Positions 1-64,000 of a DNA stretch of 64,000 nt are shown here, piece after piece. The first letter of the stretch is position 1, and each line of letters begins with the position of its first letter. A program made the position numbers and the translations under genes. Where the stretch lies: positions 1,736,001 through 1,800,000 of the forward strand of contig NC_013740.1 in assembly GCF_000025305.1 (NCBI RefSeq). Reading direction: 5' to 3'. Origin of the DNA: Acidaminococcus fermentans DSM 20731 (GTDB taxonomy: Bacteria > Bacillota > Negativicutes > Acidaminococcales > Acidaminococcaceae). The notes under the pieces were generated by a model. The model did not search any database. It was given only the letters and a program-made list of their open reading frames with translations, and had not been told where the DNA came from.

Positions 1-28
1 CCTTCTTTCTTTGTTCATCAAGGTCCTT

Positions 29-262
29 TTATTGTCTTTTCTCCAGATGGTACAGGAGATAATCCACATTGGTGAGTTTTTCCTGCTCCCGGTAGAAATT
101 GGCCAGAAGTTCCTTCCGGTACTGGCGGAGGCAGCGGCACTGGCACCGGTCACTTTTTTCCTGGAGGATCTTCCGGATGGTCTCTTCCGGACAGCCGGCC
201 GCCTGGAGCACTTCCTGGCTCAGGGTAGTCTTTTTGAGACTTTCCGTCCCCTTCTCCTTCAT
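29..262 (-). CDS. small hypothetical protein downstream of cupin
   Basis: A 77-residue protein that I do not recognise as a named family. The start is ATG at 262, which overlaps the TGA of the cupin gene by 4 bases (ATGA), so the two are very likely translationally coupled. An in-frame start 14 codons earlier is less likely. The protein is soluble, charged and probably helical. It has a CQCRC cluster in its middle (two Cys pairs close together) and a C-terminal helix ending in DYLLYHLEKRQ, a pattern I associate with small helical accessory proteins in gut Firmicutes. No membrane segment or signal peptide is visible. It is probably co-regulated with the cupin by the divergent LysR gene. Function unknown. 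Confidence 0.6.
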   Translation of the reverse strand: MKEKGTESLKKTTLSQEVLQAAGCPEETIRKILQEKSDRCQCRCLRQYRKELLANFYREQEKLTNVDYLLYHLEKRQ

Positions 263-678
263 TTCAGCCTGCCATATTCTGCCGGATCCACCGCTTCGCA
301 CCATTCATTGCTGGTGCCTTCTCCAGGCACTTCCAGAGCCAGATGCTGGAAGGCGGAATCCGGAGCCGCCCCGTGCCAGTGCTTCACTTCCGGAGGAATG
401 TTCACCACATCCCCGGCTTTCAGTTCCTGGGCCGGCTTTCCCCATTCCTGGTAATAGCCCCGTCCGGCGGTGACGATGAGGATCTGTCCGCCTCCGTTGG
501 CTGCATGGTGGATGTGCCAATGATTCCGGCAGCCCGGTTCAAAGGTCACCACCGCTGTGACCACCTGCTGGAGGGTCAGCATGTTCAAATAGCTCTTTCC
601 ATCAAAATATTGGGCATACCCTGTATTTTCTTTTCCCAGGGCAAAGGGGCTCGTTTTTTCCAGTTCCTGCAGATCCAT
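259..678 (-). CDS. cupin domain protein
   Basis: A 139-residue single-domain cupin. Cupin motif 1 is visible as HWHIHHA followed by a Gly-rich stretch (residues about 53-75). Motif 2 is AGDVVNIPPEVKHWHG (about 91-107). The His residues of both motifs would bind a metal. Such small cupins are metal-binding isomerases, decarboxylases or detoxification enzymes, often annotated next to carboxymuconolactone-decarboxylase-like proteins; the substrate cannot be read from sequence. The gene is transcribed away from a LysR-type regulator, the classic arrangement for a regulator and its target, and is coupled to a 77-residue protein. Confidence 0.85.
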   Translation of the reverse strand: MDLQELEKTSPFALGKENTGYAQYFDGKSYLNMLTLQQVVTAVVTFEPGCRNHWHIHHAANGGGQILIVTAGRGYYQEWGKPAQELKAGDVVNIPPEVKHWHGAAPDSAFQHLALEVPGEGTSNEWCEAVDPAEYGRLK

Positions 679-732
679 ATGATCGACTCCTTTCCTGTCA
701 TAGTTGTATTGTATTCCATCTTCTTACGGATG

Positions 733-745
733 TATAATGCTTATA
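733..745. promoter_or_regulatory. candidate LysR operator dyad
   Basis: A perfect dyad TATAA-TGC-TTATA lies in the 110-base gap between the divergent cupin and LysR genes. It fits the T-N11-A pattern of LysR-type regulator boxes and is placed where it could control both promoters. The assignment is inferred from position and shape only. Confidence 0.45.
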
Positions 746-788
746 ACAAGTAGTTGAAAATACATTTTTCCTATTGCAGGAGGAAATC

Positions 789-1685
789 ATGGAAATCCGT
801 ACCCTGAAATATTTTCTGGCGGTGGCCCGGGAGCAGAACATGACCGAAGCCGCCAATGTACTGTTCGTCACCCAGCCTACCCTGTCCCGGCAGATGGCAG
901 ACCTGGAAAAGGAACTGGGAAAGAAGCTCTTTGTCCGGACCAATCGGAGTACCACCCTGACGGAGGAAGGAATGCACCTGCGCCAGCGGGCGGAAGAGAT
1001 CCTGGCCCTGGTGGACCAGACCAAAGAAGAGATCCGGGAAGACGACATGGACCTTTCCGGCTGCATACGGATCGGTGCCGGAGAAACCCGGGCCATGCAC
1101 TGGGTCACCGACACCTTCGCCGAACTCCATCAGGAGTATCCCCATCTGACTATCGAGCTGTTCACTAACAACGCAGACGGAGTCCAGGAGCGCCTGGAAC
1201 ACGGACTGCTGGATTTCGGACTGTTCATCGAACCCTTCAACCCGGAAAACTACAACTTCCTCCGTCTCCCGGAACCGGACCAGGTGGGCATCGTTACCAG
1301 CCTCCACAGCCCCTGGGCTCACCTGGAAAAAGTGACCCCCAAAGAGCTCCAGGCCATGCCCCTTCTCATTTCCTCCCGGACCACCCAGAAGACCTTTGAT
1401 CTTTCCCGCTGGTCCGGTGGCCAGGTAACCCTGGAAACTCTCTGTGTGGCAGGCCGCTTCGACCTGATTGGCAATGCTTCCCTGTTGGTCCGTACCGGTC
1501 AGGTAAATGCCCTGGGCCTGGACCATCTGCTGCAGATCGAAACCCAGGGCCTGAAGGTCATCCCTCTGGATCCTCCCCTGTCCGTCGGCAGCCTGGTGGC
1601 CTGGAAGAAGTTCCGGCTCCTGTCCCGTTCCAGCCAGGTGTTCCTGGACCAGTTAAAGCAAAAACTTTCTGATTTTTCCCATTGA
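789..1685 (+). CDS. LysR-type transcriptional regulator
   Basis: A 298-residue LysR-family regulator of normal length. The N-terminal winged helix-turn-helix is clear: MEIRTLKYF at the start, then AANVLFVTQPTLSRQ around residues 22-36. A long linker helix and a C-terminal effector-binding (periplasmic-binding-protein-like) domain follow. The start chosen is ATG 789, with GCAGGAGG 5 bases upstream; a TTG at 774 has no such site. It diverges from the cupin operon, its likely target and possible autoregulatory partner. The effector is unknown. Its stop codon region overlaps the promoter of the next gene. Confidence 0.9.
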   Translation: MEIRTLKYFLAVAREQNMTEAANVLFVTQPTLSRQMADLEKELGKKLFVRTNRSTTLTEEGMHLRQRAEEILALVDQTKEEIREDDMDLSGCIRIGAGETRAMHWVTDTFAELHQEYPHLTIELFTNNADGVQERLEHGLLDFGLFIEPFNPENYNFLRLPEPDQVGIVTSLHSPWAHLEKVTPKELQAMPLLISSRTTQKTFDLSRWSGGQVTLETLCVAGRFDLIGNASLLVRTGQVNALGLDHLLQIETQGLKVIPLDPPLSVGSLVAWKKFRLLSRSSQVFLDQLKQKLSDFSH

Positions 1686-1710
1686 CAAAGGTATATGAAA
1701 AGTGTACTAT
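1682..1710 (+). promoter_or_regulatory. promoter of acyl-CoA dehydrogenase fusion gene
   Basis: TTGACA (1682-1687), 17-base spacer, TACTAT (1705-1710). It overlaps the end of the LysR gene and leaves an AT-rich 5' untranslated region of about 100 bases. Confidence 0.65.
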
Positions 1711-1820
1711 TGAGCTATAAAAAGATAGAATTATTATTAAAATAATTTTATTTTTAAGTTGTTCTGTTATAACCTGAAGGAATCTGTCAATCAATTTTCC
1801 CAAACAGAGGAGGTACGCGT

Positions 1821-3728
1821 ATGTTATTCACCACCACACAGGAACATGAAGAATTCCGCGCCAAGGTCCGGGGCTTCGCGGAAGCCAAGATCAAACCCAT
1901 TGCGTTCATGCTGGACAAGGAAAACAAATTCCCTGATGAACAGGTTAAGGAAATGGGCGAACTGGGATGGATGGGCATCCCCTTCCCCAAAGAATATGGC
2001 GGTGCCGGGCTGGACTACATCAGCTACGCCATTGCCGTGGAAGAACTGGCCCGGGTGGACGGGGGAGCCGGGGTTATCCTCTCCGCCCATGTGTCCCTGG
2101 GCTCCTACCCCATCTTCGCTTTCGGCACGGAAGAACAGAAACGGAAATACCTGGTTCCCCTGGCTTCCGGGAAAAAGATCGGGGCTTTCGGCCTGACCGA
2201 ACCCAATGCCGGGTCTGACGCCGGGGAAACAGAAACCACCGCGGAATTCGATGGTACCCACTGGATCCTCAACGGGAACAAGATCTTCATCACCAACGCC
2301 GGCAAAGCCGACACCTATGTGGTGTTCGCCGTGACGGAACCGGGGAAGGGCACCCGGGGCATCAGCGCCTTCATCGTGGAAAAAGGCATGCCCGGGTTCA
2401 CCTTCGGGGACCATTATGACAAACTGGGGATCCGCTCCTCCGCCACGGCGGAACTGATCTTCAACAATGTGAAGCTGCCCAAGGAAAACCTGCTGGGCAA
2501 ACGGGGCCAGGGCTTCAAGATTGCCATGGCCACCCTGGACGGGGGCCGGATCGGCATTGCGGCCCAGGCACTGGGGATTGCCCAGGGTGCCTATGAAGCG
2601 GCCCTGAACTATTCCAAGGAACGGATCCAGTTCAACGCCCCCATCTGCCAGAACCAGGGTGTTTCCTTCAAGCTGGCGGATATGGCCACCAAGCTCCGGG
2701 CCGCCCGGTTCCTGGTGTACAGCGCTGCAGAACTGAAACAGGAACACCAGGATTACGGCATGGAAAGTGCCATGGCCAAAATGTATGCTTCCGATGCAGC
2801 AGTTTCCATCACCAATGATGCCCTGCAGATCTTCGGCGGCACGGGCTACCTGAAGGGCATGGATGTAGAACGGTTCTACCGGGATGCCAAGATCACCACC
2901 ATCTACGAAGGTACCAACGAAATCCAGCGGGTGGTCATCGCCTCCCACATCACCGACAAGATGTCCGTGGCCAAACACGGCGGCGCTCCCAAGCAGAATG
3001 CAGCCATCACCGGTGCCCGGAAGAAACAGATCTTCAAGGACGGCACCCCGGAAGAACAGGTGGCAGCCCTGGTGGATGCCCTGAAGGGTGACGGCTATGA
3101 CTTCACCGTAGGCATCCCTCTGGATACCCCCATCTCCGATGCGGAACGGGTGGTCAGCGCCGGCAAGGGCATCGGCGAAAAGGCCAACATGAAACTGATC
3201 GAAGACCTGGCCCGTCAGGCCGGGGCAGCCGTAGGCTCCTCCCGTCCTGTGGCGGAAACCCTCCAGTATGTTCCCATTGACCGGTATGTGGGCATGTCCG
3301 GCCAGAAGTTCAACGGCAACCTGTACATTGCCTGCGGCATCTCCGGTGCAGTACAGCACCTGAAAGGCATCAAGAACGCCACCACCATCGTGGCCATCAA
3401 CATCAACGCCGGCGCTCCCATCTTCAAGAACTGCGATTACGGTATTGTGGGCGATGTGAAGGTGATCCTGCCGCTTTTGGCCAAGGCCCTGAACAACGGC
3501 CAGCCCAAGAAACCCGCTCCTCCCATGGTCAAGATGAAGAGACCTCTGATCCTGAAAGACATGCCGGAAGGCCGTTATGTCTGCAAGGGCTGCGGTTATG
3601 AATACAACCCGGATCTGGGCGACCCGGATGCGGATGTGAAACCGGGAACCAAGTTCCAGGATCTGCCGGAAGACTGGGTATGCCCGCTGTGCAACTCCGC
3701 CAAGACTGAATTCGTACCCGTAAAGTGA
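1821..3728 (+). CDS. acyl-CoA dehydrogenase / ETF-alpha-like / rubredoxin fusion protein
   Basis: A 635-residue three-part protein. Residues 1 to about 385 are a complete acyl-CoA dehydrogenase: the FAD/substrate motifs [13 protein letters not shown] and [10 protein letters not shown] are present, and the catalytic Glu is in YEGTNEIQR (about residue 363). Residues about 437-556 match the C-terminal FAD-binding domain of electron-transfer flavoprotein alpha ([36 protein letters not shown]). Residues 585-635 are a rubredoxin with two Cys pairs (CKGCG and CPLC). The fusion should pass electrons from an acyl-CoA through flavin to a rubredoxin iron without a separate ETF. A strong GAGGAGG site precedes ATG 1821. 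The next gene, 16 bases downstream, is a flavodiiron protein, a known rubredoxin partner. The acyl chain length is not evident. Confidence 0.92.
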
Positions 3729-3744
3729 GAAAAGGAGCATAACT

Positions 3745-4956
3745 ATGGAATGTGTAAGAAAATTAACCAATGACTTATACTGGGTGGGGGCGGATGACCG
3801 CCGGCTGGCACTGTTCGAAAACATCCATCCCATTCCCCGGGGCGTTTCCTACAACTCCTATCTGCTGCTGGACGAAAAGACCGTGCTGTTCGACACCGCG
3901 GACTGGTCCGTGTGCAAGCAGTTCCTGGAAAACGTGGAAGGGGTCCTGAAGGGCCGGAAACTGGACTACCTGATCATCAACCATGTGGAACCGGACCATG
4001 CGGCTTCCATCGAGGAAGTGCTGCTCCGTCACCCGGAAACCACCGTGATCAGCAATGAACAGGCCTTCACCCTCATGGACCAGTTCGGCTATCGGGTGGA
4101 AGGAGAAAAACAGATTGTGGTGAAGGAAGGCGACACCCAGAAATTCGGGAAACACACCATCGCCTTTGTGGCCGCTCCCATGGTCCACTGGCCGGAAGCC
4201 ATGGTTTCCTTCGACCTGACCACCGGTACCCTGTTCTCCGCCGATGCCTTCGGTTCCTTCGGAGCCCTGGGCGGCCGTATCTTCAACGATGAAGTGGATT
4301 TCGACCGGGACTGGCTGGATGATGCCCGCCGGTACTACACCAACATCGTGGGCAAATACGGTCCCTTCGTCATGGACCTTTTGGGCAAGGCCAGCCAGCT
4401 GGACATCAAGATGATCTGCCCGCTCCACGGGCCGGTATGGCGGAACAACATCAAATACATCGTGGATAAGTACATCCACTGGGCCACCTATGAACCGGAA
4501 GAAAAAGGCGTGCTGCTGGTCTATGCCTCCATGTACGGCAACACCGAAAGCACTGCTTCCGTGCTGGCAGCCAAGCTGGCGGAAAAGGGCATGACCAATA
4601 TCGCCATGTACGATGTATCCAAGACGGACATTTCCTACCTGATCTCCGATGCCTTCAAATACAGCCATCTGGTGCTGGCTTCGGTGACCTACAACCTGGG
4701 GATCTATCCCAAGATGCTGAACTTCCTGGAAGACATGAAGGCCCTGAACCTGCAGAAACGGATCGTGGGCATCATCGAAAACGGATCCTGGGCCTGCACT
4801 GTAGGCGGACTCATGACGGAATTCCTGGAAAACAACATGAAGGCCATGACCGTCCTTCAGGACGGGGTGACCATCAACTCCCGGATGACCGGAGGCCAGG
4901 AACGGAGTATGAACGACCTGGTGGATGGGATTTTGAATTCCATGAAAGAAGCGTAA
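3745..4956 (+). CDS. flavodiiron protein (A-type flavoprotein, O2/NO reductase)
   Basis: A 403-residue two-domain protein of the length usual for flavodiiron proteins. The N-terminal metallo-beta-lactamase-like domain carries the di-iron ligands: HVEPDHA (H-x-E-x-D-H, about residues 79-84), the His of MVHWPE, the Asp of FSADAFG and the His of CPLHGP. The C-terminal flavodoxin domain begins near residue 253 with the FMN loop YASMYGNTEST. The family reduces O2 to water or NO to N2O using electrons from rubredoxin. Here the upstream co-transcribed gene carries its own rubredoxin domain, so it is the natural electron donor. AAGGAG lies before the ATG. A strong terminator follows the stop. Confidence 0.93.
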   Translation: MECVRKLTNDLYWVGADDRRLALFENIHPIPRGVSYNSYLLLDEKTVLFDTADWSVCKQFLENVEGVLKGRKLDYLIINHVEPDHAASIEEVLLRHPETTVISNEQAFTLMDQFGYRVEGEKQIVVKEGDTQKFGKHTIAFVAAPMVHWPEAMVSFDLTTGTLFSADAFGSFGALGGRIFNDEVDFDRDWLDDARRYYTNIVGKYGPFVMDLLGKASQLDIKMICPLHGPVWRNNIKYIVDKYIHWATYEPEEKGVLLVYASMYGNTESTASVLAAKLAEKGMTNIAMYDVSKTDISYLISDAFKYSHLVLASVTYNLGIYPKMLNFLEDMKALNLQKRIVGIIENGSWACTVGGLMTEFLENNMKAMTVLQDGVTINSRMTGGQERSMNDLVDGILNSMKEA

Positions 4957-4962
4957 AAAGAA

Positions 4963-5009
4963 GGGGCTGTGAAGAAATGAGGATTCATTTCTTCACAGCT
5001 CCTTTTTTG
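4963..5009 (+). terminator. hairpin after flavodiiron gene
   Basis: Stem 4963-4980 with 4985-5002 (one G-U pair), 4-base loop, then TTTTTT. It is either the native terminator of the flavodiiron gene or the left end of the adjacent insertion element; see the mobile element entry. Confidence 0.7.
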
Positions 5010-5100
5010 TTGTCTCTTTTTACTCCTGGCAGTAAAAAGCAAGAGAAAAAGGGTATACTTCCCCCTTTCCCCCTTTCCCCCAAAACTCAGCTTTTTAAAA

Positions 5101-6678
5101 TTAAGCTGCCATATCCATATGTGCCTGCTGCTTCCTATGGTATTTGTACAGGTTGAAGCCAATAGAAACCAGAAAAACTTCCATTTTCACTGAATCCATG
5201 CCTCTTCGGACAATCCGGTCATATTCCCGATCGTTCTTCATCACTCCGAAAGTACCTTCTGCCTGGATAGCACGGTTCCTTCTCAGCAGAAATCCGCGGG
5301 TATCTGTCAATCGTCCGATGACGTCAGCATGGACCTTTGTAAGTTCACGATTCAGGCTGATCCGTCTGTTATGAGGTGTTTTCTTGCAACGTTCTGCATA
5401 AGGACAGCCATTGCAGTCCTCACATTCATAGATTTCTTCCTGACGGCCATATTGGTTGCCTTGAATGTTTTTCCTGTAGACGAATTTGAACTTCTTTCCA
5501 TTGGGACAGAGCAACGCTCCATCAACCGTCGTCTTGAAATTAACCGCACGGAATGGGTCCTCGTGATACTTCTTGTCCGTCGTTTCTTTGAAGAACATGG
5601 GGAATTTCATACAGGCTTCCATCCCATGTTCGCTGCAGTACAGATAGTTATTGAATGAACCATACCCTGCGTCAGCTACTGGATATTTCGGATAGATCCC
5701 ATGGTGCTCATAAAACTTTTCCAGAAGGGGAACGAAGCAGTCCATATCTGATCTGTACTGGTTTACGTCAAGGACCGCTATGTATTCATCAGCTATGCCA
5801 ACTTGGACGTTATATGCCGGCAGCAGCTGGTCGTTTCCCATGTAGTCTCTCTTAATCCGCATAAACGTAGCTGAATGATCCGTTTTAGAATAGCTATTAC
5901 GATTCTCTCCACAGATACTCAATTTCTTTCCATATTCCTTAAGTTTCTGCAGATACACTTTTAGTTTTTCGTAATTCCGCTGTTCCGGACTCTTATGGTG
6001 TCCTTTGCCATGGGCAAATCTTTCCTCGTCCAGTTCCCAGATTTCGTGAAGTTTGCTCAGGATGAGCTCCAGATATTCAGGAGCATATTCTGAATTGTTT
6101 TCGGCTTTCAGTCCACCACAGCTCAGCATCTCGTTGATTTCTTCCAGGAGTGCTGAGATTTTGGCAAACAGCCGGAATCTCGATTTCTCCGTACCTTTTT
6201 TCCAGACCCAGGAGTATTTGTTGGCATTGGCTTCGAATTTGGAGCCATCGATATAGAGGTGGTCCAGGTCCACATGCTCTTTGGTGATGATTTCTTGGGT
6301 AATTTCATAAAAGAGCGATTCAGCTTGATTCATCAGGACAGTATTGATGAAATATCCGAAAGTCCGATAGGACGGGTGTTTACCGTCCATAAGGTATTTA
6401 TAGCGGATATTGACTTTGCAATTGTCTTCCAGCTTTCTGAGAGAGATGCATCCTTCATCCATAAACCCGAACAGAACCGTTTTCAACATATTGATGGGAT
6501 TATATCTGATTCTTCCCAACTCATGAGCAGGAAGTTTGCTCAGATATTTGCGTAAATCGATTTCCTCCATAAATCTGTCAAATGTGAAAACCGGATCTGT
6601 GATATCCAGGCACTCAGAAAAAAATGCTGGTAAAATTCCCTGTTTGGGAGTACCATAATACACAGTTAGGTTTTTCAT
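5101..6678 (-). CDS. IS1182-family transposase
   Basis: A 525-residue DDE transposase that looks full length and intact. The N-terminal DUF772-type region (about residues 25-110) is followed by the catalytic core: first Asp in LYIDGSKFEA (D144), second in VADAGYG, and the Glu in QAEGTFGVMKNDREYDR near the C-terminus. Between them is a Cys-rich insertion with a C-x2-C-x2-C-type pattern (CEDCNGCPYAERC). Codon use is less GC-rich than in neighbouring genes, consistent with acquisition by transposition. A strong hairpin lies just upstream, as seen in elements that block incoming transcription. Nothing suggests a frameshift, so it may still be active. Confidence 0.95.
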   Translation of the reverse strand: MKNLTVYYGTPKQGILPAFFSECLDITDPVFTFDRFMEEIDLRKYLSKLPAHELGRIRYNPINMLKTVLFGFMDEGCISLRKLEDNCKVNIRYKYLMDGKHPSYRTFGYFINTVLMNQAESLFYEITQEIITKEHVDLDHLYIDGSKFEANANKYSWVWKKGTEKSRFRLFAKISALLEEINEMLSCGGLKAENNSEYAPEYLELILSKLHEIWELDEERFAHGKGHHKSPEQRNYEKLKVYLQKLKEYGKKLSICGENRNSYSKTDHSATFMRIKRDYMGNDQLLPAYNVQVGIADEYIAVLDVNQYRSDMDCFVPLLEKFYEHHGIYPKYPVADAGYGSFNNYLYCSEHGMEACMKFPMFFKETTDKKYHEDPFRAVNFKTTVDGALLCPNGKKFKFVYRKNIQGNQYGRQEEIYECEDCNGCPYAERCKKTPHNRRISLNRELTKVHADVIGRLTDTRGFLLRRNRAIQAEGTFGVMKNDREYDRIVRRGMDSVKMEVFLVSIGFNLYKYHRKQQAHMDMAA

Positions 6679-6703
6679 AGCAGTTAAATTCTAACACGAA
6701 AAA

Positions 6704-6733
6704 GGACTTTCGATTCACAAGAATCGAAAGTCC
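6704..6733. other. perfect hairpin upstream of transposase
   Basis: Twelve-base arms GGACTTTCGATT (6704-6715) and AATCGAAAGTCC (6722-6733) around a 6-base loop, 25 bases upstream of the transposase start. It probably limits read-through transcription into the transposase gene. Confidence 0.7.
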
Positions 6734-6816
6734 CTTTCGTTTTCATGGAGCTATTATTTCACAGCCCCTTTTTTGTCAGCTTGCCGTTGACCGGGGCGCG
6801 TTCCGCGCCCTCTTTT

Positions 6817-7836
6817 CTATTCCCCCAACTTCAGGCTGGGGTCGGCGTTCAGGTCCAGTTTGGCGAAGTCGTGATGCAGGTACTGGTAATACCCCCGGAC
6901 TCCGATCATCACCGCGTTGTCGGTGCACAGGATGGGCGTGGGATGGACCAGCTGGGCCCCCACAGCCTGGGCTCCCCGGGCCAAGGCCTCCTGGAGGCAT
7001 CGGTTAGCGGATACCCCGCCGGCCAGGACGATTTTCTTCAGTCCCGTGGACTGGAGGGCTTCCTGGCTTTTCTTTACCAGCACATCCACAATGGCCTGCT
7101 GGAAGGAAGCCGCCACATCTTCCCGGCGGAACCCGCTTTTCCGCTGTTCTTCCGTATGGATATGGTTGATCACGGCACTTTTCAGGCCGCTGAAGCTGAA
7201 ATCGAAGCATCCGGGCAGGAGGGGCCGGGGAAATTCCACCGCCTGGGGATTCCCGTTCCGGGCCAGTCGCTCGATTTCCGGTCCGCCAGGATAAGGCAAC
7301 CCCATGAACCGGGCGATTTTGTCAAAGGCCTCTCCGGCTGCATCGTCCCGGGTCTGGCCCAGGAGACGGAAGGTGTTGTAGTCCTCCACCACCAGCAGGG
7401 AGGTATGGCCCCCGCTGACCACCAGGGCCAGGAACGGCGGTTTCAGGTCCGGATCTGCCAGGAAATTGGCGAATACATGGCCTTCCAGATGGTTCACCCC
7501 GATGAGCGGCTTGCCGCTGCCCAGTGCCAGTCCTTTGGCTGCAGAAAGGCCCACCAGAAGCGCCCCCACCAGCCCCGGTCCGTAGGTCACCGCAATGGCA
7601 TCCACGTCCTGGAGGGTCATTTCCGCATCGGTGAGAGCCTTGTGGATCACCGGCATCACATGTTCGATATGCTTCCGGGAAGCGATTTCCGGCACCACCC
7701 CGCCGAATTTCCGGTGGACCAGGATCTGAGTGGACACCACATTGGACAGCACATCCCGTCCGTTGCGGATCACCGCGGCAGCGGTTTCATCACAGCTGCT
7801 TTCGATTCCCAATATATTGATTGCTTTTTCCGTCAT
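6817..7836 (-). CDS. tsaD: tRNA N6-adenosine threonylcarbamoyltransferase TsaD
   Basis: A 339-residue TsaD (Kae1/Gcp) of typical length. It transfers the threonylcarbamoyl group from TC-AMP to A37 of ANN-decoding tRNAs, acting with TsaB and TsaE. Visible motifs are the N-terminal ASKHA signature GIESSCDETAAAV, the metal-binding HxxxH in SRKHIEHVMP, and VVSGGHTSLL with the nearby nucleotide loops. It is the last gene of tsaE-tsaB-rimI-tsaD, 12 bases after rimI. The downstream side is occupied by the right end of the insertion element, so its native terminator is unclear. Confidence 0.97.
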   Translation of the reverse strand: MTEKAINILGIESSCDETAAAVIRNGRDVLSNVVSTQILVHRKFGGVVPEIASRKHIEHVMPVIHKALTDAEMTLQDVDAIAVTYGPGLVGALLVGLSAAKGLALGSGKPLIGVNHLEGHVFANFLADPDLKPPFLALVVSGGHTSLLVVEDYNTFRLLGQTRDDAAGEAFDKIARFMGLPYPGGPEIERLARNGNPQAVEFPRPLLPGCFDFSFSGLKSAVINHIHTEEQRKSGFRREDVAASFQQAIVDVLVKKSQEALQSTGLKKIVLAGGVSANRCLQEALARGAQAVGAQLVHPTPILCTDNAVMIGVRGYYQYLHHDFAKLDLNADPSLKLGE

Positions 7837-7848
7837 AATCTCCTCGTT

Positions 7849-8304
7849 TCACAGGTCCCGGCGCATGAGCACCGCCGCTTCCCCGTTGTCTCCGTAATAG
7901 CCGCGCCGCCGGCCGCATTCCGTAAATCCCAGATGGTCATAGGTCCGCCGGGCCGGGGTGTTCCCCTCCCGGACCTCCAGGGTCATTTCCACGGCCTCCA
8001 GCTTCCGGGCTTCCGCCACCATGGCTTCCACCAGGGCCAGCCCCAGCTTTTCTCCCCGCCGCCGGGGATCCACTGCCAGCCTCATCACCTGGGCTTCTCC
8101 GGCCACCAGCCAGAAGCCCCCGAAGGCCACCGGCACCCCCATTTCTTCCAGGGCAATATAATGGCTGAGCCGGCCTTCCAGCTCATCCCCCCAGGTGTCT
8201 TCCGTCCAGGCTTCCGCAAAAGACCCTGCATCCAGGGGCAGCAGCCAGGACAGATCTTCCCGGACAAGGGGCCTTACCGTCCTTCCGGATGTCTCTTTTC
8301 CCAT
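7849..8304 (-). CDS. rimI: ribosomal protein S18-alanine N-acetyltransferase RimI
   Basis: A 151-residue GNAT acetyltransferase. The acetyl-CoA loop is visible as VDPRRRGEKLGLALVEA (about residues 75-91), followed by NTPARRTYDHLGFTECGRR, the usual C-terminal GNAT pattern of RimI. RimI acetylates the N-terminus of ribosomal protein S18. The gene overlaps tsaB upstream by 31 bases and precedes tsaD, a linkage conserved widely in Firmicutes. The annotated ATG at 8304 is the only good start in frame. Confidence 0.9.
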   Translation of the reverse strand: MGKETSGRTVRPLVREDLSWLLPLDAGSFAEAWTEDTWGDELEGRLSHYIALEEMGVPVAFGGFWLVAGEAQVMRLAVDPRRRGEKLGLALVEAMVAEARKLEAVEMTLEVREGNTPARRTYDHLGFTECGRRRGYYGDNGEAAVLMRRDL

Positions 8305-8975
8305 AATTCCTCCGCTTCTGACCGGCGGATGTAGAAGGGGTCCATGCCGAAATAGCTGTGGAGATTCCCGCCGGGCACGTACCGGGCCGCTCCCAGGATG
8401 GCCACGGAAGACCCTCTGGGCAGCCGGGCGCTTTCCGGAGCCAGGGTCACCCGGTCACAGGCTTCCGTCCCGGAAACCCGGTGGCATTCTCCCATGAGGA
8501 TGGCCGGCTGGTCCCCCTCCTGGAGCCGGGCCGCCAGTTCCTTGCCGGGAACGATCTGCACCGGCTCGGTTTCCACCAGATGGTCCCGGTCCCAGACATA
8601 GCTGCCCACGTACAGGTTTCCCTTCTGGGCATCCAGCACCGGAGTCAGCCGCACCCCGGCCACCGGCAGGTTGTAGGCGATGACTTCCAGGGTATCCACC
8701 GCCGTCAGGGGCAGGTTCAGGGCGTAGGCCATGGCTTCTGCGGTGGCCATGCCGATCCGCAGCCCGGTAAAGGAACCGGGGCCCCGGCTGACGGCGATCA
8801 GTTCCAGGTCTTCTTTTTTCACCCGGGCCAGTTTCAGCAGGGTTTCCAGCTGGGGCACCAGCCCTTCTGAATGGGTGAGCCCCACATTCACTTCCAGGCT
8901 CCCCAGGATTTTGTTTCCGTCACAGACGGCCACGGAGCATACCCGGGTCGCCGTATCGATTCCCAATGTCAACAC
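8274..8975 (-). CDS. tsaB: tRNA threonylcarbamoyladenosine biosynthesis protein TsaB
   Basis: A 233-residue TsaB, the non-catalytic ASKHA partner of TsaD. Motifs are LGIDTATRVCSVAV at the N-terminus and SRGPGSFTGLRIGMATA (the conserved GPGSFTGLR signature). The start chosen is GTG at 8975, with AGGAAGG 8 bases upstream, lying just 4 bases after the tsaE stop. Longer in-frame versions run into tsaE and would encode an unrelated N-terminus. It overlaps rimI by 31 bases. Confidence 0.93.
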   Translation of the reverse strand: MLTLGIDTATRVCSVAVCDGNKILGSLEVNVGLTHSEGLVPQLETLLKLARVKKEDLELIAVSRGPGSFTGLRIGMATAEAMAYALNLPLTAVDTLEVIAYNLPVAGVRLTPVLDAQKGNLYVGSYVWDRDHLVETEPVQIVPGKELAARLQEGDQPAILMGECHRVSGTEACDRVTLAPESARLPRGSSVAILGAARYVPGGNLHSYFGMDPFYIRRSEAEELWEKRHPEGR

Positions 8976-8979
8976 GATT

Positions 8980-9459
8980 TCAACCTTCCTGGTCCTTCTG
9001 GGCCAACAGGGCCCGGACCAACTCTTCATATGGTTTGCCGTGAGGGAGCAGTTCCACCTTGCGGCCTTCTCCTTCACGGGTCAGTTTCAGTTCCAGATTC
9101 TCTTCCGGCATGGCATCCGGAAACAGTTCCGCCCATTCGATGAAGGTGACCCCGTCTCCCCCGGCATATTCAGAAAACCCGATGTCTTCCAGTTCTTCCG
9201 GCCAGTTGATCCGGTACAGGTCAAAATGCTTCACGTTCAGCGTCTTCCCGTGATACACATTCATCAGAGAAAAAGTGGGAGAGGTCACTTCCTGGGGCGG
9301 TACCCCCATGGCCACGGATGCGGCTGTCACCAGACAGGTCTTTCCCGTGCCCAAATCTCCGTTGAGCAGGATCACATCCCCGTTCCGGCACAGGCTCCCC
9401 AGTTTCCGTCCCAGGGCTTCCGTAGCCGCTTCATCGGCACAATAGACCGCTTCTGCCAT
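8980..9459 (-). CDS. tsaE: tRNA threonylcarbamoyladenosine biosynthesis ATPase TsaE
   Basis: A 159-residue P-loop ATPase, first gene of the t6A operon. The Walker A is NGDLGTGKTCLV. Family motifs VTSPTFSLMN and FDLYRINWPEELEDIGF follow, with the conserved FIEWAE near residue 113. TsaE powers cycling of the TsaB-TsaD complex. The start at ATG 9459 is preceded by GGGAAGGCGG. A longer frame upstream reads through the promoter and was not used. Confidence 0.95.
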   Translation of the reverse strand: MAEAVYCADEAATEALGRKLGSLCRNGDVILLNGDLGTGKTCLVTAASVAMGVPPQEVTSPTFSLMNVYHGKTLNVKHFDLYRINWPEELEDIGFSEYAGGDGVTFIEWAELFPDAMPEENLELKLTREGEGRKVELLPHGKPYEELVRALLAQKDQEG

Positions 9460-9493
9460 ACAAACACCGCCTTCCCGTTCATTGCAATTTATA

Positions 9494-9502
9494 ATTATAG
9501 CA
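9494..9502 (-). promoter_or_regulatory. extended -10 promoter of t6A operon
   Basis: TGC-TATAAT on the minus strand, about 35 bases before tsaE. The matching -35 zone lies inside the neighbouring terminator hairpin and is weak (TTTTCA-like), so the extended -10 probably dominates. Confidence 0.5.
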
Positions 9503-9540
9503 TAAAAAAGGGTGTGTGAAAAATGCCTTTCACACACCCT
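9503..9540 (-). terminator. hairpin with T-run between pckA and tsaE
   Basis: Arms AGGGTGTGTGAA and TTCACACACCCT (9509-9520, 9529-9540), followed on the minus strand by TTTTTT. It is a second stop for minus-strand transcription from pckA, after the repeat element. Confidence 0.75.
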
Positions 9541-9720
9541 TATCAGCGGTCAGCTGTCAACGGCAATAGTCGTATAAATCGTTCCCGCAGGGGCGACAGG
9601 CCCGGTCGCCCGCCAAATCAGCAGCTGACCATGTGTTTTGCGGGGCGCCGGGCCTGCACCCCCTACGGTTTATGCTGTTTCAAAATCAATTGTAAAATTG
9701 ATTTCCATCGGCAGCTGACA
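9541..9720. repeat. intergenic repeat family 1 (REP-like), copy
   Basis: This stretch holds two opposed GC-rich palindromes of the GGGGCGCCGGGCCTGCGCCCC type about 50 bases apart, flanked by GTCAGC/GTCAACGG-like words and an AATCAATT...AATTGATTT hairpin. The same modules recur near 16.0, 33.7 and 49.0 kb, with partial copies elsewhere. No gene is seen here. Confidence 0.7.
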
Positions 9721-9721
9721 G

Positions 9722-9762
9722 AAAAAAGAGAGCTGTTGCTCATGCAACAGCCCCTTTTCTCT
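9722..9762 (-). terminator. pckA terminator
   Basis: Stem GCTGTTGC / GCAACAGC with extended G-C pairs, directly after the pckA stop; on the minus strand it ends in CTCTTTTTTC. Confidence 0.8.
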
Positions 9763-11322
9763 TTATTCCACCACTGGTCCGGCGGAGGCGATGTCGTCGG
9801 TGACTTCGCCCTGGAATTTCTTGAAGTTTTCCTGGAAGAGACGGGCCAGTTTCCGGGCAGTTTCGTCGTAGGCGGCCTTGTCTTCCCAGGTGCTCCGGGG
9901 ATTCAGCACATTGCTGGGCACGTTGGGGCAGGATTTGGGGATGGAAACCCCGAACATGGGCATGGTGGTCCAGCCTTCCTTGCCCAGTTCCCCGTCCAGA
10001 GCCGCATGGATCATGGCCCGGGTATAGGCCAGTTTCATCCGTTTGCCCACCCCGTAAGGGCCGCCGCTCCAGCCGGTGTTCACCAGGTACACATTGGTGT
10101 CATGTCTGGCGATCCGTTCACCCAGCAGCTTGGCATAGGTCAGGGGAGGCAGAGGCAGGAAGGGTGCCCCGAAGGCCGTGGAGAAAGTGGCCTGGGGTTC
10201 CGTGATGCCCCGTTCCGTACCGGCCACCTTGCTGGTGTACCCGGTCAGGTAATGGTACATGGCCTGTTCCTTGGTGAGTTTGGAGATGGGAGGCAGCACC
10301 CCGAAGGCATCAGCGGTCAGGAAGATGATGTTCTTGGGATGGCCGGCCATGCTGGGCAGTTTGGCATTGGGGATGTAATCCAGAGGATAGGCCACCCGGG
10401 TGTTTTCCGTAATGCTGCTGTCGGAGAAATCAGGTACCCCGTTCTTGGGATCCACCACCACGTTTTCCATAACGGCACCGAACCGGACAGCCCGGTAGAT
10501 TTCCGGCTGGCTGTCTTCCGTCAGGTCGATGCACTTGGCATAGCAGCCCCCTTCGATGTTGAATACGCCGTTGTCCCCCCAGCCGTGTTCGTCATCCCCG
10601 ATCAGGGACCGCTGAGGATCGGCGGACAGAGTGGTCTTGCCGGTACCGGACAGACCGAAGAACAGGGCCACGTCCCCCTTGTTCCCTTCGTTGCAGGAGC
10701 AGTGCATGGTCAGGATGTCCTGCCGGGGCAGCAGGTAGTTCATCACGGAGAAAATGGATTTTTTCAGTTCCCCGGCGTACATGCCTCCGCCGATCAGGAC
10801 CACTTTCTTGTCAAAGTTCAGGATGATGAAGGTTTCCGAGTTGGTGTGGTCCGTGGCCGGATCCGCTTCCACGCTGGGCAGGGAAATGACGGTGAAATCT
10901 TCCTGTACCGTGCTGGGTTCATCGGTCTTGATGAACAGCTGGCTGACGAAAACGGTCTGCCAGGCCATTTCGTTGATGAATTTCACCCGGATCTGGTATT
11001 TGGGATCAGCCCCGGCCTTCACATTCTTCACATAGACCTTGTGGGTCTTGATGAATTCTTCGCATTTGACATACAGCCGGTCGAAGGTTTCCTGGCTGCA
11101 GGGCTGGTTGTTGTTCCAGTTCACCACATCATGGGTGAGAGGGGTATCCACAATGAATTTATCCTTGGGAGACCGGCCCGTATGGGTACCGGTGGTAACC
11201 CGCAGCGCACCCCGGTCAGAAAAAGTCCCTTCCCCGTTACGGATGGCCTCTTCAATCAATTCACGAACGCTCAAATCTCTTACAGTTTCTTTCGCTTCCG
11301 CTAACAATCCGGCACTGATCAT
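9763..11322 (-). CDS. pckA: phosphoenolpyruvate carboxykinase (ATP)
   Basis: A 519-residue ATP-dependent PEP carboxykinase. It interconverts oxaloacetate plus ATP with PEP, CO2 and ADP. The signature motifs are the kinase-1a loop [14 protein letters not shown], the upstream RSPKDKF substrate segment, and [20 protein letters not shown] (metal/nucleotide binding). The start is ATG 11322 with AGGAGAG at good spacing; an upstream in-frame extension covers the promoter. In an anaerobe it may run toward oxaloacetate formation. It is monocistronic with its own promoter and terminator. Confidence 0.97.
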
Positions 11323-11392
11323 TTGTTTTTCTCTCCTATATCCTTCGATTGGACTCCAAATACGGAGGAGCCGCGTTTTGTATTCATTACCC

Positions 11393-11421
11393 ATTATATG
11401 ATATTTTTTCAGTATTGACAA
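11393..11421 (-). promoter_or_regulatory. pckA promoter
   Basis: TTGTCA (11416-11421), 17-base spacer, TATAAT (11393-11398) on the minus strand, giving a 5' untranslated region of about 65 bases. Confidence 0.75.
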
Positions 11422-11451
11422 CCGCGGTATTCTGAAAATTGCAGCAGAAAA

Positions 11452-11494
11452 GGGACTGTGAAAAATGATTTCTCATTTTTCACAGTCCCTTTTT
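11452..11494. terminator. terminator of acyl-CoA dehydrogenase gene
   Basis: A 17-base perfect stem (11452-11468 with 11473-11489), 4-base loop, and A/T runs on both sides. It directly follows the minus-strand stop at 11497 and could work in both directions. Confidence 0.85.
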
Positions 11495-11496
11495 CA

Positions 11497-12630
11497 TCAG
11501 TACAAAATCTTGTTGGCGATGACCATCCGCTGGATCTGGTTGGTGCCTTCGTAGATCTGGAGGATCTTGGCATCCCGCATTTTCTTTTCCATGGGATAGT
11601 CTTTCATATAGCCGTAGCCGCCCATGATCTGGACTGCATCGGTGGCCACTTCCATGGCCACATCGGAAGCGAAGCATTTGCTCATGGCTGCTTCCTTGCC
11701 GAATTCCACCCCCTGGTCCCGCATCCAGCAGGCTTTGTGGACCATCAGCCGGGCCGTTTCCACTTTCATGGCCATATCGGCGATCATGGCCTGGACCATC
11801 TGGAAGGAAGCGATGGGCTGGCCGAACTGTCTTCTTTCCCGGGCATAATGGGCAGCGATATCCAGGCAGGACTGGGCCAGACCCACGGCCACAGCCGCCA
11901 CAAAGGGACGGGCGCTGTCCAGGGTGTTCATGGCGATGCGGAAGCCCTGGCCTTCCCGGCCCACCCGCATGCTTTCAGGAACCACCACGTCTTCCAGGAT
12001 CAGTTCGCAGGTGTTGGAAGGACGGATCCCCATCTTGTCTTCCTTGCGGCCCACGCTGAAGCCCGGGGTGTCTTTGGGGACGATGAAGGCGGTCAGCCCC
12101 CGGATACCGCCGGTTTTCCGGGTGTTGGCGAACACCAGGAAGCTGTCGGCGATGCCCCCGTTGGTGATGAACACTTTGTTGCCGTTCAGTACATAGTGAT
12201 CCCCGTCTTTTACGGCTTTGGTGGCCACAGCTCCTGCATCGGAACCGGCACTGGGTTCGGTCAGGGCAAAGGCAGCCAGTTTCCCGTCATTGAGCAGGTC
12301 GCACTGGTATTTTTTCTGTTCGTCATTGCCGGCCAGCAGAATGGGATAGGATGCCAGGGCGTTGGCGGCAATGGAGGTGGCGATACCGGCGCAGCCCTTG
12401 CCCAGTTCTTCATAGATGGTGGCAATGGTAATGCTGTCCAGTCCGGGACCGCCGTATTCTTCCGGAACAACCAGGTTCAGCAGGCCCATGTCTCCTGCTT
12501 TTTTGAAGATTTCCGGTCTTGCATGATTTTCCCGGTCCATTTCTTCGGTATAGGGAACGATTTCCTTATCCACGAAATCCTTCACCATCGCCTGCAGTTC
12601 CTGTTGCTCTTCGGTTAATGCAAAGTCCAT
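11497..12630 (-). CDS. acyl-CoA dehydrogenase (short-chain/butyryl-type)
   Basis: A 377-residue stand-alone acyl-CoA dehydrogenase of standard length. Motifs are AFALTEPSAGSDAG (FAD/substrate), FITNGGIADSFLVFA, and the catalytic Glu in IYEGTNQIQR (about residue 363). It is most like the butyryl/short-chain group that passes electrons to ETF. No ETF genes are adjacent. Unlike the homologue at 1.8 kb it has no extra domains. A PaaI-type thioesterase lies 57 bases upstream and may be co-transcribed, which suggests acyl-CoA metabolism. AGGAGG precedes ATG 12630. Confidence 0.92.
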   Translation of the reverse strand: MDFALTEEQQELQAMVKDFVDKEIVPYTEEMDRENHARPEIFKKAGDMGLLNLVVPEEYGGPGLDSITIATIYEELGKGCAGIATSIAANALASYPILLAGNDEQKKYQCDLLNDGKLAAFALTEPSAGSDAGAVATKAVKDGDHYVLNGNKVFITNGGIADSFLVFANTRKTGGIRGLTAFIVPKDTPGFSVGRKEDKMGIRPSNTCELILEDVVVPESMRVGREGQGFRIAMNTLDSARPFVAAVAVGLAQSCLDIAAHYARERRQFGQPIASFQMVQAMIADMAMKVETARLMVHKACWMRDQGVEFGKEAAMSKCFASDVAMEVATDAVQIMGGYGYMKDYPMEKKMRDAKILQIYEGTNQIQRMVIANKILY

Positions 12631-12687
12631 AAGGGTCCTCCTGTATTATGGTTTTCTCTCGATTTTAAGCCTAAATGTATGGATATT

Positions 12688-13137
12688 TTACCACTTTTTG
12701 GGTATTTCGTCAAAATGACCGATGACAAACATGGTACCGGTCACATCGGCCATTTCCTTCCCGGTATGGTCGTAGATCATCACCCGGGTGACGATGGTGG
12801 ACCGGCCCGCATGGATCAGTGAGGCTTTGGCCCAGACCTTTTCCTTTGCACTGGAATTGCTGATAAAATTGATGGAGCTGGACAGGGTCACCACCTTGCA
12901 GCCGATGCTGTAGCCCACAGCCCCCATGGCCGTATCCGCCAGGGTAAAGAGGGCTCCCCCATGGATCACCCCGTACCGGTTGCCGTGTTTGTGGACGGGA
13001 TCCGCATCCATGCTCAGTTCACAGTAGCCGCATTTCACTTTTTCCAGTTTCACATCCGCCAGCTTCATAAAGCTGTTTTCTTCAAATTTTTTGACCATCC
13101 AATCGGGGATTTCCTTTGCTGTCAGCACCTTGTCCAC
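12688..13137 (-). CDS. PaaI-family hotdog thioesterase
   Basis: A 149-residue single hotdog-fold protein. The PaaI signature is present: GVIHGGALFTLADTAMG (about residues 56-72; the Asp and the HGG segment line the active site), followed by the beta strands of the hotdog. The family hydrolyses acyl-CoA thioesters, typically aryl or medium-chain. It lies between a 3D-domain protein and an acyl-CoA dehydrogenase on the same strand. The substrate is not evident. Confidence 0.85.
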   Translation of the reverse strand: MDKVLTAKEIPDWMVKKFEENSFMKLADVKLEKVKCGYCELSMDADPVHKHGNRYGVIHGGALFTLADTAMGAVGYSIGCKVVTLSSSINFISNSSAKEKVWAKASLIHAGRSTIVTRVMIYDHTGKEMADVTGTMFVIGHFDEIPKKW

Positions 13138-13167
13138 TCCTTTTCCTGTTCCGTTTCCTGCCGCATT

Positions 13168-13752
13168 TTACAGTATATACACGCGTACCCGCCGACGGCC
13201 CCATTCCAGCGCCTGTCCGCGGTTGTCAAATGCCAGGTCGATCTTGTTGCCCTTGATGGCAGAGCCAATATCGCAGGCAAGTCCTTCGCCATAGCCCATT
13301 ATATACATTCTTGTACCCAGAGGGATGATTACCGGATCCACGGCCACCACACCCCGGCGCATCATGGCACCGGTATAGGTAACCCCTGTGACCCCGGGAT
13401 CCTGGGGACTGTACCCCGTAGCTTCCATGATCCAGGTTTTCCGGAAATGACCAAAACTCAGGCCACTCTGTTTGCTCATCAAATTGTAGATGGACCAGGT
13501 CACTTCCCCGGTCTGTGGTTTTCGGTTTTTCTGTTGGAATTTTTTAACGGCACTCTGTGTCCCTGTTCCGTACTCTCCATCTATATCGCCATTGTAGTAG
13601 TGCAGTCTGGACAACATAGCTTGTACTTCTTCCACCTTCTGGCCCTTGGACCCCAAGACTGCCACCGGTTTCACGGCGGCAGCCTTGCCAGTCAGGGGCA
13701 TCAGGAAAAGAAGCAGGAGCGCCAGCAGGAGACCATGGGTCTTGCGTTGCAC
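13168..13752 (-). CDS. secreted peptidoglycan-binding / 3D-domain protein
   Basis: A 194-residue exported cell-wall protein. A signal peptide is clear (LLLALLLLFLMPLTGKAAA). Residues about 30-90 form a PG_binding_1 domain (GSKGQKVEEVQAML, YYNGDIDGEYGTGTQSAVKKFQ). The C-terminal half is a 3D domain: ATGYSP, the conserved GVVAVDPVIIPLGTRMYI, CDIGSAIKGNKIDLAF, with the catalytic-type Asp residues of MltA-like/YabE-like 3D proteins. It probably cleaves or remodels murein. It sits 26 bases after glnA on the same strand. Confidence 0.9.
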   Translation of the reverse strand: MQRKTHGLLLALLLLFLMPLTGKAAAVKPVAVLGSKGQKVEEVQAMLSRLHYYNGDIDGEYGTGTQSAVKKFQQKNRKPQTGEVTWSIYNLMSKQSGLSFGHFRKTWIMEATGYSPQDPGVTGVTYTGAMMRRGVVAVDPVIIPLGTRMYIMGYGEGLACDIGSAIKGNKIDLAFDNRGQALEWGRRRVRVYIL

Positions 13753-13778
13753 AGCGCGGCAGCCTCCTTTTTTATGAC

Positions 13779-15677
13779 TTACAGGATGTTGTTCTTGTAA
13801 TCGTTGTACAGTCCTTCCAGTTCTTCCATCTTGGCATCCAGGGTCTTCTGGAGATTGGAGGCCTTGTCGAAGTCATCTGCAGCAAAGGCCTTGGCAATCT
13901 GGGTGAACAGGCTGGTGCTGGTATCCGTATCCTTGGCGATCTGCACCCGCAGTTCCTGGACTCTCTGCCACATGCCATCGTCCCAGGCGGTGCTGCTTTC
14001 GCTGGCAACCGGTTTCATGGACACTACCTTGGCTCTGTAATCCGGGATGATGTGCTTCAGCAATTCGGTCTGCCAACGGATCAGGGCACCGGTTTCGAAG
14101 GATTTCAAGTAAACCGGTTTGATGATGTCACCGGCGGTCAGCACGGCCACCTTTTCCGGATAGGCATCGAAAGCCTTGCAGTTTTCCCAAACGGTGGCAG
14201 GGGGAGCGCCGAAGAACTTGCTCCGTTCTTCATCGGTGTAGTCTTCGAACACATCGTTTTCAGACCGATACTGTCTGTCTTTTTCCAGATAGAACCCTTC
14301 TTCGCCCGGTTTCTTGGACAGTTCCGCACACAGTTCATCGCAGCTCTTGCCGGAGCCCAGAGCAGCTTTGATGCCGTCCAGAGCGGCCATGTAGAACCCT
14401 GCCAGGGCCATGTAGGTGTTGGTGAAGGGGTTGGGAGCCCGCATTTCGAAACGGGTGGCCTTGGGGTTATCCAGGTCACGGATCAGGCCGGCCAGGATGG
14501 TCCGGTTCCGGGAAGGCACATCCGGAGCGATGCCCAGGGAGGTTACGATGCAGATGGGTGCTTCGAACCCGGGTTTCAGCCGTTTGAAGGCATCGGTGGT
14601 GCAGGAAACGATGGGATTCAGCACTTCATAGTTCTTCAGGATGCCCATCAGAGCGCCAAAGCCCACGGCGGACAGGAAGTCCTTAGTCATGTCAGCAGGG
14701 CTCATCAGGTTGTAGAACTTGCCGTCCTTGGTGATGCACCCCAGACCCACATGGGTGTGTTCGCCGCTGCCGGCAACCCCTACGATGGGTTTGGCCAGGA
14801 AGGAAACTTCCAGCCCGTTGGCACGGAACACTTCCTTCACGATGGTGCGGACCAGAATTTCATTGTCTGCCGCCTGGAGACCATTGGAATACTTCCAGTC
14901 GATTTCCAGCTGTTCGTTCACGTGAGTCATGTTGCCGTTGGCATCCAGCTGGCCCCGGACGCCGCCCACTTCTTTGTGGCCCATTTCCGGTTCCAGACCA
15001 TAGTAGCCCAGGATTTCCACAGCCTGTTCCAGAGCGGTCCGGACGTTGCCCCGGGTACGGGCCCAGTACTGTTCCTGCATGATCTGGGAAGAAGACAGGG
15101 CTTCGGTGGAAACGTCTTCCGTGGGGGTCTTGACCCAGAATTCCAGTTCCGTTGCGGAAGTGGAGGTGATCTTTTCCACATCTTCCGGAGCAAAGGCCAG
15201 ACCGGGGACTTTGCCTTCGGCCTTCATGGCCTTCAGGATTTCATCCCCCACATAACGCAGGGTTTCTTTCAGCAGATAACGGGAATCCACGAATTCCCCG
15301 TTGTGTTTCAGGAAGCAGGGAACACGCAGGGTCCCCACCATCTTTCCGGTTTCCGGATCGATGTGGTCCATGTTGTAGTCCACGAACCAGTTCACGGACA
15401 GGTCGGCCACCATATCCACACGGGCGTCGTTCAGAGAAGCAACCCCGGGCAGCACCACGGAAGATCCGTCGGTCTGGGCCGTATGGCTGTAGAGCATGGT
15501 ATCCATATCGTCCAGCAGAGCGCTGATGGGTACTTTTTCATCGGTGTCGTTCCCGGCAAAGTCAATGCCCATAAAGGACACAAATTTGATTTCAGGATGC
15601 TGAGTGAGTAATACGCGTAAGGTTTCCGGTGTTAATTCGCTGGGTTTAATGACGTAAAGCAAATCTTTTTCGTACAT
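13779..15677 (-). CDS. glnA: glutamine synthetase, long form
   Basis: About 632 residues, longer than the usual 440-470-residue type I enzyme. Core motifs are present: ATELEFWV and EMGHKEVGGVRGQL (metal/glutamate binding), GSGEHTHVGLG (the His-containing ATP/ammonia region), PSRNRTILAG and RFEMRAPNPFTNTYMALAG (the C-terminal Arg/Glu motif). The last 150 residues are a charged helical extension. It makes glutamine from glutamate, ammonia and ATP. The length resembles clostridial long or type III-like enzymes; the exact class is not certain. The start could be ATG 15677 (AAAGGGG 9 bases upstream) or ATG 15683. Confidence 0.88.
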   Translation of the reverse strand: MYEKDLLYVIKPSELTPETLRVLLTQHPEIKFVSFMGIDFAGNDTDEKVPISALLDDMDTMLYSHTAQTDGSSVVLPGVASLNDARVDMVADLSVNWFVDYNMDHIDPETGKMVGTLRVPCFLKHNGEFVDSRYLLKETLRYVGDEILKAMKAEGKVPGLAFAPEDVEKITSTSATELEFWVKTPTEDVSTEALSSSQIMQEQYWARTRGNVRTALEQAVEILGYYGLEPEMGHKEVGGVRGQLDANGNMTHVNEQLEIDWKYSNGLQAADNEILVRTIVKEVFRANGLEVSFLAKPIVGVAGSGEHTHVGLGCITKDGKFYNLMSPADMTKDFLSAVGFGALMGILKNYEVLNPIVSCTTDAFKRLKPGFEAPICIVTSLGIAPDVPSRNRTILAGLIRDLDNPKATRFEMRAPNPFTNTYMALAGFYMAALDGIKAALGSGKSCDELCAELSKKPGEEGFYLEKDRQYRSENDVFEDYTDEERSKFFGAPPATVWENCKAFDAYPEKVAVLTAGDIIKPVYLKSFETGALIRWQTELLKHIIPDYRAKVVSMKPVASESSTAWDDGMWQRVQELRVQIAKDTDTSTSLFTQIAKAFAADDFDKASNLQKTLDAKMEELEGLYNDYKNNIL

Positions 15678-15821
15678 AATCATGTACCCCTTTCCCCTCG
15701 ATAGCTCTTTTTGAATACCTGGCTTTGACTGGGACAGAGTCTCTGCTGCATCCGGGACGCTGTTCCGATTCAATCTTGCCTGACCAAAACCTGTATCCTT
15801 TGTTCTTTGATTACGTGCTTT

Positions 15822-15830
15822 ATTATAGCA
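15822..15830 (-). promoter_or_regulatory. extended -10 promoter of glnA
   Basis: TGC-TATAAT on the minus strand, about 145 bases before the glnA start. No consensus -35 is visible. Upstream lies a strongly AT-rich block (about 15850-15960) that may serve as an UP element or activator region. Confidence 0.5.
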
Positions 15831-16002
15831 CAAAAGATTCCCATCGCCTAGAGGAAAATGGAATTTTCTCGAATGTTTTTATTTTATTTTATTCTATCGT
15901 TCGAATTTATTTCTTTTCAAGAGAACTTTTTCAGGATTTTCAGGGGAAAAATAGTCGTTGGAGGGATATTTCCGAACTTTAGCAGGGTAAAAAGGCGTCC
16001 CT
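15831..16002. other. AT-rich intergenic block upstream of glnA
   Basis: No gene seen. The sequence is unusually AT-rich for this genome, with TTTTATTTTATTTTATT runs near 15880, and contains TTCTCGAA and TTCGAA words. It lies directly upstream of the glnA promoter. Confidence 0.4.
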
Positions 16003-16122
16003 GACTGTTGCCGGTTTATGCGTCGGGCAGGGCGCCGGGCCTGCGCCCCCTACGGTTTCTGCTGTTGCAAAATCAATTGCAGCATTGATTTCCACCGGCA
16101 GCTGACAGCTGACCGTTGACTC
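16003..16122. repeat. intergenic repeat family 1, copy
   Basis: It contains GGGCGCCGGGCCTGCGCCCCCTACGG, split here as GGGCGCC + GGGCCTG + CGCCCC, then an AATCAATT/AATTGATTT-like hairpin and CAGCTGACAGCTGACCGTTGAC. It matches the right half of the copy at 9541-9720. Confidence 0.7.
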
Positions 16123-16152
16123 CAGACTTGAACTGCTATGCGGCTCTACGAC

Positions 16153-16188
16153 TAGGGGGTGTTGCACAGGACGTGCAACACCCCCTAT
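16153..16188 (-). terminator. terminator of DUF3870 gene
   Basis: Perfect stem TAGGGGGTGTTGCA / TGCAACACCCCCTA. The gene's TAG stop is the first base triplet of the stem. The downstream T-run is weak. Confidence 0.65.
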
Positions 16189-16502
16189 TGCCCCACAATC
16201 TGCCGATAATGCTGCCGGGCATCCCGGTAGGCGGCCAGGATGGCTTTGCCGGAGGATCCGTAATACCGCTGGCTCACTTCCTGCTCCAGGAACTGGGATT
16301 CGCTGAGGATGGAGTGGTTCAGGAACAGCTTCCGGATAAAGTTCCGGGTCAGCTCCAGGGTGGCGTTGCAGTCCACTTCCACGATTTCTCCCGTCTGCTC
16401 CACCACTTCAAACGCCATGTAGAACACGCCGTAGATCTTGGTGATGGCATTGTCCATATTGGTCCGGGCTTCCCCGGTGATGTAAAGGGTCCGTTTGTCC
16501 AT
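16185..16502 (-). CDS. DUF3870 domain protein
   Basis: A 105-residue protein matching my memory of DUF3870: an N-terminal beta strand (RTLYITGEAR), VDCNATLELTRNFIRKLFL in the middle and RYYGSSGKAILAAYRDA near the C-terminus. Function unknown. The start is ATG 16502; an in-frame start 20 codons earlier lies inside a hairpin and lacks a ribosome site. It follows a DUF819 transporter and a dipeptide epimerase, and DUF3870 genes are often found beside transport or catabolic genes. Small, soluble, probably oligomeric. Confidence 0.75.
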   Translation of the reverse strand: MDKRTLYITGEARTNMDNAITKIYGVFYMAFEVVEQTGEIVEVDCNATLELTRNFIRKLFLNHSILSESQFLEQEVSQRYYGSSGKAILAAYRDARQHYRQIVGQ

Positions 16503-16528
16503 GTTCCTGTGCTCCTTTGGGTTGTATA

Positions 16529-16558
16529 AGGGGGCTGTTGCATTGAGCAACAGCCCCG
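16529..16558 (-). terminator. hairpin between DUF819 and DUF3870 genes
   Basis: GGGGCTGTTGC-type stem around a 6-base loop. It has no T-run on the minus strand, so it may be a processing or pausing hairpin rather than a full terminator. Confidence 0.4.
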
Positions 16559-16589
16559 TCAACGGTCAGCGGACCGTTGACCGTTGACA

Positions 16590-16628
16590 AAAACAATGAG
16601 AGGGCGGCACCTCCGTGCCGCCCTCTCA
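16590..16628 (-). terminator. terminator of DUF819 permease gene
   Basis: Perfect stem TGAGAGGGCGGCAC / GTGCCGCCCTCTCA with CTCC loop, followed on the minus strand by TTGTTTTTG. Confidence 0.75.
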
Positions 16629-16637
16629 TTATACCAG

Positions 16638-17819
16638 TCACGCCATCATTTTCAAAATATATCCGCAGATCAGTCCGGCGAAGTTCCCTACGGCTGCCCC
16701 CAGGACCCCCATCAGGACCCCGATGCCGGCGTAGGATTCGTTGTAGGCCGAAGCCACGATGGGTGCGGAAGCCGCCCCGCCGATGTTGGCCAGGGATGCC
16801 GTGGACACCATGCACAGATCCCAGTGGAAGATCTTGGACAGGATGTACATGCCGATCACATGGACCACCAGGATAAAGAACCCGTAGACCACCCACATGG
16901 GAGCGCTCAGGAGATCCGTCACCGATGCGGTGGAAGCCAGCAGGGACACCACAGCATACAGGTATACGCTGGACAGTTCTTCCACGGCAGGCACCTTGCC
17001 CAGGGGGCTCATGGCGCACACCAGGCCCAGGACGGTGACGAACACGGTGGTCATGGTGCCTTTGTCGAACATGGCCAGGCCCACGCCCTTCAGCATGGTG
17101 TTGAGGGAAGCCCCCACACTCTGGGAAATGGCGGAAACCAGCAGGGATACGCCGATCAGGAAAATCCAGTCAGCCGCCGTTGCCTTTTTCTTTTCCTTGG
17201 CCACTTCCGCTGCAGCGGCATCTGCCACCGCCTGGAGCTTGGAGGTATCTGCCTGGACGGAGTTGTTCCATTTGTCCGCATGCTTCACCATCAGGAGCAA
17301 GAGGGCAATCCACACGGAATAGCAAACCGTATCCAGGGCCAGGGCGCAGCTGTAGGCCCCGGCATCCACCGGCAGAGCCGCCTGCATGGCCGCCATGTTG
17401 GCGGAGCCGCCCACCCAGGAAGCATACAGGGCCGCCACGGCACCCCAGGTGTCATGGCCCAGGAAACCCTTGAAAATGGGATAGCCGATCACGAAGCCAA
17501 TGAACAGGGTCACGGAGCAGCCCAGGAAAATGGCCACCATCCGTCCGCCCAGTTTGGCCAGTTTCCGGAAGTCGCAGCGCAGCAGCATCACAAAGATCAT
17601 GGCATACAGCAGGTTGTTCTTCAAAGCCTTATAGGCTGCGGACACTTCCTTGGAATGATACAGGCCCATGGTGCAGAAGATCATGTTCAGCACATAGATC
17701 CACACCAGAGGCGGAACCAGGTTGAAGATCTTCCACTTGGTGTATTTTTCCAGTGCCAGCAGGACCCCTGCCAGGCACATCAGGAACGCAATGTAGGTAA
17801 AGCCGTTGGTGATGACCAT
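16638..17819 (-). CDS. DUF819 family membrane transporter
   Basis: A 393-residue integral membrane protein with about ten to eleven hydrophobic helices, in two halves separated by a charged, Ala/Lys-rich cytoplasmic loop (about residues 190-215). The conserved segments SWVGGSANMAAMQ and ASLANIGGAASAPIVA are the paired Gly-rich re-entrant-type motifs of the DUF819 family, thought to be transporters. It directly follows a dipeptide epimerase gene and lies beside a PepV peptidase, so a dipeptide or murein-fragment substrate is a reasonable inference. AAGGGGAG precedes ATG 17819. Confidence 0.87.
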   Translation of the reverse strand: MVITNGFTYIAFLMCLAGVLLALEKYTKWKIFNLVPPLVWIYVLNMIFCTMGLYHSKEVSAAYKALKNNLLYAMIFVMLLRCDFRKLAKLGGRMVAIFLGCSVTLFIGFVIGYPIFKGFLGHDTWGAVAALYASWVGGSANMAAMQAALPVDAGAYSCALALDTVCYSVWIALLLLMVKHADKWNNSVQADTSKLQAVADAAAAEVAKEKKKATAADWIFLIGVSLLVSAISQSVGASLNTMLKGVGLAMFDKGTMTTVFVTVLGLVCAMSPLGKVPAVEELSSVYLYAVVSLLASTASVTDLLSAPMWVVYGFFILVVHVIGMYILSKIFHWDLCMVSTASLANIGGAASAPIVASAYNESYAGIGVLMGVLGAAVGNFAGLICGYILKMMA

Positions 17820-17854
17820 ATTGAATCTCCCCTTTCTTCTTCCCGTCCGGCCGG

Positions 17855-18949
17855 TCAGTCATCCAGATAGCGGATGCCCTGGATGCCGGTGACACCCAGG
17901 CCCGGCACATCGCTTACCGTGATTTCCTTTTCATTAAACACGGCGCCGCCTTCCACCGGATCCTCCGAACACAGCACCGGCCCATCCAGGTCCACCCGGG
18001 TGATGATCTTCCGGGCGCAGGCCAGATGCACCGCCGCATTGACGCTGACCTTGGCTTCCAGCATGCAGCCGATCATGCATTCCACCCCGCACACTTCCGC
18101 CAGGGTGGCAATCTTCAGGGCATTGGTGAGCCCTCCGCATTTCATCAGCTTGATGTTGATCAGATCCGCCGCCTGCATCTGGACGATCTTCAGGGCATCC
18201 TCCACAGAGAACACCGCCTCATCGGCCAGCACCGGCACATAGGACCGTTCCGTCACGTATTTCAGGCCCTCGTAATCGTGGGCCTTCACCGGCTGTTCCA
18301 CCAGTTCGATGTCCAGTCCCTTGTCCTGCATCTGGTTCAGCAGGCGCACTGCCTGTTTGGGGCTCCAGGCCTGGTTGGCGTCGATGCGGATCCGCACCTC
18401 CGGTCCCACCGCCTGCCGGATGGCAGCCAGCCGGGCCACATCCAGGGAGGGATCGATGCCCACCTTCACCTTCAGGGTATCATAACCCCGCCGGATGGCG
18501 TCCACCGCATCCCGGGCCATTTCTTCCGGAGGATTCACGCTGATGGTGATATCCGTGATGATCTTGTTCCGGGCTCCCCCCAGCATCTTGTACACCGGGA
18601 TCCCGTACTTCTTCCCGTACAGATCCCACAGGGCCATGTCCGCCGCCGCCTTGGCGCTGGAATTCTTCACGATGCAGTCCTGGACTGCCCGGGTGATGTC
18701 CTCGAAATCGTCCACATCCCGGCCCACCAGGGTCTTGCTGATATGGTCCTGGAAGGCGCCGATGATGGCACCAGTGGTATCTCCGGTGATGACTCCGGTG
18801 GGCGGAGCTTCCCCGAACCCTACCTCACCGCTGTCCGTGTGGATCTCCACAATGATGTCCTCCACACTGTTGACCTGCCGCAGAGCAGTTTTGAACGGCA
18901 CCCGAAGAGGTACGGAAATCCGACCCAGGCGCACTTTTGTGATTTTCAT
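17855..18949 (-). CDS. L-Ala-D/L-Glu (dipeptide) epimerase, enolase superfamily
   Basis: A 364-residue enolase-superfamily enzyme of the mandelate-racemase/muconate-lactonizing subgroup. The first catalytic Lys is in TLKVKVG (KxK); metal ligands are the Asp of RIDANQAW, the Glu of ELVEQPV and the Asp of VLADEAV; the second catalytic Lys is in INIKLMKCGG. This arrangement is that of L-Ala-D/L-Glu epimerases, which convert murein-derived L-Ala-D-Glu to L-Ala-L-Glu. The exact dipeptide specificity is uncertain. The start is ATG 18949 (AAGGAGG 8 bases upstream) rather than ATG 18955. Neighbours are a DUF819 permease and a dipeptidase. Confidence 0.9.
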   Translation of the reverse strand: MKITKVRLGRISVPLRVPFKTALRQVNSVEDIIVEIHTDSGEVGFGEAPPTGVITGDTTGAIIGAFQDHISKTLVGRDVDDFEDITRAVQDCIVKNSSAKAAADMALWDLYGKKYGIPVYKMLGGARNKIITDITISVNPPEEMARDAVDAIRRGYDTLKVKVGIDPSLDVARLAAIRQAVGPEVRIRIDANQAWSPKQAVRLLNQMQDKGLDIELVEQPVKAHDYEGLKYVTERSYVPVLADEAVFSVEDALKIVQMQAADLINIKLMKCGGLTNALKIATLAEVCGVECMIGCMLEAKVSVNAAVHLACARKIITRVDLDGPVLCSEDPVEGGAVFNEKEITVSDVPGLGVTGIQGIRYLDD

Positions 18950-19036
18950 CAGCATTCCCTCCTTAATTTCACAACCTGCTTCCTTCATTCAGAGCCAGCC
19001 AGGCTTCCATCGGCCGCTGACCGTTGACAGCCTTTT

Positions 19037-20416
19037 TTACTTCGCCAGCCGGTACAGGGCCTCCGCATAGATTTTGGCGTTGAGCACCAGTTTGTCGATT
19101 TCCCAGTATTCATTGGGCAGATGTTCCCGTACCGCATCCCCGGGGAAAATGGGGCCGAAGGCCACGATGTTGGGGATGGACTTGGCGTAGGTGCCGCCGC
19201 CAATGCAGATGGTCTTGGGTTCGAACTCCGTCAGTTCCCCGTACACCTGGAGCAGGGTCTGGATGTAGTCGGTTTTGGGGTCCACGTACAGTGCCTTCTT
19301 GTGAGCTTCGGACACCTTCCGGAAGCCGGCCTCCCCGAACTGGGCATCCAGTCTGGGTGCACAGTCTTCATAGCTTTTGGTCACCGGATACCGGTAGTTG
19401 ATCTTCAGGGTCAGCTTCCCTTCATCTCCGGCAATAACCCCCATGTTGAAGGACAGTTTTCCGGAATCCGGATCTTCCAGGCAGATGCCCAGGGATTCCC
19501 CATGGACTTCCGTCCCGATTTTCTGCCCCAGGAAGGCCAGGGCCTGATGGAGATCAGCAGCAAAGGGCAGATCCCCCAGGGCGGCCAGGAGCCGTCCAAT
19601 GGCATTTTCCCCTTTTTCCGGAGACGCCGCATGGGCCTGTACCCCTTCCGCAGTGACTTTCAGCCCTTCCGGGATCACTTCCCACCGGACCTTGGGATCT
19701 TTTTCCCCGTACTGTTCCAGGATCCGGGTGGCTTCCGCCGGTGCGCACAGCAGGGTGGCCGAAGCCAGGGCCGGCACCACGTTAAAAGCGGATCCCCCTT
19801 TGATTTCCTTCAGCACCAGACCGCCCTCCTGGGTGTATTCCCGTTCGAAGGTCACGTTGATGATGCCTTTTTCCCCGTTGATCACCGGATATTCCCCATC
19901 GGGGGTAAAACCGCACACGGGGATTTCCCCGCCTTTTTCCAGGTAATGCTTCATGTCCTGGCTGCCGGTTTCCTCATTGGTCCCGAACAGGATCCGGATC
20001 CGGCGTTTCAGGGGCACCCCGCTGTCCTTCAGGGCCTTCAGGGCATAAAGGGCGGCGGTGGTGGGGCCTTTGTCATCCATGGTGCCCCGGCCGTAGACAT
20101 TCTCTCCGTCCGCTTCCCCGCTGTAGGGATCCCTGGTCCAGCCATCCCCTTCTGGCACCACGTCCAGGTGTCCCAGGACGGCCACCATTTCCGGGCCTTC
20201 CCCATATTCACACCAGCCCATGTAATTGTCCACATTCTGGGTCCGGAAGCCCATTTTTTCCGCTTCTTCCAGCATATAGGCCAGGCACCGGGCCGGACCT
20301 TCTCCAAAAGGCTTGCCGGGAACGGCCGGTTCCTGCACACTCTTGATCCGTACCGCTTCCTGCAGGGTCTTTACCATTGCTTCCCGATTGCTGTCTACCA
20401 GTTTTGCCAAATCCAT
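19037..20416 (-). CDS. pepV: M20 family dipeptidase, PepV-like
   Basis: A 459-residue M20 metallopeptidase of PepV length. Zinc-site motifs are GHLDVVPEGDGW (His, Asp), GRGTMDDKGPT (bridging Asp) and FGTNEETGSQD (catalytic Glu-Glu). The C-terminal GGGTYAKSIPNIVAFGP carries the last ligand region. PepV cleaves dipeptides, including L-Ala-L-Xaa. Next to a dipeptide epimerase, it could hydrolyse L-Ala-L-Glu to free amino acids. AGGAGG precedes ATG 20416. A structured leader with a terminator lies between the promoter and the start. Confidence 0.92.
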   Translation of the reverse strand: MDLAKLVDSNREAMVKTLQEAVRIKSVQEPAVPGKPFGEGPARCLAYMLEEAEKMGFRTQNVDNYMGWCEYGEGPEMVAVLGHLDVVPEGDGWTRDPYSGEADGENVYGRGTMDDKGPTTAALYALKALKDSGVPLKRRIRILFGTNEETGSQDMKHYLEKGGEIPVCGFTPDGEYPVINGEKGIINVTFEREYTQEGGLVLKEIKGGSAFNVVPALASATLLCAPAEATRILEQYGEKDPKVRWEVIPEGLKVTAEGVQAHAASPEKGENAIGRLLAALGDLPFAADLHQALAFLGQKIGTEVHGESLGICLEDPDSGKLSFNMGVIAGDEGKLTLKINYRYPVTKSYEDCAPRLDAQFGEAGFRKVSEAHKKALYVDPKTDYIQTLLQVYGELTEFEPKTICIGGGTYAKSIPNIVAFGPIFPGDAVREHLPNEYWEIDKLVLNAKIYAEALYRLAK

Positions 20417-20461
20417 TGTACGACCTCCTGTTGATGATTCCCCCGGGAATGGTCCGGGTGC

Positions 20462-20583
20462 AAAAAAGCCCAGCAAAGGCGCAGCAAAACAACTCTGCCC
20501 CCGTGCTGGGTCTCACAATGCTCCCTGAGCTATTGGCCATAGCCCACACAAAATGAAACAGCATTCCTCATGGGTCTTACAGC
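20462..20583 (-). ncRNA. structured 5' leader with terminator before pepV (candidate attenuator or riboswitch)
   Basis: An approximately 120-base leader between a promoter and pepV. On the RNA, an outer AAUGCU/AGCAUU pairing (plus-strand 20560-20565 and 20517-20522) encloses a GGGCUAU/AUAGCUC hairpin (20539-20545, 20527-20533). Then comes an intrinsic terminator: CCCAGCA/UGCUGGG (20504-20510, 20469-20475) with T6 (20462-20467). A segment GUGUGGG (20543-20549) can also pair with CCCAgCAC of the terminator arm, which would be an antiterminator. I do not recognise any known riboswitch, T-box or SRP/6S consensus. It could also be an independent small RNA. Confidence 0.6.
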
Positions 20584-20586
20584 TTT

Positions 20587-20616
20587 AGTCTACCGTATTT
20601 TCCCGGCTGCTGTCAA
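20587..20616 (-). promoter_or_regulatory. promoter of pepV leader
   Basis: TTGACA (20611-20616), 18-base spacer, TAGACT (20587-20592) on the minus strand. Confidence 0.65.
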
Positions 20617-20662
20617 TGAATTATTCCGATTTCTTAACATTATAAAGTATGCTGTATACATG

Positions 20663-20691
20663 TTGACCATTATTTTGTTCACCGGTATAAT
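20663..20691 (+). promoter_or_regulatory. promoter of serine hydrolase gene
   Basis: TTGACC (20663-20668), exact 17-base spacer, TATAAT (20686-20691). It is close to consensus and diverges from the pepV leader promoter. Confidence 0.8.
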
Positions 20692-20762
20692 GGGAACTGA
20701 CAGTGACGGAAAAGACTGATTTTTCCGCCGCTTATCCGGAACTGTTCAAAGGAGGTCTTTTT

Positions 20763-22160
20763 ATGAAAACGAAGCACCATCTGCAATGGATGGCAGCCCT
20801 GGGACTGTGCGCTGCCGTCCTGCTGCCCGCCCAGGGAGTCCTGGCCAAAAAAGCCATGGCGCCCCAGAAAGCCAGGGACCTTTCCACCCGGCTGGACGCC
20901 ATGGTGGGCCATGACGGAACCCATGTGCCCGGGCTGGGGGTGGAAGTGTACAAAAACGGAAAGAAAGTCTACACCCATTTTGCCGGCCACCGGTATTTTG
21001 CGGAAAAGCCCGGCCAGAAAGACCTGCCGGTTACAGCGGACACCCGTTTCCGGGCCGCTTCGGTTTCCAAGATGTTCACCGGGTTCACCATCATGCAGCT
21101 GGTGGATGATGGGAAGATCCGTCTGGACCAGGATGTAAGCGAGATCCTGGGGTTCCCCCTGCGGAATCCCAACTATCCGGATACCCCCATTACCGTCCGG
21201 ATGCTCCTGAGCCACACCTCCAGTCTCCGGGATGGGAAGCTTTACGCCATTCCCCCGGAATACTCCGTCCGGGAATTCTTTGTGAAGGACGGGAAATTCT
21301 ATGAAAACGGGGACCATTTCGCCCCTGCCGGCCAGGCGCCCCGGGAATATTTCAAGTACTCCAACATCAACTACGGCCTCCTGGGCACCATCATCGAGAA
21401 AGTCACCGGGGAACGGTTTGACCTGTACCAGAAGAAGCACATCCTGAAAGACCTGGACATCAAAGCCGATTACACGGTAGGGAACCTGTCCAAAAGCGCC
21501 TTCCGGGACCTGGGGGTGATCTATCAGAAGAACAATAACGGAAAATGGGACGAAAAGGGTCCCTGGATCCCCCAGATCGACGATTATCAGGGCAAACAGC
21601 CGCCCAAAGACCAGGTAAAGGTCCAGAATCCAGACCACCGGGACCTGGATGCCTTCTACAGCCTGAAGGATTACCAGCCCGGCACCAACGCCACCTTCTT
21701 CTCCCCCCAGGGCGGCCTGCGGATTTCCTATGACGAACTGGGCCATGCCCTCCAGATGATCCTGAACAACGGGAAATACAAAGGAAAACAGGTGCTCCGG
21801 CCCGGTGCCCTGCGGGAAATGATGACCCCCCAGTGGGTCTATGACCCGGCCAAAGAGAACGGTTCCACCTACGGAGGCACCATTGAAGCCTACGGCCTGG
21901 CCCTGTTCCCCATCAAAGGGAACAGCACCTCCCGGGTGGTGAAGGAGCATGAACTGAACCTGTGGGGGCACACCGGCGAAGCCTACGGCCTGCTGTCCGG
22001 CCTGTTCATGGTCCCCGGCACCAGGGACGGGTTCATCTACATGATGAACGGGGAAGCCGTGGCCGAAGACGAGGATCCCCGGAGCGCCGGGAATTTCAGC
22101 GGCAACTATGTATGGGAAGAAAATGTGATGAATGCCATCTGTGACGAGGCGTTTTTCTGA
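20763..22160 (+). CDS. secreted beta-lactamase-family serine hydrolase
   Basis: A 465-residue exported serine hydrolase of the class C beta-lactamase / penicillin-binding-protein-like family. The N-terminal signal peptide ends near LPAQGVLAKK. The nucleophile motif is SVSK (S-x-x-K), the second motif is YSNINYG (Y-x-N), and HTGEAYG is the third (HTG in place of KTG). A mid-protein insertion (about residues 235-300, rich in charged residues) is specific to this branch. Such proteins act as D-amino-acid peptidases, esterases or murein hydrolases; the substrate is unknown. AAGGAGG precedes ATG 20763. It is monocistronic with a strong promoter and terminator. Confidence 0.88.
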   Translation: MKTKHHLQWMAALGLCAAVLLPAQGVLAKKAMAPQKARDLSTRLDAMVGHDGTHVPGLGVEVYKNGKKVYTHFAGHRYFAEKPGQKDLPVTADTRFRAASVSKMFTGFTIMQLVDDGKIRLDQDVSEILGFPLRNPNYPDTPITVRMLLSHTSSLRDGKLYAIPPEYSVREFFVKDGKFYENGDHFAPAGQAPREYFKYSNINYGLLGTIIEKVTGERFDLYQKKHILKDLDIKADYTVGNLSKSAFRDLGVIYQKNNNGKWDEKGPWIPQIDDYQGKQPPKDQVKVQNPDHRDLDAFYSLKDYQPGTNATFFSPQGGLRISYDELGHALQMILNNGKYKGKQVLRPGALREMMTPQWVYDPAKENGSTYGGTIEAYGLALFPIKGNSTSRVVKEHELNLWGHTGEAYGLLSGLFMVPGTRDGFIYMMNGEAVAEDEDPRSAGNFSGNYVWEENVMNAICDEAFF

Positions 22161-22198
22161 AAAAAAGGGAAGCTGCGTGTGTGCAGCTTCCCTTTTTT
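22161..22198. terminator. bidirectional terminator
   Basis: Perfect stem GGGAAGCTGC / GCAGCTTCCC flanked by A6 and T6. It serves the serine hydrolase (plus) and dusB (minus). A partial family 1 repeat follows at 22199-22233. Confidence 0.85.
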
Positions 22199-22220
22199 GT
22201 CAGCGGTCAACGGTCAGCAG

Positions 22221-23216
22221 TCAGCGGCCGCTGGAAATCAATTCCCCCTCATACTCCTCCAGCACCTCTTCAAAGGCCTCTTTGGTCAGGCACTGGTTGA
22301 TGGCGTTCCGGTAGTGGGCGCTGTGCGGGAGGCCGGTGAAATAGCAGGCCCCGTGGTGGCGCATTTCCCGGATGGCCACCTTTTCTCCCTTGAAGGCCGT
22401 CAGGTCCCGGAGATGGCGCCGGACCATGGCAAACCGTTCCTCCAGTGTCACCGGGGGGATAGTTTTCCCGGCCAGGACCGCCTGGACTTCCCGGAAGATC
22501 CAGGGATTCCCCTGGGCGCCCCGGGCGATCATGACCCCGTCACAATGGGTGGCTGCCAGTAGATCCAGGGCATCCTGGGCGGTGAACACGTCCCCGTTCC
22601 CCAGCACCGGGATGGATACCGCCTCCTTCACCTGGCGGATGATGTCCCAGTCCGCTTTTCCGCTGTAGAACTGGCCCCGGGTGCGGCCATGGACGGCCAC
22701 CGCCGCCACCCCGGCCTTTTCCGCCAGGCGGGCGATTTCCACCGCATTCCGGTGGTCCTCATCCCAGCCGGCCCGGAACTTCACCGTCACCGGCCGGTCC
22801 ACCGCATCCACCAGGGCCGCCAGGCAGGCATAGGCCCGTTCCGGATCCTTCATCAGGGCGGAGCCTTCTCCGTTGGCCACGATTTTGTGCACCGGGCACC
22901 CCATGTTGAAGTCGATGATGTCCGCTCCGTGTTCCGCCACGATTTTGGCCCCTTTGACCAGTTCTTCCGGCACGGAGCCGAACAGCTGGATGGCCACCGG
23001 ATGCTCCCGGGGATCCACTTCCAGCATGGCGAAGGTCTTGGGGTTCTTGAACAAGAGAGCCTTGGCGCTGACCATCTCCGATACCGTATAATCCGCCCCC
23101 AGCTCCCGGCAGATCACCCGGAAAGGCAGATCCGTAACCCCCGCCATAGGGGCAAGGGCGATGGGAAGCTGGGTAGGAAGGATGGCGTGCAGCGGGCTGT
23201 TGGTTTGGATTGTCAT
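22221..23216 (-). CDS. dusB: tRNA-dihydrouridine synthase DusB
   Basis: A 331-residue flavoprotein that reduces specific uridines in tRNA to dihydrouridine. Motifs are [13 protein letters not shown] (FMN phosphate side), NMGCPVHKI with the catalytic Cys, [20 protein letters not shown] and [12 protein letters not shown]. It is the typical DusB/NifR3 form found at the end of the Firmicutes ftsH-coaX-dus cluster, and here too it follows coaX on the same strand. A 364-base gap with a small gene separates it from coaX. Confidence 0.95.
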
Positions 23217-23280
23217 GTGGAAGTGCTCCTTTACTGATTGTCAATGGTCCATTGTCAGCTGTCAACGGTCAACTGCCTAA
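23217..23280. repeat. partial intergenic repeat family 1
   Basis: Short words TGTCAATGG...GTCAGCTGTCAACGGTCAACTG match the flank of family 1 copies. No gene seen. Confidence 0.45.
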
Positions 23281-23318
23281 TGAAAGCAGGAAGCAGCAAT
23301 TCACTGCTTCCTGCTTTT
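23281..23318 (-). terminator. terminator of the 56-codon gene
   Basis: A perfect 13-base stem AAGCAGGAAGCAG / CTGCTTCCTGCTT with a 7-base loop. T-rich tails follow on both strands. Confidence 0.65.
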
Positions 23319-23358
23319 GAATCTGTTCCTTGTTCGACCATCAATCAATCATTGAGTT

Positions 23359-23529
23359 TTATTGAAGTCTGGATGCCAATTTGGTCAATTTATTTCGTAT
23401 TTCTAGACAACGGGCCATTCCATAAGTTATTGATAAGAATACTGCAATCCATTCACCTGCTTTAGTCCATTTACTACTCTGGCATCTACAGGAACAGTTA
23501 TTCTGTTTTCCTATTTTTGAAGCCAACAT
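23359..23529 (-). CDS. candidate 56-residue small protein
   Basis: A short open frame not noticed at usual length cut-offs. ATG 23529 is preceded by GAAGGAAG at 7 bases, and TAA is at 23359. The product begins MLASKIGKQNNCSCRC, has a central hydrophobic stretch AGEWIAVFLSITYGMA (a possible single membrane segment) and ends basic (RNKLTKLASRLQ). Base composition is more AT-rich than in neighbouring genes. The start codon lies in a perfect 9-base hairpin (GAAGCCAAC / GTTGGCTTC), so translation could be gated by structure. It has a downstream terminator. It could be a small membrane peptide or a type I toxin-like protein, or a chance frame. Confidence 0.4.
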   Translation of the reverse strand: MLASKIGKQNNCSCRCQSSKWTKAGEWIAVFLSITYGMARCLEIRNKLTKLASRLQ

Positions 23530-23541
23530 AAGTTGGCTTCC
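23519..23541 (-). promoter_or_regulatory. hairpin over the small gene's start codon
   Basis: GAAGCCAAC-ATAA-GTTGGCTTC is a perfect 9-base stem. The ATG of the 56-codon frame spans the loop, and part of its ribosome site lies in the stem. Confidence 0.5.
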
Positions 23542-23580
23542 TTCGGCCGCTGACCGTTGACAGATGACCGCTGACCGCTT

Positions 23581-24351
23581 TTATCGGTTCATCTCATGCA
23601 GAATGCGCAGGCCTTCCAGGGTCAGGAAGGGTTCTACCACGTCCACCTGGTCGGATTCGCTGGCCATGAGCTTGCCGAAACCGCCGGTGGCCACTACGAA
23701 GGCCTGGCCGCCCAGTTCTTTTTTCATCCGGCTGATCAGTCCGTCCATCTGGCCCACGAAGCCAAAGATCACGCCGGACCGCATGGCGTGGATGGTGTCC
23801 CGGCAGATGGCCTTGGGGGGTTTGATCAGTTCGATCCGGGGCAGCTTGGCCGCTTTCTGGAACAGGGCTTCCGTGGAAATGCCGATGCCCGGGGCAATGG
23901 CGCCCCCCAGGTATTCCCCTTCCGGCGTCAGGGCACAGAAGGTGGTGGCGGTGCCGAAGTCGATGATGATCAGGTTCCCTTTGTCCCCGTACAGGTTATG
24001 GGCTGCCACTGCATTGACGATCCGGTCCGCCCCGATCTGGGAGGGATCGTCGTAATCCAGTTTCAGTCCCGTGTTGATCTCGCTGGTCACCACAAAGGGG
24101 GTAATGCTGAAGAACCGCTTGCACATATTGCACAGAGGCACCAGGAGCGGAGGAACCACCGTGGAAATGATGATGTTTTCAATATCCTTCATATCCATGC
24201 CGCTGTAGGCAAACATGCTGCCCAGGATGATGCCGAATTCATCGGAAGTCCGGGACCGGCTGCTGGAAATCCTCCAGTGTGCCTGCCAGCTTTTGCCGTC
24301 GTGTACGCCAACTACGATGTTGGTGTTGCCAACATCCATTACCATTAACAT
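23581..24351 (-). CDS. coaX: type III pantothenate kinase
   Basis: A 256-residue CoaX, the first enzyme of coenzyme A synthesis (pantothenate to 4'-phosphopantothenate). ASKHA motifs are visible: DVGNTNIVVG (phosphate 1), GADRIVNAVAA, IDFGTATTF (phosphate 2) and AIAPGIGISTEAL, with VVATGGFGKL (adenosine region). The start is ATG 24351 with TGGAGGG 6 bases upstream. It has its own consensus promoter just after the bioY terminator, so it is probably uncoupled from the biotin genes. It belongs to the conserved ftsH-coaX-dusB neighbourhood. Confidence 0.96.
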   Translation of the reverse strand: MLMVMDVGNTNIVVGVHDGKSWQAHWRISSSRSRTSDEFGIILGSMFAYSGMDMKDIENIIISTVVPPLLVPLCNMCKRFFSITPFVVTSEINTGLKLDYDDPSQIGADRIVNAVAAHNLYGDKGNLIIIDFGTATTFCALTPEGEYLGGAIAPGIGISTEALFQKAAKLPRIELIKPPKAICRDTIHAMRSGVIFGFVGQMDGLISRMKKELGGQAFVVATGGFGKLMASESDQVDVVEPFLTLEGLRILHEMNR

Positions 24352-24467
24352 GGTGAACCCTCCATATCGGTTTCTAAAATAATGACCGGCCTGGGAATCC
24401 GCAGGAACCTCCCGCAATGAGATTCCCCGTATTCTCGTCCGTTCAGGTCCGGTCCATAAACGACTTT

Positions 24468-24496
24468 ATTATAGGGGGAACAGGGGGAGTTGTCAA
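24468..24496 (-). promoter_or_regulatory. consensus coaX promoter
   Basis: Perfect TTGACA (24491-24496), 17-base spacer and perfect TATAAT (24468-24473) on the minus strand. The -35 lies in the first of three tandem repeats. Confidence 0.85.
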
Positions 24497-24540
24497 GGAA
24501 AAGGGGGAGTTGTCAAGGAAAAGGGGGAGTTGTCAAGGAA
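24481..24540. repeat. 20-bp tandem repeat x3 carrying -35 boxes
   Basis: Three direct copies of a 20-base unit (AGGGGGAGTTGTCAAGGAA-like). Only the first base pair differs between copies. Each copy holds TTGACA on the minus strand (24491-24496, 24511-24516, 24531-24536). Confidence 0.9.
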
Positions 24541-24568
24541 AAGGGGCTGTTGCAGGAGCAACAGCCCC
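24539..24568 (-). terminator. bioY terminator
   Basis: Perfect stem GGGGCTGTTGC / GCAACAGCCCC with AGGA loop, immediately after the bioY TAA, followed on the minus strand by TTTT. Confidence 0.8.
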
Positions 24569-25129
24569 TTACTCCCACATCCCCCCTGCCTTCAGAGCCC
24601 GGCGGATGCGGATGCCCAGGAAGGCGGTTACGAAGGCTTTTACGATGTCCAGGGGCAGGAACGGGGCCACGGAAAGAGCCAGTGTCTTTTCCCAGGTCAT
24701 GGGTTTGTGGAGAAAGAAGGCGAAGCTCAGCCGGAACCCGATGGCGCCGATGATATAGCATACCACCGTCACTCCGGCCAGGGCCAGGAAGTTCTTCCAC
24801 AGGCTGTCCCCGGCCCACCGGCTGTGGCTGGTCCTGCCGGCCAGCCAGGCCACCGCCAGGAAGCTGAGGATGAAGCCCCCGGTGGGGCCGGCCAGCATCA
24901 CGATGCCCGCCTGGCCCTGGTTGAATACCGGCAGCCCCACGCAGCCCAGGATCAGCCACACCAGTACGGCCGCCGTACCCCACACCGGCCCCAGCAGGAA
25001 CCCGGCCAGCTGGGCCATGAGAGTCTGGAGGGTCACAGGCACCGGCCCAATGGGAATGGTCACATAGGAGCTCATGATCATCAGGGCGGTGAACAGGGCC
25101 GCTCCCATCATATTCCGTGTGCGTTTCAT
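24569..25129 (-). CDS. bioY: biotin transporter substrate-binding component BioY
   Basis: A 186-residue membrane protein with six hydrophobic helices. The BioY signature is present: TIPIGPVPVTLQTL near the N-terminus (residues about 24-37) and the Gly-rich GQAGIVMLAGPTGGF. BioY is the S-component of the energy-coupling-factor biotin importer; no ECF ATPase genes are in the window. Its ATG overlaps the birA TGA by 4 bases, so it is coupled to the biotin sensor and ligase. No biotin synthesis genes are near, which suggests uptake of external biotin. Confidence 0.95.
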   Translation of the reverse strand: MKRTRNMMGAALFTALMIMSSYVTIPIGPVPVTLQTLMAQLAGFLLGPVWGTAAVLVWLILGCVGLPVFNQGQAGIVMLAGPTGGFILSFLAVAWLAGRTSHSRWAGDSLWKNFLALAGVTVVCYIIGAIGFRLSFAFFLHKPMTWEKTLALSVAPFLPLDIVKAFVTAFLGIRIRRALKAGGMWE

Positions 25130-26121
25130 GCGTATTTCCCCTTTCCCTGGGCCGGACGGATGGATACGTCCCCGGCCAGGACTGTTTCCACGGTGCCGTC
25201 TTCCTTTTTCACCTGGAGCGCCCCGGTTTCATCAATGTCCAGGGCCGTGCCCACATAGGTCTTGTCCGGAGCGATCACCTTCACCTGTTTTCCCAGGGTG
25301 ATGGAATAGTCCCGCCACTGGTCCAGGATGGGGCCGAAACCTTCCCGGCAGGCAATGTCGTAATAGGATTCCAGATAATCCAGCACCTTGGCCAGGAGGG
25401 CCACCCGGTCCACCTTCCCTTCCACCGCATCGGCAATGGAAATGGCCGCCGGCCGCAGTTCTTCCGGCACCATGTCATGGGGCACGCACACATTGATGCC
25501 GATGCCCACCACCAGATAATTGATGTGGCCGAATTCCGCGCTCATTTCCGTCAGGATCCCCACCAGTTTCTTCCCGTTTAGCAGTACATCATTGGGCCAC
25601 TTGATCTGGGCTTCCACCTGGCACACTTCCCGGATGGCCCGGACCACCGCCACCGCACTGAGGAGGGTCATCTTGGGGGCTTCCTGAGGCAGGAAAGAGG
25701 GTTTCAGCAGCAGGGAGAACCACAGGCCTTTCCCTTTGGGGCTGAACCAGCCCCGGGCCAGCCGGCCCTTGCCCCCGGTCTGTTCCTCGGCCACGCAGAC
25801 CGTGCCGTCGGCGGCATTTTTATCCGCCAGTTTTTTCAGCACCTCGTTGGAACTGGTGACGCTTTCTTCATAGCAGATGGCCCGGCCCACGAACCGGGTA
25901 TGGAGATGGGCCATGATTTCCGAAGGCAGCAGTTTATCCGGAACGGAAGTCAGGGCGTAGCCTTTTTTGGTATAGGCCTCGATGCCGTAGCCTTCTTTTT
26001 TCAGGGTCTGGATGTGTTTCCAGATGGCCGTGCGGGTAATCCCCAGCTGTTTGGCCAGTTCCTCTCCGGAAACCGGTTCCGGAGCCTTGTCACGAAGGAT
26101 CTTCAGGATTTCATTGCGCAT
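25126..26121 (-). CDS. birA: bifunctional biotin ligase / repressor BirA
   Basis: A 331-residue protein. Residues 1 to about 60 are a winged helix-turn-helix (LAKQLGITRTAIWKHIQTL). The ligase domain follows, with the biotinyl-AMP motif GGKGRLARGWFSPKGKGLWFS, KWPNDVLLNGKK and GIGINV, and a C-terminal SH3-like domain. It attaches biotin to carboxylases and can repress biotin genes. ATG 26121 has AAAGGAAG 6 bases upstream. A much longer in-frame extension upstream runs through a repeat element and a terminator and was rejected. It is co-transcribed with bioY. Confidence 0.95.
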   Translation of the reverse strand: MRNEILKILRDKAPEPVSGEELAKQLGITRTAIWKHIQTLKKEGYGIEAYTKKGYALTSVPDKLLPSEIMAHLHTRFVGRAICYEESVTSSNEVLKKLADKNAADGTVCVAEEQTGGKGRLARGWFSPKGKGLWFSLLLKPSFLPQEAPKMTLLSAVAVVRAIREVCQVEAQIKWPNDVLLNGKKLVGILTEMSAEFGHINYLVVGIGINVCVPHDMVPEELRPAAISIADAVEGKVDRVALLAKVLDYLESYYDIACREGFGPILDQWRDYSITLGKQVKVIAPDKTYVGTALDIDETGALQVKKEDGTVETVLAGDVSIRPAQGKGKYA

Positions 26122-26175
26122 GACTGTCTTCCTTTCGTTCCCTGTTGGGAAAAGTATGTTAACGTAAGAGTCTGG

Positions 26176-26204
26176 AAAAAGGGGTGCTGCAGAAGCAGCA
26201 CCCC
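26176..26204 (-). terminator. terminator-like hairpin (right of family 2 repeat)
   Basis: Perfect stem GGGGTGCTGC / GCAGCACCCC with AGAA loop, followed on the minus strand by TTTTT. It lies about 190 bases after the ftsH stop and just before birA. Confidence 0.75.
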
Positions 26205-26205
26205 G

Positions 26206-26364
26206 GATCTCGAGTCGCGGGTCGCGGGTCGCGAGCCTGGCCCTGATGGAACTTTTCTTCTTTTTCTTGTCCATACACCAGAAAAGATCCATCATCCGAT
26301 TATAAGGCAGCAGCTTTCGCAATACACCGAACAAGCCCGCGACTCGAGCCTCAAAGCCCGTGAC
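26206..26364. repeat. intergenic repeat family 2 (inverted ends), copy A
   Basis: The ends are rich in GGTCGCGGGTCGCGAG-type words on the left and CAAGCCCGCGACTCGAGCC on the right, which pair as inverted repeats. The core differs from copies B (36577) and C (62568). No gene seen. Confidence 0.65.
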
Positions 26365-26366
26365 CC

Positions 26367-26389
26367 AGTCTGCCGCCTGGCGGCAGACT
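26367..26389 (-). terminator. hairpin at ftsH end
   Basis: AGTCTGCCGCC / GGCGGCAGACT perfect stem directly after the ftsH stop. It has no T-run. It is the first of two hairpins bracketing repeat copy A. Confidence 0.45.
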
Positions 26390-26391
26390 CC

Positions 26392-28329
26392 TTACCCCTC
26401 CGGCACCTCTTTGGGTACCGGTGCCATGACCGGGGCCTCGGCCGGTTCTTCTGCGGGCAGGGGGCCCACGGGAGCCGGTGTGCCGTCGGCCGGTTTCTCA
26501 GGTTCTTCCTGGGGAGGCACTTCGCCTTTTTCCAGGATGTGGCCGTATTTCAGCAGTTCTTCGATTTCATGGCCTTCCAGGGTTTCCCGTTCCATCAGAT
26601 TCTTGGCAATCAGGTGGAGTTTGTCCATGTTGTCGGTGAGCAGCTTCACCGTGCCTTCGTAGGCTTCGTCAATGAACCGGCGGATTTCCCCGTCGATCTG
26701 GGCGGCCACTTTTTCGCTGTAGTCATTCTGCCGGCCGATATCCCGTCCCAGGAACACCTGTTCCTGCCGGTGGCCGAAGGTCACCGCCCCCAGCACATCG
26801 CTCATGCCGTATTCGCAGGTCATCCGCCGGGCCAGTTCCGTGGCCCGCTGGAGATCGCTGCTGGCCCCGCTGGAGATTTCATGGAGCACCAGGGCTTCCG
26901 CCACACGGCCCCCCAGGAGCACTTTCAGCTGATCCAGCATTTCACTGCGGGTGGCATAATACCGGTCTTCCGTAGGCAGGCTCAGGGTGTAGCCCCCGGC
27001 CCGTCCCCGGGGGATGATGGTGACTTTGTGCACCGGATCCGTATGATCCAGCAGCATGCCCACCAGGGTATGTCCCCCTTCGTGGTAGGCCGTCAGTCTC
27101 TTTTCCTCGTCGGTGATCACCCGGCTCTTCCGTTCCGGTCCCATCATCACCCGTTCCGCCGCCTCTTCCAGGTCGCTCATGGTGATGGTCACCTGGTTGT
27201 GCCGGGCAGCCAGCAGGGCCCCTTCGTTCACCAGGTTGGCCAGGTCAGCCCCGGTAAAGCCCGGGGTCTGCCGGGCAATGACTCCCAGGTCCACAGAAGG
27301 ATCCATGGGTTTGCCCTTGGTGTGGACCCGCAGGATGGACCGGCGTCCCCGGATATCCGGCTTGTCCACCACAATCTGCCGGTCGAACCGGCCCGGCCGC
27401 AGAAGCGCCGGATCCAGGATGTCCGGACGGTTGGTGGCAGCGATCATGATGATCCCTTCGTTGGCGCCAAAGCCGTCCATTTCTACCAGCAGCTGGTTCA
27501 GTGTCTGTTCCCGTTCATCGTGGCCGCCCCCCAGACCGGCGCCTCTCTGCCGGCCCACCGCATCGATTTCATCGATGAACACAATGCAGGGCGCGTTTTT
27601 CTTGGCCTGGTCGAACAGGTCCCGGACACGGGAAGCCCCCACGCCCACGAACATTTCCACAAAGTCGGACCCGGAGATGCTGAAGAAAGGCACCCCCGCT
27701 TCCCCGGCCACGGCTTTGGCCAGCAGGGTCTTCCCGGTGCCGGGAGGCCCGTAGAGCAGCACCCCTTTGGGGATCTTGGCTCCCAGCTGGTTGTATTTCT
27801 GGGGCGCCTTCAGGAATTCCACCACTTCTTCCAGTTCCTGTTTGGCTTCATCCGCCCCGGCCACATCCTTGAAGGTGACCCGGCTCTTGCCGTCCCCATA
27901 GAGCTTGGCCTTGCTTTTGCCGAAGCTCATGACCCGGCTGCCGCCGCCCTGGGCGTTGTTCATCATGAAGAACCAGAGAATCACGATCACCACCATGGGC
28001 AGCAGGGAGGTGAGGATGTTGCTGAGCATGGAAGGCTGGGGCGGCAGTTCCGCCCGGATTTCCACGTCCCGGGCCCGGAGGGTGTCCACCAGTTTTTCAT
28101 CCCGGGGAGCGATGGTGGTGAATTCCGCACCATTTTTCAGCTTTCCTTTGATTACGGAGTTGTCCACAATGGTCACGCTCTTCACTTCGTCCTGTTGGAC
28201 TTCCTTGACGAAGTTGCTGTAGCTCATTTCATTTTTGGGCGTGCTGGAGGCATTGTAATAGTCATAGATCCAGACCCCTACGATGACGATGAGCAGGTAA
28301 AACACAAGATTGCGGATAAACTTACTCAC
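26392..28329 (-). CDS. ftsH: ATP-dependent zinc metalloprotease FtsH
   Basis: A 645-residue membrane-anchored AAA+ protease. An N-terminal membrane helix (residues about 5-22), an external domain and a second helix (about 103-122) precede the AAA module: Walker [14 protein letters not shown], Walker [12 protein letters not shown], second region of homology [20 protein letters not shown]. The zinc motif is HEGGH with the downstream Asp-bearing segment. The C-terminal 50 residues are Pro/Glu-rich and variable. FtsH degrades misfolded and regulatory membrane and cytosolic proteins. It follows hpt by 54 bases, as in Bacillus. Confidence 0.98.
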
Positions 28330-28383
28330 ACTAGGGCTCCTTTCCTGTCCGTATCCGTCCCCAAAAGGCCGGCAGACATGGAA

Positions 28384-28923
28384 TTATTTTTCATAGACGG
28401 AACGCTTCATAATGCCGATATAGGGCAGATTCCGGTATTCTTCATCATAGTCCAGGCCAAAGCCCACCACGAATTCATCGGGGATCTCGAACCCGGCGTA
28501 ATCCGGCAGCACCTTTACCAGACGGCGTTCCTTCTTGTCCAGCATGGCGGCCACCTTCAGGCTCTTGGGGTTCCGGTTCCGGAACAGTTCTCCCACGGCT
28601 TTCAGGGTCAGGCCGGTGTCGATTACATCGTCCACCAGCAGGACGTTTTTCCCGGCGATGTTCCGGGAAGTGTCATAATCAATGTCCACCTTGCCGGAAG
28701 TCGTGGTGCCGGAACCATAGGAAGAGGCCTTGATGAAGTCGATCCGTACCGGCACGGTGATATGCTGGGTCAGTTCCGTCAGGAAGTAGGCGGCCCCTTT
28801 CAAAAGGCCGATGACCACCAGTTCTTCTCCGGCGTAATCCCGGCTGATTTGGGCGCCCATTTCTGCAATGCGGGCTTTCAGGGTTTTCTCATCGATGAGG
28901 ATTCTTTCAAGATTTTCGTTCAT
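28384..28923 (-). CDS. hpt: hypoxanthine phosphoribosyltransferase
   Basis: A 179-residue purine salvage enzyme that makes IMP (and usually GMP) from hypoxanthine or guanine and PRPP. The PRPP loop is VLLVDDVIDTGLTLKAV (about residues 96-112). The N-terminal LLKGAAYFLTEL and the C-terminal VGFGLDYDEEYRNLPYIG are characteristic HPRT segments. The gene overlaps tilS by 17 bases, as in many Firmicutes, where HprT and TilS also interact functionally. Confidence 0.96.
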   Translation of the reverse strand: MNENLERILIDEKTLKARIAEMGAQISRDYAGEELVVIGLLKGAAYFLTELTQHITVPVRIDFIKASSYGSGTTTSGKVDIDYDTSRNIAGKNVLLVDDVIDTGLTLKAVGELFRNRNPKSLKVAAMLDKKERRLVKVLPDYAGFEIPDEFVVGFGLDYDEEYRNLPYIGIMKRSVYEK

Positions 28924-29959
28924 TTCTCTGACGCTCCTTTTGTGCCAACTTGGCGGCCCGTTCTTCTTCCCGGGACCGCTGATTTTTTCCCACCATCAAC
29001 CGGCCGTTGAGATAGATCAGCCGGACATTTCCAGGGACATCCAGGGATTTGTTCCCCACGCCCCGGGCAATCATGTCCAGGATTTTCCGGACATGGTCAT
29101 AACTCAGTTCTGCGCCCCCTACGTTCCGGACCAGGATCCGGATCACCCGGCTCTGGAGGGCCAGGGGCAGGGCGGCGAAATCTTTCTCCACCTTGATGTC
29201 CCAGGTGTCGAACACTTCCCGGCCATAGGCATCGATGTACCGGCCTGCCAGTTTTTCCAGATAGGCCTCGTCACTGGCAGCCAGGGCGGCTGCCTGGGCC
29301 AGCTGTTTCCGGATCTGGGGATTCTGGGTTTCCAGAAGGGGCAGCAGGGTCTTCCGGACCCAGTTCCGCTTCAGGCTCTGGTCCTCGTTGGTGCTGTCCT
29401 GGCACCAGGTGAGCCCCATTTCCTCACAGTAGGCTTCCGTGTCCCGCCGGGTGATCCCCAGGAAGGGCCGGGCCAGATACCCGTTTACCGGCAGCATGCC
29501 CCGCAGGCCCCGGGTACCGGCGCCCCGGACCAGGTTCAGCAGCACCGTTTCCGCCTGGTCATCCTGATGATGGGCCAGGAAGATGGCCTCCGCACCGGCT
29601 TCCTGCCGGCAGGTTTCCAGTGCTTCATAGCGCAGCCGCCGGGCCGCATCTTCCAGGGAAAGCCCCTCTTTTTCCGCCAGGGACCGGGCATCCACATCCA
29701 CCCGGCGGAAGGCCAGGCCCCGGTTCCTGCAGTAGTCTTCCACCTGCCGGGCATCCTGTTCCGCTTCTTCGCCCCGGAGATGGTGCTGGACATGGACCGC
29801 CAGCACATCCACTCCGTCTTCTTCCCCCTGTGCCGCCATCACATCGGCCAGGCACAGGGAATCCGCACCGCCGCTTAAGGCGGCGATGACCTTCGTCCCC
29901 GGCTTCCACAGAGGGGACGCCGCCACCAGCTGCCGCAGGCTGTTTTCCAAAATACTCAC
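28907..29959 (-). CDS. tilS: tRNA(Ile)-lysidine synthetase TilS, short form
   Basis: A 350-residue TilS that converts C34 of the CAU anticodon tRNA-Ile to lysidine. The PP-loop ATPase motif is ALSGGADSLCLAD; HVQHHLRGEEAEQDARQVE and LAHHQDDQAETVLLNL are family signatures. The central TilS domain (about residues 240-320) is present. The C-terminal TilS_C domain of the about 450-residue form is absent and replaced by a short Lys/Arg/Glu-rich tail, so it resembles the compact type. The start is ATG 29959. It overlaps hpt. Confidence 0.95.
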   Translation of the reverse strand: MSILENSLRQLVAASPLWKPGTKVIAALSGGADSLCLADVMAAQGEEDGVDVLAVHVQHHLRGEEAEQDARQVEDYCRNRGLAFRRVDVDARSLAEKEGLSLEDAARRLRYEALETCRQEAGAEAIFLAHHQDDQAETVLLNLVRGAGTRGLRGMLPVNGYLARPFLGITRRDTEAYCEEMGLTWCQDSTNEDQSLKRNWVRKTLLPLLETQNPQIRKQLAQAAALAASDEAYLEKLAGRYIDAYGREVFDTWDIKVEKDFAALPLALQSRVIRILVRNVGGAELSYDHVRKILDMIARGVGNKSLDVPGNVRLIYLNGRLMVGKNQRSREEERAAKLAQKERQRNERKS

Positions 29960-29976
29960 ATTTTCACCTTCTAATT

Positions 29977-30006
29977 AAAAAAGGTACTTCCGAGGAAGTA
30001 CCTTTT
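29977..30006 (-). terminator. terminator after S1-domain gene
   Basis: Perfect stem GGTACTTC / GAAGTACC with CGAG loop, followed on the minus strand by TTTTTT. It lies between the S1 gene and tilS, so tilS-hpt-ftsH transcription needs read-through or a weak local promoter. Confidence 0.75.
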
Positions 30007-30013
30007 GTGTTCA

Positions 30014-30502
30014 TCAATCTCCTCTGCGAGCACCACGGCCGCCCCGTTTGGATTCCGTATTCCGTTTCAGATCCAGCAGCCGATCATCGCTTTCCTTCAG
30101 GAACCGGGAAAGCTTGTCTTCAAAGCTCATGGGACCCTGGGCCCGGGGAGCGCCATGGAACGGCTTGCTCTCGAACCGTTTCTTCCCTTCGAACCGCTTG
30201 TTTTCGAAGTGCTTGTTTTCAAAATGTCTGTTTTCCCCTGCCGGTTTCCGTTCCGGAGCAGGAGCAGGAGGCATCAGGGCTTTCAGGGACAGGCCGATTT
30301 TCCCCTTGTCGTCAATGGAAACCACCTTGACGGTAACCTTATCCTTTACCTTGAGGAAATCATGTACATCTTTGACGAAGACATTGGAAACCTCAGAAAT
30401 GTGAATCAGACCAACCTTATTTTCGGGCAATGACACAAAAGCACCAAAATTCGTAATCCCGGTGACAATACCATCAACAACTGCGCCTTTTTCCAAAGCC
30501 AT
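30014..30502 (-). CDS. S1 RNA-binding domain protein (YabR-like)
   Basis: A 162-residue protein. Residues 1-75 are one S1 domain (GAVVDGIVTGITNFGAFVSL, GLIHISEVS, VKVKVV-type strands, GKIGLSLKAL). The rest is a basic, low-complexity tail with a repeated F-[E]-[N/G/S]-K pattern (HFENKHFENKRFEGKK). YabR/general stress protein 13 homologues bind RNA or the ribosome. Bacillus places yabR between divIC and tilS; here it still precedes tilS, but divIC has been separated by about 19 kb. It has its own promoter with a notable dyad. Confidence 0.88.
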   Translation of the reverse strand: MALEKGAVVDGIVTGITNFGAFVSLPENKVGLIHISEVSNVFVKDVHDFLKVKDKVTVKVVSIDDKGKIGLSLKALMPPAPAPERKPAGENRHFENKHFENKRFEGKKRFESKPFHGAPRAQGPMSFEDKLSRFLKESDDRLLDLKRNTESKRGGRGARRGD

Positions 30503-30537
30503 AAGTCAAAGACATCCTCCTTTTTCAGTGGGTATTA

Positions 30538-30575
30538 CGTTAACCATTATACCGTTGTTAACGATTTTTCGTCAA
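30538..30575 (-). promoter_or_regulatory. S1-operon promoter with straddling dyad operator
   Basis: On the minus strand TTGACG (30570-30575), 18-base spacer, perfect TATAAT (30546-30551). A perfect inverted repeat CGTTAAC-N12-GTTAACG (30538-30544 and 30557-30563) brackets the -10. A bound repressor would block the promoter. The regulator is not identified; a single GTTAAC also occurs upstream of birA (26158). Confidence 0.6.
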
Positions 30576-30580
30576 GGGGG

Positions 30581-30609
30581 AAAAGGGGCTGCCGCGAAAG
30601 CGGCAGCCC
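30581..30609 (-). terminator. copA terminator
   Basis: Stem GGGCTGCCGC / GCGGCAGCCC with GAAA tetraloop, followed on the minus strand by CTTTTCC. It lies about 80 bases after the copA stop. Confidence 0.65.
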
Positions 30610-30690
30610 TTGCGATTCCGATTGCCGCATTCAAAAAATTGGCCTGCAAATTTTATCATTCGGCCGTTGACAGTTGACCGCTGACAATCT

Positions 30691-33501
30691 TTATGCCTCC
30701 ATCCCCTCATACTCGTACCCCGCCTTCAGGATGGCGCTTTTGATGTCGTTTTCTGGTACTTGGCGGGTTTCGGTCACTTTTACGGTGCCGGTAGTATGAT
30801 CCGGCTGGGCGCTGGTGATGCCTTCCAGGCCTTCCAGGGCCTTTTTCACCCGGCCTTCGCAGTGGGCGCACATCATGCCCTTCACTTTCAGGGTCACAGT
30901 GGTGCCCTCCGCTGCCTGGGCTGCCGGCTGAGTGGCTCCGGTCACTTCATAGCCGGCTTTGGCCACTGCCTGCTGCACCTGGGCATAGTCCAGGGGTTTC
31001 AACACCGTGGCCACCACAGTCCCGGCGGTGTGGTCCGCTTTGGCGCTGACCACTCCGTCCAGCCCTTCCAAAGCTTTCTTCACCCGGCCTTCACAGTGGG
31101 CGCACATCATGCCCTTCACCTGATAGGTCACCTGGGTGCCGGCAGCTTCCGGTACCGGACAGCCGGCGGGCTGGGGTGCCAGGTCGGCTTTTTCCACCAC
31201 AGCCGCTGCGGGATTCTTCCGCTTTTTGTCCTGGCCGGCATCATGGAGTTTGAACAGGTTCAGCCGCAGGGCATTCATGCACACGGTGAAGCTGGAAATG
31301 CTCATGGCCGCCGCCCCCACCATGGGGTTCATCTTGTAGCTGAACAGGCCGGCTGCCAGAGGGATGCAGATTACATTGTAGAAGAAGGCCCAGAACAGGT
31401 TTTCGTGGATGTTGGTCACCGTCCCCCGGCTCAGCCGCACCGCCGCCGACACATCCGTCAGCCGGCTGTTCATCAGCACGATATCCGCAGAATCGATGGC
31501 CACGTCGGCACCGGCTCCGATGGCGATGCCGATGTCCGCCCGGGTGAGCGCCGGCGCATCATTGATGCCGTCCCCCACCATGGCCACCAAGCCGCCGGCC
31601 TTCTGGAGTTCCCGGATCACCGTTTCCTTGCCTTCCGGCAGCACCCCGGCCACCACCTTGTCCACCCCGGCCTGCCGGCCGATGGCTTCTGCAGTCCGCT
31701 GGTTATCCCCGGTGACCATTACCACTTCGATCCCCATGTTCTGGAGTTCTTTGATGGCTTTGGCGGAATCTTCCTTGATCACGTCCGCCACGGCGATCAT
31801 CCCGGCCAGTTTTCCGTCTTTGGCAAACACCAGGGGAGTCTTTCCCTGTCCGGCCAGTTCCCCGGCCTTGGCTTCCAGGGCACTGTCCACAGCTCCCAGG
31901 CTCTTCAGGAAGTTCAGGCTGCCCCCGATGAGTTTTTCTCCGTTCCGGGCCACCTGGAGCCCGTTCCCGGGCAGGGCCTGGAAATCATCCACCGGTTCCG
32001 CCTGGAGCCCTTTGGCTGCTGCTTCTTCCACCACAGCCCGGGCCAGAGGATGTTCGGATTTCTGTTCCAGGTCATAGGCCAGCTGGAGCAGGCTTTCCCG
32101 GGTATACCCTTCCGCCGGCACCACATCCGTCACCTTGGGCTGGCCTTTGGTGATGGTCCCGGTTTTGTCCAGGGCCACCACCGCCACCTTCCCGGCGTTT
32201 TCCAGGGAAGAGGAGGTCTTGAACAGGATGCCGTTCTTGGCGCCCACTCCGCTGCCCACCATGATGGCCACCGGCGTAGCCAGCCCCAGGGCGCAGGGGC
32301 ATGCGATGACCAGTACGGCGATGCCCCGGGCGATGGCGGACCCCAGAGGTGCCCCGGCCAGGAGCCAGCCCAGGGTGGTGACCACCGCAATGGTGATGAT
32401 GGCGGGTACGAACACGGCGGACACTTTATCCGCGATCCGGGCAATGGGGGCCTTGGTGGCCGCCGCATCGCTGACCAGTTTGATGATCTGGCTCAGGGTG
32501 GTGTCTTCTCCTACCCGGGTGGCTTCACATTCCAGATACCCGGACTGGTTGATGGTGGCGGTAGAGACCTTGTCCCCGGGCTTCTTGTCCACCGGCAGGC
32601 TTTCCCCGGTGAGGGCGCTTTCATTGACGGCGGAATTCCCTTTCACCACCACCCCGTCCACCGGGATGTTTTCCCCGGGACGGACGGCGAAGATATCCCC
32701 TTTCTGCACATCATCGATGGAAACGGTGACTTCCTTCCCGTCCCGGATCAGCACGGCGGTTTTGGGAGCCAGTTTCATGAGCCCTTTCAGGGCATCAGTG
32801 GTCCGGCCCTTGCTCATGGCTTCCAGCATCTTCCCCAGGGTGATCAGGGAAGGGATCATGGCTGCCGTTTCAAAATACAGGTCGTGCATATACAGTTGAT
32901 GGAGTTCGGCGAAAGGCGTCCCATGAACGGTAAGATAGGTGATTTCATAGAACACCGCCAGGCTCCACAGGAAGGAAACGGAAGACCCCAGGGCCACCAG
33001 GGTATCCATGTTGGGAGCCCCGTGGAACAGAGTCTTGAATCCGCTGGTGTAGAAATCCCGGTTGATGGCCATGACGATCAGGGCCAGGAGCAGCTGGGTG
33101 AGCATCAGCCCCAGATGGTTCCCGTCCAGCAGGGCCGGCACCGGCCAGTCCAGCATATTGTGGCCCATGGTGAGATACATGAGCACGAACAGGAAGCCCA
33201 GGGAGCTGAGCAGACGCCGGCGGAGCCGGGGCGTTTCATGGTCCTTCAGGGCTTCTTCATCAGCGGCCAGTTTTTCCGCCAGTCCCTGTCTGGCCTGGGC
33301 GGCCCCTTTCACGGAAGCGCCGTAGCCCGCATCCTCCACGGCCTTGATGATGGCCTGATCCGATGCCGTCCCTTCCACCCCCATGCTGTTGGTGAGCAGG
33401 GAAACCGACACACCGGTGACACCGGGAACCCCGGCCACCGCTTTTTCCACATGAGCCTGGCAGGAAGCGCAGGTCATGCCGGTGACGATATATTGTTTCA
33501 T
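30691..33501 (-). CDS. copA: Cu+-exporting P1B-type ATPase with CopZ-like C-terminal tandem
   Basis: A 936-residue heavy-metal P-type ATPase. Residues 1-70 are a heavy-metal-associated domain (GMTCASC). The membrane core has the translocation motif [13 protein letters not shown], the phosphorylation site [22 protein letters not shown] and a final transmembrane pair, matching CopA. Unusually, the C-terminus carries two more metal domains (residues 793-870 and 871-936), each with [18 protein letters not shown], a CopZ chaperone-like motif. Their DNA is near identical over 47 bases, so they arose by recent duplication. The first domain is CopA-type, the last two CopZ-type. Copper-type operators precede it. 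Confidence 0.95.
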
Positions 33502-33520
33502 AACCGATCCTCTCTTTCCA

Positions 33521-33537
33521 ATACCCTACCAGGGTAT
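33521..33537. promoter_or_regulatory. copper-type operator palindrome
   Basis: ATACCCT-ACC-AGGGTAT is a perfect palindrome between the promoter and the copA start. It resembles CsoR/CopY-class copper operators. Second site of a pair. Confidence 0.55.
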
Positions 33538-33554
33538 CCATTCTTTATGGTCAT

Positions 33555-33583
33555 ATCATACCCCCTTGGGGTAGGTTTGTCAA
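33555..33583 (-). promoter_or_regulatory. copA promoter with embedded CsoR-like operator
   Basis: TTGACA (33578-33583), 17-base spacer, TATGAT (33555-33560) on the minus strand. The spacer holds a G/C palindrome ATACCCCC-TT-GGGGTA (33558-33573), the pattern of CsoR copper operators. Repression in the absence of copper is the inferred mode. Confidence 0.75.
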
Positions 33584-33585
33584 GA

Positions 33586-33618
33586 GAAAAAAAGGGGGGC
33601 ACATTCTGTGCCCTCCCT
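33586..33618 (-). terminator. terminator for DUF3100 operon
   Basis: Stem GGGGGGCACA / TGTGCCCTCCC with a short loop, then TTTTTTT on the minus strand. It lies 235 bases after the last gene, beyond a repeat element. Confidence 0.65.
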
Positions 33619-33620
33619 TT

Positions 33621-33846
33621 GTCAGCTGTCAACGGTCAGCGGTCAGCAGCCGATGGAAATCAATTTTTGCAAATTGATTTTGAAACAGCATAAACCGTAG
33701 GGGGCACAGGCCCGGCGCCCCGCAAGCCACATGGTCAACTGCTGATTTGGCGGGCCGCCCGGCATGCGGCCCCTACGGATTCAGTTTACACAGCAAAAAT
33801 TTGCCTGCAAATTTTTCATTCGGCCGCTGACAGTTGACAGCTGACC
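33621..33846. repeat. intergenic repeat family 1, longest copy
   Basis: It begins GTCAGCTGTCAACGG, then AATCAATTTTTGCAAATTGATTT, CCGTAGGGGGCACAGG, a second inverted palindrome ending CCCCTACGG, and a final GACAGTTGACAGCTGACC. The ends are roughly inverted. No gene seen. Confidence 0.7.
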
Positions 33847-33852
33847 GGGCTC

Positions 33853-34308
33853 TTAAATCTGCCCCAGCGCTTTCAGGATCACTTCGGCGATGATGGCGGA
33901 ACCCAGGTAGGTCCCTACGAAGATCACGCAGGCCAGGACCACGATCCGCCAGCCTGTTTTCTTGAAGGCGTCCATGTCCTTGCCGATGGAAATCCCTGCA
34001 TAGGCCAGGATCGGGGTGCACAGGGACAGGAATCCCACTTTCTTCATATACATATTGACGATTTCCGAACCGGGGAACCCGGGATAGGTCAGGATGCAGC
34101 CCAAGGTGGTGATGTAGGCCACTGCAGGGATCCCGCCGGGGAGCACCCGGGCGGCCACGATCCCGGCCAGGGAAATGACAATCAGAATCACCATGCCGGG
34201 CACCGCATCCAGAAACGGGATGTTGCTGGACAGGGCATTGGCCACCAGGGACAGGACGGCGGTGATGAGCAGCACCAGTGTAGTTTCAGGCAGGGTAAAC
34301 GATCTCAT
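33853..34308 (-). CDS. small integral membrane protein, partner of DUF3100 protein
   Basis: A 151-residue protein with four to five hydrophobic helices and few charges. I do not recognise a named family. Its ATG overlaps the end of the DUF3100 gene by 4 bases (ATGA), which indicates coupled synthesis and suggests that the two form one transporter complex. Conserved-looking short motifs are GGIPAVAYITTLG and PILAYAGISIGKDMDAFKKTG. It may be the second half of a two-subunit permease whose substrate is the product or substrate of the adjacent M20 hydrolase. Confidence 0.7.
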   Translation of the reverse strand: MRSFTLPETTLVLLITAVLSLVANALSSNIPFLDAVPGMVILIVISLAGIVAARVLPGGIPAVAYITTLGCILTYPGFPGSEIVNMYMKKVGFLSLCTPILAYAGISIGKDMDAFKKTGWRIVVLACVIFVGTYLGSAIIAEVILKALGQI

Positions 34309-35105
34309 TTTCCTTCCTCCTCCTTGGTCAGCACATGGCCGTATTTAATGATGCAGCATTTCTTGTAGAGCCATTCCGTCAGGGGCAGGGCCAAAAACAC
34401 GGCCATGTACACCCCGTCCAGACCGGACAGCATGTTGGAGGCCGTGGCGAAAGCCGCCAGCTGGTCCGCCATTTCCGGATACATCACCGTCAGGGTCCCC
34501 AGGGAAGCGGACATCATGCTGGCGCTCCCCACCCCGGAAGCCATGGCCAGGGAATAGGGATGGAAGATCTTTAGGGCCGCCAGGAAGGAGGCCATGATTC
34601 CGAAGAAAATGGTGCCGCAGACGGTACCGGCGATGTATACGCTCATGACCCCCCGGCCTTCCGGCGTATCCAGGCCGTACTTTTCACCGATCAGGGCCAC
34701 GTTGGGTTCCCGGGCGATGGAATGGGCCGCCCCGATGGTTTCCCGTTTCAGACCGAAAGCCACCGCCAGGGGCACGCCCAAAAATACCGTACCCAGGTTC
34801 CCGAATTCCTGGAGGATCAGGGCCGGGCTGGCGCTGATGATCTTCGGCAGGGTGGGCCCCACCAGGGTGCCGTACCGGGCCATCAGCAGCATCAGGGTAA
34901 TCCCCACCAGGGATCCGGCGTCTTCCATGTCTTTCTGTTTGGTCAGTTTGAAGAAGTGGGGGGTGGTCAAAATCCCCAGGATCAGGGCATAAAGCATGGG
35001 GACGAAAACCACTTTCCCGGGCCCCAGGCTGAAGGATTTGATGCCGATCAGTTCGGCGATGACCACCAGGGCCAGGGCCGTAATATGCAGTCTCCAGTTA
35101 ATCAT
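34305..35105 (-). CDS. DUF3100 family membrane protein
   Basis: A 266-residue membrane protein with about seven hydrophobic helices, matching DUF3100 in length and pattern (LGPGKVVFVPMLYALILG near the N-terminus, GLKRETIGAAHSIAREPN, SGVGSASMMSASLGTLT). Family function is unknown, but it is thought to be a transporter. The start is ATG 35105 with GAGGAGGAA; it overlaps the M20 gene end by 8 bases and the next gene by 4, so the three form a tight operon. Confidence 0.8.
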   Translation of the reverse strand: MINWRLHITALALVVIAELIGIKSFSLGPGKVVFVPMLYALILGILTTPHFFKLTKQKDMEDAGSLVGITLMLLMARYGTLVGPTLPKIISASPALILQEFGNLGTVFLGVPLAVAFGLKRETIGAAHSIAREPNVALIGEKYGLDTPEGRGVMSVYIAGTVCGTIFFGIMASFLAALKIFHPYSLAMASGVGSASMMSASLGTLTVMYPEMADQLAAFATASNMLSGLDGVYMAVFLALPLTEWLYKKCCIIKYGHVLTKEEEGK

Positions 35106-36411
35106 GGTCGGGTTCCTCCTCACTGAAATAGCCGTCCAGTTTGGCAATGTACTGTTCCCTGGTGAGCGCCGGCTTGAAAGCCGCCAGGATCTTTCTGGCC
35201 TCTTTGGCATCGTCGCTCAGCAGGTCGATGACCATGCCGGCAAAGGCCTTGCCCGGCAGCAGAGCCGCCGCCTTGAAGTCCACCACCTTGAAATCCGGTC
35301 CGTGGAGCAGTCCGTCCACCCCACCGATGAAGGGATGGATGGCCGGCATCAGGTGGGACACATCCCCCATGTCCGTGGAAGCGCTGAAATGACCGGCATT
35401 GGTGATTTCCACCGCCGGGAAGGCTTCCTGGGCATTGTGGACGAACAGCTCGTTCATTTCCTGGTTGCAGATGAGCGGCAGCTGGCCAGGCAGGGTATCG
35501 ATGTTCACCTTGGCTCCGATGGCCGCGCCCCCGGCCCGGAGGGCCGCATCCACCTTGGCGTTGGTCCGGTCGATGGCGTCCATGGTCTTGGCCCGCACAT
35601 AGGTTTCGATCCGCACATCGTCAGGCACATTGTTCACCAGATCCCCGCCCTTGGTGATGATGGGATGGACCCGGATGGCATCGTCATCCCGGAAGGTTTC
35701 CCGCAGGGCATTGATACCCATGATCCCCAGCATGGCGGCATTCAGGGCGTTGATGCCCTGGTCCGGCGCATCGGCGGCATGGGCGGCCTTCCCCACATAC
35801 TGGATGGTCTTGCCGATGAATCCGTTGCTGCTGGTGCCGATGGCCACCACCGGTCCGGGGGTCCGTTTCTGGGAATGGATCATCATGGCCATGTCGATGT
35901 CATCGAATTCCCCTTCGTAGATCAGTTCTCCTTTCCCGTGGAGGAAATGGAGCTTCCCTTCCTTCCGGAGTTTTTTCCGGTAGGCGATCTGGACATATTC
36001 CTCCGCCGGCACCCCGAAGAACACCACGTTCCCGCACAGGTCCTTCATGACCCCGGTTTTGGCCAGTCCGTAGGCCGCTGCCAGCATGGAGGACTGCTGC
36101 ATGTGATGGCCGCAGGCATGGGCGGCCCCGGTATCCGGATCCGCTTTGGGATGTTCCGGACAGCCGATGGCATCCAGTTCCCCCAAAATGGCGATGGTGG
36201 GACCGGGCTTGCCCCCTTTCAGTACCCCTTTGACGGCGGTGATGGCCATCCCTTTCCGATAGGGGATCCCCAGTTTGTCGAACTGGGCCGCCAGTTTGGC
36301 AGATGTTTTGAATTCCTTGAAACCGAATTCCGGTTCCGAGGCCACATCCGCAGCATAGGCCTGGAGCTCCTGGGCAGAATCATCAATCATCCTGAACACT
36401 TTTTCCTTCAT
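35098..36411 (-). CDS. M20 family amidohydrolase (AbgB-like)
   Basis: A protein of about 437 residues, M20D-type metal-dependent amidohydrolase related to aminobenzoyl-glutamate or N-acyl-amino-acid hydrolases. Motifs are AILGELDAIGCPEH (Asp-containing), AHACGHHMQQSSML (CGHH), GVPAEEYVQIAYR (E-E catalytic pair), and ASTDMGDVSHLMPAIHPF near the C-terminus. The dimerisation domain lies between. The start is ATG 36411; a GTG at 36435 is possible but has its ribosome site too close. It is the first gene of an operon with DUF3100 and a partner, suggesting uptake and cleavage of an amide-linked nutrient. Exact substrate unknown. Confidence 0.85.
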   Translation of the reverse strand: MKEKVFRMIDDSAQELQAYAADVASEPEFGFKEFKTSAKLAAQFDKLGIPYRKGMAITAVKGVLKGGKPGPTIAILGELDAIGCPEHPKADPDTGAAHACGHHMQQSSMLAAAYGLAKTGVMKDLCGNVVFFGVPAEEYVQIAYRKKLRKEGKLHFLHGKGELIYEGEFDDIDMAMMIHSQKRTPGPVVAIGTSSNGFIGKTIQYVGKAAHAADAPDQGINALNAAMLGIMGINALRETFRDDDAIRVHPIITKGGDLVNNVPDDVRIETYVRAKTMDAIDRTNAKVDAALRAGGAAIGAKVNIDTLPGQLPLICNQEMNELFVHNAQEAFPAVEITNAGHFSASTDMGDVSHLMPAIHPFIGGVDGLLHGPDFKVVDFKAAALLPGKAFAGMVIDLLSDDAKEARKILAAFKPALTREQYIAKLDGYFSEEEPDHD

Positions 36412-36465
36412 TGTTTTCGTATCCGTAATCTCCACTCCCCTAATGAAAAATTATTGTACGCACTT

Positions 36466-36494
36466 ATAATACTCTCATTCTTGCTTTTTATCAA
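36466..36494 (-). promoter_or_regulatory. M20-DUF3100 operon promoter
   Basis: TTGATA (36489-36494), 17-base spacer, TATTAT (36466-36471) on the minus strand. Confidence 0.65.
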
Positions 36495-36544
36495 CTGATT
36501 TATATTATTTTACATAAGAGGCTGTTTTTGTTACATAGCAGGTG

Positions 36545-36576
36545 TAAAAGAGAGGGTGTGAAAAAATTCACACCCC
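36545..36576 (-). terminator. terminator-like hairpin right of repeat copy B
   Basis: Stem GGGTGTGAA / TTCACACCC, followed on the minus strand by a CTCTCTTTT tail. It ends minus-strand transcription from the glycerate kinase gene after repeat copy B. Confidence 0.6.
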
Positions 36577-36728
36577 GGTCTCGGGCCGCGAGTCACAGGT
36601 CGCGAGCCTGGACGTTTAAGTCGTTTATTCTTTTTCTATAGAATGACAAGAAAAAATCAGTTGAGATTTGTAAAATTGAATCTTCGGTCTGCACCAACAA
36701 GCCCGCGACCCAAGGCTCGAGACCCGAG
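36577..36728. repeat. intergenic repeat family 2, copy B
   Basis: The inverted ends are CTCGGGCCGCGAG...GGTCGCGAGC and its reverse counterpart ending GCTCGAGACCCGAG. The core (GACGTTTAAG..., TCTTTTTCTAT, CAAGAAAAAATC) closely matches copy C at 62568-62716. No gene seen. Confidence 0.7.
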
Positions 36729-36730
36729 TG

Positions 36731-36758
36731 CTGCACAGGACGTGCAGCCCCCCCCTTC
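36731..36758 (-). terminator. hairpin after glycerate kinase gene
   Basis: GCTGCAC / GTGCAGC stem adjoining a C8 run, directly after the stop. It is the left of the two hairpins bracketing repeat copy B and has no T-run of its own. Confidence 0.45.
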
Positions 36759-37988
36759 TCACCCGATCAGCAGCACGCTCAGGTCGTTCACGTTGGTCCC
36801 GGTGGCTCCGGTGATCAGGAGACCTCCTGTCTTTTCCAGGGCGTGGTAGGCGTCGTTTTTATCCAGCACATCGGAAATGGCCAGCCCCTGCTCCAGGAGT
36901 TTTTCCTTCGTATGTCCGTCTCCGTAGCCCCCGGCTGCATCCGTGGGGCCGTCGGTGCCGTCGCTGCCAAAGGAGAACACCGCCACATTGTCCAGTCCTG
37001 CAATGCCGTCGGCAGCCGAAAGGGCGATTTCCTGGTTCCGGCCTCCCTTGCCCCGGCCATGGAGGTGGACCACCGTCTCGCCCCCGGCCAGTACCGCCAT
37101 CTTTTTCCCGCTGGCAGCATACTGCCGTCCGATGGCCGCCAGGAAACTGCCCGCTTCCTTGGCCTGGCAGTTCAGGCTTGTGGTCAGGAGCCAGGGTTCG
37201 TACCCCAGTTCCTCCGCCGCCTGCTGCCCGGCCGCCGCCAGTTCCGTCACGCTGCCGGTGATCACCGTTTCCACATTGTCCAGGGTCTTGGGGGTTTCTT
37301 CCCTCAGGGCCTTTTCCGCATCCTCCGGCAGCATGATCTTGAACTTCCGGATCACTTCCATGGCTTCCTCACAGGTGGAGGAATCCGGATAAGCCGGACC
37401 GGAAGCGATCATGTCCAGGGGATCCCCGATAATGTCGCTGAGGACGATGGCATACACATGGGCCGGCGCACAGAGCCGGGCAAACTTCCCGCCCTTGACG
37501 CTGCTCAGCCGTTTCCGCACCGTGTTCATGGACACGATGTCCGCCCCGCTGGCCAAAAGGTCCGAGGTGATGTCCTGGAGTTCCTTCAGGGAAATCAGGG
37601 GCTTTTCAAACAGGGCCGATCCCCCGCCGCTGATCAAAAACAGTACCGTATCCCGCTCCGTCAGATCCCGGACCAGTTCGATGGCCCGCTGGGTGGCCTT
37701 CAGGGAATTCTCGTCCGGCACCGGATGGCCGGCTTCCCAGATTTCCAGCGGTGCCAGTTCCCCCTTGCTGTGACCGTACTTGGTGATCACGATCCCGGCG
37801 GAAATCCTTCCATCCAGGATTCCCACCGCTGTTTTGGCCATCTGCCAGGCCGCCTTGCCGATGGCCACCACCACGATCTTCCCGGTGCCGAATTCCTTGT
37901 GTTCCAAAGCCTTTGCCACAGCCGCATCGGGCAGAGAAGCCCGGATGGCTTTCTGCATGATGGTTTCTGCATCTTCTCGCAACGTCAT
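36759..37988 (-). CDS. glycerate 2-kinase (GckA/TtuD type, MOFRL domain)
   Basis: A 409-residue protein of the DUF4147 plus MOFRL family, class II glycerate kinases, often misnamed hydroxypyruvate reductase. The N-terminal part carries GKAAWQMAKTAVG, HPVPDENSLKAT and SGGGSALFEKP (a Gly-rich phosphate loop). The middle has NTVRKRLSSVKGG. The C-terminal MOFRL domain carries GGETVVHLHGRGKGGRNQE and SFGSDGTDGPTDAAGG. It phosphorylates D-glycerate to 2-phosphoglycerate, feeding lower glycolysis. GAGGGGG precedes ATG 37988. It is monocistronic, divergent from mscS. Confidence 0.92.
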   Translation of the reverse strand: MTLREDAETIMQKAIRASLPDAAVAKALEHKEFGTGKIVVVAIGKAAWQMAKTAVGILDGRISAGIVITKYGHSKGELAPLEIWEAGHPVPDENSLKATQRAIELVRDLTERDTVLFLISGGGSALFEKPLISLKELQDITSDLLASGADIVSMNTVRKRLSSVKGGKFARLCAPAHVYAIVLSDIIGDPLDMIASGPAYPDSSTCEEAMEVIRKFKIMLPEDAEKALREETPKTLDNVETVITGSVTELAAAGQQAAEELGYEPWLLTTSLNCQAKEAGSFLAAIGRQYAASGKKMAVLAGGETVVHLHGRGKGGRNQEIALSAADGIAGLDNVAVFSFGSDGTDGPTDAAGGYGDGHTKEKLLEQGLAISDVLDKNDAYHALEKTGGLLITGATGTNVNDLSVLLIG

Positions 37989-38023
37989 GAAGTTTCCCCC
38001 TCACCTGAATCACAATTTCCTTC

Positions 38024-38032
38024 ATTATAGCA
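38024..38032 (-). promoter_or_regulatory. extended -10 promoter of glycerate kinase
   Basis: TGC-TATAAT on the minus strand 36 bases before the start; no clear -35. Confidence 0.45.
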
Positions 38033-38037
38033 TATTC

Positions 38038-38067
38038 TTGCACCCGCCGCCGGGAGAATGGTACAAT
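38038..38067 (+). promoter_or_regulatory. mscS promoter
   Basis: TTGCAC (38038-38043), 18-base spacer, TACAAT (38062-38067). Confidence 0.6.
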
Positions 38068-38099
38068 GGGAGCAAATCCTCTCATAAAGGAGCATTCCC

Positions 38100-39149
38100 A
38101 TGACTCTCTATCATGATTTCCTGGCCTGGGTGCCGGCCCTGGTGATTCTGGCCTTCACCATCCTGTTCTACATCGGCTTCCGGATCGTCAGCATCCGGGT
38201 CATCCGCTTCATCCTGGACAAACTGCCCTTCGACGCCGACGAAAACATCGCCGCTGCGGTGTACCGGCCCGGCCGGATGGCCATTGCCGTTTTCGGGGGC
38301 TATTCGGCCCTGGCCAATTCCCCCTGGGAATGGCTGGCCCGGACGGCCTTCCTGTCCAACACCATGGCCTCCCTGCTGTTCATCGCCTTTTACTGGAGCC
38401 TGTACAATTTCAGTTCCACCACCAACGTGATTTTCAACCACTTTTTCACCAAATCCGGAAAGAAGCTGGATCCCGCCATCAGCGGCCTGTTTTCCTCCTT
38501 CTTCCATGCCCTGATCGTCTTCTTCGCCCTGGCCACGGTGCTGAGCACCTGGGGTTTCAACATCAGCGGGTTCATCGCCGGGCTGTCCATCGGAGGCCTG
38601 GCCGTATCCCTGGCGGCCAAGGATTCCCTGGCCAACATCTTCGCCTGCCTGGTGATTCTCATGGACCAGCCCTTCCATGTGGGGGACTGGATCATCTGCA
38701 ACAATGTGGAAGGGATCGTGGAATCCATTTCCTTCCGAAGCACCAATGTGCGGACCTTTACCCAGGCCCTGGTGTACATCCCCAATTCCCTGATCATCAG
38801 CACCCCCATCCAGAACTTCACCAACCGGCACATGCGGCGGCTGGAAATGACCCTGGGAGTCACTTATGACAGCACCCGGGAACAGATGCAGGAACTGGTC
38901 CGGAAGATCACGGAATTCCTGAAGGAAGACCCGGACATCGTGGACGAAGGGATCACCGTGGCCTTTTCTGAAATGGGGGCCAGCAGCCTGGACATCAGCA
39001 TCGTGTGCTACTGCCGGCACACCGGCTACGACAAATACATGAAAAGCAAGGAACGGATCAACCTGGAACTGATGAAACTCCTGGAAGAAACTGGCACCAG
39101 CGCCGCATTTCCCAGTACCAGTGTGTATATTGAAAAAACGGGAGTGTGA
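38100..39149 (+). CDS. mscS: small-conductance mechanosensitive channel (MscS family)
   Basis: A 349-residue MscS-type channel with four predicted membrane helices. The pore helix is GFNISGFIAGLSIGGLAVSLA with the following AAKDSLANIFA, a strong MscS signature (small residues packing in TM3). The beta domain follows (PFHVGDWIICNN, GIVESISFRSTNVRTF, VYIPNSLI) and an alpha/beta C-terminal domain. It releases solutes on hypo-osmotic shock. AAAGGAG precedes the ATG. The stop codon lies in the terminator stem. Confidence 0.92.
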   Translation: MTLYHDFLAWVPALVILAFTILFYIGFRIVSIRVIRFILDKLPFDADENIAAAVYRPGRMAIAVFGGYSALANSPWEWLARTAFLSNTMASLLFIAFYWSLYNFSSTTNVIFNHFFTKSGKKLDPAISGLFSSFFHALIVFFALATVLSTWGFNISGFIAGLSIGGLAVSLAAKDSLANIFACLVILMDQPFHVGDWIICNNVEGIVESISFRSTNVRTFTQALVYIPNSLIISTPIQNFTNRHMRRLEMTLGVTYDSTREQMQELVRKITEFLKEDPDIVDEGITVAFSEMGASSLDISIVCYCRHTGYDKYMKSKERINLELMKLLEETGTSAAFPSTSVYIEKTGV

Positions 39150-39170
39150 AAAATCACGCTCCCGTTTTTT
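39132..39170. terminator. bidirectional terminator of mscS and aroK
   Basis: Stem ACGGGAGTGTGA / TCACGCTCCCGT with A6 and T6 flanks. The mscS TGA is the last triplet of the left arm. Confidence 0.85.
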
Positions 39171-39223
39171 AGTGGTTGGTGGTTGGTGGTCGGCTGTACA
39201 CCAATCCGAGGACTTCCAGTCTT

Positions 39224-39724
39224 TCAGATCCCCAGCTTCCTGATCAGGTCGATGATGTACTTTGTGGTTTTGTCGAAATCTTCGTCCACAGGAATGGCAT
39301 AATCACAATATTTCAGGTACAGGGGCATCCGTTCCCTGTACAGCTGGGTCAGCCGGTCTTCTGCGGAATTCAGCAGGGGCCGGCTCACTTTGTCCACGCA
39401 CCCGGCGATGGCTGCCAGGTCCCGGTTCAGGAAGAAGATCTTCCCCGTTTCCTGGAGATAGGCCATATTTTCCGGGCGCTTCACCACGCCGCCCCCGCAG
39501 GAGATGATGATGCCATCTTTGGCGGCCAGGCTGCGGATGGCTGCCGTCTCCGCGTCCCGGAATACATTCTCTCCTTCCTGGAACAGGCTCTTGATGGTCC
39601 GTCCGGTCTGCTGCACCACCACATCGTCCGCATCTATGACCGGACGCCCAAGCACCTTGCTGAGTTTCTTTCCAATGGTGGTCTTGCCCGCCCCGGGCAT
39701 GCCGATCAGTACAATATTAGCCAT
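39224..39724 (-). CDS. aroK: shikimate kinase
   Basis: A 166-residue P-loop kinase, the fifth step to chorismate. Walker A is GMPGAGKTTIGKKL. The DxD is IDADDVV; shikimate binding uses FRDAE (an Arg) and CGGGVV; RPLL carries the lid Arg. It is the last gene of the aromatic operon and overlaps aroE by 8 bases. Confidence 0.95.
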   Translation of the reverse strand: MANIVLIGMPGAGKTTIGKKLSKVLGRPVIDADDVVVQQTGRTIKSLFQEGENVFRDAETAAIRSLAAKDGIIISCGGGVVKRPENMAYLQETGKIFFLNRDLAAIAGCVDKVSRPLLNSAEDRLTQLYRERMPLYLKYCDYAIPVDEDFDKTTKYIIDLIRKLGI

Positions 39725-40541
39725 GAAATGAAGCCTCCAGTTGTTTCATGATTTCCGGAATCAGATCCGGATCCAGTTTCCTCTGCTGCCAGATTTCCTC
39801 TGAAGCCACAGCCTGGGCCACCAGCATGTACAGTCCATTGCAGGTCTTCGCCCCATTTTTGCGGGCGTCAGCCAGGAACTGGGGTTCCCTGGGATTGTAG
39901 ATGATGTCCACTGCCGCTTCGGCGCCCACTGTAAAGTCTGCCGGCACCGGGCTCACTCCCACCTTGGGGAACATACCCACCGGAGTGGTGTTGATGACCA
40001 CCTGGCTGCCGGGCTGTGCTTCGGCATAAAGCCGTACCCGTGCATCCGGCCGCTGGGCCAGGAAATGCTGCAGGCTCTCTTTCGCCTGCTGGGGGTGACG
40101 GGACAGGATCTGGACCGTCTCCGCCTTCCGGTCGGCCACCACCTGCAGCACGGCCTTGGCCGCACCTCCATTGCCCAGCACGGTTACACGTTTCCCGGTC
40201 AGGGAAATGCCGGCCGCCTGGAGCATCCGGTCGAAGCCCATATAGTCCGTATTGTAGCCTTTCACCCCTTCCGGCGTGAAAAACAGGGTATTCACCGCTC
40301 CGATCTTTTCTGCTTCCGGTGCAATGTCCTTCAGATAGGAAATGACAGTTTCTTTGTAAGGAATGGTCACATTGCTGCCGGTAAGCCCCTCCCGGTTTTC
40401 CCGTACAAAGGCTGCCACCTGGTCCGGCTCCCGTTCCAACAGGGTATAGGTATCCTGGCTGCCCAGGGCCCGGAAGATGGCTGCATGGATTTGGGGCGAC
40501 AGGCTGTGCCCCAGTACCCGTCCTAACAATCCGAATTTCAT
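39717..40541 (-). CDS. aroE: shikimate dehydrogenase
   Basis: A 274-residue NADP-type enzyme that reduces 3-dehydroshikimate to shikimate. Substrate motifs are LGHSLSPQIH and NVTIPYKE (catalytic Lys); the NADP loop is LGNGGAAKAVLQ; NTTPVGMFP and AVDIIYNP are characteristic. It overlaps pheA by 4 bases (ATGA) and aroK by 8. Confidence 0.96.
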   Translation of the reverse strand: MKFGLLGRVLGHSLSPQIHAAIFRALGSQDTYTLLEREPDQVAAFVRENREGLTGSNVTIPYKETVISYLKDIAPEAEKIGAVNTLFFTPEGVKGYNTDYMGFDRMLQAAGISLTGKRVTVLGNGGAAKAVLQVVADRKAETVQILSRHPQQAKESLQHFLAQRPDARVRLYAEAQPGSQVVINTTPVGMFPKVGVSPVPADFTVGAEAAVDIIYNPREPQFLADARKNGAKTCNGLYMLVAQAVASEEIWQQRKLDPDLIPEIMKQLEASFHG

Positions 40542-41389
40542 GGTCTGGCTTCCTTTCCGTGATCCGCCCGGTAGTTCCCCAGGATCTTACAGTCCGTGGT
40601 ATCCTCCGGCAGGTCCGCCAGGGCATTCTGCACGGCCTGATCCGTCAGATGGCCGGTGATATCCATATGGAAATAATATTCCCAGGGCCGCCCGGGGATG
40701 GGGCGGGATTCAATGTTGGTCATGTTGATCTGATACCGGGCGAAATGGGACAGGACCCGGTACAGGGACCCGGGCTGGTGTTTCAAGCTGACGATCAGGG
40801 TAATCTTGTCCGCATCTGCGGCCAGTTCCTGCTGCCGGCTGATGATGATGAACCGGGTGTAGTTGCTCTGGTTGGTATTGATGCCCCGGGCCAGGATGGT
40901 AAGGCTATAGGGTCCGGCCGCCTGAGCCCCGGCCACAGCCGCCTTATGGATGTCCTTTTTCCGGGCCACCATTTCCGCCGCCTTGGCCGTATTGAAATAA
41001 TTGAACTGCTGCATGGCCGGATGTGCCTTGAAAAAGGCCTGGCACTGGGAAAAGCCCTGGGGATGGGAATAGACTTCTGTAATATCCTCCAGCTTCGCTC
41101 CGGGCAGGCCCAGCAGGCAGTGTTCCACTTTCACGATTTTCTCGCCCACGATGCTGGCCCCATACCGGCGCACCAGGTCATAGACCTCCGTAATGCCGCC
41201 GGTGGAGGAATTCTCGATGGGCAGCACCCCATACCGGACAGTACCGTCCATGACTGCCGTCACCACATCTTCAAAAAGCATGAAGTTCCGGGCTTCCACC
41301 GGCTGACCAGAGAAGTACTGCTGCAGGGCCAGGTGGCTGTAGGCCCCCGGCACCCCCATATAGCCTACAAGGATGGATTCCTGTGTCAT
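40538..41389 (-). CDS. pheA: prephenate dehydratase
   Basis: A 283-residue prephenate dehydratase, catalysing the step from prephenate to phenylpyruvate. The catalytic domain spans residues 1 to about 185 (GVPGAYSHLA, LPIENSSTGGI, NYTRFIII). A C-terminal ACT domain (about 200-275) has LKHQPGSLYRVLSHFARY and the Phe-binding ESRPIPGRPWEYYFHMD. The ACT domain implies feedback inhibition by phenylalanine. There is no chorismate mutase domain. It overlaps aroE by 4 bases. Confidence 0.96.
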   Translation of the reverse strand: MTQESILVGYMGVPGAYSHLALQQYFSGQPVEARNFMLFEDVVTAVMDGTVRYGVLPIENSSTGGITEVYDLVRRYGASIVGEKIVKVEHCLLGLPGAKLEDITEVYSHPQGFSQCQAFFKAHPAMQQFNYFNTAKAAEMVARKKDIHKAAVAGAQAAGPYSLTILARGINTNQSNYTRFIIISRQQELAADADKITLIVSLKHQPGSLYRVLSHFARYQINMTNIESRPIPGRPWEYYFHMDITGHLTDQAVQNALADLPEDTTDCKILGNYRADHGKEARP

Positions 41390-41393
41390 ATGC

Positions 41394-42482
41394 CTACCCC
41401 CGTTCCGCCATATAGAACAGATCCAGCAGGGTCCAGGCCGTTACGGCCTCCACCACCGGGATGGCCCGGGGCAGGATGCAGGGATCATGACGACCGGTGA
41501 CTTCCAGGGTGGTGTCTTCGCGGGTCACCACGTTCACCGTATGCTGGGTCTTGCCGATGGAAGGGGTGGGTTTGATCACCAGCGTGAAAACCAGAGGCAT
41601 GCCGTTGGTGATGCCCCCGGTGACACCGCCGTTGTGGTTGGTGGTACACACCACCCTGTCGTCCCGGTACTGCATGGGATCATTGGATTCACTGCCCCGC
41701 ATCTCCGCCAGGCCGAAACCGTCCCCGAAAGCAATGCCCTTCACCGCAGGTACGGAGAACAGGGCGTGGCTCAACCGGCTTTCCACAGAGTCGAAATAGG
41801 GTTCCCCCAATCCCACAGGCAGGCCGATGGCCATACATTCGATAAGCCCGCCCACGGAGTCTTTTTCCTTCTGGGCAGCAGTCACAGCCTGGGCCATGGT
41901 TTCCCGCACGTCTGGATTCAGCACCGGCAGGGTCTCTTCCCCCATGGAGCGCAGGGTCTCCGCCGTTTCTCCCAGGGGATTGAACCGGTCATCCCTGATC
42001 CCGGCCAAGGCCGCCACATGGGCCCCCACGGTCACACCCTTTTTCGCCAGCAGCTGCTTGGCCACGGCGCCGGCAAACACCAGGGGTGCCGTCAGGCGAC
42101 CGGAAAAACTGCCGCCGCCCCGGTAATCGTTGCAACCGTGGAATTTCACATAGCCCGGGTAATCCCCGTGGCCCGGCCGCATGATTTCCTTCATTTTGCT
42201 GTAATCCCTGGAATGGGCATTGGTATTCACGATCCGGGCGCACAGGGCCATGCCCGTGGTCTTTCCGTTGAAGAACCCGCTTTCGATGGTGAAGCTGTCC
42301 GGTTCCTTCCGGGGCGTAGCCAGCTTGCTGCTGCCCGGTGCCCGCCGTTTCATTTCTTTCTCAATGGCCGCCAGATCCAGTTCCACCCCGGCCGGCAGAC
42401 CGTCCATGACCACTCCGATGGAGGGCCCGTGAGATTCTCCGAAAATGGTCAGCTTGACCCGCTCACCCATTACACTGCTCAT
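41394..42482 (-). CDS. aroC: chorismate synthase
   Basis: A 362-residue enzyme, last step of the common pathway (EPSP to chorismate, reduced FMN needed). Signatures are FGESHGPSIGVVMDG, YRGGGSFSGRLTAPLVFAGAV and GVTGGITNGMPL. AGGAGG precedes ATG 42482, inside aroA (20-base overlap), consistent with translational coupling. Confidence 0.97.
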   Translation of the reverse strand: MSSVMGERVKLTIFGESHGPSIGVVMDGLPAGVELDLAAIEKEMKRRAPGSSKLATPRKEPDSFTIESGFFNGKTTGMALCARIVNTNAHSRDYSKMKEIMRPGHGDYPGYVKFHGCNDYRGGGSFSGRLTAPLVFAGAVAKQLLAKKGVTVGAHVAALAGIRDDRFNPLGETAETLRSMGEETLPVLNPDVRETMAQAVTAAQKEKDSVGGLIECMAIGLPVGLGEPYFDSVESRLSHALFSVPAVKGIAFGDGFGLAEMRGSESNDPMQYRDDRVVCTTNHNGGVTGGITNGMPLVFTLVIKPTPSIGKTQHTVNVVTREDTTLEVTGRHDPCILPRAIPVVEAVTAWTLLDLFYMAERG

Positions 42483-43755
42483 ATTGTCCTCCTAAGGTCT
42501 TGAAATCCTGCCAGAATTCCGGATAGGATTTGGAAACGCATTCGGCCCCCATCAGGGTCAGGGGTTCCCGGCACAGGATGCTGGCCACCGCCAGGCTCAT
42601 GGCGATCCGGTGGTCGTTCCAGCAGTCCACGGTGCCCCCGGACAGTTCTTCCACCCCGTCGATGGAAAGGCCGTCCGGTTTTTCCGTGATCCGGGCTCCC
42701 AGTTTGTTCAGTTCCGTGGCCATGGCCTTCAGCCGGTCACATTCCTTCAGCCGCAGCCGCTCCGCATGGATGATTTCCGTGTGGCCCTGGCTGAGGGCTG
42801 CCGCCACCGTCAGCACCGGAATGATGTCCGGACAGTCGGCAGCATCGATGGTGGTGCCGATGGGCGTGCCCGGCCGGCTCACCAGTCTGTCCCCTTCAAA
42901 GACCACCTGTCCTCCCATTTTCTGGAGGATGGGGATGATGGCTTTATCCCCCTGGAGGGAATCCGGATCCATGCCCAGAAGGCTGATGGTCCGGCCCAGC
43001 ATCCCGGCGGTGAGCCAGAAGGCGGCCTGGGAATAGTCCCCTTCCACGGCCCCTTCCCGGGGCTGGTACTGCTGGTTCCCGGGGATCCGGTACCGTCGGT
43101 AGTTTTCGTGTTCGATGGTGATGCCGTATTTCTGCAGGGCGGAAAGGGTCAGGGCGATGTAGCTCTGGCTTTCCAGTTTCCCGGTGATTTCCAGGGTGGA
43201 TTCCCCTTCCAGCAGGGGCAGGGCAAACAGCAGCCCGCTGATGAACTGGCTGCTCACATCCCCGGGCAGGGTAAAATGCCCGGGCCGGAGCGGACCCTGG
43301 ACCGTCAGGGGAAAATTGTCCCTGGCGCTCCCTTTTCGGAACACCAGGCCCTGCTGGCGGAAAATGACTTCATAGGGTTCCAGGGGCCGACTGCCGAGTT
43401 TCCCGGATCCCTGGAAGGTAAAGGCATCCCCGGTAAGAGCCGCCAGAGGGATCAGGAACCGGAGGGTGGACCCGGATTCCCCGCAGTCCATTTCCGTCCC
43501 CACCTGGTGAGGACGCGTGCCTTCCACGGTGAAAGCCGTCCGGCCCCCCGTCTCTTCCCGGCTGGTGATGACGGCCCCCAGCTGCCGGAGACAGTCACAG
43601 GTGGCCAGGATATCCCGACTGACGCTGACTCCCTCCACCTGGCTGGAGCCCTGGGCCAGGGCCGCACAGACGAGGGCCCGGTGCCCCATGCTCTTGGAGG
43701 AAGGCACCCGGAGAGTCCCGGTCAGGGACCGGGGTTCGATACGCAGTGTGGTCAT
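42463..43755 (-). CDS. aroA: 5-enolpyruvylshikimate-3-phosphate synthase
   Basis: A 430-residue EPSP synthase. Motifs are PSSKSMGHRALVCAAL (shikimate-3-phosphate site), DCGESGSTLRFLIPLA (PEP site, here with the LRFL variant seen in class II-like enzymes), VEGDYSQAAF and RLKECDRLKAMATELNKLG. It joins shikimate-3-phosphate with PEP. It lies between aroB and aroC, overlapping aroC by 20 bases. Confidence 0.96.
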   Translation of the reverse strand: MTTLRIEPRSLTGTLRVPSSKSMGHRALVCAALAQGSSQVEGVSVSRDILATCDCLRQLGAVITSREETGGRTAFTVEGTRPHQVGTEMDCGESGSTLRFLIPLAALTGDAFTFQGSGKLGSRPLEPYEVIFRQQGLVFRKGSARDNFPLTVQGPLRPGHFTLPGDVSSQFISGLLFALPLLEGESTLEITGKLESQSYIALTLSALQKYGITIEHENYRRYRIPGNQQYQPREGAVEGDYSQAAFWLTAGMLGRTISLLGMDPDSLQGDKAIIPILQKMGGQVVFEGDRLVSRPGTPIGTTIDAADCPDIIPVLTVAAALSQGHTEIIHAERLRLKECDRLKAMATELNKLGARITEKPDGLSIDGVEELSGGTVDCWNDHRIAMSLAVASILCREPLTLMGAECVSKSYPEFWQDFKTLGGQYEQCNG

Positions 43756-43759
43756 GATC

Positions 43760-44824
43760 TCATCCTTTCACATAGGGCCGCAGATCGGCAAAATCCACCT
43801 TTTTCAGCATCCGCTTCCCGATGGCCGGTACGATCACCAGGGTGATCTGATTGCCCCGCTTCTTTTTGTCCATGGTGATCCCTGCCAGCACATCCTCATC
43901 GCTGATGGGATCTTCCGTGGGAATGTCATACTTCTGGAGCAGCCGCCGGATCCGGTCCGCGGTTCCGGGTTCCGTCAGCCCCATTTTTTCCGTATTCCGG
44001 GTCAGCCGCACCATGCCGATGGCCACCCCTTCCCCGTGGGTGTATTTTTCATAGTGGTAATACCGTTCCACCGCATGACCGATGGTGTGGCCGAAGTTCA
44101 GCACCATCCGGGCTCCCACGTCCCGTTCATCCTCTTCCACCACCTTCACCTTGATCCGGCAGCAGGCGGCACTGATTTCCGCCGCATGGGCCAGGACGTC
44201 CTCATCCCCGGAAAAATCCTCCAGGGCTGCGAACAGGTCCGGATCCCCGAAGGCCGCGCATTTGATCACTTCCGCCAGGCCATCGTGGAGATACCGGCGG
44301 TCCAGGCTCCGGAGCAGGACCGGATCCATCAGCACCCCTTTGGGCTGGTAGAAGGCTCCCACCAGGTTCTTCCCTTCCGGCAGGTCCACTGCCACCTTGC
44401 CTCCCACGCTGCTGTCGATCTGGGCCAGCAGGGTGGTGGGCACCTGGATGAAATCCACCCCCCGGAGGAAGCTGGCTGCCGCAAAGCCCCCCAGGTCACC
44501 GGGAACGCCTCCCCCCAGGGTGATCACCAGATCGCTGCGGGTCATGCCGAAATCCGCACAGGCCCGGACCATCTTCCCAAAGGTGTCCAGGTTCTTGTGG
44601 TCTTCCCCGGGTTCCATCACCAGCCGGCGCACCTGGAACCCTTCCGCCCGGAGCTGCTGTTCCAGATCCGCCCCGTACAGGCCGTCCACCGTCCGGTCCG
44701 TGATCACCGCCGCCTTGTCCCCTCGGGACAGAGCCCGGATCTTTTTCCCGAATCCGGACCAGGAATGGGGTTCGATTGCAATGGTATAGGATTCTTTGCC
44801 CAGATCAACGAAGATTTTTTCCAT
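43760..44824 (-). CDS. aroB: 3-dehydroquinate synthase
   Basis: A 354-residue NAD/metal-dependent enzyme, second step of the pathway. Motifs are LGGGVPGDLGGFAAASFLRGVDFIQ, split here as LGGGVPGDLGGF and FIQVPTTLLAQIDSSVGGK, plus LNFGHTIGHAVE and HGEGVAIGM (metal His residues). It overlaps tyrA by 20 bases at its start. Confidence 0.97.
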   Translation of the reverse strand: MEKIFVDLGKESYTIAIEPHSWSGFGKKIRALSRGDKAAVITDRTVDGLYGADLEQQLRAEGFQVRRLVMEPGEDHKNLDTFGKMVRACADFGMTRSDLVITLGGGVPGDLGGFAAASFLRGVDFIQVPTTLLAQIDSSVGGKVAVDLPEGKNLVGAFYQPKGVLMDPVLLRSLDRRYLHDGLAEVIKCAAFGDPDLFAALEDFSGDEDVLAHAAEISAACCRIKVKVVEEDERDVGARMVLNFGHTIGHAVERYYHYEKYTHGEGVAIGMVRLTRNTEKMGLTEPGTADRIRRLLQKYDIPTEDPISDEDVLAGITMDKKKRGNQITLVIVPAIGKRMLKKVDFADLRPYVKG

Positions 44825-45677
44825 AAAACATGTCCCTTCTTTTCTTTTTCGCCTTGTCCATCATCTGTTCCAGTTCTTCCCGGTCATCCTGCTGGAGGGC
44901 GCTTTTCCAGTGTTCCAGTTCCTGTTCCAGTTTGTTGATTTCCTGGATCACCGGGCCCTTGTTCAGCAGGAACAGGTCGCTCCACAATTTGGCGTTGATG
45001 TCCGCCACCCGGGTGGCGTCCCGGAAGGACCCCGCCACGAAATATTTGGTGTTTTCCTGCATGGAATCACTGTTGATCAGGGAAACCGCCATCACATGGG
45101 GCAGATCGCTGGTGTAGGCGATGATGCTGTCGTGTTCCTCCACCGTCAGCTCCACCACCCGGGCACAGCCCAGTTCATAGGCCATGTTCCGGAGCCAGTC
45201 CCGGTGTTCGGGCCGGTTCCCTTCCCGGTGGATCAGGATGAAATTGGCCCCCTGGAAAATCTGGGAGGTACTCTGGCTGTAGCCCTTTCCTTCCCGTCCC
45301 GCCATGGGATGGGTTGGTACAAAATCCATCTCCGGTCCCAGCAGAGCATCCACCTGATCCGGAATGGATCCCTTGATCCCCATCACGTCCGTAAGCAGCA
45401 CATCTTTTTTGAAGTACTTCACATGGTCCCGGACAAAGGGGACAAAGGCGCCAGGGTACATGCAGCAGATGATCACATCCGCCTCCCGGAGCCGTTCCGG
45501 ATCTTCATCCGCCAGTTCCGTCACATACCCTTCGTCCAGGGCCATCAGGGAAACGATGTGGTTCCGGTCCATGCCGATGATCCGTTTCACCTTCTGGCTT
45601 TTCAGGGCTTTGGCATAGGATCCGCCGATCAGGCCCAGTCCCACAATGGCAACAACCGTATCCTGCAGTTTCTTCAT
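44805..45677 (-). CDS. tyrA: prephenate dehydrogenase
   Basis: A 290-residue NAD(P)-dependent enzyme that makes 4-hydroxyphenylpyruvate from prephenate. The Rossmann motif is VGLGLIGGSYAKAL. HPMAGREGKGYSQS carries the catalytic His. AYTSDLPHVMAVSL is conserved. No ACT domain is present, and the C-terminus is Lys/Arg-rich. It follows aroF and precedes aroB. Confidence 0.95.
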   Translation of the reverse strand: MKKLQDTVVAIVGLGLIGGSYAKALKSQKVKRIIGMDRNHIVSLMALDEGYVTELADEDPERLREADVIICCMYPGAFVPFVRDHVKYFKKDVLLTDVMGIKGSIPDQVDALLGPEMDFVPTHPMAGREGKGYSQSTSQIFQGANFILIHREGNRPEHRDWLRNMAYELGCARVVELTVEEHDSIIAYTSDLPHVMAVSLINSDSMQENTKYFVAGSFRDATRVADINAKLWSDLFLLNKGPVIQEINKLEQELEHWKSALQQDDREELEQMMDKAKKKRRDMFYGKNLR

Positions 45678-45701
45678 GACTGTCCTTTCCCGCTTTCCGC
45701 C

Positions 45702-46715
45702 TTACAGTTCCCGACCCACTGCAGGGGCCAGGACCTTCAGGTCCTTCATCAGCTGAGCGAATTCCGGCAGGGACAGGCTCTGGGCCCCATCGCACCAGGC
45801 ATGCTGGGGATCGTTGTGGGTCTCGATGATGAGCCCGTCCGCCCCGGCGGCAATGGCCGCCTTGCTCATGGTGGGCACCATCCAGGCCTTCCCGGTGGCA
45901 TGGCTGGGATCCACGATCACCGGCAGATGGCTCAGCCGCTTCACTGCCTGGACTGCCGACAGATCCAGGGTATTCCGGGTGTAGGTTTCAAAGGTCCGGA
46001 TGCCCCGTTCGCAGAGGATGACGTTTTCATTCCCTTCGGACATGATGTATTCCGCACTCATGAGCCATTCCTCGATGGTGGCGGACAGACCCCGCTTCAG
46101 CAGGATGGGTTTCTTCAGTTTCCCCAGTTCCTTCAGCAGGGTGAAGTTCTGCATGTTCCGGGCTCCCACCTGGATCAGATCCACCTTTTCCACGAATTCA
46201 TCGATCTTGTCCGCAGACATGATTTCCGTCACAATGGGCAGATGGTTGGCATTCCCCGCCTGACGGATCAGATCCAGCCCCTTGTCTCCCAGGCCCTGGA
46301 AAGAGTAGGGAGAGGTACGGGGTTTGAAGGCTCCGCCCCGGAGCATGTCCGCGCCGCTGGCCCTGACGGAAGCAGCAATGGTGTCCATCTGTTCCTGGCC
46401 TTCCACCGAGCAGGGTCCGGCGATCACCACCAGCTTTTTGCCCCCCACCTTGACCCCGCTCACATCGATGACGGAATCGTCCGGATGGAACATCCGGTTG
46501 GCCCGCTTGAAGGGTTCCTGGACCCGCATGGCCTTGTCCACCCAGGGGTTCACCATGAAATCTTCCGGATCCAGGATGCTGGTGTCCCCGACGATTCCCA
46601 GCACTTCCTGATTTTCCCCGATGCTGTCATGGATGGTGAAGCCCCGCTGCTCCAGGCTCTGTTTCAGTTTCTCCGTAACTTCTTTGGGTGCCCCTTTTTT
46701 CATTACAATGATCAT
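45702..46715 (-). CDS. aroF: 3-deoxy-7-phosphoheptulonate synthase (DAHP synthase, type I-beta)
   Basis: A 337-residue enzyme, first step of aromatic synthesis (PEP plus erythrose-4-phosphate). The N-terminal 70 residues form the ferredoxin-like regulatory domain of the beta-type. The barrel has VVIAGPCSVEGQEQ, MLRGGAFKPRTSPYSFQG, QVGARNMQNF, LKRGLSATIEEW and VIVDPSHATGK. AGGAGG precedes ATG 46715. It is the leader gene of the operon, downstream of an attenuator. Confidence 0.97.
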   Translation of the reverse strand: MIIVMKKGAPKEVTEKLKQSLEQRGFTIHDSIGENQEVLGIVGDTSILDPEDFMVNPWVDKAMRVQEPFKRANRMFHPDDSVIDVSGVKVGGKKLVVIAGPCSVEGQEQMDTIAASVRASGADMLRGGAFKPRTSPYSFQGLGDKGLDLIRQAGNANHLPIVTEIMSADKIDEFVEKVDLIQVGARNMQNFTLLKELGKLKKPILLKRGLSATIEEWLMSAEYIMSEGNENVILCERGIRTFETYTRNTLDLSAVQAVKRLSHLPVIVDPSHATGKAWMVPTMSKAAIAAGADGLIIETHNDPQHAWCDGAQSLSLPEFAQLMKDLKVLAPAVGREL

Positions 46716-46778
46716 GATAATTCCTCCTGTCCTACTTTCCTACTGTTCTGCTTTTTTCCGGCGGGAAGAGCCATTCCA

Positions 46779-46807
46779 CAAAAAAAGCAGACTCGCAAGG
46801 AGTCTGC
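46779..46807 (-). terminator. attenuator terminator before aroF
   Basis: Stem GCAGACTC / GAGTCTGC (46787-46794, 46800-46807), 5-base loop, then TTTTTTT on the minus strand. It lies 44 bases after the leader peptide stop and 64 bases before aroF. Confidence 0.85.
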
Positions 46808-46850
46808 TTCAGGGTTTCCTGCTGATGAAACCTCCGGAACGGCCGGATGT

Positions 46851-46976
46851 TCAGTCTCTCTTTACGGTGGAGAAGGTATGCAGTTCATGGCAGCCAAAAT
46901 AACCAAAGCCAAAATAATAGCTCTGGGTAAAAGGAAAGCCATATGCAGTTCCTTCGATCCATCTGGAAAGAGCCAT
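46851..46976 (-). CDS. Tyr/Phe-rich leader peptide of aromatic operon
   Basis: A 41-residue open frame between the operon promoter and the terminator. It starts at ATG 46976 with AAGGCGGG 7 bases upstream and stops with TGA at 46851-46853. The centre reads TAYGFPF, then SYYFGFGYFG, so 11 of 17 residues in that stretch and the next are Tyr or Phe; about 12 aromatic residues occur in 41 codons. This fits a ribosome-stalling leader peptide that senses Tyr-tRNA and Phe-tRNA. Two alternative frames over the same bases are less well supported: one is Trp-rich but lacks a ribosome site, the other is aliphatic. The aromatic operon downstream makes both Phe and Tyr. Confidence 0.8.
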   Translation of the reverse strand: MALSRWIEGTAYGFPFTQSYYFGFGYFGCHELHTFSTVKRD

Positions 46977-47012
46977 CTGTCAACCCGCCTTTACTACTGT
47001 TGGAATGAATCT

Positions 47013-47041
47013 ATAATACCCCTGTTTACACAATCCGTCAA
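47013..47041 (-). promoter_or_regulatory. aromatic operon promoter
   Basis: TTGACG (47036-47041), 17-base spacer, TATTAT (47013-47018) on the minus strand, 37 bases before the leader peptide start. Confidence 0.75.
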
Positions 47042-47113
47042 CGGGGAAATGATTTGCAAAAAATTGAAACGGAAATGTGTAACGGGTGTTACAGGATACT
47101 GCTGACATCCCTG

Positions 47114-47716
47114 TTATCTCTCCAACGCCACATCCAGGTCTTCCAGGGCGTGGCCGGTGGCATCGGAGAAGCGGACTCTGAGGTTCCCGTACCGGGGCAG
47201 CTTCTTTGCCGGGATGGTCACCACATGTTCCTCGCTGAGAGCTTCGCTGCCGTCATTCTGGGTACCGGTGGGGTCCTGGACTGCCAGGGTCACATTCAGC
47301 AGCCGGCCGAACAGTTCCGCCTTGGTGATGGCCAGCTTCCCGTTCTGTCCGTTGGTGTTCATGGCCGCATAGAGCACCAGCTGGTTGGCATAGGCGGCTC
47401 CCCCATACCGCTGCCGGGCCTGCCGGATCTTTTCCTGCTGGCTGGTCAGCTTCTTGATGCTGGCCAGTTCCGGTCCTTCCTGCCCCTCTCCGGAAGGGAG
47501 AAATGCGGTGCACACCAGGCCCTGTACAGCCTTTTCACTGTCATGCTCCCAGTCCGTATGGGCATCCGCCGCCTGATAAAGGACCTTTCCGTCCCGGACG
47601 ATCCGTTCCGATACAAACAGCTCCCCATCCGCCAGTTTCGGCCGTTCCGCCGCATATCCCGGCACGGCAAAAAGCCCCGCCAAAAGGGCCACCGCCAATG
47701 TTTTTTTCCATTCCAT
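47114..47716 (-). CDS. secreted hypothetical protein
   Basis: A 200-residue exported protein with a clear signal peptide (KKTLAVALLAGLFAVPGYAA, cleavage after AYA-like GYAA). The mature part is soluble and mixed; I recognise no domain. Visible features are VQGLVCTAFLPSGEGQEGPE, a helical KIRQARQRYGG, and C-terminal beta-like segments (NLRVRFSD). The start is ATG 47716, with AAGGAG upstream; GTG 47725 lies inside the ribosome site. The -10 TATAAT (about 47762) is extended. Periplasmic or cell-surface location is inferred. Confidence 0.65.
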   Translation of the reverse strand: MEWKKTLAVALLAGLFAVPGYAAERPKLADGELFVSERIVRDGKVLYQAADAHTDWEHDSEKAVQGLVCTAFLPSGEGQEGPELASIKKLTSQQEKIRQARQRYGGAAYANQLVLYAAMNTNGQNGKLAITKAELFGRLLNVTLAVQDPTGTQNDGSEALSEEHVVTIPAKKLPRYGNLRVRFSDATGHALEDLDVALER

Positions 47717-47830
47717 ATCCTTCACTCCTTGTGGGTGCCCCGCACCCGGATTTTTCTCTCCCTATTATACACTGTTTTGACCAGAGAGTCAGCGGGAGTT
47801 TTAAGTGATTAAGTGGTTGGGTGGTTGAAT

Positions 47831-47859
47831 CCGTAGGGGCGGCAGGCCCGGCCGCCCGC
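47831..47859. repeat. half copy of intergenic repeat family 1
   Basis: CCGTAGGGGCGGCAGG followed by CCCGGCCGCCCGC, a single palindrome of the family. No gene in 47770-47920 apart from this. Confidence 0.6.
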
Positions 47860-47920
47860 TCTGCACGAATTTTCCACCGGACAAAGCTGACGTCTGACGT
47901 CTTACTATAGTGTAACCCGA

Positions 47921-47949
47921 TTGCATTCAGTTGGATTTTTCTCTATAAT
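47921..47949 (+). promoter_or_regulatory. mrp promoter
   Basis: TTGCAT (47921-47926), 17-base spacer, TATAAT (47944-47949). Confidence 0.75.
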
Positions 47950-47993
47950 AAGGGCAGGTTGACAAACTGTTTTCTTTGAGGGAGGTTTTTTCA

Positions 47994-48842
47994 ATGAGCG
48001 AATGTGATCACTGCGATCATTCCCACTGCTCCGGCTGTGAATCCAATCCGAAGCAGAATCCCCAGGATACGGCCATTGCCGATTTCCTGGCCCATGTGAA
48101 ACATAAAATCGTCGTCATGAGCGGCAAAGGGGGCGTGGGCAAAAGCACGGTTTCCGTGGACCTGGCCCTGCTGCTCAGCCAGCGGGGCTATCAGGTGGGC
48201 CTGATGGACGTGGATCTCCACGGCCCCAGCGTGGCCGGCATGCTGGGCTTCATGGACAAACATGTCCAGGTGGAAGGGGAAAAACTGGTGCCCTTCCGCT
48301 ACAGCGACCATCTGGAATTCCTGTCCGCCCAGGGCTTCCTGGCCCAGCAGGACGATGCCCTGATCTGGCGGGGTCCCCTGAAGGTGGGGGCCATCCGGCA
48401 GTTCATGAGCGATACCAAATGGGATCCCCTGGATTACCTGATCATCGACTGCCCGCCGGGCACCGGGGATGAACCCCTGACCGTGGTCCAGACCATCAAG
48501 GATGCGGAAGCCATCATCGTCACCACCCCCCAGAAAGTGGCTCTGGCGGATGTGCGGAAATCCCTCAGCTTCTGCCAGCTGGGCCAGATCCCGGTCCGGG
48601 GCATCATCGAGAACATGAGCGGGTTCGTCTGCCCCCACTGCGGCCAGGAAGTGGATATCTTCAAAGCCGGCGGCGGCAAGGCCCTGGCGGAAGAAAAAGG
48701 ACTGCCTTTCCTGGGCCGGATCCCCATCGATCCCCAGGTGGTGGCTGCCGAAGACGAAGGCAACCCCCTGGCCAACATCAGCGAAGCCAGCCGCAAGGCC
48801 CTGAATGCCATTGTGGATAAGGTTGTGGAACAGGATCAGTAA
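47994..48842 (+). CDS. Mrp/NBP35-family iron-sulfur cluster carrier ATPase
   Basis: A 282-residue P-loop ATPase of the Mrp/ApbC/NBP35 group. The deviant Walker A is SGKGGVGKST, and LMDVDLHGPSVAGMLG, IDCPPGTGDEPLTV and ENMSGFVCPHCG (C-x2-C, the cluster-bridging cysteines) follow. The N-terminus is Cys/His-rich (CDHCDHSHCSGC), similar in spirit to the ferredoxin-like end of NBP35. It assembles or carries Fe-S clusters. The start is ATG 47994 after GGGAGG. It stands alone between terminators. Confidence 0.92.
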   Translation: MSECDHCDHSHCSGCESNPKQNPQDTAIADFLAHVKHKIVVMSGKGGVGKSTVSVDLALLLSQRGYQVGLMDVDLHGPSVAGMLGFMDKHVQVEGEKLVPFRYSDHLEFLSAQGFLAQQDDALIWRGPLKVGAIRQFMSDTKWDPLDYLIIDCPPGTGDEPLTVVQTIKDAEAIIVTTPQKVALADVRKSLSFCQLGQIPVRGIIENMSGFVCPHCGQEVDIFKAGGGKALAEEKGLPFLGRIPIDPQVVAAEDEGNPLANISEASRKALNAIVDKVVEQDQ

Positions 48843-48881
48843 GAGAAAAAGGCACATCCGAGTCAGTATCATACAATGAAA

Positions 48882-48909
48882 AGCAGCCGCAGCCCGGCTG
48901 CTTTCCTTT
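48882..48909 (+). terminator. mrp terminator
   Basis: AGCAGCCG / CGGCTGCT stem followed by TTCCTTT. Confidence 0.55.
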
Positions 48910-48944
48910 GTCCAGTGACCAGTGACAAGAGACCAAGTGACAGG

Positions 48945-48971
48945 GGGTGAATTTTTCACACCCCCTTTTTT
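48945..48971 (+). terminator. second terminator-like hairpin
   Basis: GGGGGTG / CACCCCC around a short A/T loop, then TTTTTT; it adjoins the repeat that follows. Confidence 0.6.
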
Positions 48972-49114
48972 GTCAGCGGTCAACGGCCGATGGAAATCAA
49001 TTTTGCAAATTGATTTTGAAACAGCATAAACCGTAGGGGGCGCAGGCCCGGCGCCCCGCACAACACACAAATAATCAGCAATCTGGCGGACCGCCCGGCG
49101 TGAGGCCCCTACGG
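48972..49114. repeat. intergenic repeat family 1, copy
   Basis: Near-identical to 33621-33780: GTCAGCGGTCAACGG, AATCAATTTTGCAAATTGATTT, CCGTAGGGGGCGCAGG, then an inverted palindrome ending CCCCTACGG. Confidence 0.75.
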
Positions 49115-49303
49115 CACCGGGGTCTATGGGTCTCCTGCAAATCCAGAAACGGGATTGACGGAGAAGGCCGTTTTCTGGACCATTATCCCGTTTGTCCGCC
49201 GAATACGCCGTAGGGGTGAGCCGGTCAGGCCCGCCCTTCCGTAGCCACCGGTTTTACAAATTCAGAAGCATCTGCCCGGCAGATGCTTTCCTTTGGCCGC
49301 TGA
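49115..49303. other. intergenic tail with degenerate repeat
   Basis: No gene seen. It contains hairpins AACGGGAT...ATCCCGTT (about 49148-49190) and GAAGCATCTG / CAGATGCTTTC, and a degenerate CCGTAGGGGTGAGCC repeat remnant. Confidence 0.4.
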
Positions 49304-49348
49304 CAAAAAAGACGGGTGTGCTGCACGTTCCGTGCAGCACACCCGTCT
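49304..49348 (-). terminator. divIC terminator
   Basis: Perfect 17-base stem AGACGGGTGTGCTGCAC / GTGCAGCACACCCGTCT, followed on the minus strand by TTTTTT. Confidence 0.85.
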
Positions 49349-49350
49349 TT

Positions 49351-49632
49351 TCACTTCTTCACCATAAACAGCGGGATCTCGTTCTTTCCCACCATATTAT
49401 GCTCGTCGCGGGCGACTTTTTCTATATACCGGATATCGCCCAGGTTTTCCTTTTCCTGTGCCAGGGCGTCGTTTTCCGCTTTCAGCTGCTGGACTTTCTT
49501 TTCTGTCCGCACGCTTTCCTGATGGATCCGGAAGATCCGGTATCCCTGATGGACCGCGCTGCCCAATAAGGGCAGACAGCATACCAGGACCAGTACCAGG
49601 AAACGTCTGTTGGTTTTGCGTCTGGAATCCAT
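49351..49632 (-). CDS. septum formation initiator (FtsB/DivIC-like)
   Basis: A 93-residue single-pass membrane protein. A short basic cytoplasmic N-terminus (MDSRRKTNRR) is followed by a membrane helix (FLVLVLVCCLPLLGSAV) and a coiled coil (EKKVQQLKAENDALAQEKEN). The end IRYIEKVARDEHNMVGKNEIP is the DivIC/FtsB pattern. It belongs to the divisome FtsL/FtsB pair. It lies next to hup, mazG and mfd as in Bacillus divIC. The start is ATG 49632. Confidence 0.85.
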   Translation of the reverse strand: MDSRRKTNRRFLVLVLVCCLPLLGSAVHQGYRIFRIHQESVRTEKKVQQLKAENDALAQEKENLGDIRYIEKVARDEHNMVGKNEIPLFMVKK

Positions 49633-49676
49633 TGTCCTGCCTTTCCATCCTTCCCCGGCACCCTTCCTGCCGGGAT

Positions 49677-49712
49677 AAAAAAGCAACCCGACACCGGAGG
49701 CATCAGGTTGCT
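49677..49712 (-). terminator. hup terminator
   Basis: AGCAACC / GGTTGCT with an imperfectly paired interior, then TTTTTT on the minus strand. Confidence 0.65.
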
Positions 49713-49723
49713 GGATCTGCCAC

Positions 49724-49999
49724 TTATTTGTTTACGGCATCCTTGAAAGCCTTCCCGGCTTTGAAAGCAGGAACATTGGCTTCTGCAATTTCAATGGTTT
49801 CACCAGTGCGAGGATTCTTGCCGCTGCGGGCATTACGAACGCGAGCTTCGAAAGTACCGAAACCGATCAGTTGTACTTTATCTTTGTTGGCTACGGCTTC
49901 CTTTACGGTATCGATGAAAGCGTTCACAGCCTTTTCAGCATCTTTTTTGGGCAGCGCGGTTTTGGACGCAACTTCAGCAATCAATTCACTTTTGTTCAT
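49724..49999 (-). CDS. hup: HU family DNA-binding protein
   Basis: A 91-residue HU/IHF-type nucleoid protein. Sequence motifs are MNKSELIAEVA, the helix VNAFIDTVKEAVANKD, VQLIGFGTFEARVRNAR and the beta-arm with GKNPRTGETIEI, ending AFKAGKAFKDAVN. It binds and bends DNA nonspecifically. It lies between mazG and divIC in the mfd cluster and has its own promoter and terminator. Confidence 0.97.
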   Translation of the reverse strand: MNKSELIAEVASKTALPKKDAEKAVNAFIDTVKEAVANKDKVQLIGFGTFEARVRNARSGKNPRTGETIEIAEANVPAFKAGKAFKDAVNK

Positions 50000-50056
50000 A
50001 AGAAAAATCCTCCTAAATAGGTATTGCGCCTGCGTGGGCGGCGCCTGACTATGGTC

Positions 50057-50065
50057 ATATTAGCA
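50057..50065 (-). promoter_or_regulatory. extended -10 promoter of hup
   Basis: TGC-TAATAT on the minus strand, with GTGCAT as a weak -35 at 17 bases. Confidence 0.4.
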
Positions 50066-50160
50066 CAACCGCAGGAAAAATGCACGCATTTTTTGGGAAA
50101 ATCATGAAAACGCGGGGGGTGTGAAAGGATTCATACCCGCGGCCCCCAGTTTGTCAGCCG

Positions 50161-50973
50161 TCAAGCCCCCGTCTCCTTCTTCGCCTCCTGCCACCGGGTT
50201 TCCAGGTCATCCAGGGTCAGGTCCTTCCAGTCCTTTCCCTCTGCCTTGATCCGGGCTTCCAGATGTTCGAACCGGTGCTGGAATTTGTTGTTGGCCCGGT
50301 TCAGAGTGGTTTCCGGCTCCAGGTCCAGTTTCCGGGCGTAGACGGCCAGGGCAAAGAACAGGTCCCCCAGTTCCTCCTCGGTCCGGTCCCTGTCACAGGC
50401 TTCCACGGCCTCCTGGAGCTCTTTTTCCTCTTCCTGCACCTTCTCCCATGCGGAAGGGGCATCCGGCCATTCAAAACCGGTTTTGGCCGCCCTGGCGCTG
50501 AGTTTGTAGGCCCGCATCAGGGCCGGCAGTCCCTTGGCGATGCCGTCCAGGGCATGGGTCCGTTCGGTCTTTTCCTGGGCCTTCAGGGTTTCCCAGTTGG
50601 CCATCACTTCCCCGGCGCCGCTGACCCGGGTGCTGCCAAACACATGGGGATGCCGGTGGACCAGTTTCTTCACCACATCGTCGATCACATCCTGCATGGC
50701 AAAGAGTCCCTCTTCTTCTGCCAGCCGGGCGTGGAACACCACCTGGAGGAGCACATCCCCCATTTCTTCCCGCATGCCGGCCACATTGCCGTCATCGATG
50801 GCTTCCAGCATTTCATAGACTTCTTCCACCAGTTCCCGGCGCATGGACTGGTGGGTCTGGACCCGGTCCCAGGGACAGCCGCCCGGTTCCCGGAGTACCC
50901 GGACCAGTTCCATCAGGGGCCGCAGGTCCAGGACCCCCGGCTGGTGGATGCCTTTTTCATGGAGTGTTTTCAT
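50161..50973 (-). CDS. mazG: nucleoside triphosphate pyrophosphohydrolase MazG
   Basis: A 270-residue all-helical pyrophosphatase with two MazG domains. The first carries CPWDRVQTHQSMRRELVEEVYEMLEAID and EEMGDVLLQVVFHA (E-E-x-x-E...E-x-x-D metal set). The second has EEKELQEAVEA and EEELGDLFFALAVYARK. It hydrolyses NTPs to NMP and PPi, clearing aberrant nucleotides. It follows the spoVB-like gene 10 bases downstream, matching the Bacillus yabM-yabN order. Confidence 0.95.
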   Translation of the reverse strand: MKTLHEKGIHQPGVLDLRPLMELVRVLREPGGCPWDRVQTHQSMRRELVEEVYEMLEAIDDGNVAGMREEMGDVLLQVVFHARLAEEEGLFAMQDVIDDVVKKLVHRHPHVFGSTRVSGAGEVMANWETLKAQEKTERTHALDGIAKGLPALMRAYKLSARAAKTGFEWPDAPSAWEKVQEEEKELQEAVEACDRDRTEEELGDLFFALAVYARKLDLEPETTLNRANNKFQHRFEHLEARIKAEGKDWKDLTLDDLETRWQEAKKETGA

Positions 50974-50983
50974 GGTGTTCCCC

Positions 50984-52531
50984 TCATTTCTTCTTTTTCA
51001 GATCCCGGAGTTTCAGTTCTCCGGTGGCCAGCAGGCACAGTCCGTACACCAGGGCCCCGGCGCAGATTTCCACCGCCAGACGGAGTACCAGTCCGGGCAG
51101 CAGCCGGGCGGCAGCAGGAGCCCCGGCCCACAGGACCAGTCCCATCACCGCCGCTGAAAACCCGATCCGCAGACAGTTTTTCCCGGGCAGGGACAGTCGG
51201 TCGCTGTGGTACATCCACAGCAGGTTTCCCAGGCCGGCCATGGCCAGGTTGGCATCGGTGGCCCAGGCCGCCCCCTGGATGTTCCAGAGGGGATTGGCGG
51301 TAAGGACCCACAGGAGCCCCACTTTCACCAGGAGGCTCAGGAGCATGTTCATCATGGGCACCCGGGTATGGCCCAGTCCCTGGAGGATGGCGGTGGACAC
51401 CTGGTGGAGCCCCAGGAAGAAAATGGCCGGAGCCAGGGCGGTGATCACCGGTCCCGCATGGACGGTGCCGTAGAGCACCTGGGAAATGGGTGTCCCCAGA
51501 AGGCCCACCCCCACTGCCGCCGGCACGTTCAGCAGCAGGAAGAACCGGAAGGCCCGGCGGGTTTTGCTTCCCATCAGGTCCCGGCGGCCCAGAGCTTTGG
51601 CTTCCGCCACCGCCGGCACCACCGAAGCCGCCAGGGAATTGGTGGGAATGGTCCCCATGTTCACCAAAGGCATGGCCATGCCGGACAGGTACCCCAGGGC
51701 CCGGGTGGAAGCGGCCACGGTAAAGTCTGCCGCCAGCAGCCGGTCCGGCACCAGAATCATCTCGATGCCGCTGACCACGGGCACCATCAGGTTGGCGCAG
51801 GTCACCGGCAGGGCCAGGGATACCAGCTGCCAGGCGGTACGGGAAAGAGAAGGCCGTTCTCCCGCTCCGGCAGGGGCCGCCGGTTCCCGTTTCCACCGTT
51901 TCTGCTGCCGGCGGACGAACCACAGCAGGCTCCCCAGGCTGACCACCGCTCCAGGCACGGCACCGAAGGCCGCTCCCGCCGCCCCCCAGTCCAGTCCCCG
52001 GGGCAGCAGGATCCAGGCCAGGAGCACCATGGTCACCACTCGGGTGAACTGTTCCAGGATCTGGGACACCGCCGTGGGGGTCATTTCCTGGAAGCCCTGG
52101 AAATACCCCCGGAGACAGGCGGCGGGAATGGACAGACCGATGGCCGGCACCAGGGCCAGCATGGCCAGCCGGGCCCGTCCGTCCTTCACGATGCCCCCGT
52201 CGATGAGCCAGGGCACCAGGGCCCAGGCCAGCCCGGCAAAAGCCACCCCGGCCAGGGCCATGAGCCCGGCGGAAATCCCCAGAATCCCCCGGGCTCCCTG
52301 CCGGTCTCCGGCGGCGGCCCGGCGGGAGATCAGGATGGACATGGCCGCCGGGATCCCCGCCGAAGACAGGGCCACCAGCAGCAGGTACAGGGGATAGGCG
52401 ATCTGGTACAGGCCGATGCCCTCCCCGCCCAGGAGACGGGACAGAAGGATCCGGTTCACGGATCCCAGGATTTTTACCATGAGCCCTGCCGCCGTCAGAA
52501 TCAGGGTCCCTTTCATAAACCGGTCTGCCAT
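50984..52531 (-). CDS. lipid flippase of SpoVB/MurJ-like MOP family (YtgP-like)
   Basis: A 515-residue polytopic membrane protein with about fourteen hydrophobic helices, of the MOP exporter superfamily. The N-terminal signature MADRFMKGTLILTAAGLMVKILGSVNRI and the PVVSGIEMILVPDRL segment are like SpoVB and related putative lipid II or polysaccharide flippases (YabM/YtgP group). The C-terminus ends in a Lys-rich tail. It may move cell-wall lipid precursors across the membrane. Neighbours mfd and mazG are as in Bacillus. Confidence 0.88.
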   Translation of the reverse strand: MADRFMKGTLILTAAGLMVKILGSVNRILLSRLLGGEGIGLYQIAYPLYLLLVALSSAGIPAAMSILISRRAAAGDRQGARGILGISAGLMALAGVAFAGLAWALVPWLIDGGIVKDGRARLAMLALVPAIGLSIPAACLRGYFQGFQEMTPTAVSQILEQFTRVVTMVLLAWILLPRGLDWGAAGAAFGAVPGAVVSLGSLLWFVRRQQKRWKREPAAPAGAGERPSLSRTAWQLVSLALPVTCANLMVPVVSGIEMILVPDRLLAADFTVAASTRALGYLSGMAMPLVNMGTIPTNSLAASVVPAVAEAKALGRRDLMGSKTRRAFRFFLLLNVPAAVGVGLLGTPISQVLYGTVHAGPVITALAPAIFFLGLHQVSTAILQGLGHTRVPMMNMLLSLLVKVGLLWVLTANPLWNIQGAAWATDANLAMAGLGNLLWMYHSDRLSLPGKNCLRIGFSAAVMGLVLWAGAPAAARLLPGLVLRLAVEICAGALVYGLCLLATGELKLRDLKKKK

Positions 52532-52570
52532 TTCTGCCTCCTTTTTGCCGGGCCCAGGGTGTTTTTCAGC

Positions 52571-52597
52571 GGGGCGCCGGGCCTGCGCCCCCTACGG
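52571..52597. repeat. half copy of intergenic repeat family 1
   Basis: GGGGCGCCGGGCCTGCGCCCCCTACGG, a single palindrome (arms GGGGCGC and GCGCCCC), inside the mfd-to-spoVB gap. Confidence 0.6.
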
Positions 52598-52618
52598 GAT
52601 TGGGTTATTCACAAAAGA

Positions 52619-55600
52619 TTATAGCATGCGGGGCAGGTTCTTTTCCAGCCAGGAAAGGGGCTGTTCCTCCATGCCTTTGGTTTTCAGCACGAACTGGGGC
52701 TGGGGCCCCATCTTCAGTGTGGCCCGGGGCACGTATTCCCGGATCAGGGCCTGAAGCACATCGGGATTGGCCTTGCTGTGGGGATCGAAGGCGAGCCGGA
52801 TTTCTCCCGGCCGCACCGCCACGCTGATGATCCGGAGCTTCCGGCACACATCCCGGAGAGCCGCCACCCGCCACAGGTTCTCCACCTGGGTGGGGGGCGT
52901 GCCGAACCGGTCGATGATCTCATCCATCAGATCGTTCCTGTCCTCATACTTCATGTCTCCCAGACGGTGGTACAGTTCCAGCTTGTACCGGGGATTGTCG
53001 ATATAATCGTCCGGGATGTAGGCATCCAGCTTCATTTCGATCACCGGATCCGGCGGAACGGGTTCATCCGGGTTTCCGCCGTTCTGGAGGGTGTTGATGG
53101 TCTTTTCCAGCAGCCGGCAGTACAGGTCGAAGCCCACCCCGGTGATCTGTCCGTGCTGTTCGGCCCCCAGCAGGTTCCCGGCCCCCCGGATCTCCAGGTC
53201 CCGCATGGCGATCTTGAAGCCGGCCCCCAGTTCCGTAAAGTCCCGGATGGCCTGGAGCCGTTTCTGGGCCACTTCACTGAGCACCCGGTCCTTTTTGTAC
53301 AGGAAATAGGCATAGGCCAGCCGGGAGGACCGGCCCACCCGTCCCCGCATCTGGTACAGCTGGGACAGTCCGAAGTTTTCCGCCCCGTCGATGATGATGG
53401 TGTTGGCCAGGGGCACGTCCAGGCCGTTTTCGATGATGGTGGTGCTCAGGAGCACGTCGAAGTCCCCCTGGTAGAACCCCAGCATCACATCTTCCAGTTC
53501 GTCCTCAGTCATCCGTCCATGGGCCAGACCGATGGTAATCCCGGGGACCAGTTCCCGGAGATGGGCAGCGATCCGGCTCAGCCCCTCGATCCGGTTGTGG
53601 ACATAGTAGATCCGTCCGCCCCGGCGGATTTCCCGTTCCAGGGCTTCCCGGACCATCCCGTCATCATATTCGGCCACATAGGTTTCCACCGGCAGCCGGT
53701 CTTCCGGAGGGGATTCGATGATGCTCATGTCCCGTCCCTTCACCAGGGCCAGGTGGAGGGTACGGGGAATGGGGGTGGCGGAGAGGGTCAGCACGTCGAT
53801 GCCGGCGCTGCGCTGCTTGATTTTTTCTTTCTGGGCCACCCCGAACCGCTGTTCCTCATCGATGATCAACAGTCCCAGGTCGTGGAATTCCACATCCGGG
53901 TTCAGGATCCGGTGGGTGCCGATAAGCACGTCAATCTTGCCTTCCGCCACCCGTTCCATGATCTCCCGCTGCTGTTTGGGGGTCCGGAACCGGCTGAGCA
54001 TCTCCACCCGCACCCCGAAGGAGCCCATCCGCTGGGTAAAGGTCAGCAGGTGCTGCTGGGCCAGGACGGTGGTGGGAGCCAGTACTGCCACCTGTTTGCC
54101 GTCCATGACGGCCTTGAAGGCGGCCCGGATGGCCACTTCGGTCTTGCCGTAGCCCACGTCCCCGCAGAGGAGCCGTTCCATGGGTACGGGCTTTTCCATG
54201 TCCGCCTTGATCTCAGCAATGGCCTTCAGCTGGTCCGGGGTTTCCTCAAAGGGGAAGCTGTCCTCGAATTCTTTCTGCCAGTGGGTATCCGGGGCAAAGG
54301 CATGGCCCGGGGTGATCTTCCGCTGGGCGTAGAGCCGAAGCAGTTCCGTGGCCAGGATGGTGATGGCCTTCTGGGCTTTCCGGGTGGCTTTCTGCCAGTC
54401 CTTCCGGCCCATGTTGGACAATTTGGGCGGCGTCCCCTCGTTGCCCACGTATTTGTGGAGGAGGCCCACCTGTTCCACCGGCACATGGAGCTTGTCCCCG
54501 CCGGCGTACTGGAGCTGGAGGTAATCCCGGTGGACCCCGTTCACTTCGATGGTTTCCACCCCCATGTACCGCCCGATGCCCTGGACGTCATGAACCACAT
54601 AATCCCCGGCCTTGATGTCGGAGAAATAGTTCAGGGCCGGTCCTTTGCCCTTTGTTTTGGTGAGCCGGCGCTTCTTCTGGGCCCCGAAGATGTCGCTTTC
54701 CGTCAGCAGCAGCCATTTTTCATCCCAGAAATAGAAGCCGTTGGTCAGGCTGCCGGCAAAGACCTGGCCCCCGGTTTCCGGTACGCCCTGGAACTGGCCG
54801 GCAAAGGCCATGGGCAGACCGGCTCCTTTCAGGCTTTCTGCCAGGCCTGCGGCCTTGTCCCGGGTCCCCATCATGATCAGGGGATGGATGCCCTGGTCCA
54901 GCCAGCCCTTCAGGTCTTTCTGGAGCAGGTCGGTGTTTTTATTGTAGGGAGCCATGGCCCGGACCTGCACATGGATACGGGGAGCCTGGGGAAAATAGGG
55001 ATGGCCCAGGTCGCTGACCGTCAGCAGATGGGTTTCCCCGGCCTGCTGGATCATGGTTTCCTGGTCCAGGAGCTGGTCGGCGAATTCCCGATTGTCTCCC
55101 CAGCTTTTTTTGCATTCTTCAAAGAAGGCTACAGGTTCATCCAGTACCGCCAGCTGGTCCGCCGACAGGTACTGGAACAGGGAGGCACTGATTTCCTGGT
55201 TTGGGACCGCCAGTGGCATGATCCCCACCTGGGAGATGGTCCCGATGCTCCGCTGGGTGTCAAGGTCGAACCGTTTCATGGCATCGATGGTGTTGTCGAA
55301 CCATTCGATCCGCACCGAATCTTTCCCGTTGATGGGGAACACGTCCAGGATATCCCCCCGGACCGCCACCTGACCCAGGGTATCCACCTGTTCCGTCCGT
55401 TCGTAGCCGGCCTTCACCAGTTTTTCCACCACCAGGGACTGTTCGATCTCCTGCCCCACCGCCAGTTTCAGGTTTTCCCGGACCAGGGATTCCGGCTGGG
55501 GCAGTTTCTGGATGGCGGCTTCCGCGGTGGCGAAGATGATTCCCGGCTCCTTCCGGACGATCATTTCCAGGGCCGCTGCCCGTTCCGCCATCACCTGTTC

Positions 55601-55897
55601 GTTCCGGGTATCCACCTGGCCGTGGATCAGGCTGGCCGGGTACAGTTCCCGCATGGCCAGGTCCGGATAGAAATGGGCCAGTTCCCGGCGCTGGGCCCGG
55701 ATGCTCTCCCGGTTCACCGTAAGGATCACCAGGGGCTGGGCCGCCTGGACCGTTTCCTGGAGGGCGCACAAAAAGCCGGCTTTCACAGAGCCTGTGAGGC
55801 CGGTCAGCTGCAGGGGACCGGGGGTCTTTTGCCAGAGATCTGCCCCTTCCCGGACATTTTTCTCCTGCTGCAACAGTTTCGTCAGTGTATTTGTCAT
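52619..55897 (-). CDS. mfd: transcription-repair coupling factor
   Basis: A 1092-residue superfamily 2 translocase. It pushes stalled RNA polymerase off lesions and recruits UvrA. The N-terminal region (1 to about 340) is the UvrB-like damage module. A CarD-like RNAP-interacting domain lies near residue 430 (IKAGDYVVHDVQGIGRYMG). The helicase core has Walker A CGDVGYGKTEVAIRAA, the DEEQ box (IDEEQRFGV), LSATPIPRTLHLAL and GRVGRSSRLAYAYF. A C-terminal TRCF domain follows. The usual length is about 1,150 residues. It heads the mfd-spoVB-mazG group. Confidence 0.98.
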   Translation of the reverse strand: MTNTLTKLLQQEKNVREGADLWQKTPGPLQLTGLTGSVKAGFLCALQETVQAAQPLVILTVNRESIRAQRRELAHFYPDLAMRELYPASLIHGQVDTRNEQVMAERAAALEMIVRKEPGIIFATAEAAIQKLPQPESLVRENLKLAVGQEIEQSLVVEKLVKAGYERTEQVDTLGQVAVRGDILDVFPINGKDSVRIEWFDNTIDAMKRFDLDTQRSIGTISQVGIMPLAVPNQEISASLFQYLSADQLAVLDEPVAFFEECKKSWGDNREFADQLLDQETMIQQAGETHLLTVSDLGHPYFPQAPRIHVQVRAMAPYNKNTDLLQKDLKGWLDQGIHPLIMMGTRDKAAGLAESLKGAGLPMAFAGQFQGVPETGGQVFAGSLTNGFYFWDEKWLLLTESDIFGAQKKRRLTKTKGKGPALNYFSDIKAGDYVVHDVQGIGRYMGVETIEVNGVHRDYLQLQYAGGDKLHVPVEQVGLLHKYVGNEGTPPKLSNMGRKDWQKATRKAQKAITILATELLRLYAQRKITPGHAFAPDTHWQKEFEDSFPFEETPDQLKAIAEIKADMEKPVPMERLLCGDVGYGKTEVAIRAAFKAVMDGKQVAVLAPTTVLAQQHLLTFTQRMGSFGVRVEMLSRFRTPKQQREIMERVAEGKIDVLIGTHRILNPDVEFHDLGLLIIDEEQRFGVAQKEKIKQRSAGIDVLTLSATPIPRTLHLALVKGRDMSIIESPPEDRLPVETYVAEYDDGMVREALEREIRRGGRIYYVHNRIEGLSRIAAHLRELVPGITIGLAHGRMTEDELEDVMLGFYQGDFDVLLSTTIIENGLDVPLANTIIIDGAENFGLSQLYQMRGRVGRSSRLAYAYFLYKKDRVLSEVAQKRLQAIRDFTELGAGFKIAMRDLEIRGAGNLLGAEQHGQITGVGFDLYCRLLEKTINTLQNGGNPDEPVPPDPVIEMKLDAYIPDDYIDNPRYKLELYHRLGDMKYEDRNDLMDEIIDRFGTPPTQVENLWRVAALRDVCRKLRIISVAVRPGEIRLAFDPHSKANPDVLQALIREYVPRATLKMGPQPQFVLKTKGMEEQPLSWLEKNLPRML

Positions 55898-55923
55898 AAA
55901 ATTCTCTCTTTACAGGAACAGGG

Positions 55924-55990
55924 AAAGAGGGGTGTTGCTGGGCAACACCCCTCTTGCTGACGGGGCTGTTGCTTCTGCAACAGCCCCTTT
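55924..55990 (-). terminator. paired hairpins after glpX
   Basis: Two perfect stems in series: GGGGCTGTTGC / GCAACAGCCCC (55962-55987) and AGAGGGGTGTTGC / GCAACACCCCTCT (55926-55954). T-runs are short. They separate glpX from mfd. Confidence 0.65.
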
Positions 55991-55994
55991 TCAA

Positions 55995-56957
55995 TTACAG
56001 TTTAATGTTGATGTTGTTCCGGTCGAAGGTGTGGACGCCGTCCACGAACCGGACCGTGCCGGTGGCATACCGCATGGAAATGGTATGGGTACGGGCACCG
56101 TTGCCGAAGTAGTTGACTCCCCGGAGCATATCGCAGTTGGTGATGGCGGTGGCGGTGAACATGCAGTCATCGCCCTTGACCAGATCATCAATGGTCAGGA
56201 TCTTCTTGGTGTCTTCGATGCCCATCTTCCGGCAGCGTTCCACCTGGTCTTCGTTTTCCGGAACCAGACGGGCCTGCATGTCGCCGCCCAGGCATTTCAG
56301 CCCGCAGGCAGCCAGTACGCCTTCCGGAGCGCCGCCCCGGCCGATGTACATATGCACGCCGGTGCCTTCGATACCGGCATCAATGATGGGATCCACATCC
56401 CCGTCACTGATCAGACGGATCCGGGCCCCAACGGCACGGACTTCTTCAATGATTTTCCGGTGACGGGGACGGTCCAGGGCCACAACGGTCAGATCGTTCA
56501 CGTTCCGGTTCAGGGCCTTGGCCACCCGCTGGAGGTTGACGCTCACCGGATCATCGATGTTGATGCAGCCTTTGGCCCGGGGACCTACGGCGATCTTGTC
56601 CATGTACATGTCAGGTGCGTGGAGCAGGCAGCCTTTGGGGGCAATGGCGATAACGGCAATGGCGCCGTTCTGGCCTTTGGCCACCAGGTTGGTCCCTTCC
56701 ACCGGGTCAACGGCGATGTCCACTTCCGGACCGCCGGCCCCTACTTCTTCACCGATGTACAGCATGGGGGCTTCGTCCATTTCCCCTTCACCAATGACCA
56801 CCGTCCCGTTGATGTGGACGGTATCAAACATTTTCCGCATGGCATCCACGGCCAGCTGGTCGATGCCATTCTTGTCGCCCCGGCCAACACCACGGGCACT
56901 GGCAATCGCTGCGGCTTCCGTTACTCGGATAAATTCCATGGATAATTCTCTGTTCAT
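55995..56957 (-). CDS. glpX: class II fructose-1,6-bisphosphatase
   Basis: A 320-residue metal-dependent phosphatase for gluconeogenesis, GlpX-type. Motifs are VVIGEGEMDEAPMLYIGE, VDPVEGTNL (catalytic Asp/Glu/Thr), YIGRGGAPEGVLAA and ATAITNCDMLRGV. It produces fructose 6-phosphate. With pckA in the same window it supports gluconeogenesis from organic or amino acids. It lies 70 bases after pyrG, and its promoter's -35 overlaps the pyrG stop. Confidence 0.96.
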   Translation of the reverse strand: MNRELSMEFIRVTEAAAIASARGVGRGDKNGIDQLAVDAMRKMFDTVHINGTVVIGEGEMDEAPMLYIGEEVGAGGPEVDIAVDPVEGTNLVAKGQNGAIAVIAIAPKGCLLHAPDMYMDKIAVGPRAKGCINIDDPVSVNLQRVAKALNRNVNDLTVVALDRPRHRKIIEEVRAVGARIRLISDGDVDPIIDAGIEGTGVHMYIGRGGAPEGVLAACGLKCLGGDMQARLVPENEDQVERCRKMGIEDTKKILTIDDLVKGDDCMFTATAITNCDMLRGVNYFGNGARTHTISMRYATGTVRFVDGVHTFDRNNINIKL

Positions 56958-57002
56958 TCCATACGCCTCCCAGATTCGTTGGGCAATTTTCCTTGCCCTT
57001 TC

Positions 57003-60340
<3,338 letters not shown>

Positions 60341-60963
60341 GCTTTTCTTCCTCCTCGATCTCGATTTGCAAACGAATGCTTCCATTGGGCTGGCTGTCCA
60401 TTTCCAGGTCGAAGAAGACCCGGAGCTGCCAGGCACGGTCCCGGCGGCTGATGGCCAGTTCCCGGGTAAAGACCGTCATGGGAACAGTAAAATACGGGGT
60501 CCTGTACTGAAACGAACTGTTCCGGCCCCGTTCATACTGCTGCCGATGTTCATAACGGCCATGCCGGATTACCGTCAGGGTGTCCTCCGTCCATTTCAGG
60601 GTGGTGCGGGTCCCTTCCATGCCGGTCACTTCCGATTCGTCGTACCGGACATAGACGGTCCCGTCCTTTTCCGTCAGCTGCCCGAAGGCCACCAGGGTGG
60701 CGGGATCTGCATCCCCGGCCCCTACGGTTTCACTATGGATGGTAATCTTTACAGGTGTCATGGACTCTCTCCACAATAAGAGAGGGTTGCCCCTGTGCAA
60801 GCCAGCACCATCAGCGCGGCGAAGGAGCAAGCCCTCTTTCGGATTCGTTATGTAGTATCTGTCAGCAAAAAAATTGTATTGTCTTGCCTATTCTTGTTTA
60901 TTTTATATTAAAGCCGTCCAAAAGGCAAGGGGTGGATGGGGAAAATCCCGGGAAGGGATTGGA

Positions 60964-60992
60964 TTGCACCGATCCCCATTCTATTATATAAT
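60964..60992 (+). promoter_or_regulatory. putP promoter
   Basis: TTGCAC (60964-60969), 17-base spacer, TATAAT (60987-60992). Confidence 0.75.
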
Positions 60993-61029
60993 GGACCTTA
61001 TGCAAAAATAAAAGAAAGGATGTGTGTTT

Positions 61030-62517
61030 ATGCATGTTGCATTAAGCACGGTGGTGGCTCTGGTCCTGTATTTTGCCGTTTTGATCGGGATCGGGCTGAT
61101 CACGTATAAAAAAGATGATGATATGGAAGGCTACGCCCTGGGGGGACGGGCGCTGGGTCCCTGGGTCACGTCCATGAGCGCGGAGGCTTCCGACATGAGC
61201 GGCTGGATGCTCATGGGCCTGCCGGGGTACGCCTACATGGCCGGCATCAGCGCCTTCTGGATTGCCCTGGGACTGATCATCGGCACCTGGGTCAACTGGG
61301 TGCTGGTGGCCAAGCGGCTGCGGATCTTCACCTCCGTCATGGGCAACGCCATTACCCTGCCAGAGTACTTTGACAACCGGTTCTCCGACAAGCACCGGAA
61401 GCTGCGGATTGCCTCCGCCTTCTTCATTTTCATTTTCTTCCTGATCTACACTTCCTCCAGCTTCGTGGCCGGGGGCAAGCTGTTCAACACGGCCTTCGGT
61501 CTGGATTACCGCTATTCCCTGTTCCTCACCGCCGGCATCGTGGTGTTCTACACCCTGATGGGGGGCTTTGCCGCCGTGTGCTGGACGGACCTGTTCCAGG
61601 GCTTCCTGATGTTTTTCTCCATCCTGGTGGTGCCGGTGACCGCCATGTACTACATCGGCGGGGTGGATGCCACCATGGCCCGGCTGAACGCCATCAGCCC
61701 CCACTATTTCGATATGATCCGGGGGGCCGACGGCAGCGTCCTGAGCCTGACCGCCATCATTTCCCTGCTGGCCTGGGGCCTGGGATATTTCGGACAGCCC
61801 CACATTCTGGTCCGGTTCATGGCCATCCGTGATCCCAAGAGCATCCGGCAGGCCACCCACATTGCCGTCACCTGGGTGGTGATCTCCCTGGCCATGGCCG
61901 TACTGGTGGGTCTCACCGGCCGGGTATACCTGGGGGATGTGCTGAAAGGCGGGGCAGCGGAAACCGTCTTCATCCAGCTGAGCGGGAAATTCTACCATCC
62001 CTTCTTCGCCGGAATCATCACCTCCGGGATCCTGGGGGCCATCATGAGCACCTCCGACAGCCAGCTGCTGGTGGCCGCTTCTTCCTTTACCACGGACTTC
62101 TACAAGATCCTGATCAACCCCAAGGCCACGGCCGCGGAACTGGTACGGATGAGCCGGATGATGATCATCGTGGTATCCGCCCTTTCCCTGGTACTGGCCA
62201 TGAACCCGGACAGCATGATCCTGAACATCGTTTCCTACGCCTGGGCCGGTTTCGGGGCCGCCTTCGGGCCCCTGGTGCTGTTCTCCCTGTTCTGGCGCCG
62301 GATGACCACTGACGGGGCCTTCGCGGGCATCGTAGTGGGCGGTTCCACGGTGCTGATCTGGAAGAACTTCTTCGCCTTCACCGGCGTCTACGAAATCATC
62401 CCCGGGTTCATCCTGTCCTGCCTGGCCATCGTCATCGTCAGCCTGATGGACAGCGAACCGGAGCCGGAAGTGGTGGCCCGGTACGACGAGGCGGTTGCCA
62501 AGTTGAAAGAGGAATGA
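61030..62517 (+). CDS. putP: sodium/proline symporter
   Basis: A 495-residue member of the sodium:solute symporter (SSS) family with about thirteen helices. PutP-type segments are ALGGRALGPWVTSMSAEASDMSGWMLMG (here broken by short loops), FGQPHILVRFMAIRD and SGILGAIMSTSDSQLLVAASSFTTD (sodium site). It imports L-proline with sodium; other amino acids are possible. The start is ATG 61030 (AAAGGA at 9 bases); GTG 61024 is too close. It is monocistronic. Confidence 0.93.
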   Translation: MHVALSTVVALVLYFAVLIGIGLITYKKDDDMEGYALGGRALGPWVTSMSAEASDMSGWMLMGLPGYAYMAGISAFWIALGLIIGTWVNWVLVAKRLRIFTSVMGNAITLPEYFDNRFSDKHRKLRIASAFFIFIFFLIYTSSSFVAGGKLFNTAFGLDYRYSLFLTAGIVVFYTLMGGFAAVCWTDLFQGFLMFFSILVVPVTAMYYIGGVDATMARLNAISPHYFDMIRGADGSVLSLTAIISLLAWGLGYFGQPHILVRFMAIRDPKSIRQATHIAVTWVVISLAMAVLVGLTGRVYLGDVLKGGAAETVFIQLSGKFYHPFFAGIITSGILGAIMSTSDSQLLVAASSFTTDFYKILINPKATAAELVRMSRMMIIVVSALSLVLAMNPDSMILNIVSYAWAGFGAAFGPLVLFSLFWRRMTTDGAFAGIVVGGSTVLIWKNFFAFTGVYEIIPGFILSCLAIVIVSLMDSEPEPEVVARYDEAVAKLKEE

Positions 62518-62518
62518 A

Positions 62519-62567
62519 AAAAGGGGCCTGGAAAAAATGATTCCTCATTTTTTCCAGGCCCCCTTTT
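62519..62567 (+). terminator. putP terminator
   Basis: An 18-base perfect stem (62523-62540 with 62545-62562), 4-base loop, T-run. It is the left hairpin bracketing repeat copy C. Confidence 0.85.
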
Positions 62568-62716
62568 GGTCGCGGGTCGCGAGCTACAGGTCGCGAGCTA
62601 GGACGTTTAAGCCATTTGTTTCTTTTTCTATATGATGATAAGAAAAAATCGGTTGGAATCTGCAAAACTGAAACTTCGGTCCGTACCAACAAGCCCGCGA
62701 CCCACGACTCGTGACC
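62568..62716. repeat. intergenic repeat family 2, copy C
   Basis: Starts GGTCGCGGGTCGCGAG, ends CAAGCCCGCGACCCACGACTCGTGACC-like (inverted). The core matches copy B (GACGTTTAAG, TCTTTTTCTATA, AAGAAAAAATC). No gene seen. Confidence 0.7.
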
Positions 62717-62768
62717 AAAAAGGTGGGCTGTGAAGAAATGAAAAAAGCATCTCTTCACAGCCCACCTT
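62717..62768 (-). terminator. GerMN gene terminator
   Basis: AGGTGGGCTGTGAAGA / TCTTCACAGCCCACCT with an A/T loop, then TTTTT on the minus strand. It is the right hairpin bracketing repeat copy C. Confidence 0.8.
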
Positions 62769-62771
62769 TTC

Positions 62772-63320
62772 TTACTGTATATACTTCCCGTCCCGTTTCA
62801 GCGGCTCCGACAGATCCTGCCCTCCCAGAACCGTTACCGGCTTGCCTTTTACGGTGAACCTTACTTTCTGGATTTCCGGGAATTCGGTGAGGGTGTCCAC
62901 CACCGCATACAGCATCAGCAGAGTGTCGTGGTCCCCCCGCCGGGTCTGGAATTCCCGGCTGAAATCAATGGTGGCCACCTTGTCCTTTACGGTGACTTTG
63001 TTCACCCTGACCCCTTTGGGGAAGGTGGTGTCCCCCTGGGGACGCTTTTCCACCAGTTCCTTCAGCACCAGCAGGGGCAGCTTGTCCCGGCTGCCGGAAA
63101 GCTTCACGGTCTGGGCCTGGAGCTTCCCGTTCTTCCCCACCCGGTACAGGGTCCGGGACGAAGCCTGGGCTCCCTTCTGCCCGGCCTTGGCATCCGCCGC
63201 AGCCGTTTCCTTTTTCGTGTCAGGGTTCACGGTGGTGTTCTGGGGACTGCAGCCTCCCAAAAAAGTCAGGCTCCCCAGCAGTAGTGCTGCCGCCGTCCAG
63301 CGGGTCAGTCTTTTGTCCAT
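62772..63320 (-). CDS. GerMN-domain lipoprotein
   Basis: A 182-residue lipoprotein: signal peptide with lipobox LGGC (Cys about residue 24). A flexible Ala/Lys-rich linker is followed by one GerMN/sporulation-type domain (LYRVGKNGKLQAQTV, LPLLVLKELVEKRP, IDFSREFQ, LYAVVDTLTEFPEIQKVRFTVKGKPV). GerMN proteins associate with the cell envelope and are often next to amidases. AAGGAGG precedes ATG 63320. It starts 4 bases after the amidase gene's stop. Confidence 0.87.
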   Translation of the reverse strand: MDKRLTRWTAAALLLGSLTFLGGCSPQNTTVNPDTKKETAAADAKAGQKGAQASSRTLYRVGKNGKLQAQTVKLSGSRDKLPLLVLKELVEKRPQGDTTFPKGVRVNKVTVKDKVATIDFSREFQTRRGDHDTLLMLYAVVDTLTEFPEIQKVRFTVKGKPVTVLGGQDLSEPLKRDGKYIQ

Positions 63321-63324
63321 GGGC

Positions 63325-64000
63325 TCAGCCTCCTTGATGCTGGTTGTAGAAGTCTTCGATACCGTCAGCAATGGCATTGGCCACCTTGTTCTGGAACCAG
63401 TCGGAGATCAGCAGCTTTTCTTCCCTTTTGTTGGTCAGGAACAGACATTCCACCAATGCCCCGGGCATGGTGCTCCGCTTGTTCACGTAGAAGTTGGCGT
63501 ACCGTACCCCCAGGTCATCCACATCGGCGGTCTTCATCAGCCGGTCCTGGATGCACTGGGCTACCTGGATATCGTACTTGGTCTTGGGATGGTAGTAGGT
63601 GGAGAACCCGCCCACGCTGGTGTTTTCACTGGCGTTGATGTGGATGCTGATGAACATGTCGGAATGGCTGTTCTCCGCCACATCCACCCGGGCCTGGAGC
63701 TCTTCCGCATCGGTGGCGTCCGGTCCGTACACATCCACGTCGGTGGTCCGGGTCATGTAGACGATGGCCCCTTTCTTTTCCAGCAGGGCCTTCACCTTTT
63801 TGGAAATGGGCAGGGTCACGTCCTTTTCATAGGTGCCGGTAACCAGTCCGTGGGTTCCCGGGTCCGTGCCCCCATGGCCCGGATCCAGGGTGATCCGCTT
63901 GCCTCTGATGCCTCCCACCACGGAATAGGTGTTGCCAAAACTGGGTTTGGGCCGGGTGGGCTGCCAGGGAGAGCTGGAAGGCCTGCTGGGCCGCTTGGGA
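63325..64000 (-). CDS. N-acetylmuramoyl-L-alanine amidase (partial, N-terminus outside window)
   Basis: The frame is open to the window edge, so the N-terminal part is missing. The visible C-terminal catalytic domain is Amidase_3: LDPGHGGTDPGTHG (zinc His), the Glu in YEKDVTLPISKKV, FISIHINASENTSVGGF and ALVECLFLTNKREEKLL (catalytic Glu). Upstream of the domain is a Pro/Arg/Ser-rich linker, typical between a secretion or binding segment and the catalytic domain. It cleaves the lactyl-peptide bond of murein, for cell separation or remodelling. It is co-transcribed with the GerMN lipoprotein. Confidence 0.93.
   Translation of the reverse strand, partial: PKRPSRPSSSPWQPTRPKPSFGNTYSVVGGIRGKRITLDPGHGGTDPGTHGLVTGTYEKDVTLPISKKVKALLEKKGAIVYMTRTTDVDVYGPDATDAEELQARVDVAENSHSDMFISIHINASENTSVGGFSTYYHPKTKYDIQVAQCIQDRLMKTADVDDLGVRYANFYVNKRSTMPGALVECLFLTNKREEKLLISDWFQNKVANAIADGIEDFYNQHQGG

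Follow-up and report, generated by a model that had tools for sequence, protein, structure and literature searches.

A Tyr/Phe-rich leader precedes the aro operon

The window analysed here is a stretch of 64,000 nucleotides from Acidaminococcus fermentans VR4T (Negativicutes, Bacillota); positions are counted within it, and the leader and operon lie on its minus strand. A promoter, TTGACG-N17-TATTAT (47013..47041), matches the consensus at 10 of 12 positions, and a purine-rich ribosome binding site, AAAGGCGG (46985..46992), stands before the ATG of an open leader peptide frame of 41 codons (41 aa; MALSRWIEGTAYGFPFTQSYYFGFGYFGCHELHTFSTVKRD; 46851..46976). Ten codons of the frame specify Tyr or Phe and one specifies Trp, and its translation contains an aromatic run, YGFPFTQSYYFGFGYF (46896..46943). 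Between the frame and the first gene, aroF, a terminator scan and a predicted fold both place an intrinsic terminator stem-loop of 11 pairs with a T tract directly 3′ (46784..46810), which folds at −15 kcal/mol (z −4.86). A first-pass annotation of this DNA had claimed a promoter of this sequence, a 41-codon Tyr/Phe frame with a good ribosome site and a strong terminator before aroF; all three are found here, and they recur in related genomes as described below. The leader peptide matches no NCBIfam family. An alternative frame with Trp codons (LFWLWLFWLP) was dropped, as by eye a stop interrupts it in a relative (L007). Directly upstream of the leader promoter, a frame at 47114-47725, also on the minus strand, begins with what by eye resembles a signal peptide and has no NCBIfam match.

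The terminator is followed by aroF, for DAHP synthase (TIGR01361; 45702..46715); tyrA, prephenate dehydrogenase (44805..45677); aroB, 3-dehydroquinate synthase (43760..44824); aroA, EPSP synthase (42463..43755); aroC, chorismate synthase (41394..42482); pheA, prephenate dehydratase (40538..41389); aroE, shikimate dehydrogenase (39717..40541); and aroK, shikimate kinase (39224..39724). The scores of tyrA, aroE and aroK fall below curated cut-offs, so these three were named from their best matches and the order of the genes. From the gene spacing, we infer that the eight genes form a single transcript. Because they include both tyrA and pheA, and thus the Tyr and the Phe branch, and no trp gene, a sensor of Tyr plus Phe would fit this operon.

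The leader is conserved in the genus and in relatives

All nine Acidaminococcus genomes in the collection carry aroF and, upstream of it, the terminator and the frame with its aromatic run. Each also has TTGAC at the corresponding place and a purine-rich ribosome site of the GGCGG type (AAGGCGG, AAGGGCGG or AAGGGACGG; GGGACGG in L010). Tyr and Phe swap for one another in the core of these leaders, with few other core changes. We looked in the genus for close relatives that keep the terminator and have lost the frame or its aromatic codons, and found none, as the nine members retain both.

The Negativicutes leader set consists of DNA upstream of aroF drawn from a search of 300 genomes, comprising some of its loci and extra regions. 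Seven loci with short upstream DNA or another aroF copy (L020, L021, L023, L024, L026, L027 and L032) were replaced by L050-L056. From the 84 regions assembled, L055, L066, L100, L105 and L109 were set aside because no leader could be seen or the region was too short to hold one, which left 79. A terminator was called in 76 of the 79 (none was called for L031, L079 and L101), and two leaders of family f28 (L107 and L108) were left out to give 74, since they differ in terminator and layout and lack the antiterminator element discussed below. A further 20 regions yielded 15 visible leaders and one doubtful case (L123); L110, L111 and L120 have none, and L127 is too short.

In the 74 leaders, core columns are aromatic and Tyr and Phe exchange there (Y42 F19, Y59 F13, F48 Y23 and Y52 F13; a further column is F68 L6). 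Conservation across families is strong for the core S-x-G-Y-F, with a near-invariant Gly. Leader length and the C-terminal part vary, and the frame drifts except in its density of aromatic codons. Leaders of the home family, f1, encode Phe by TTT 173 times and by TTC 13 times, and Tyr by TAT 124 times and by TAC 63 times; by contrast, the A. fermentans operon genes use TTC 66 and TTT 23 times for Phe, and TAT 35 and TAC 32 times for Tyr.

A leader HMM built from 31 leaders finds the leader in the A. fermentans genome at E 8.5e-16, with the next matches at E 0.8 and 1.1. It matches 114 of 380 Negativicutes, including 51 of the 59 genomes of the same family. Of the eight HMM-negative family members, all but G234 and G252 were checked: in G075 and G155 a leader is present by eye (L074, L075), and G065, G175, G222 and G243 have only weak aroF matches and may therefore lack aroF. 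Leaders of f28 and similar genomes (L107, L108, L115, L116, L122 and L124-L126) are shorter, and several end in TGKELF or TGKGLF plus a few residues. Where read, they have a different terminator (GCTACCCG...) and no antiterminator element, perhaps reflecting a separate design.

A hairpin predicted within the sensor codons

A second structure, absent from the first-pass annotation, is supported by paired changes among the aligned leaders: a predicted hairpin, P1 (CCAGAGCUA/UGGCUUUGG; 46903..46926), that is built of codons of the aromatic run, with U-rich Tyr-Phe codons coming next. In A. fermentans, the 45-nt region folds at −13 kcal/mol (z −2.29). The arms of P1 read UAGCUGG-GCUA/UAGC-CUGGUUA in family f7 and, elsewhere, CCAAGGCUA/UAGC-CUUGG, UAGCUAUAGCU/GGCUAUGGCUA and others. 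At column −4, Ser is encoded by AGC in 46 of 46 cases and Gly by GGC in 20 of 20, a fixity for which we offer pairing within P1 as the reason.

Across 99 leaders, P1 energy compared with permutation of codon order gives a mean z of −2.35 (z < −2 in 64 of 99); comparison with synonymous resampling is less clear (mean z −1.06), and P1 is unsupported in L069, L070, L072, L074 and L075. A consensus fold of the ungapped core recovers P1 in the genus and in f7 and almost nothing over f1 or all leaders, we think because registers differ, and a register-aware pair count was used in its place. In a one-register set of 51 distinct windows, 81% of cells are paired, versus 24-44% when the partner is slid by 1-3; column shuffles of the same windows give 0.753, with a maximum of 0.775. 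Both sides have changed in 7 of 12 pairs. The Tyr-Phe codons after P1 have at least four T among six bases in 96 of 99 leaders, and a simple terminator scan flags P1 as terminator-like. These features suggest that P1 and the U-rich codons probably make RNA polymerase pause, giving the ribosome time to catch up.

A proposed antiterminator and the position of the ribosome

Comparison of relatives also points to an antiterminator, the part of the switch missing from the first-pass annotation. Past the aromatic run, the aligned leaders have in common an element that reads CGUAAANAGA, exactly or nearly so, in the home family and AUGAG in several others, and that is complementary to the top of the terminator 5′ arm and its loop. 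In A. fermentans, the proposed element, CCGUAAAGAGAGACUGA (46851..46867), consists of the frame end and the stop codon and lies about 28 nt past the aromatic run; its partner, CUCCUUGCG (46794..46802), takes in the upper 5′ arm of the terminator, the loop and the start of the 3′ arm. The predicted pairings are CGUAA-GAG with CUC-UUGCG in Acidaminococcus, CGUAAA-AGA with UCUUUUACG in relatives, UUAAUGAGU with ACUCAUUAA in family f2 and CAUGAG with CUCAUG in f7. The frames of L030 and L041 stop short of the element, which argues that the element is an RNA signal. Relatives differ in both the sequence and the length of the RNA that separates the element from the terminator. Two competing hairpins had been reported at about 46820-46850. 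One, a small hairpin between the element and the terminator (46833..46847), is present in the predicted fold; the other, a possible stem GGUUUC/GAAACC (46813..46832), can be drawn from the sequence and falls outside the fold, which pairs these bases otherwise. We propose that the antiterminator is neither of these but the element at 46851..46867.

In 52 of the 74 leaders, the best duplex between the mid-region and the terminator top starts 25-32 nt after the last aromatic codon, where dinucleotide shuffles lead one to expect 8.7. None of the eight f35 leaders falls in this interval, their best duplexes lying nearer, at 15-24. Because the interval was chosen after seeing the first data, it was tested on fresh leaders: 53 loci found by a P1 pattern have an aro gene downstream, 24 of them were already in the set, and 29 were left, which are partly non-independent since several come from one genus, Monoglobus. 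Duplexes start at 25-32 in 12 of these 29 (4.5 expected) and at 12-24 in 17, and duplex energy reaches p≤0.05 in 18. In the first set, duplex energy alone against the top of the terminator arm reaches p≤0.05 in 23 of 74 leaders (1 of 13 in f7), and with the whole arm as target the signal is weak (20 of 76; mean z −1.25). Swapping elements and terminators across families gave p 0.071, which is suggestive and not significant. In A. fermentans, the element is slightly outdone by another stretch in pairing with the terminator arm (−11.0 versus −12.0 kcal/mol). Comparison of leaders thus indicates a candidate antiterminator overlapping the terminator arm; the prediction is weaker in A. fermentans than in its relatives, being weak for A. 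fermentans alone and, by energy, for f7.

To relate this pairing to the ribosome, we computed, for nascent RNA reaching up to the terminator loop, how far the terminator top pairs with upstream RNA. With the ribosome at the last aromatic codon versus the stop codon, predicted pairing is 0.78 versus 0.32 in f1 (47 leaders), 0.69 versus 0.20 in f35 (8 leaders) and 0.61 versus 0.38 in f7 (13 leaders), and it drops by more than 0.1 at the stop in 68 of the 74 leaders. A. fermentans shows a weak contrast (0.44 versus 0.23). In a scan of its frame, pairing is 0.44-0.77 for A-site positions as far as 6 codons beyond the run and 0.10-0.14 at 8 to 12 codons; later values are 0.38, 0.41 and, at the stop, 0.23. 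In the nine genus members, pairing falls once the A site has moved beyond the run by about 7 to 11 codons; two of them, L007 and L010, regain 0.66-0.70 before the stop. Moving the ribosome to the stop changes pairing little or not at all in L030, L064, L073, L074, L075 and L096, and leaders with early stops do not fit a simple masking model.

At equilibrium, and even for a ribosome placed at the last aromatic codon, the finished terminator is predicted to win in 69 of the 74 leaders, so that in those leaders the decision would have to be made kinetically, during transcription; equilibrium folding was rejected as the switch for most leaders. The equilibrium fold does switch in L039, L071, L076, L080 and L083, with the terminator at 0.00-0.51 when the ribosome is at the run and 0.90-0.97 when it is at the stop. 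A trpL-like prediction for the ribosome-free leader was set aside as well, since it gave no consistent answer (genus values scatter from 0.01 to 0.72).

T-boxes and leaders at aroF

A T-box senses tRNA charging ahead of a terminator by binding tRNA directly, without any need for translation. That T-box control would be the usual expectation in a Firmicute was an apt remark of the first-pass annotation, as the T-box model finds 17 sites in the A. fermentans genome, 11 of them above cut-off. The genes after ten T-boxes are pheS, trpE, valS, thrS, ileS, glyQ, leuA, ilvC, serA and cysE; the T-box before trpE is itself below cut-off (56 bits), as is the protein match of trpE (517.3 bits; cut-off 517.7). 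None of the 4227 Rfam families, the T-box family RF00230 included, matches at gathering score in the window, and a scan of six loci of relatives gave no relevant match, only four sub-threshold matches of unrelated families (up to E 1). The leader would resemble the T-box as a charging sensor before a terminator, and the T-box serves before pheS and trpE here and before aroF in some leader-less relatives; they differ in that the T-box binds tRNA without translation and in that RF00230 is unmatched in the A. fermentans leader. Among six leader-less Negativicutes loci, a T-box stands before aroF in three (L105, L110 and L120), and none was found there in L100, L109 and L111. T-boxes at L192 and L194 (G000) precede two membrane proteins that by eye resemble relatives of bile-acid:sodium symporters and are possible amino acid or keto acid transporters.

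Probable attenuation by the ribosome and alternative readings

A short frame, a ribosome site, cognate codons, an intrinsic terminator and cognate biosynthetic genes downstream are among the features of an attenuator of the pheL and trpL kind, and the A. fermentans leader has these. As read from sequence, the frame, its codons, the terminator, the complementarity across relatives, the conservation and the downstream gene content make it very probable that this leader is a ribosome-mediated transcription attenuator through which the aro operon senses the supply of Tyr and Phe. The earlier suggestion of ribosome stalling as the readout of Tyr and Phe tRNA charging draws support from the nine genus members, all of which keep frame, codons and terminator; stalling itself, like pausing, termination, readthrough and a response to Tyr and Phe in the cell, is what we infer.

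P1 and the U-rich Tyr-Phe codons would probably hold RNA polymerase until the ribosome arrives. When Tyr-tRNA and Phe-tRNA are ample, the leading ribosome would cross the aromatic codons and cover the element at 46867-46851; the terminator would then form, and transcription would halt before aroF. If charged Tyr-tRNA or Phe-tRNA runs short, the ribosome would stall within the aromatic run and leave the element, about 28 nt on, free. The free element could then pair with the upper 5′ arm and loop of the terminator as they leave RNA polymerase, ahead of the 3′ arm, and transcription would continue.

Other accounts of the locus can be weighed against the same observations. If the short frame encoded a functional small protein, with the terminator merely ending a short constitutive transcript, strong conservation of the S-x-G-Y-F core across families would be expected; a protein constraint does not, however, require the fixed AGC and GGC codons at column −4, which P1 does, and with a variable length and C-terminal part, frames that end before the element in L030 and L041 and no NCBIfam family, such a role is very improbable. 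The same core, with its near-invariant Gly and fixed aromatic motif, could instead act through the nascent chain, so that attenuation, still ribosome-mediated, would depend on arrest by free Phe or Tyr rather than on tRNA charging. Yet Tyr and Phe exchange at most core positions, which is unusual for an arrest motif, and the codon-level constraint of P1 explains the Ser and Gly; we judge arrest of this kind unlikely in the extreme, if a shade less so than a small protein.

Control of the terminator by a metabolite- or tRNA-binding RNA, that is, a riboswitch or T-box with the frame incidental, would account for the structured region from element to terminator (91 nt with the terminator included; z −2.96). 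The stretch between element and terminator nevertheless varies in sequence and length, and the Rfam scans described above returned nothing relevant at this locus or in the six loci of relatives, even though T-box models do detect 17 sites elsewhere in the genome, so that we regard an RNA sensor as the most improbable of these alternatives. The efficiency of leader translation, or Rho, might also regulate the operon without codon-specific stalling, and the early-stop leaders, which misfit simple masking, could be taken that way; but aromatic codons stay dense in a frame that otherwise drifts, and intrinsic terminators are found in 76 of 79 leaders, which makes this as improbable as the small protein.

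Relation to known systems

Attenuators of the pheL and trpL type in enterobacteria have a translated leader rich in the regulated amino acids, a terminator, an alternative antiterminator and a cognate operon; in trpL, region 2, the 3′ arm of the codon hairpin, is also used by the antiterminator. The A. fermentans leader resembles them in its short translated frame of cognate codons, its terminator, its candidate alternative antiterminator and the cognate biosynthetic operon. Unlike them, it mixes Tyr and Phe in one sensor run, has no Rfam match and precedes a whole chorismate-Tyr-Phe gene set; unlike trpL, the hairpin over its codons shares no 3′ arm with the antiterminator element.

The first-pass annotation was right that enterobacteria provide a precedent, but this understated the case, since several papers describe leader peptides in Firmicutes as well: His leaders in place of T-boxes (PMC2965389, PMC9413887) and a Leu-rich leader of S. 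aureus (PMC5794164). By those descriptions, they too are leader-peptide attenuators, for other amino acids and operons. Nearest to the A. fermentans leader, again by description, is the uORFC-13-1 motif, which the accessible part of PMC8632094 places upstream of aroF, with a uORF holding at least one Phe codon, an adjacent terminator and another paired substructure, in 24 examples from only Acholeplasma and environmental DNA. Both stand before aroF with a Phe-codon uORF and a terminator; that part of the description has no Tyr run or antiterminator, whereas the A. fermentans leader family has a Tyr run and a predicted antiterminator. A study of Actinobacteria (PMC1262725) reports that Phe or Tyr operons lack a conserved RNA structure upstream. 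We found no account of an aro leader family in Negativicutes or Clostridia in the open literature; subscription papers, mostly outside this coverage, may describe it. As far as these searches go, this is a wide leader family with a known mechanism and a distinctive sensor hairpin that is apparently undescribed.

Similar leaders elsewhere and before other genes

By sequence likeness, similar leaders stand before aro genes in many Negativicutes and Clostridia and some Bacilli. Across 398 genomes of the phylum, the leader HMM matched 23 at E 0.01, 19 of them outside Negativicutes. The five strongest of the latter (L186-L190) all precede aro genes, a DAHP synthase gene in four (cut by a contig or stretch end in L186) and aroB in one; weak matches near E 0.001-0.01 may be chance. 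A 27-base P1 pattern matched 100 stretches in the genome collection, 80 of which were listed as loci. Among these 80, 53 have a same-strand aro gene within 4.5 kb, including loci in Monoglobus, Alkalibacter, Oscillospiraceae, Trichococcus palustris and Tepidibacillus, and 27 have no aro gene nearby. Bacteroidota, Legionella and others were matched too; these, with no aro gene nearby, were taken as chance. Several of the 27, among them L213, L238, L243, L259, L261, L262, L267 and L268, instead resemble genuine leaders that sit where a contig or locus ends or ahead of genes of other kinds.

These leaders would place a regulator at the entry to the shikimate pathway in Acidaminococcus, Phascolarctobacterium, Dialister, Megasphaera and many Clostridia, where T-boxes are the textbook expectation. 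A broader interpretation, plausible though short of probable in our estimate, is that they form an old aro leader family spread across Firmicutes; that its sensing codons are double-coded, giving a readout of charging and also folding into a hairpin that, together with a U-rich tail of its own, acts as a pause or as a weak first terminator and can be cleared only by a translating ribosome; and that leader and T-box replaced each other at aroF during evolution. The occurrence of a T-box or a leader peptide at the same gene within one class offers a natural experiment on the replacement of charging sensors, and codons that double as sensor and hairpin would be a clear case of overlapping protein and RNA constraint.

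Additional leader copies precede aroA (L171, L172), a shikimate kinase gene (L174), tyrA (L176, L177, L181) and pheA (L180). In L213, L259 and L262 (Anaerosolibacter and Intestinibacter bartlettii), leaders of the family stand before a sodium:solute symporter gene and a lactate-racemase-family (LarA) gene; these extra leaders predict new aromatic amino acid functions, and the two products may handle aromatic amino or hydroxy acids. A second leader copy at L173 (G051) lies before a frame of 144 codons that encodes two ACT domains as a pair (PF19571), possibly an aromatic amino acid sensor or enzyme subunit. One further match, L175 (E 3.2e-4), has no aro gene visible beside it and is probably chance. 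In G080, three leader copies with terminators (L098, L099 and L178) lie within 4 kb around tandem aroF genes.
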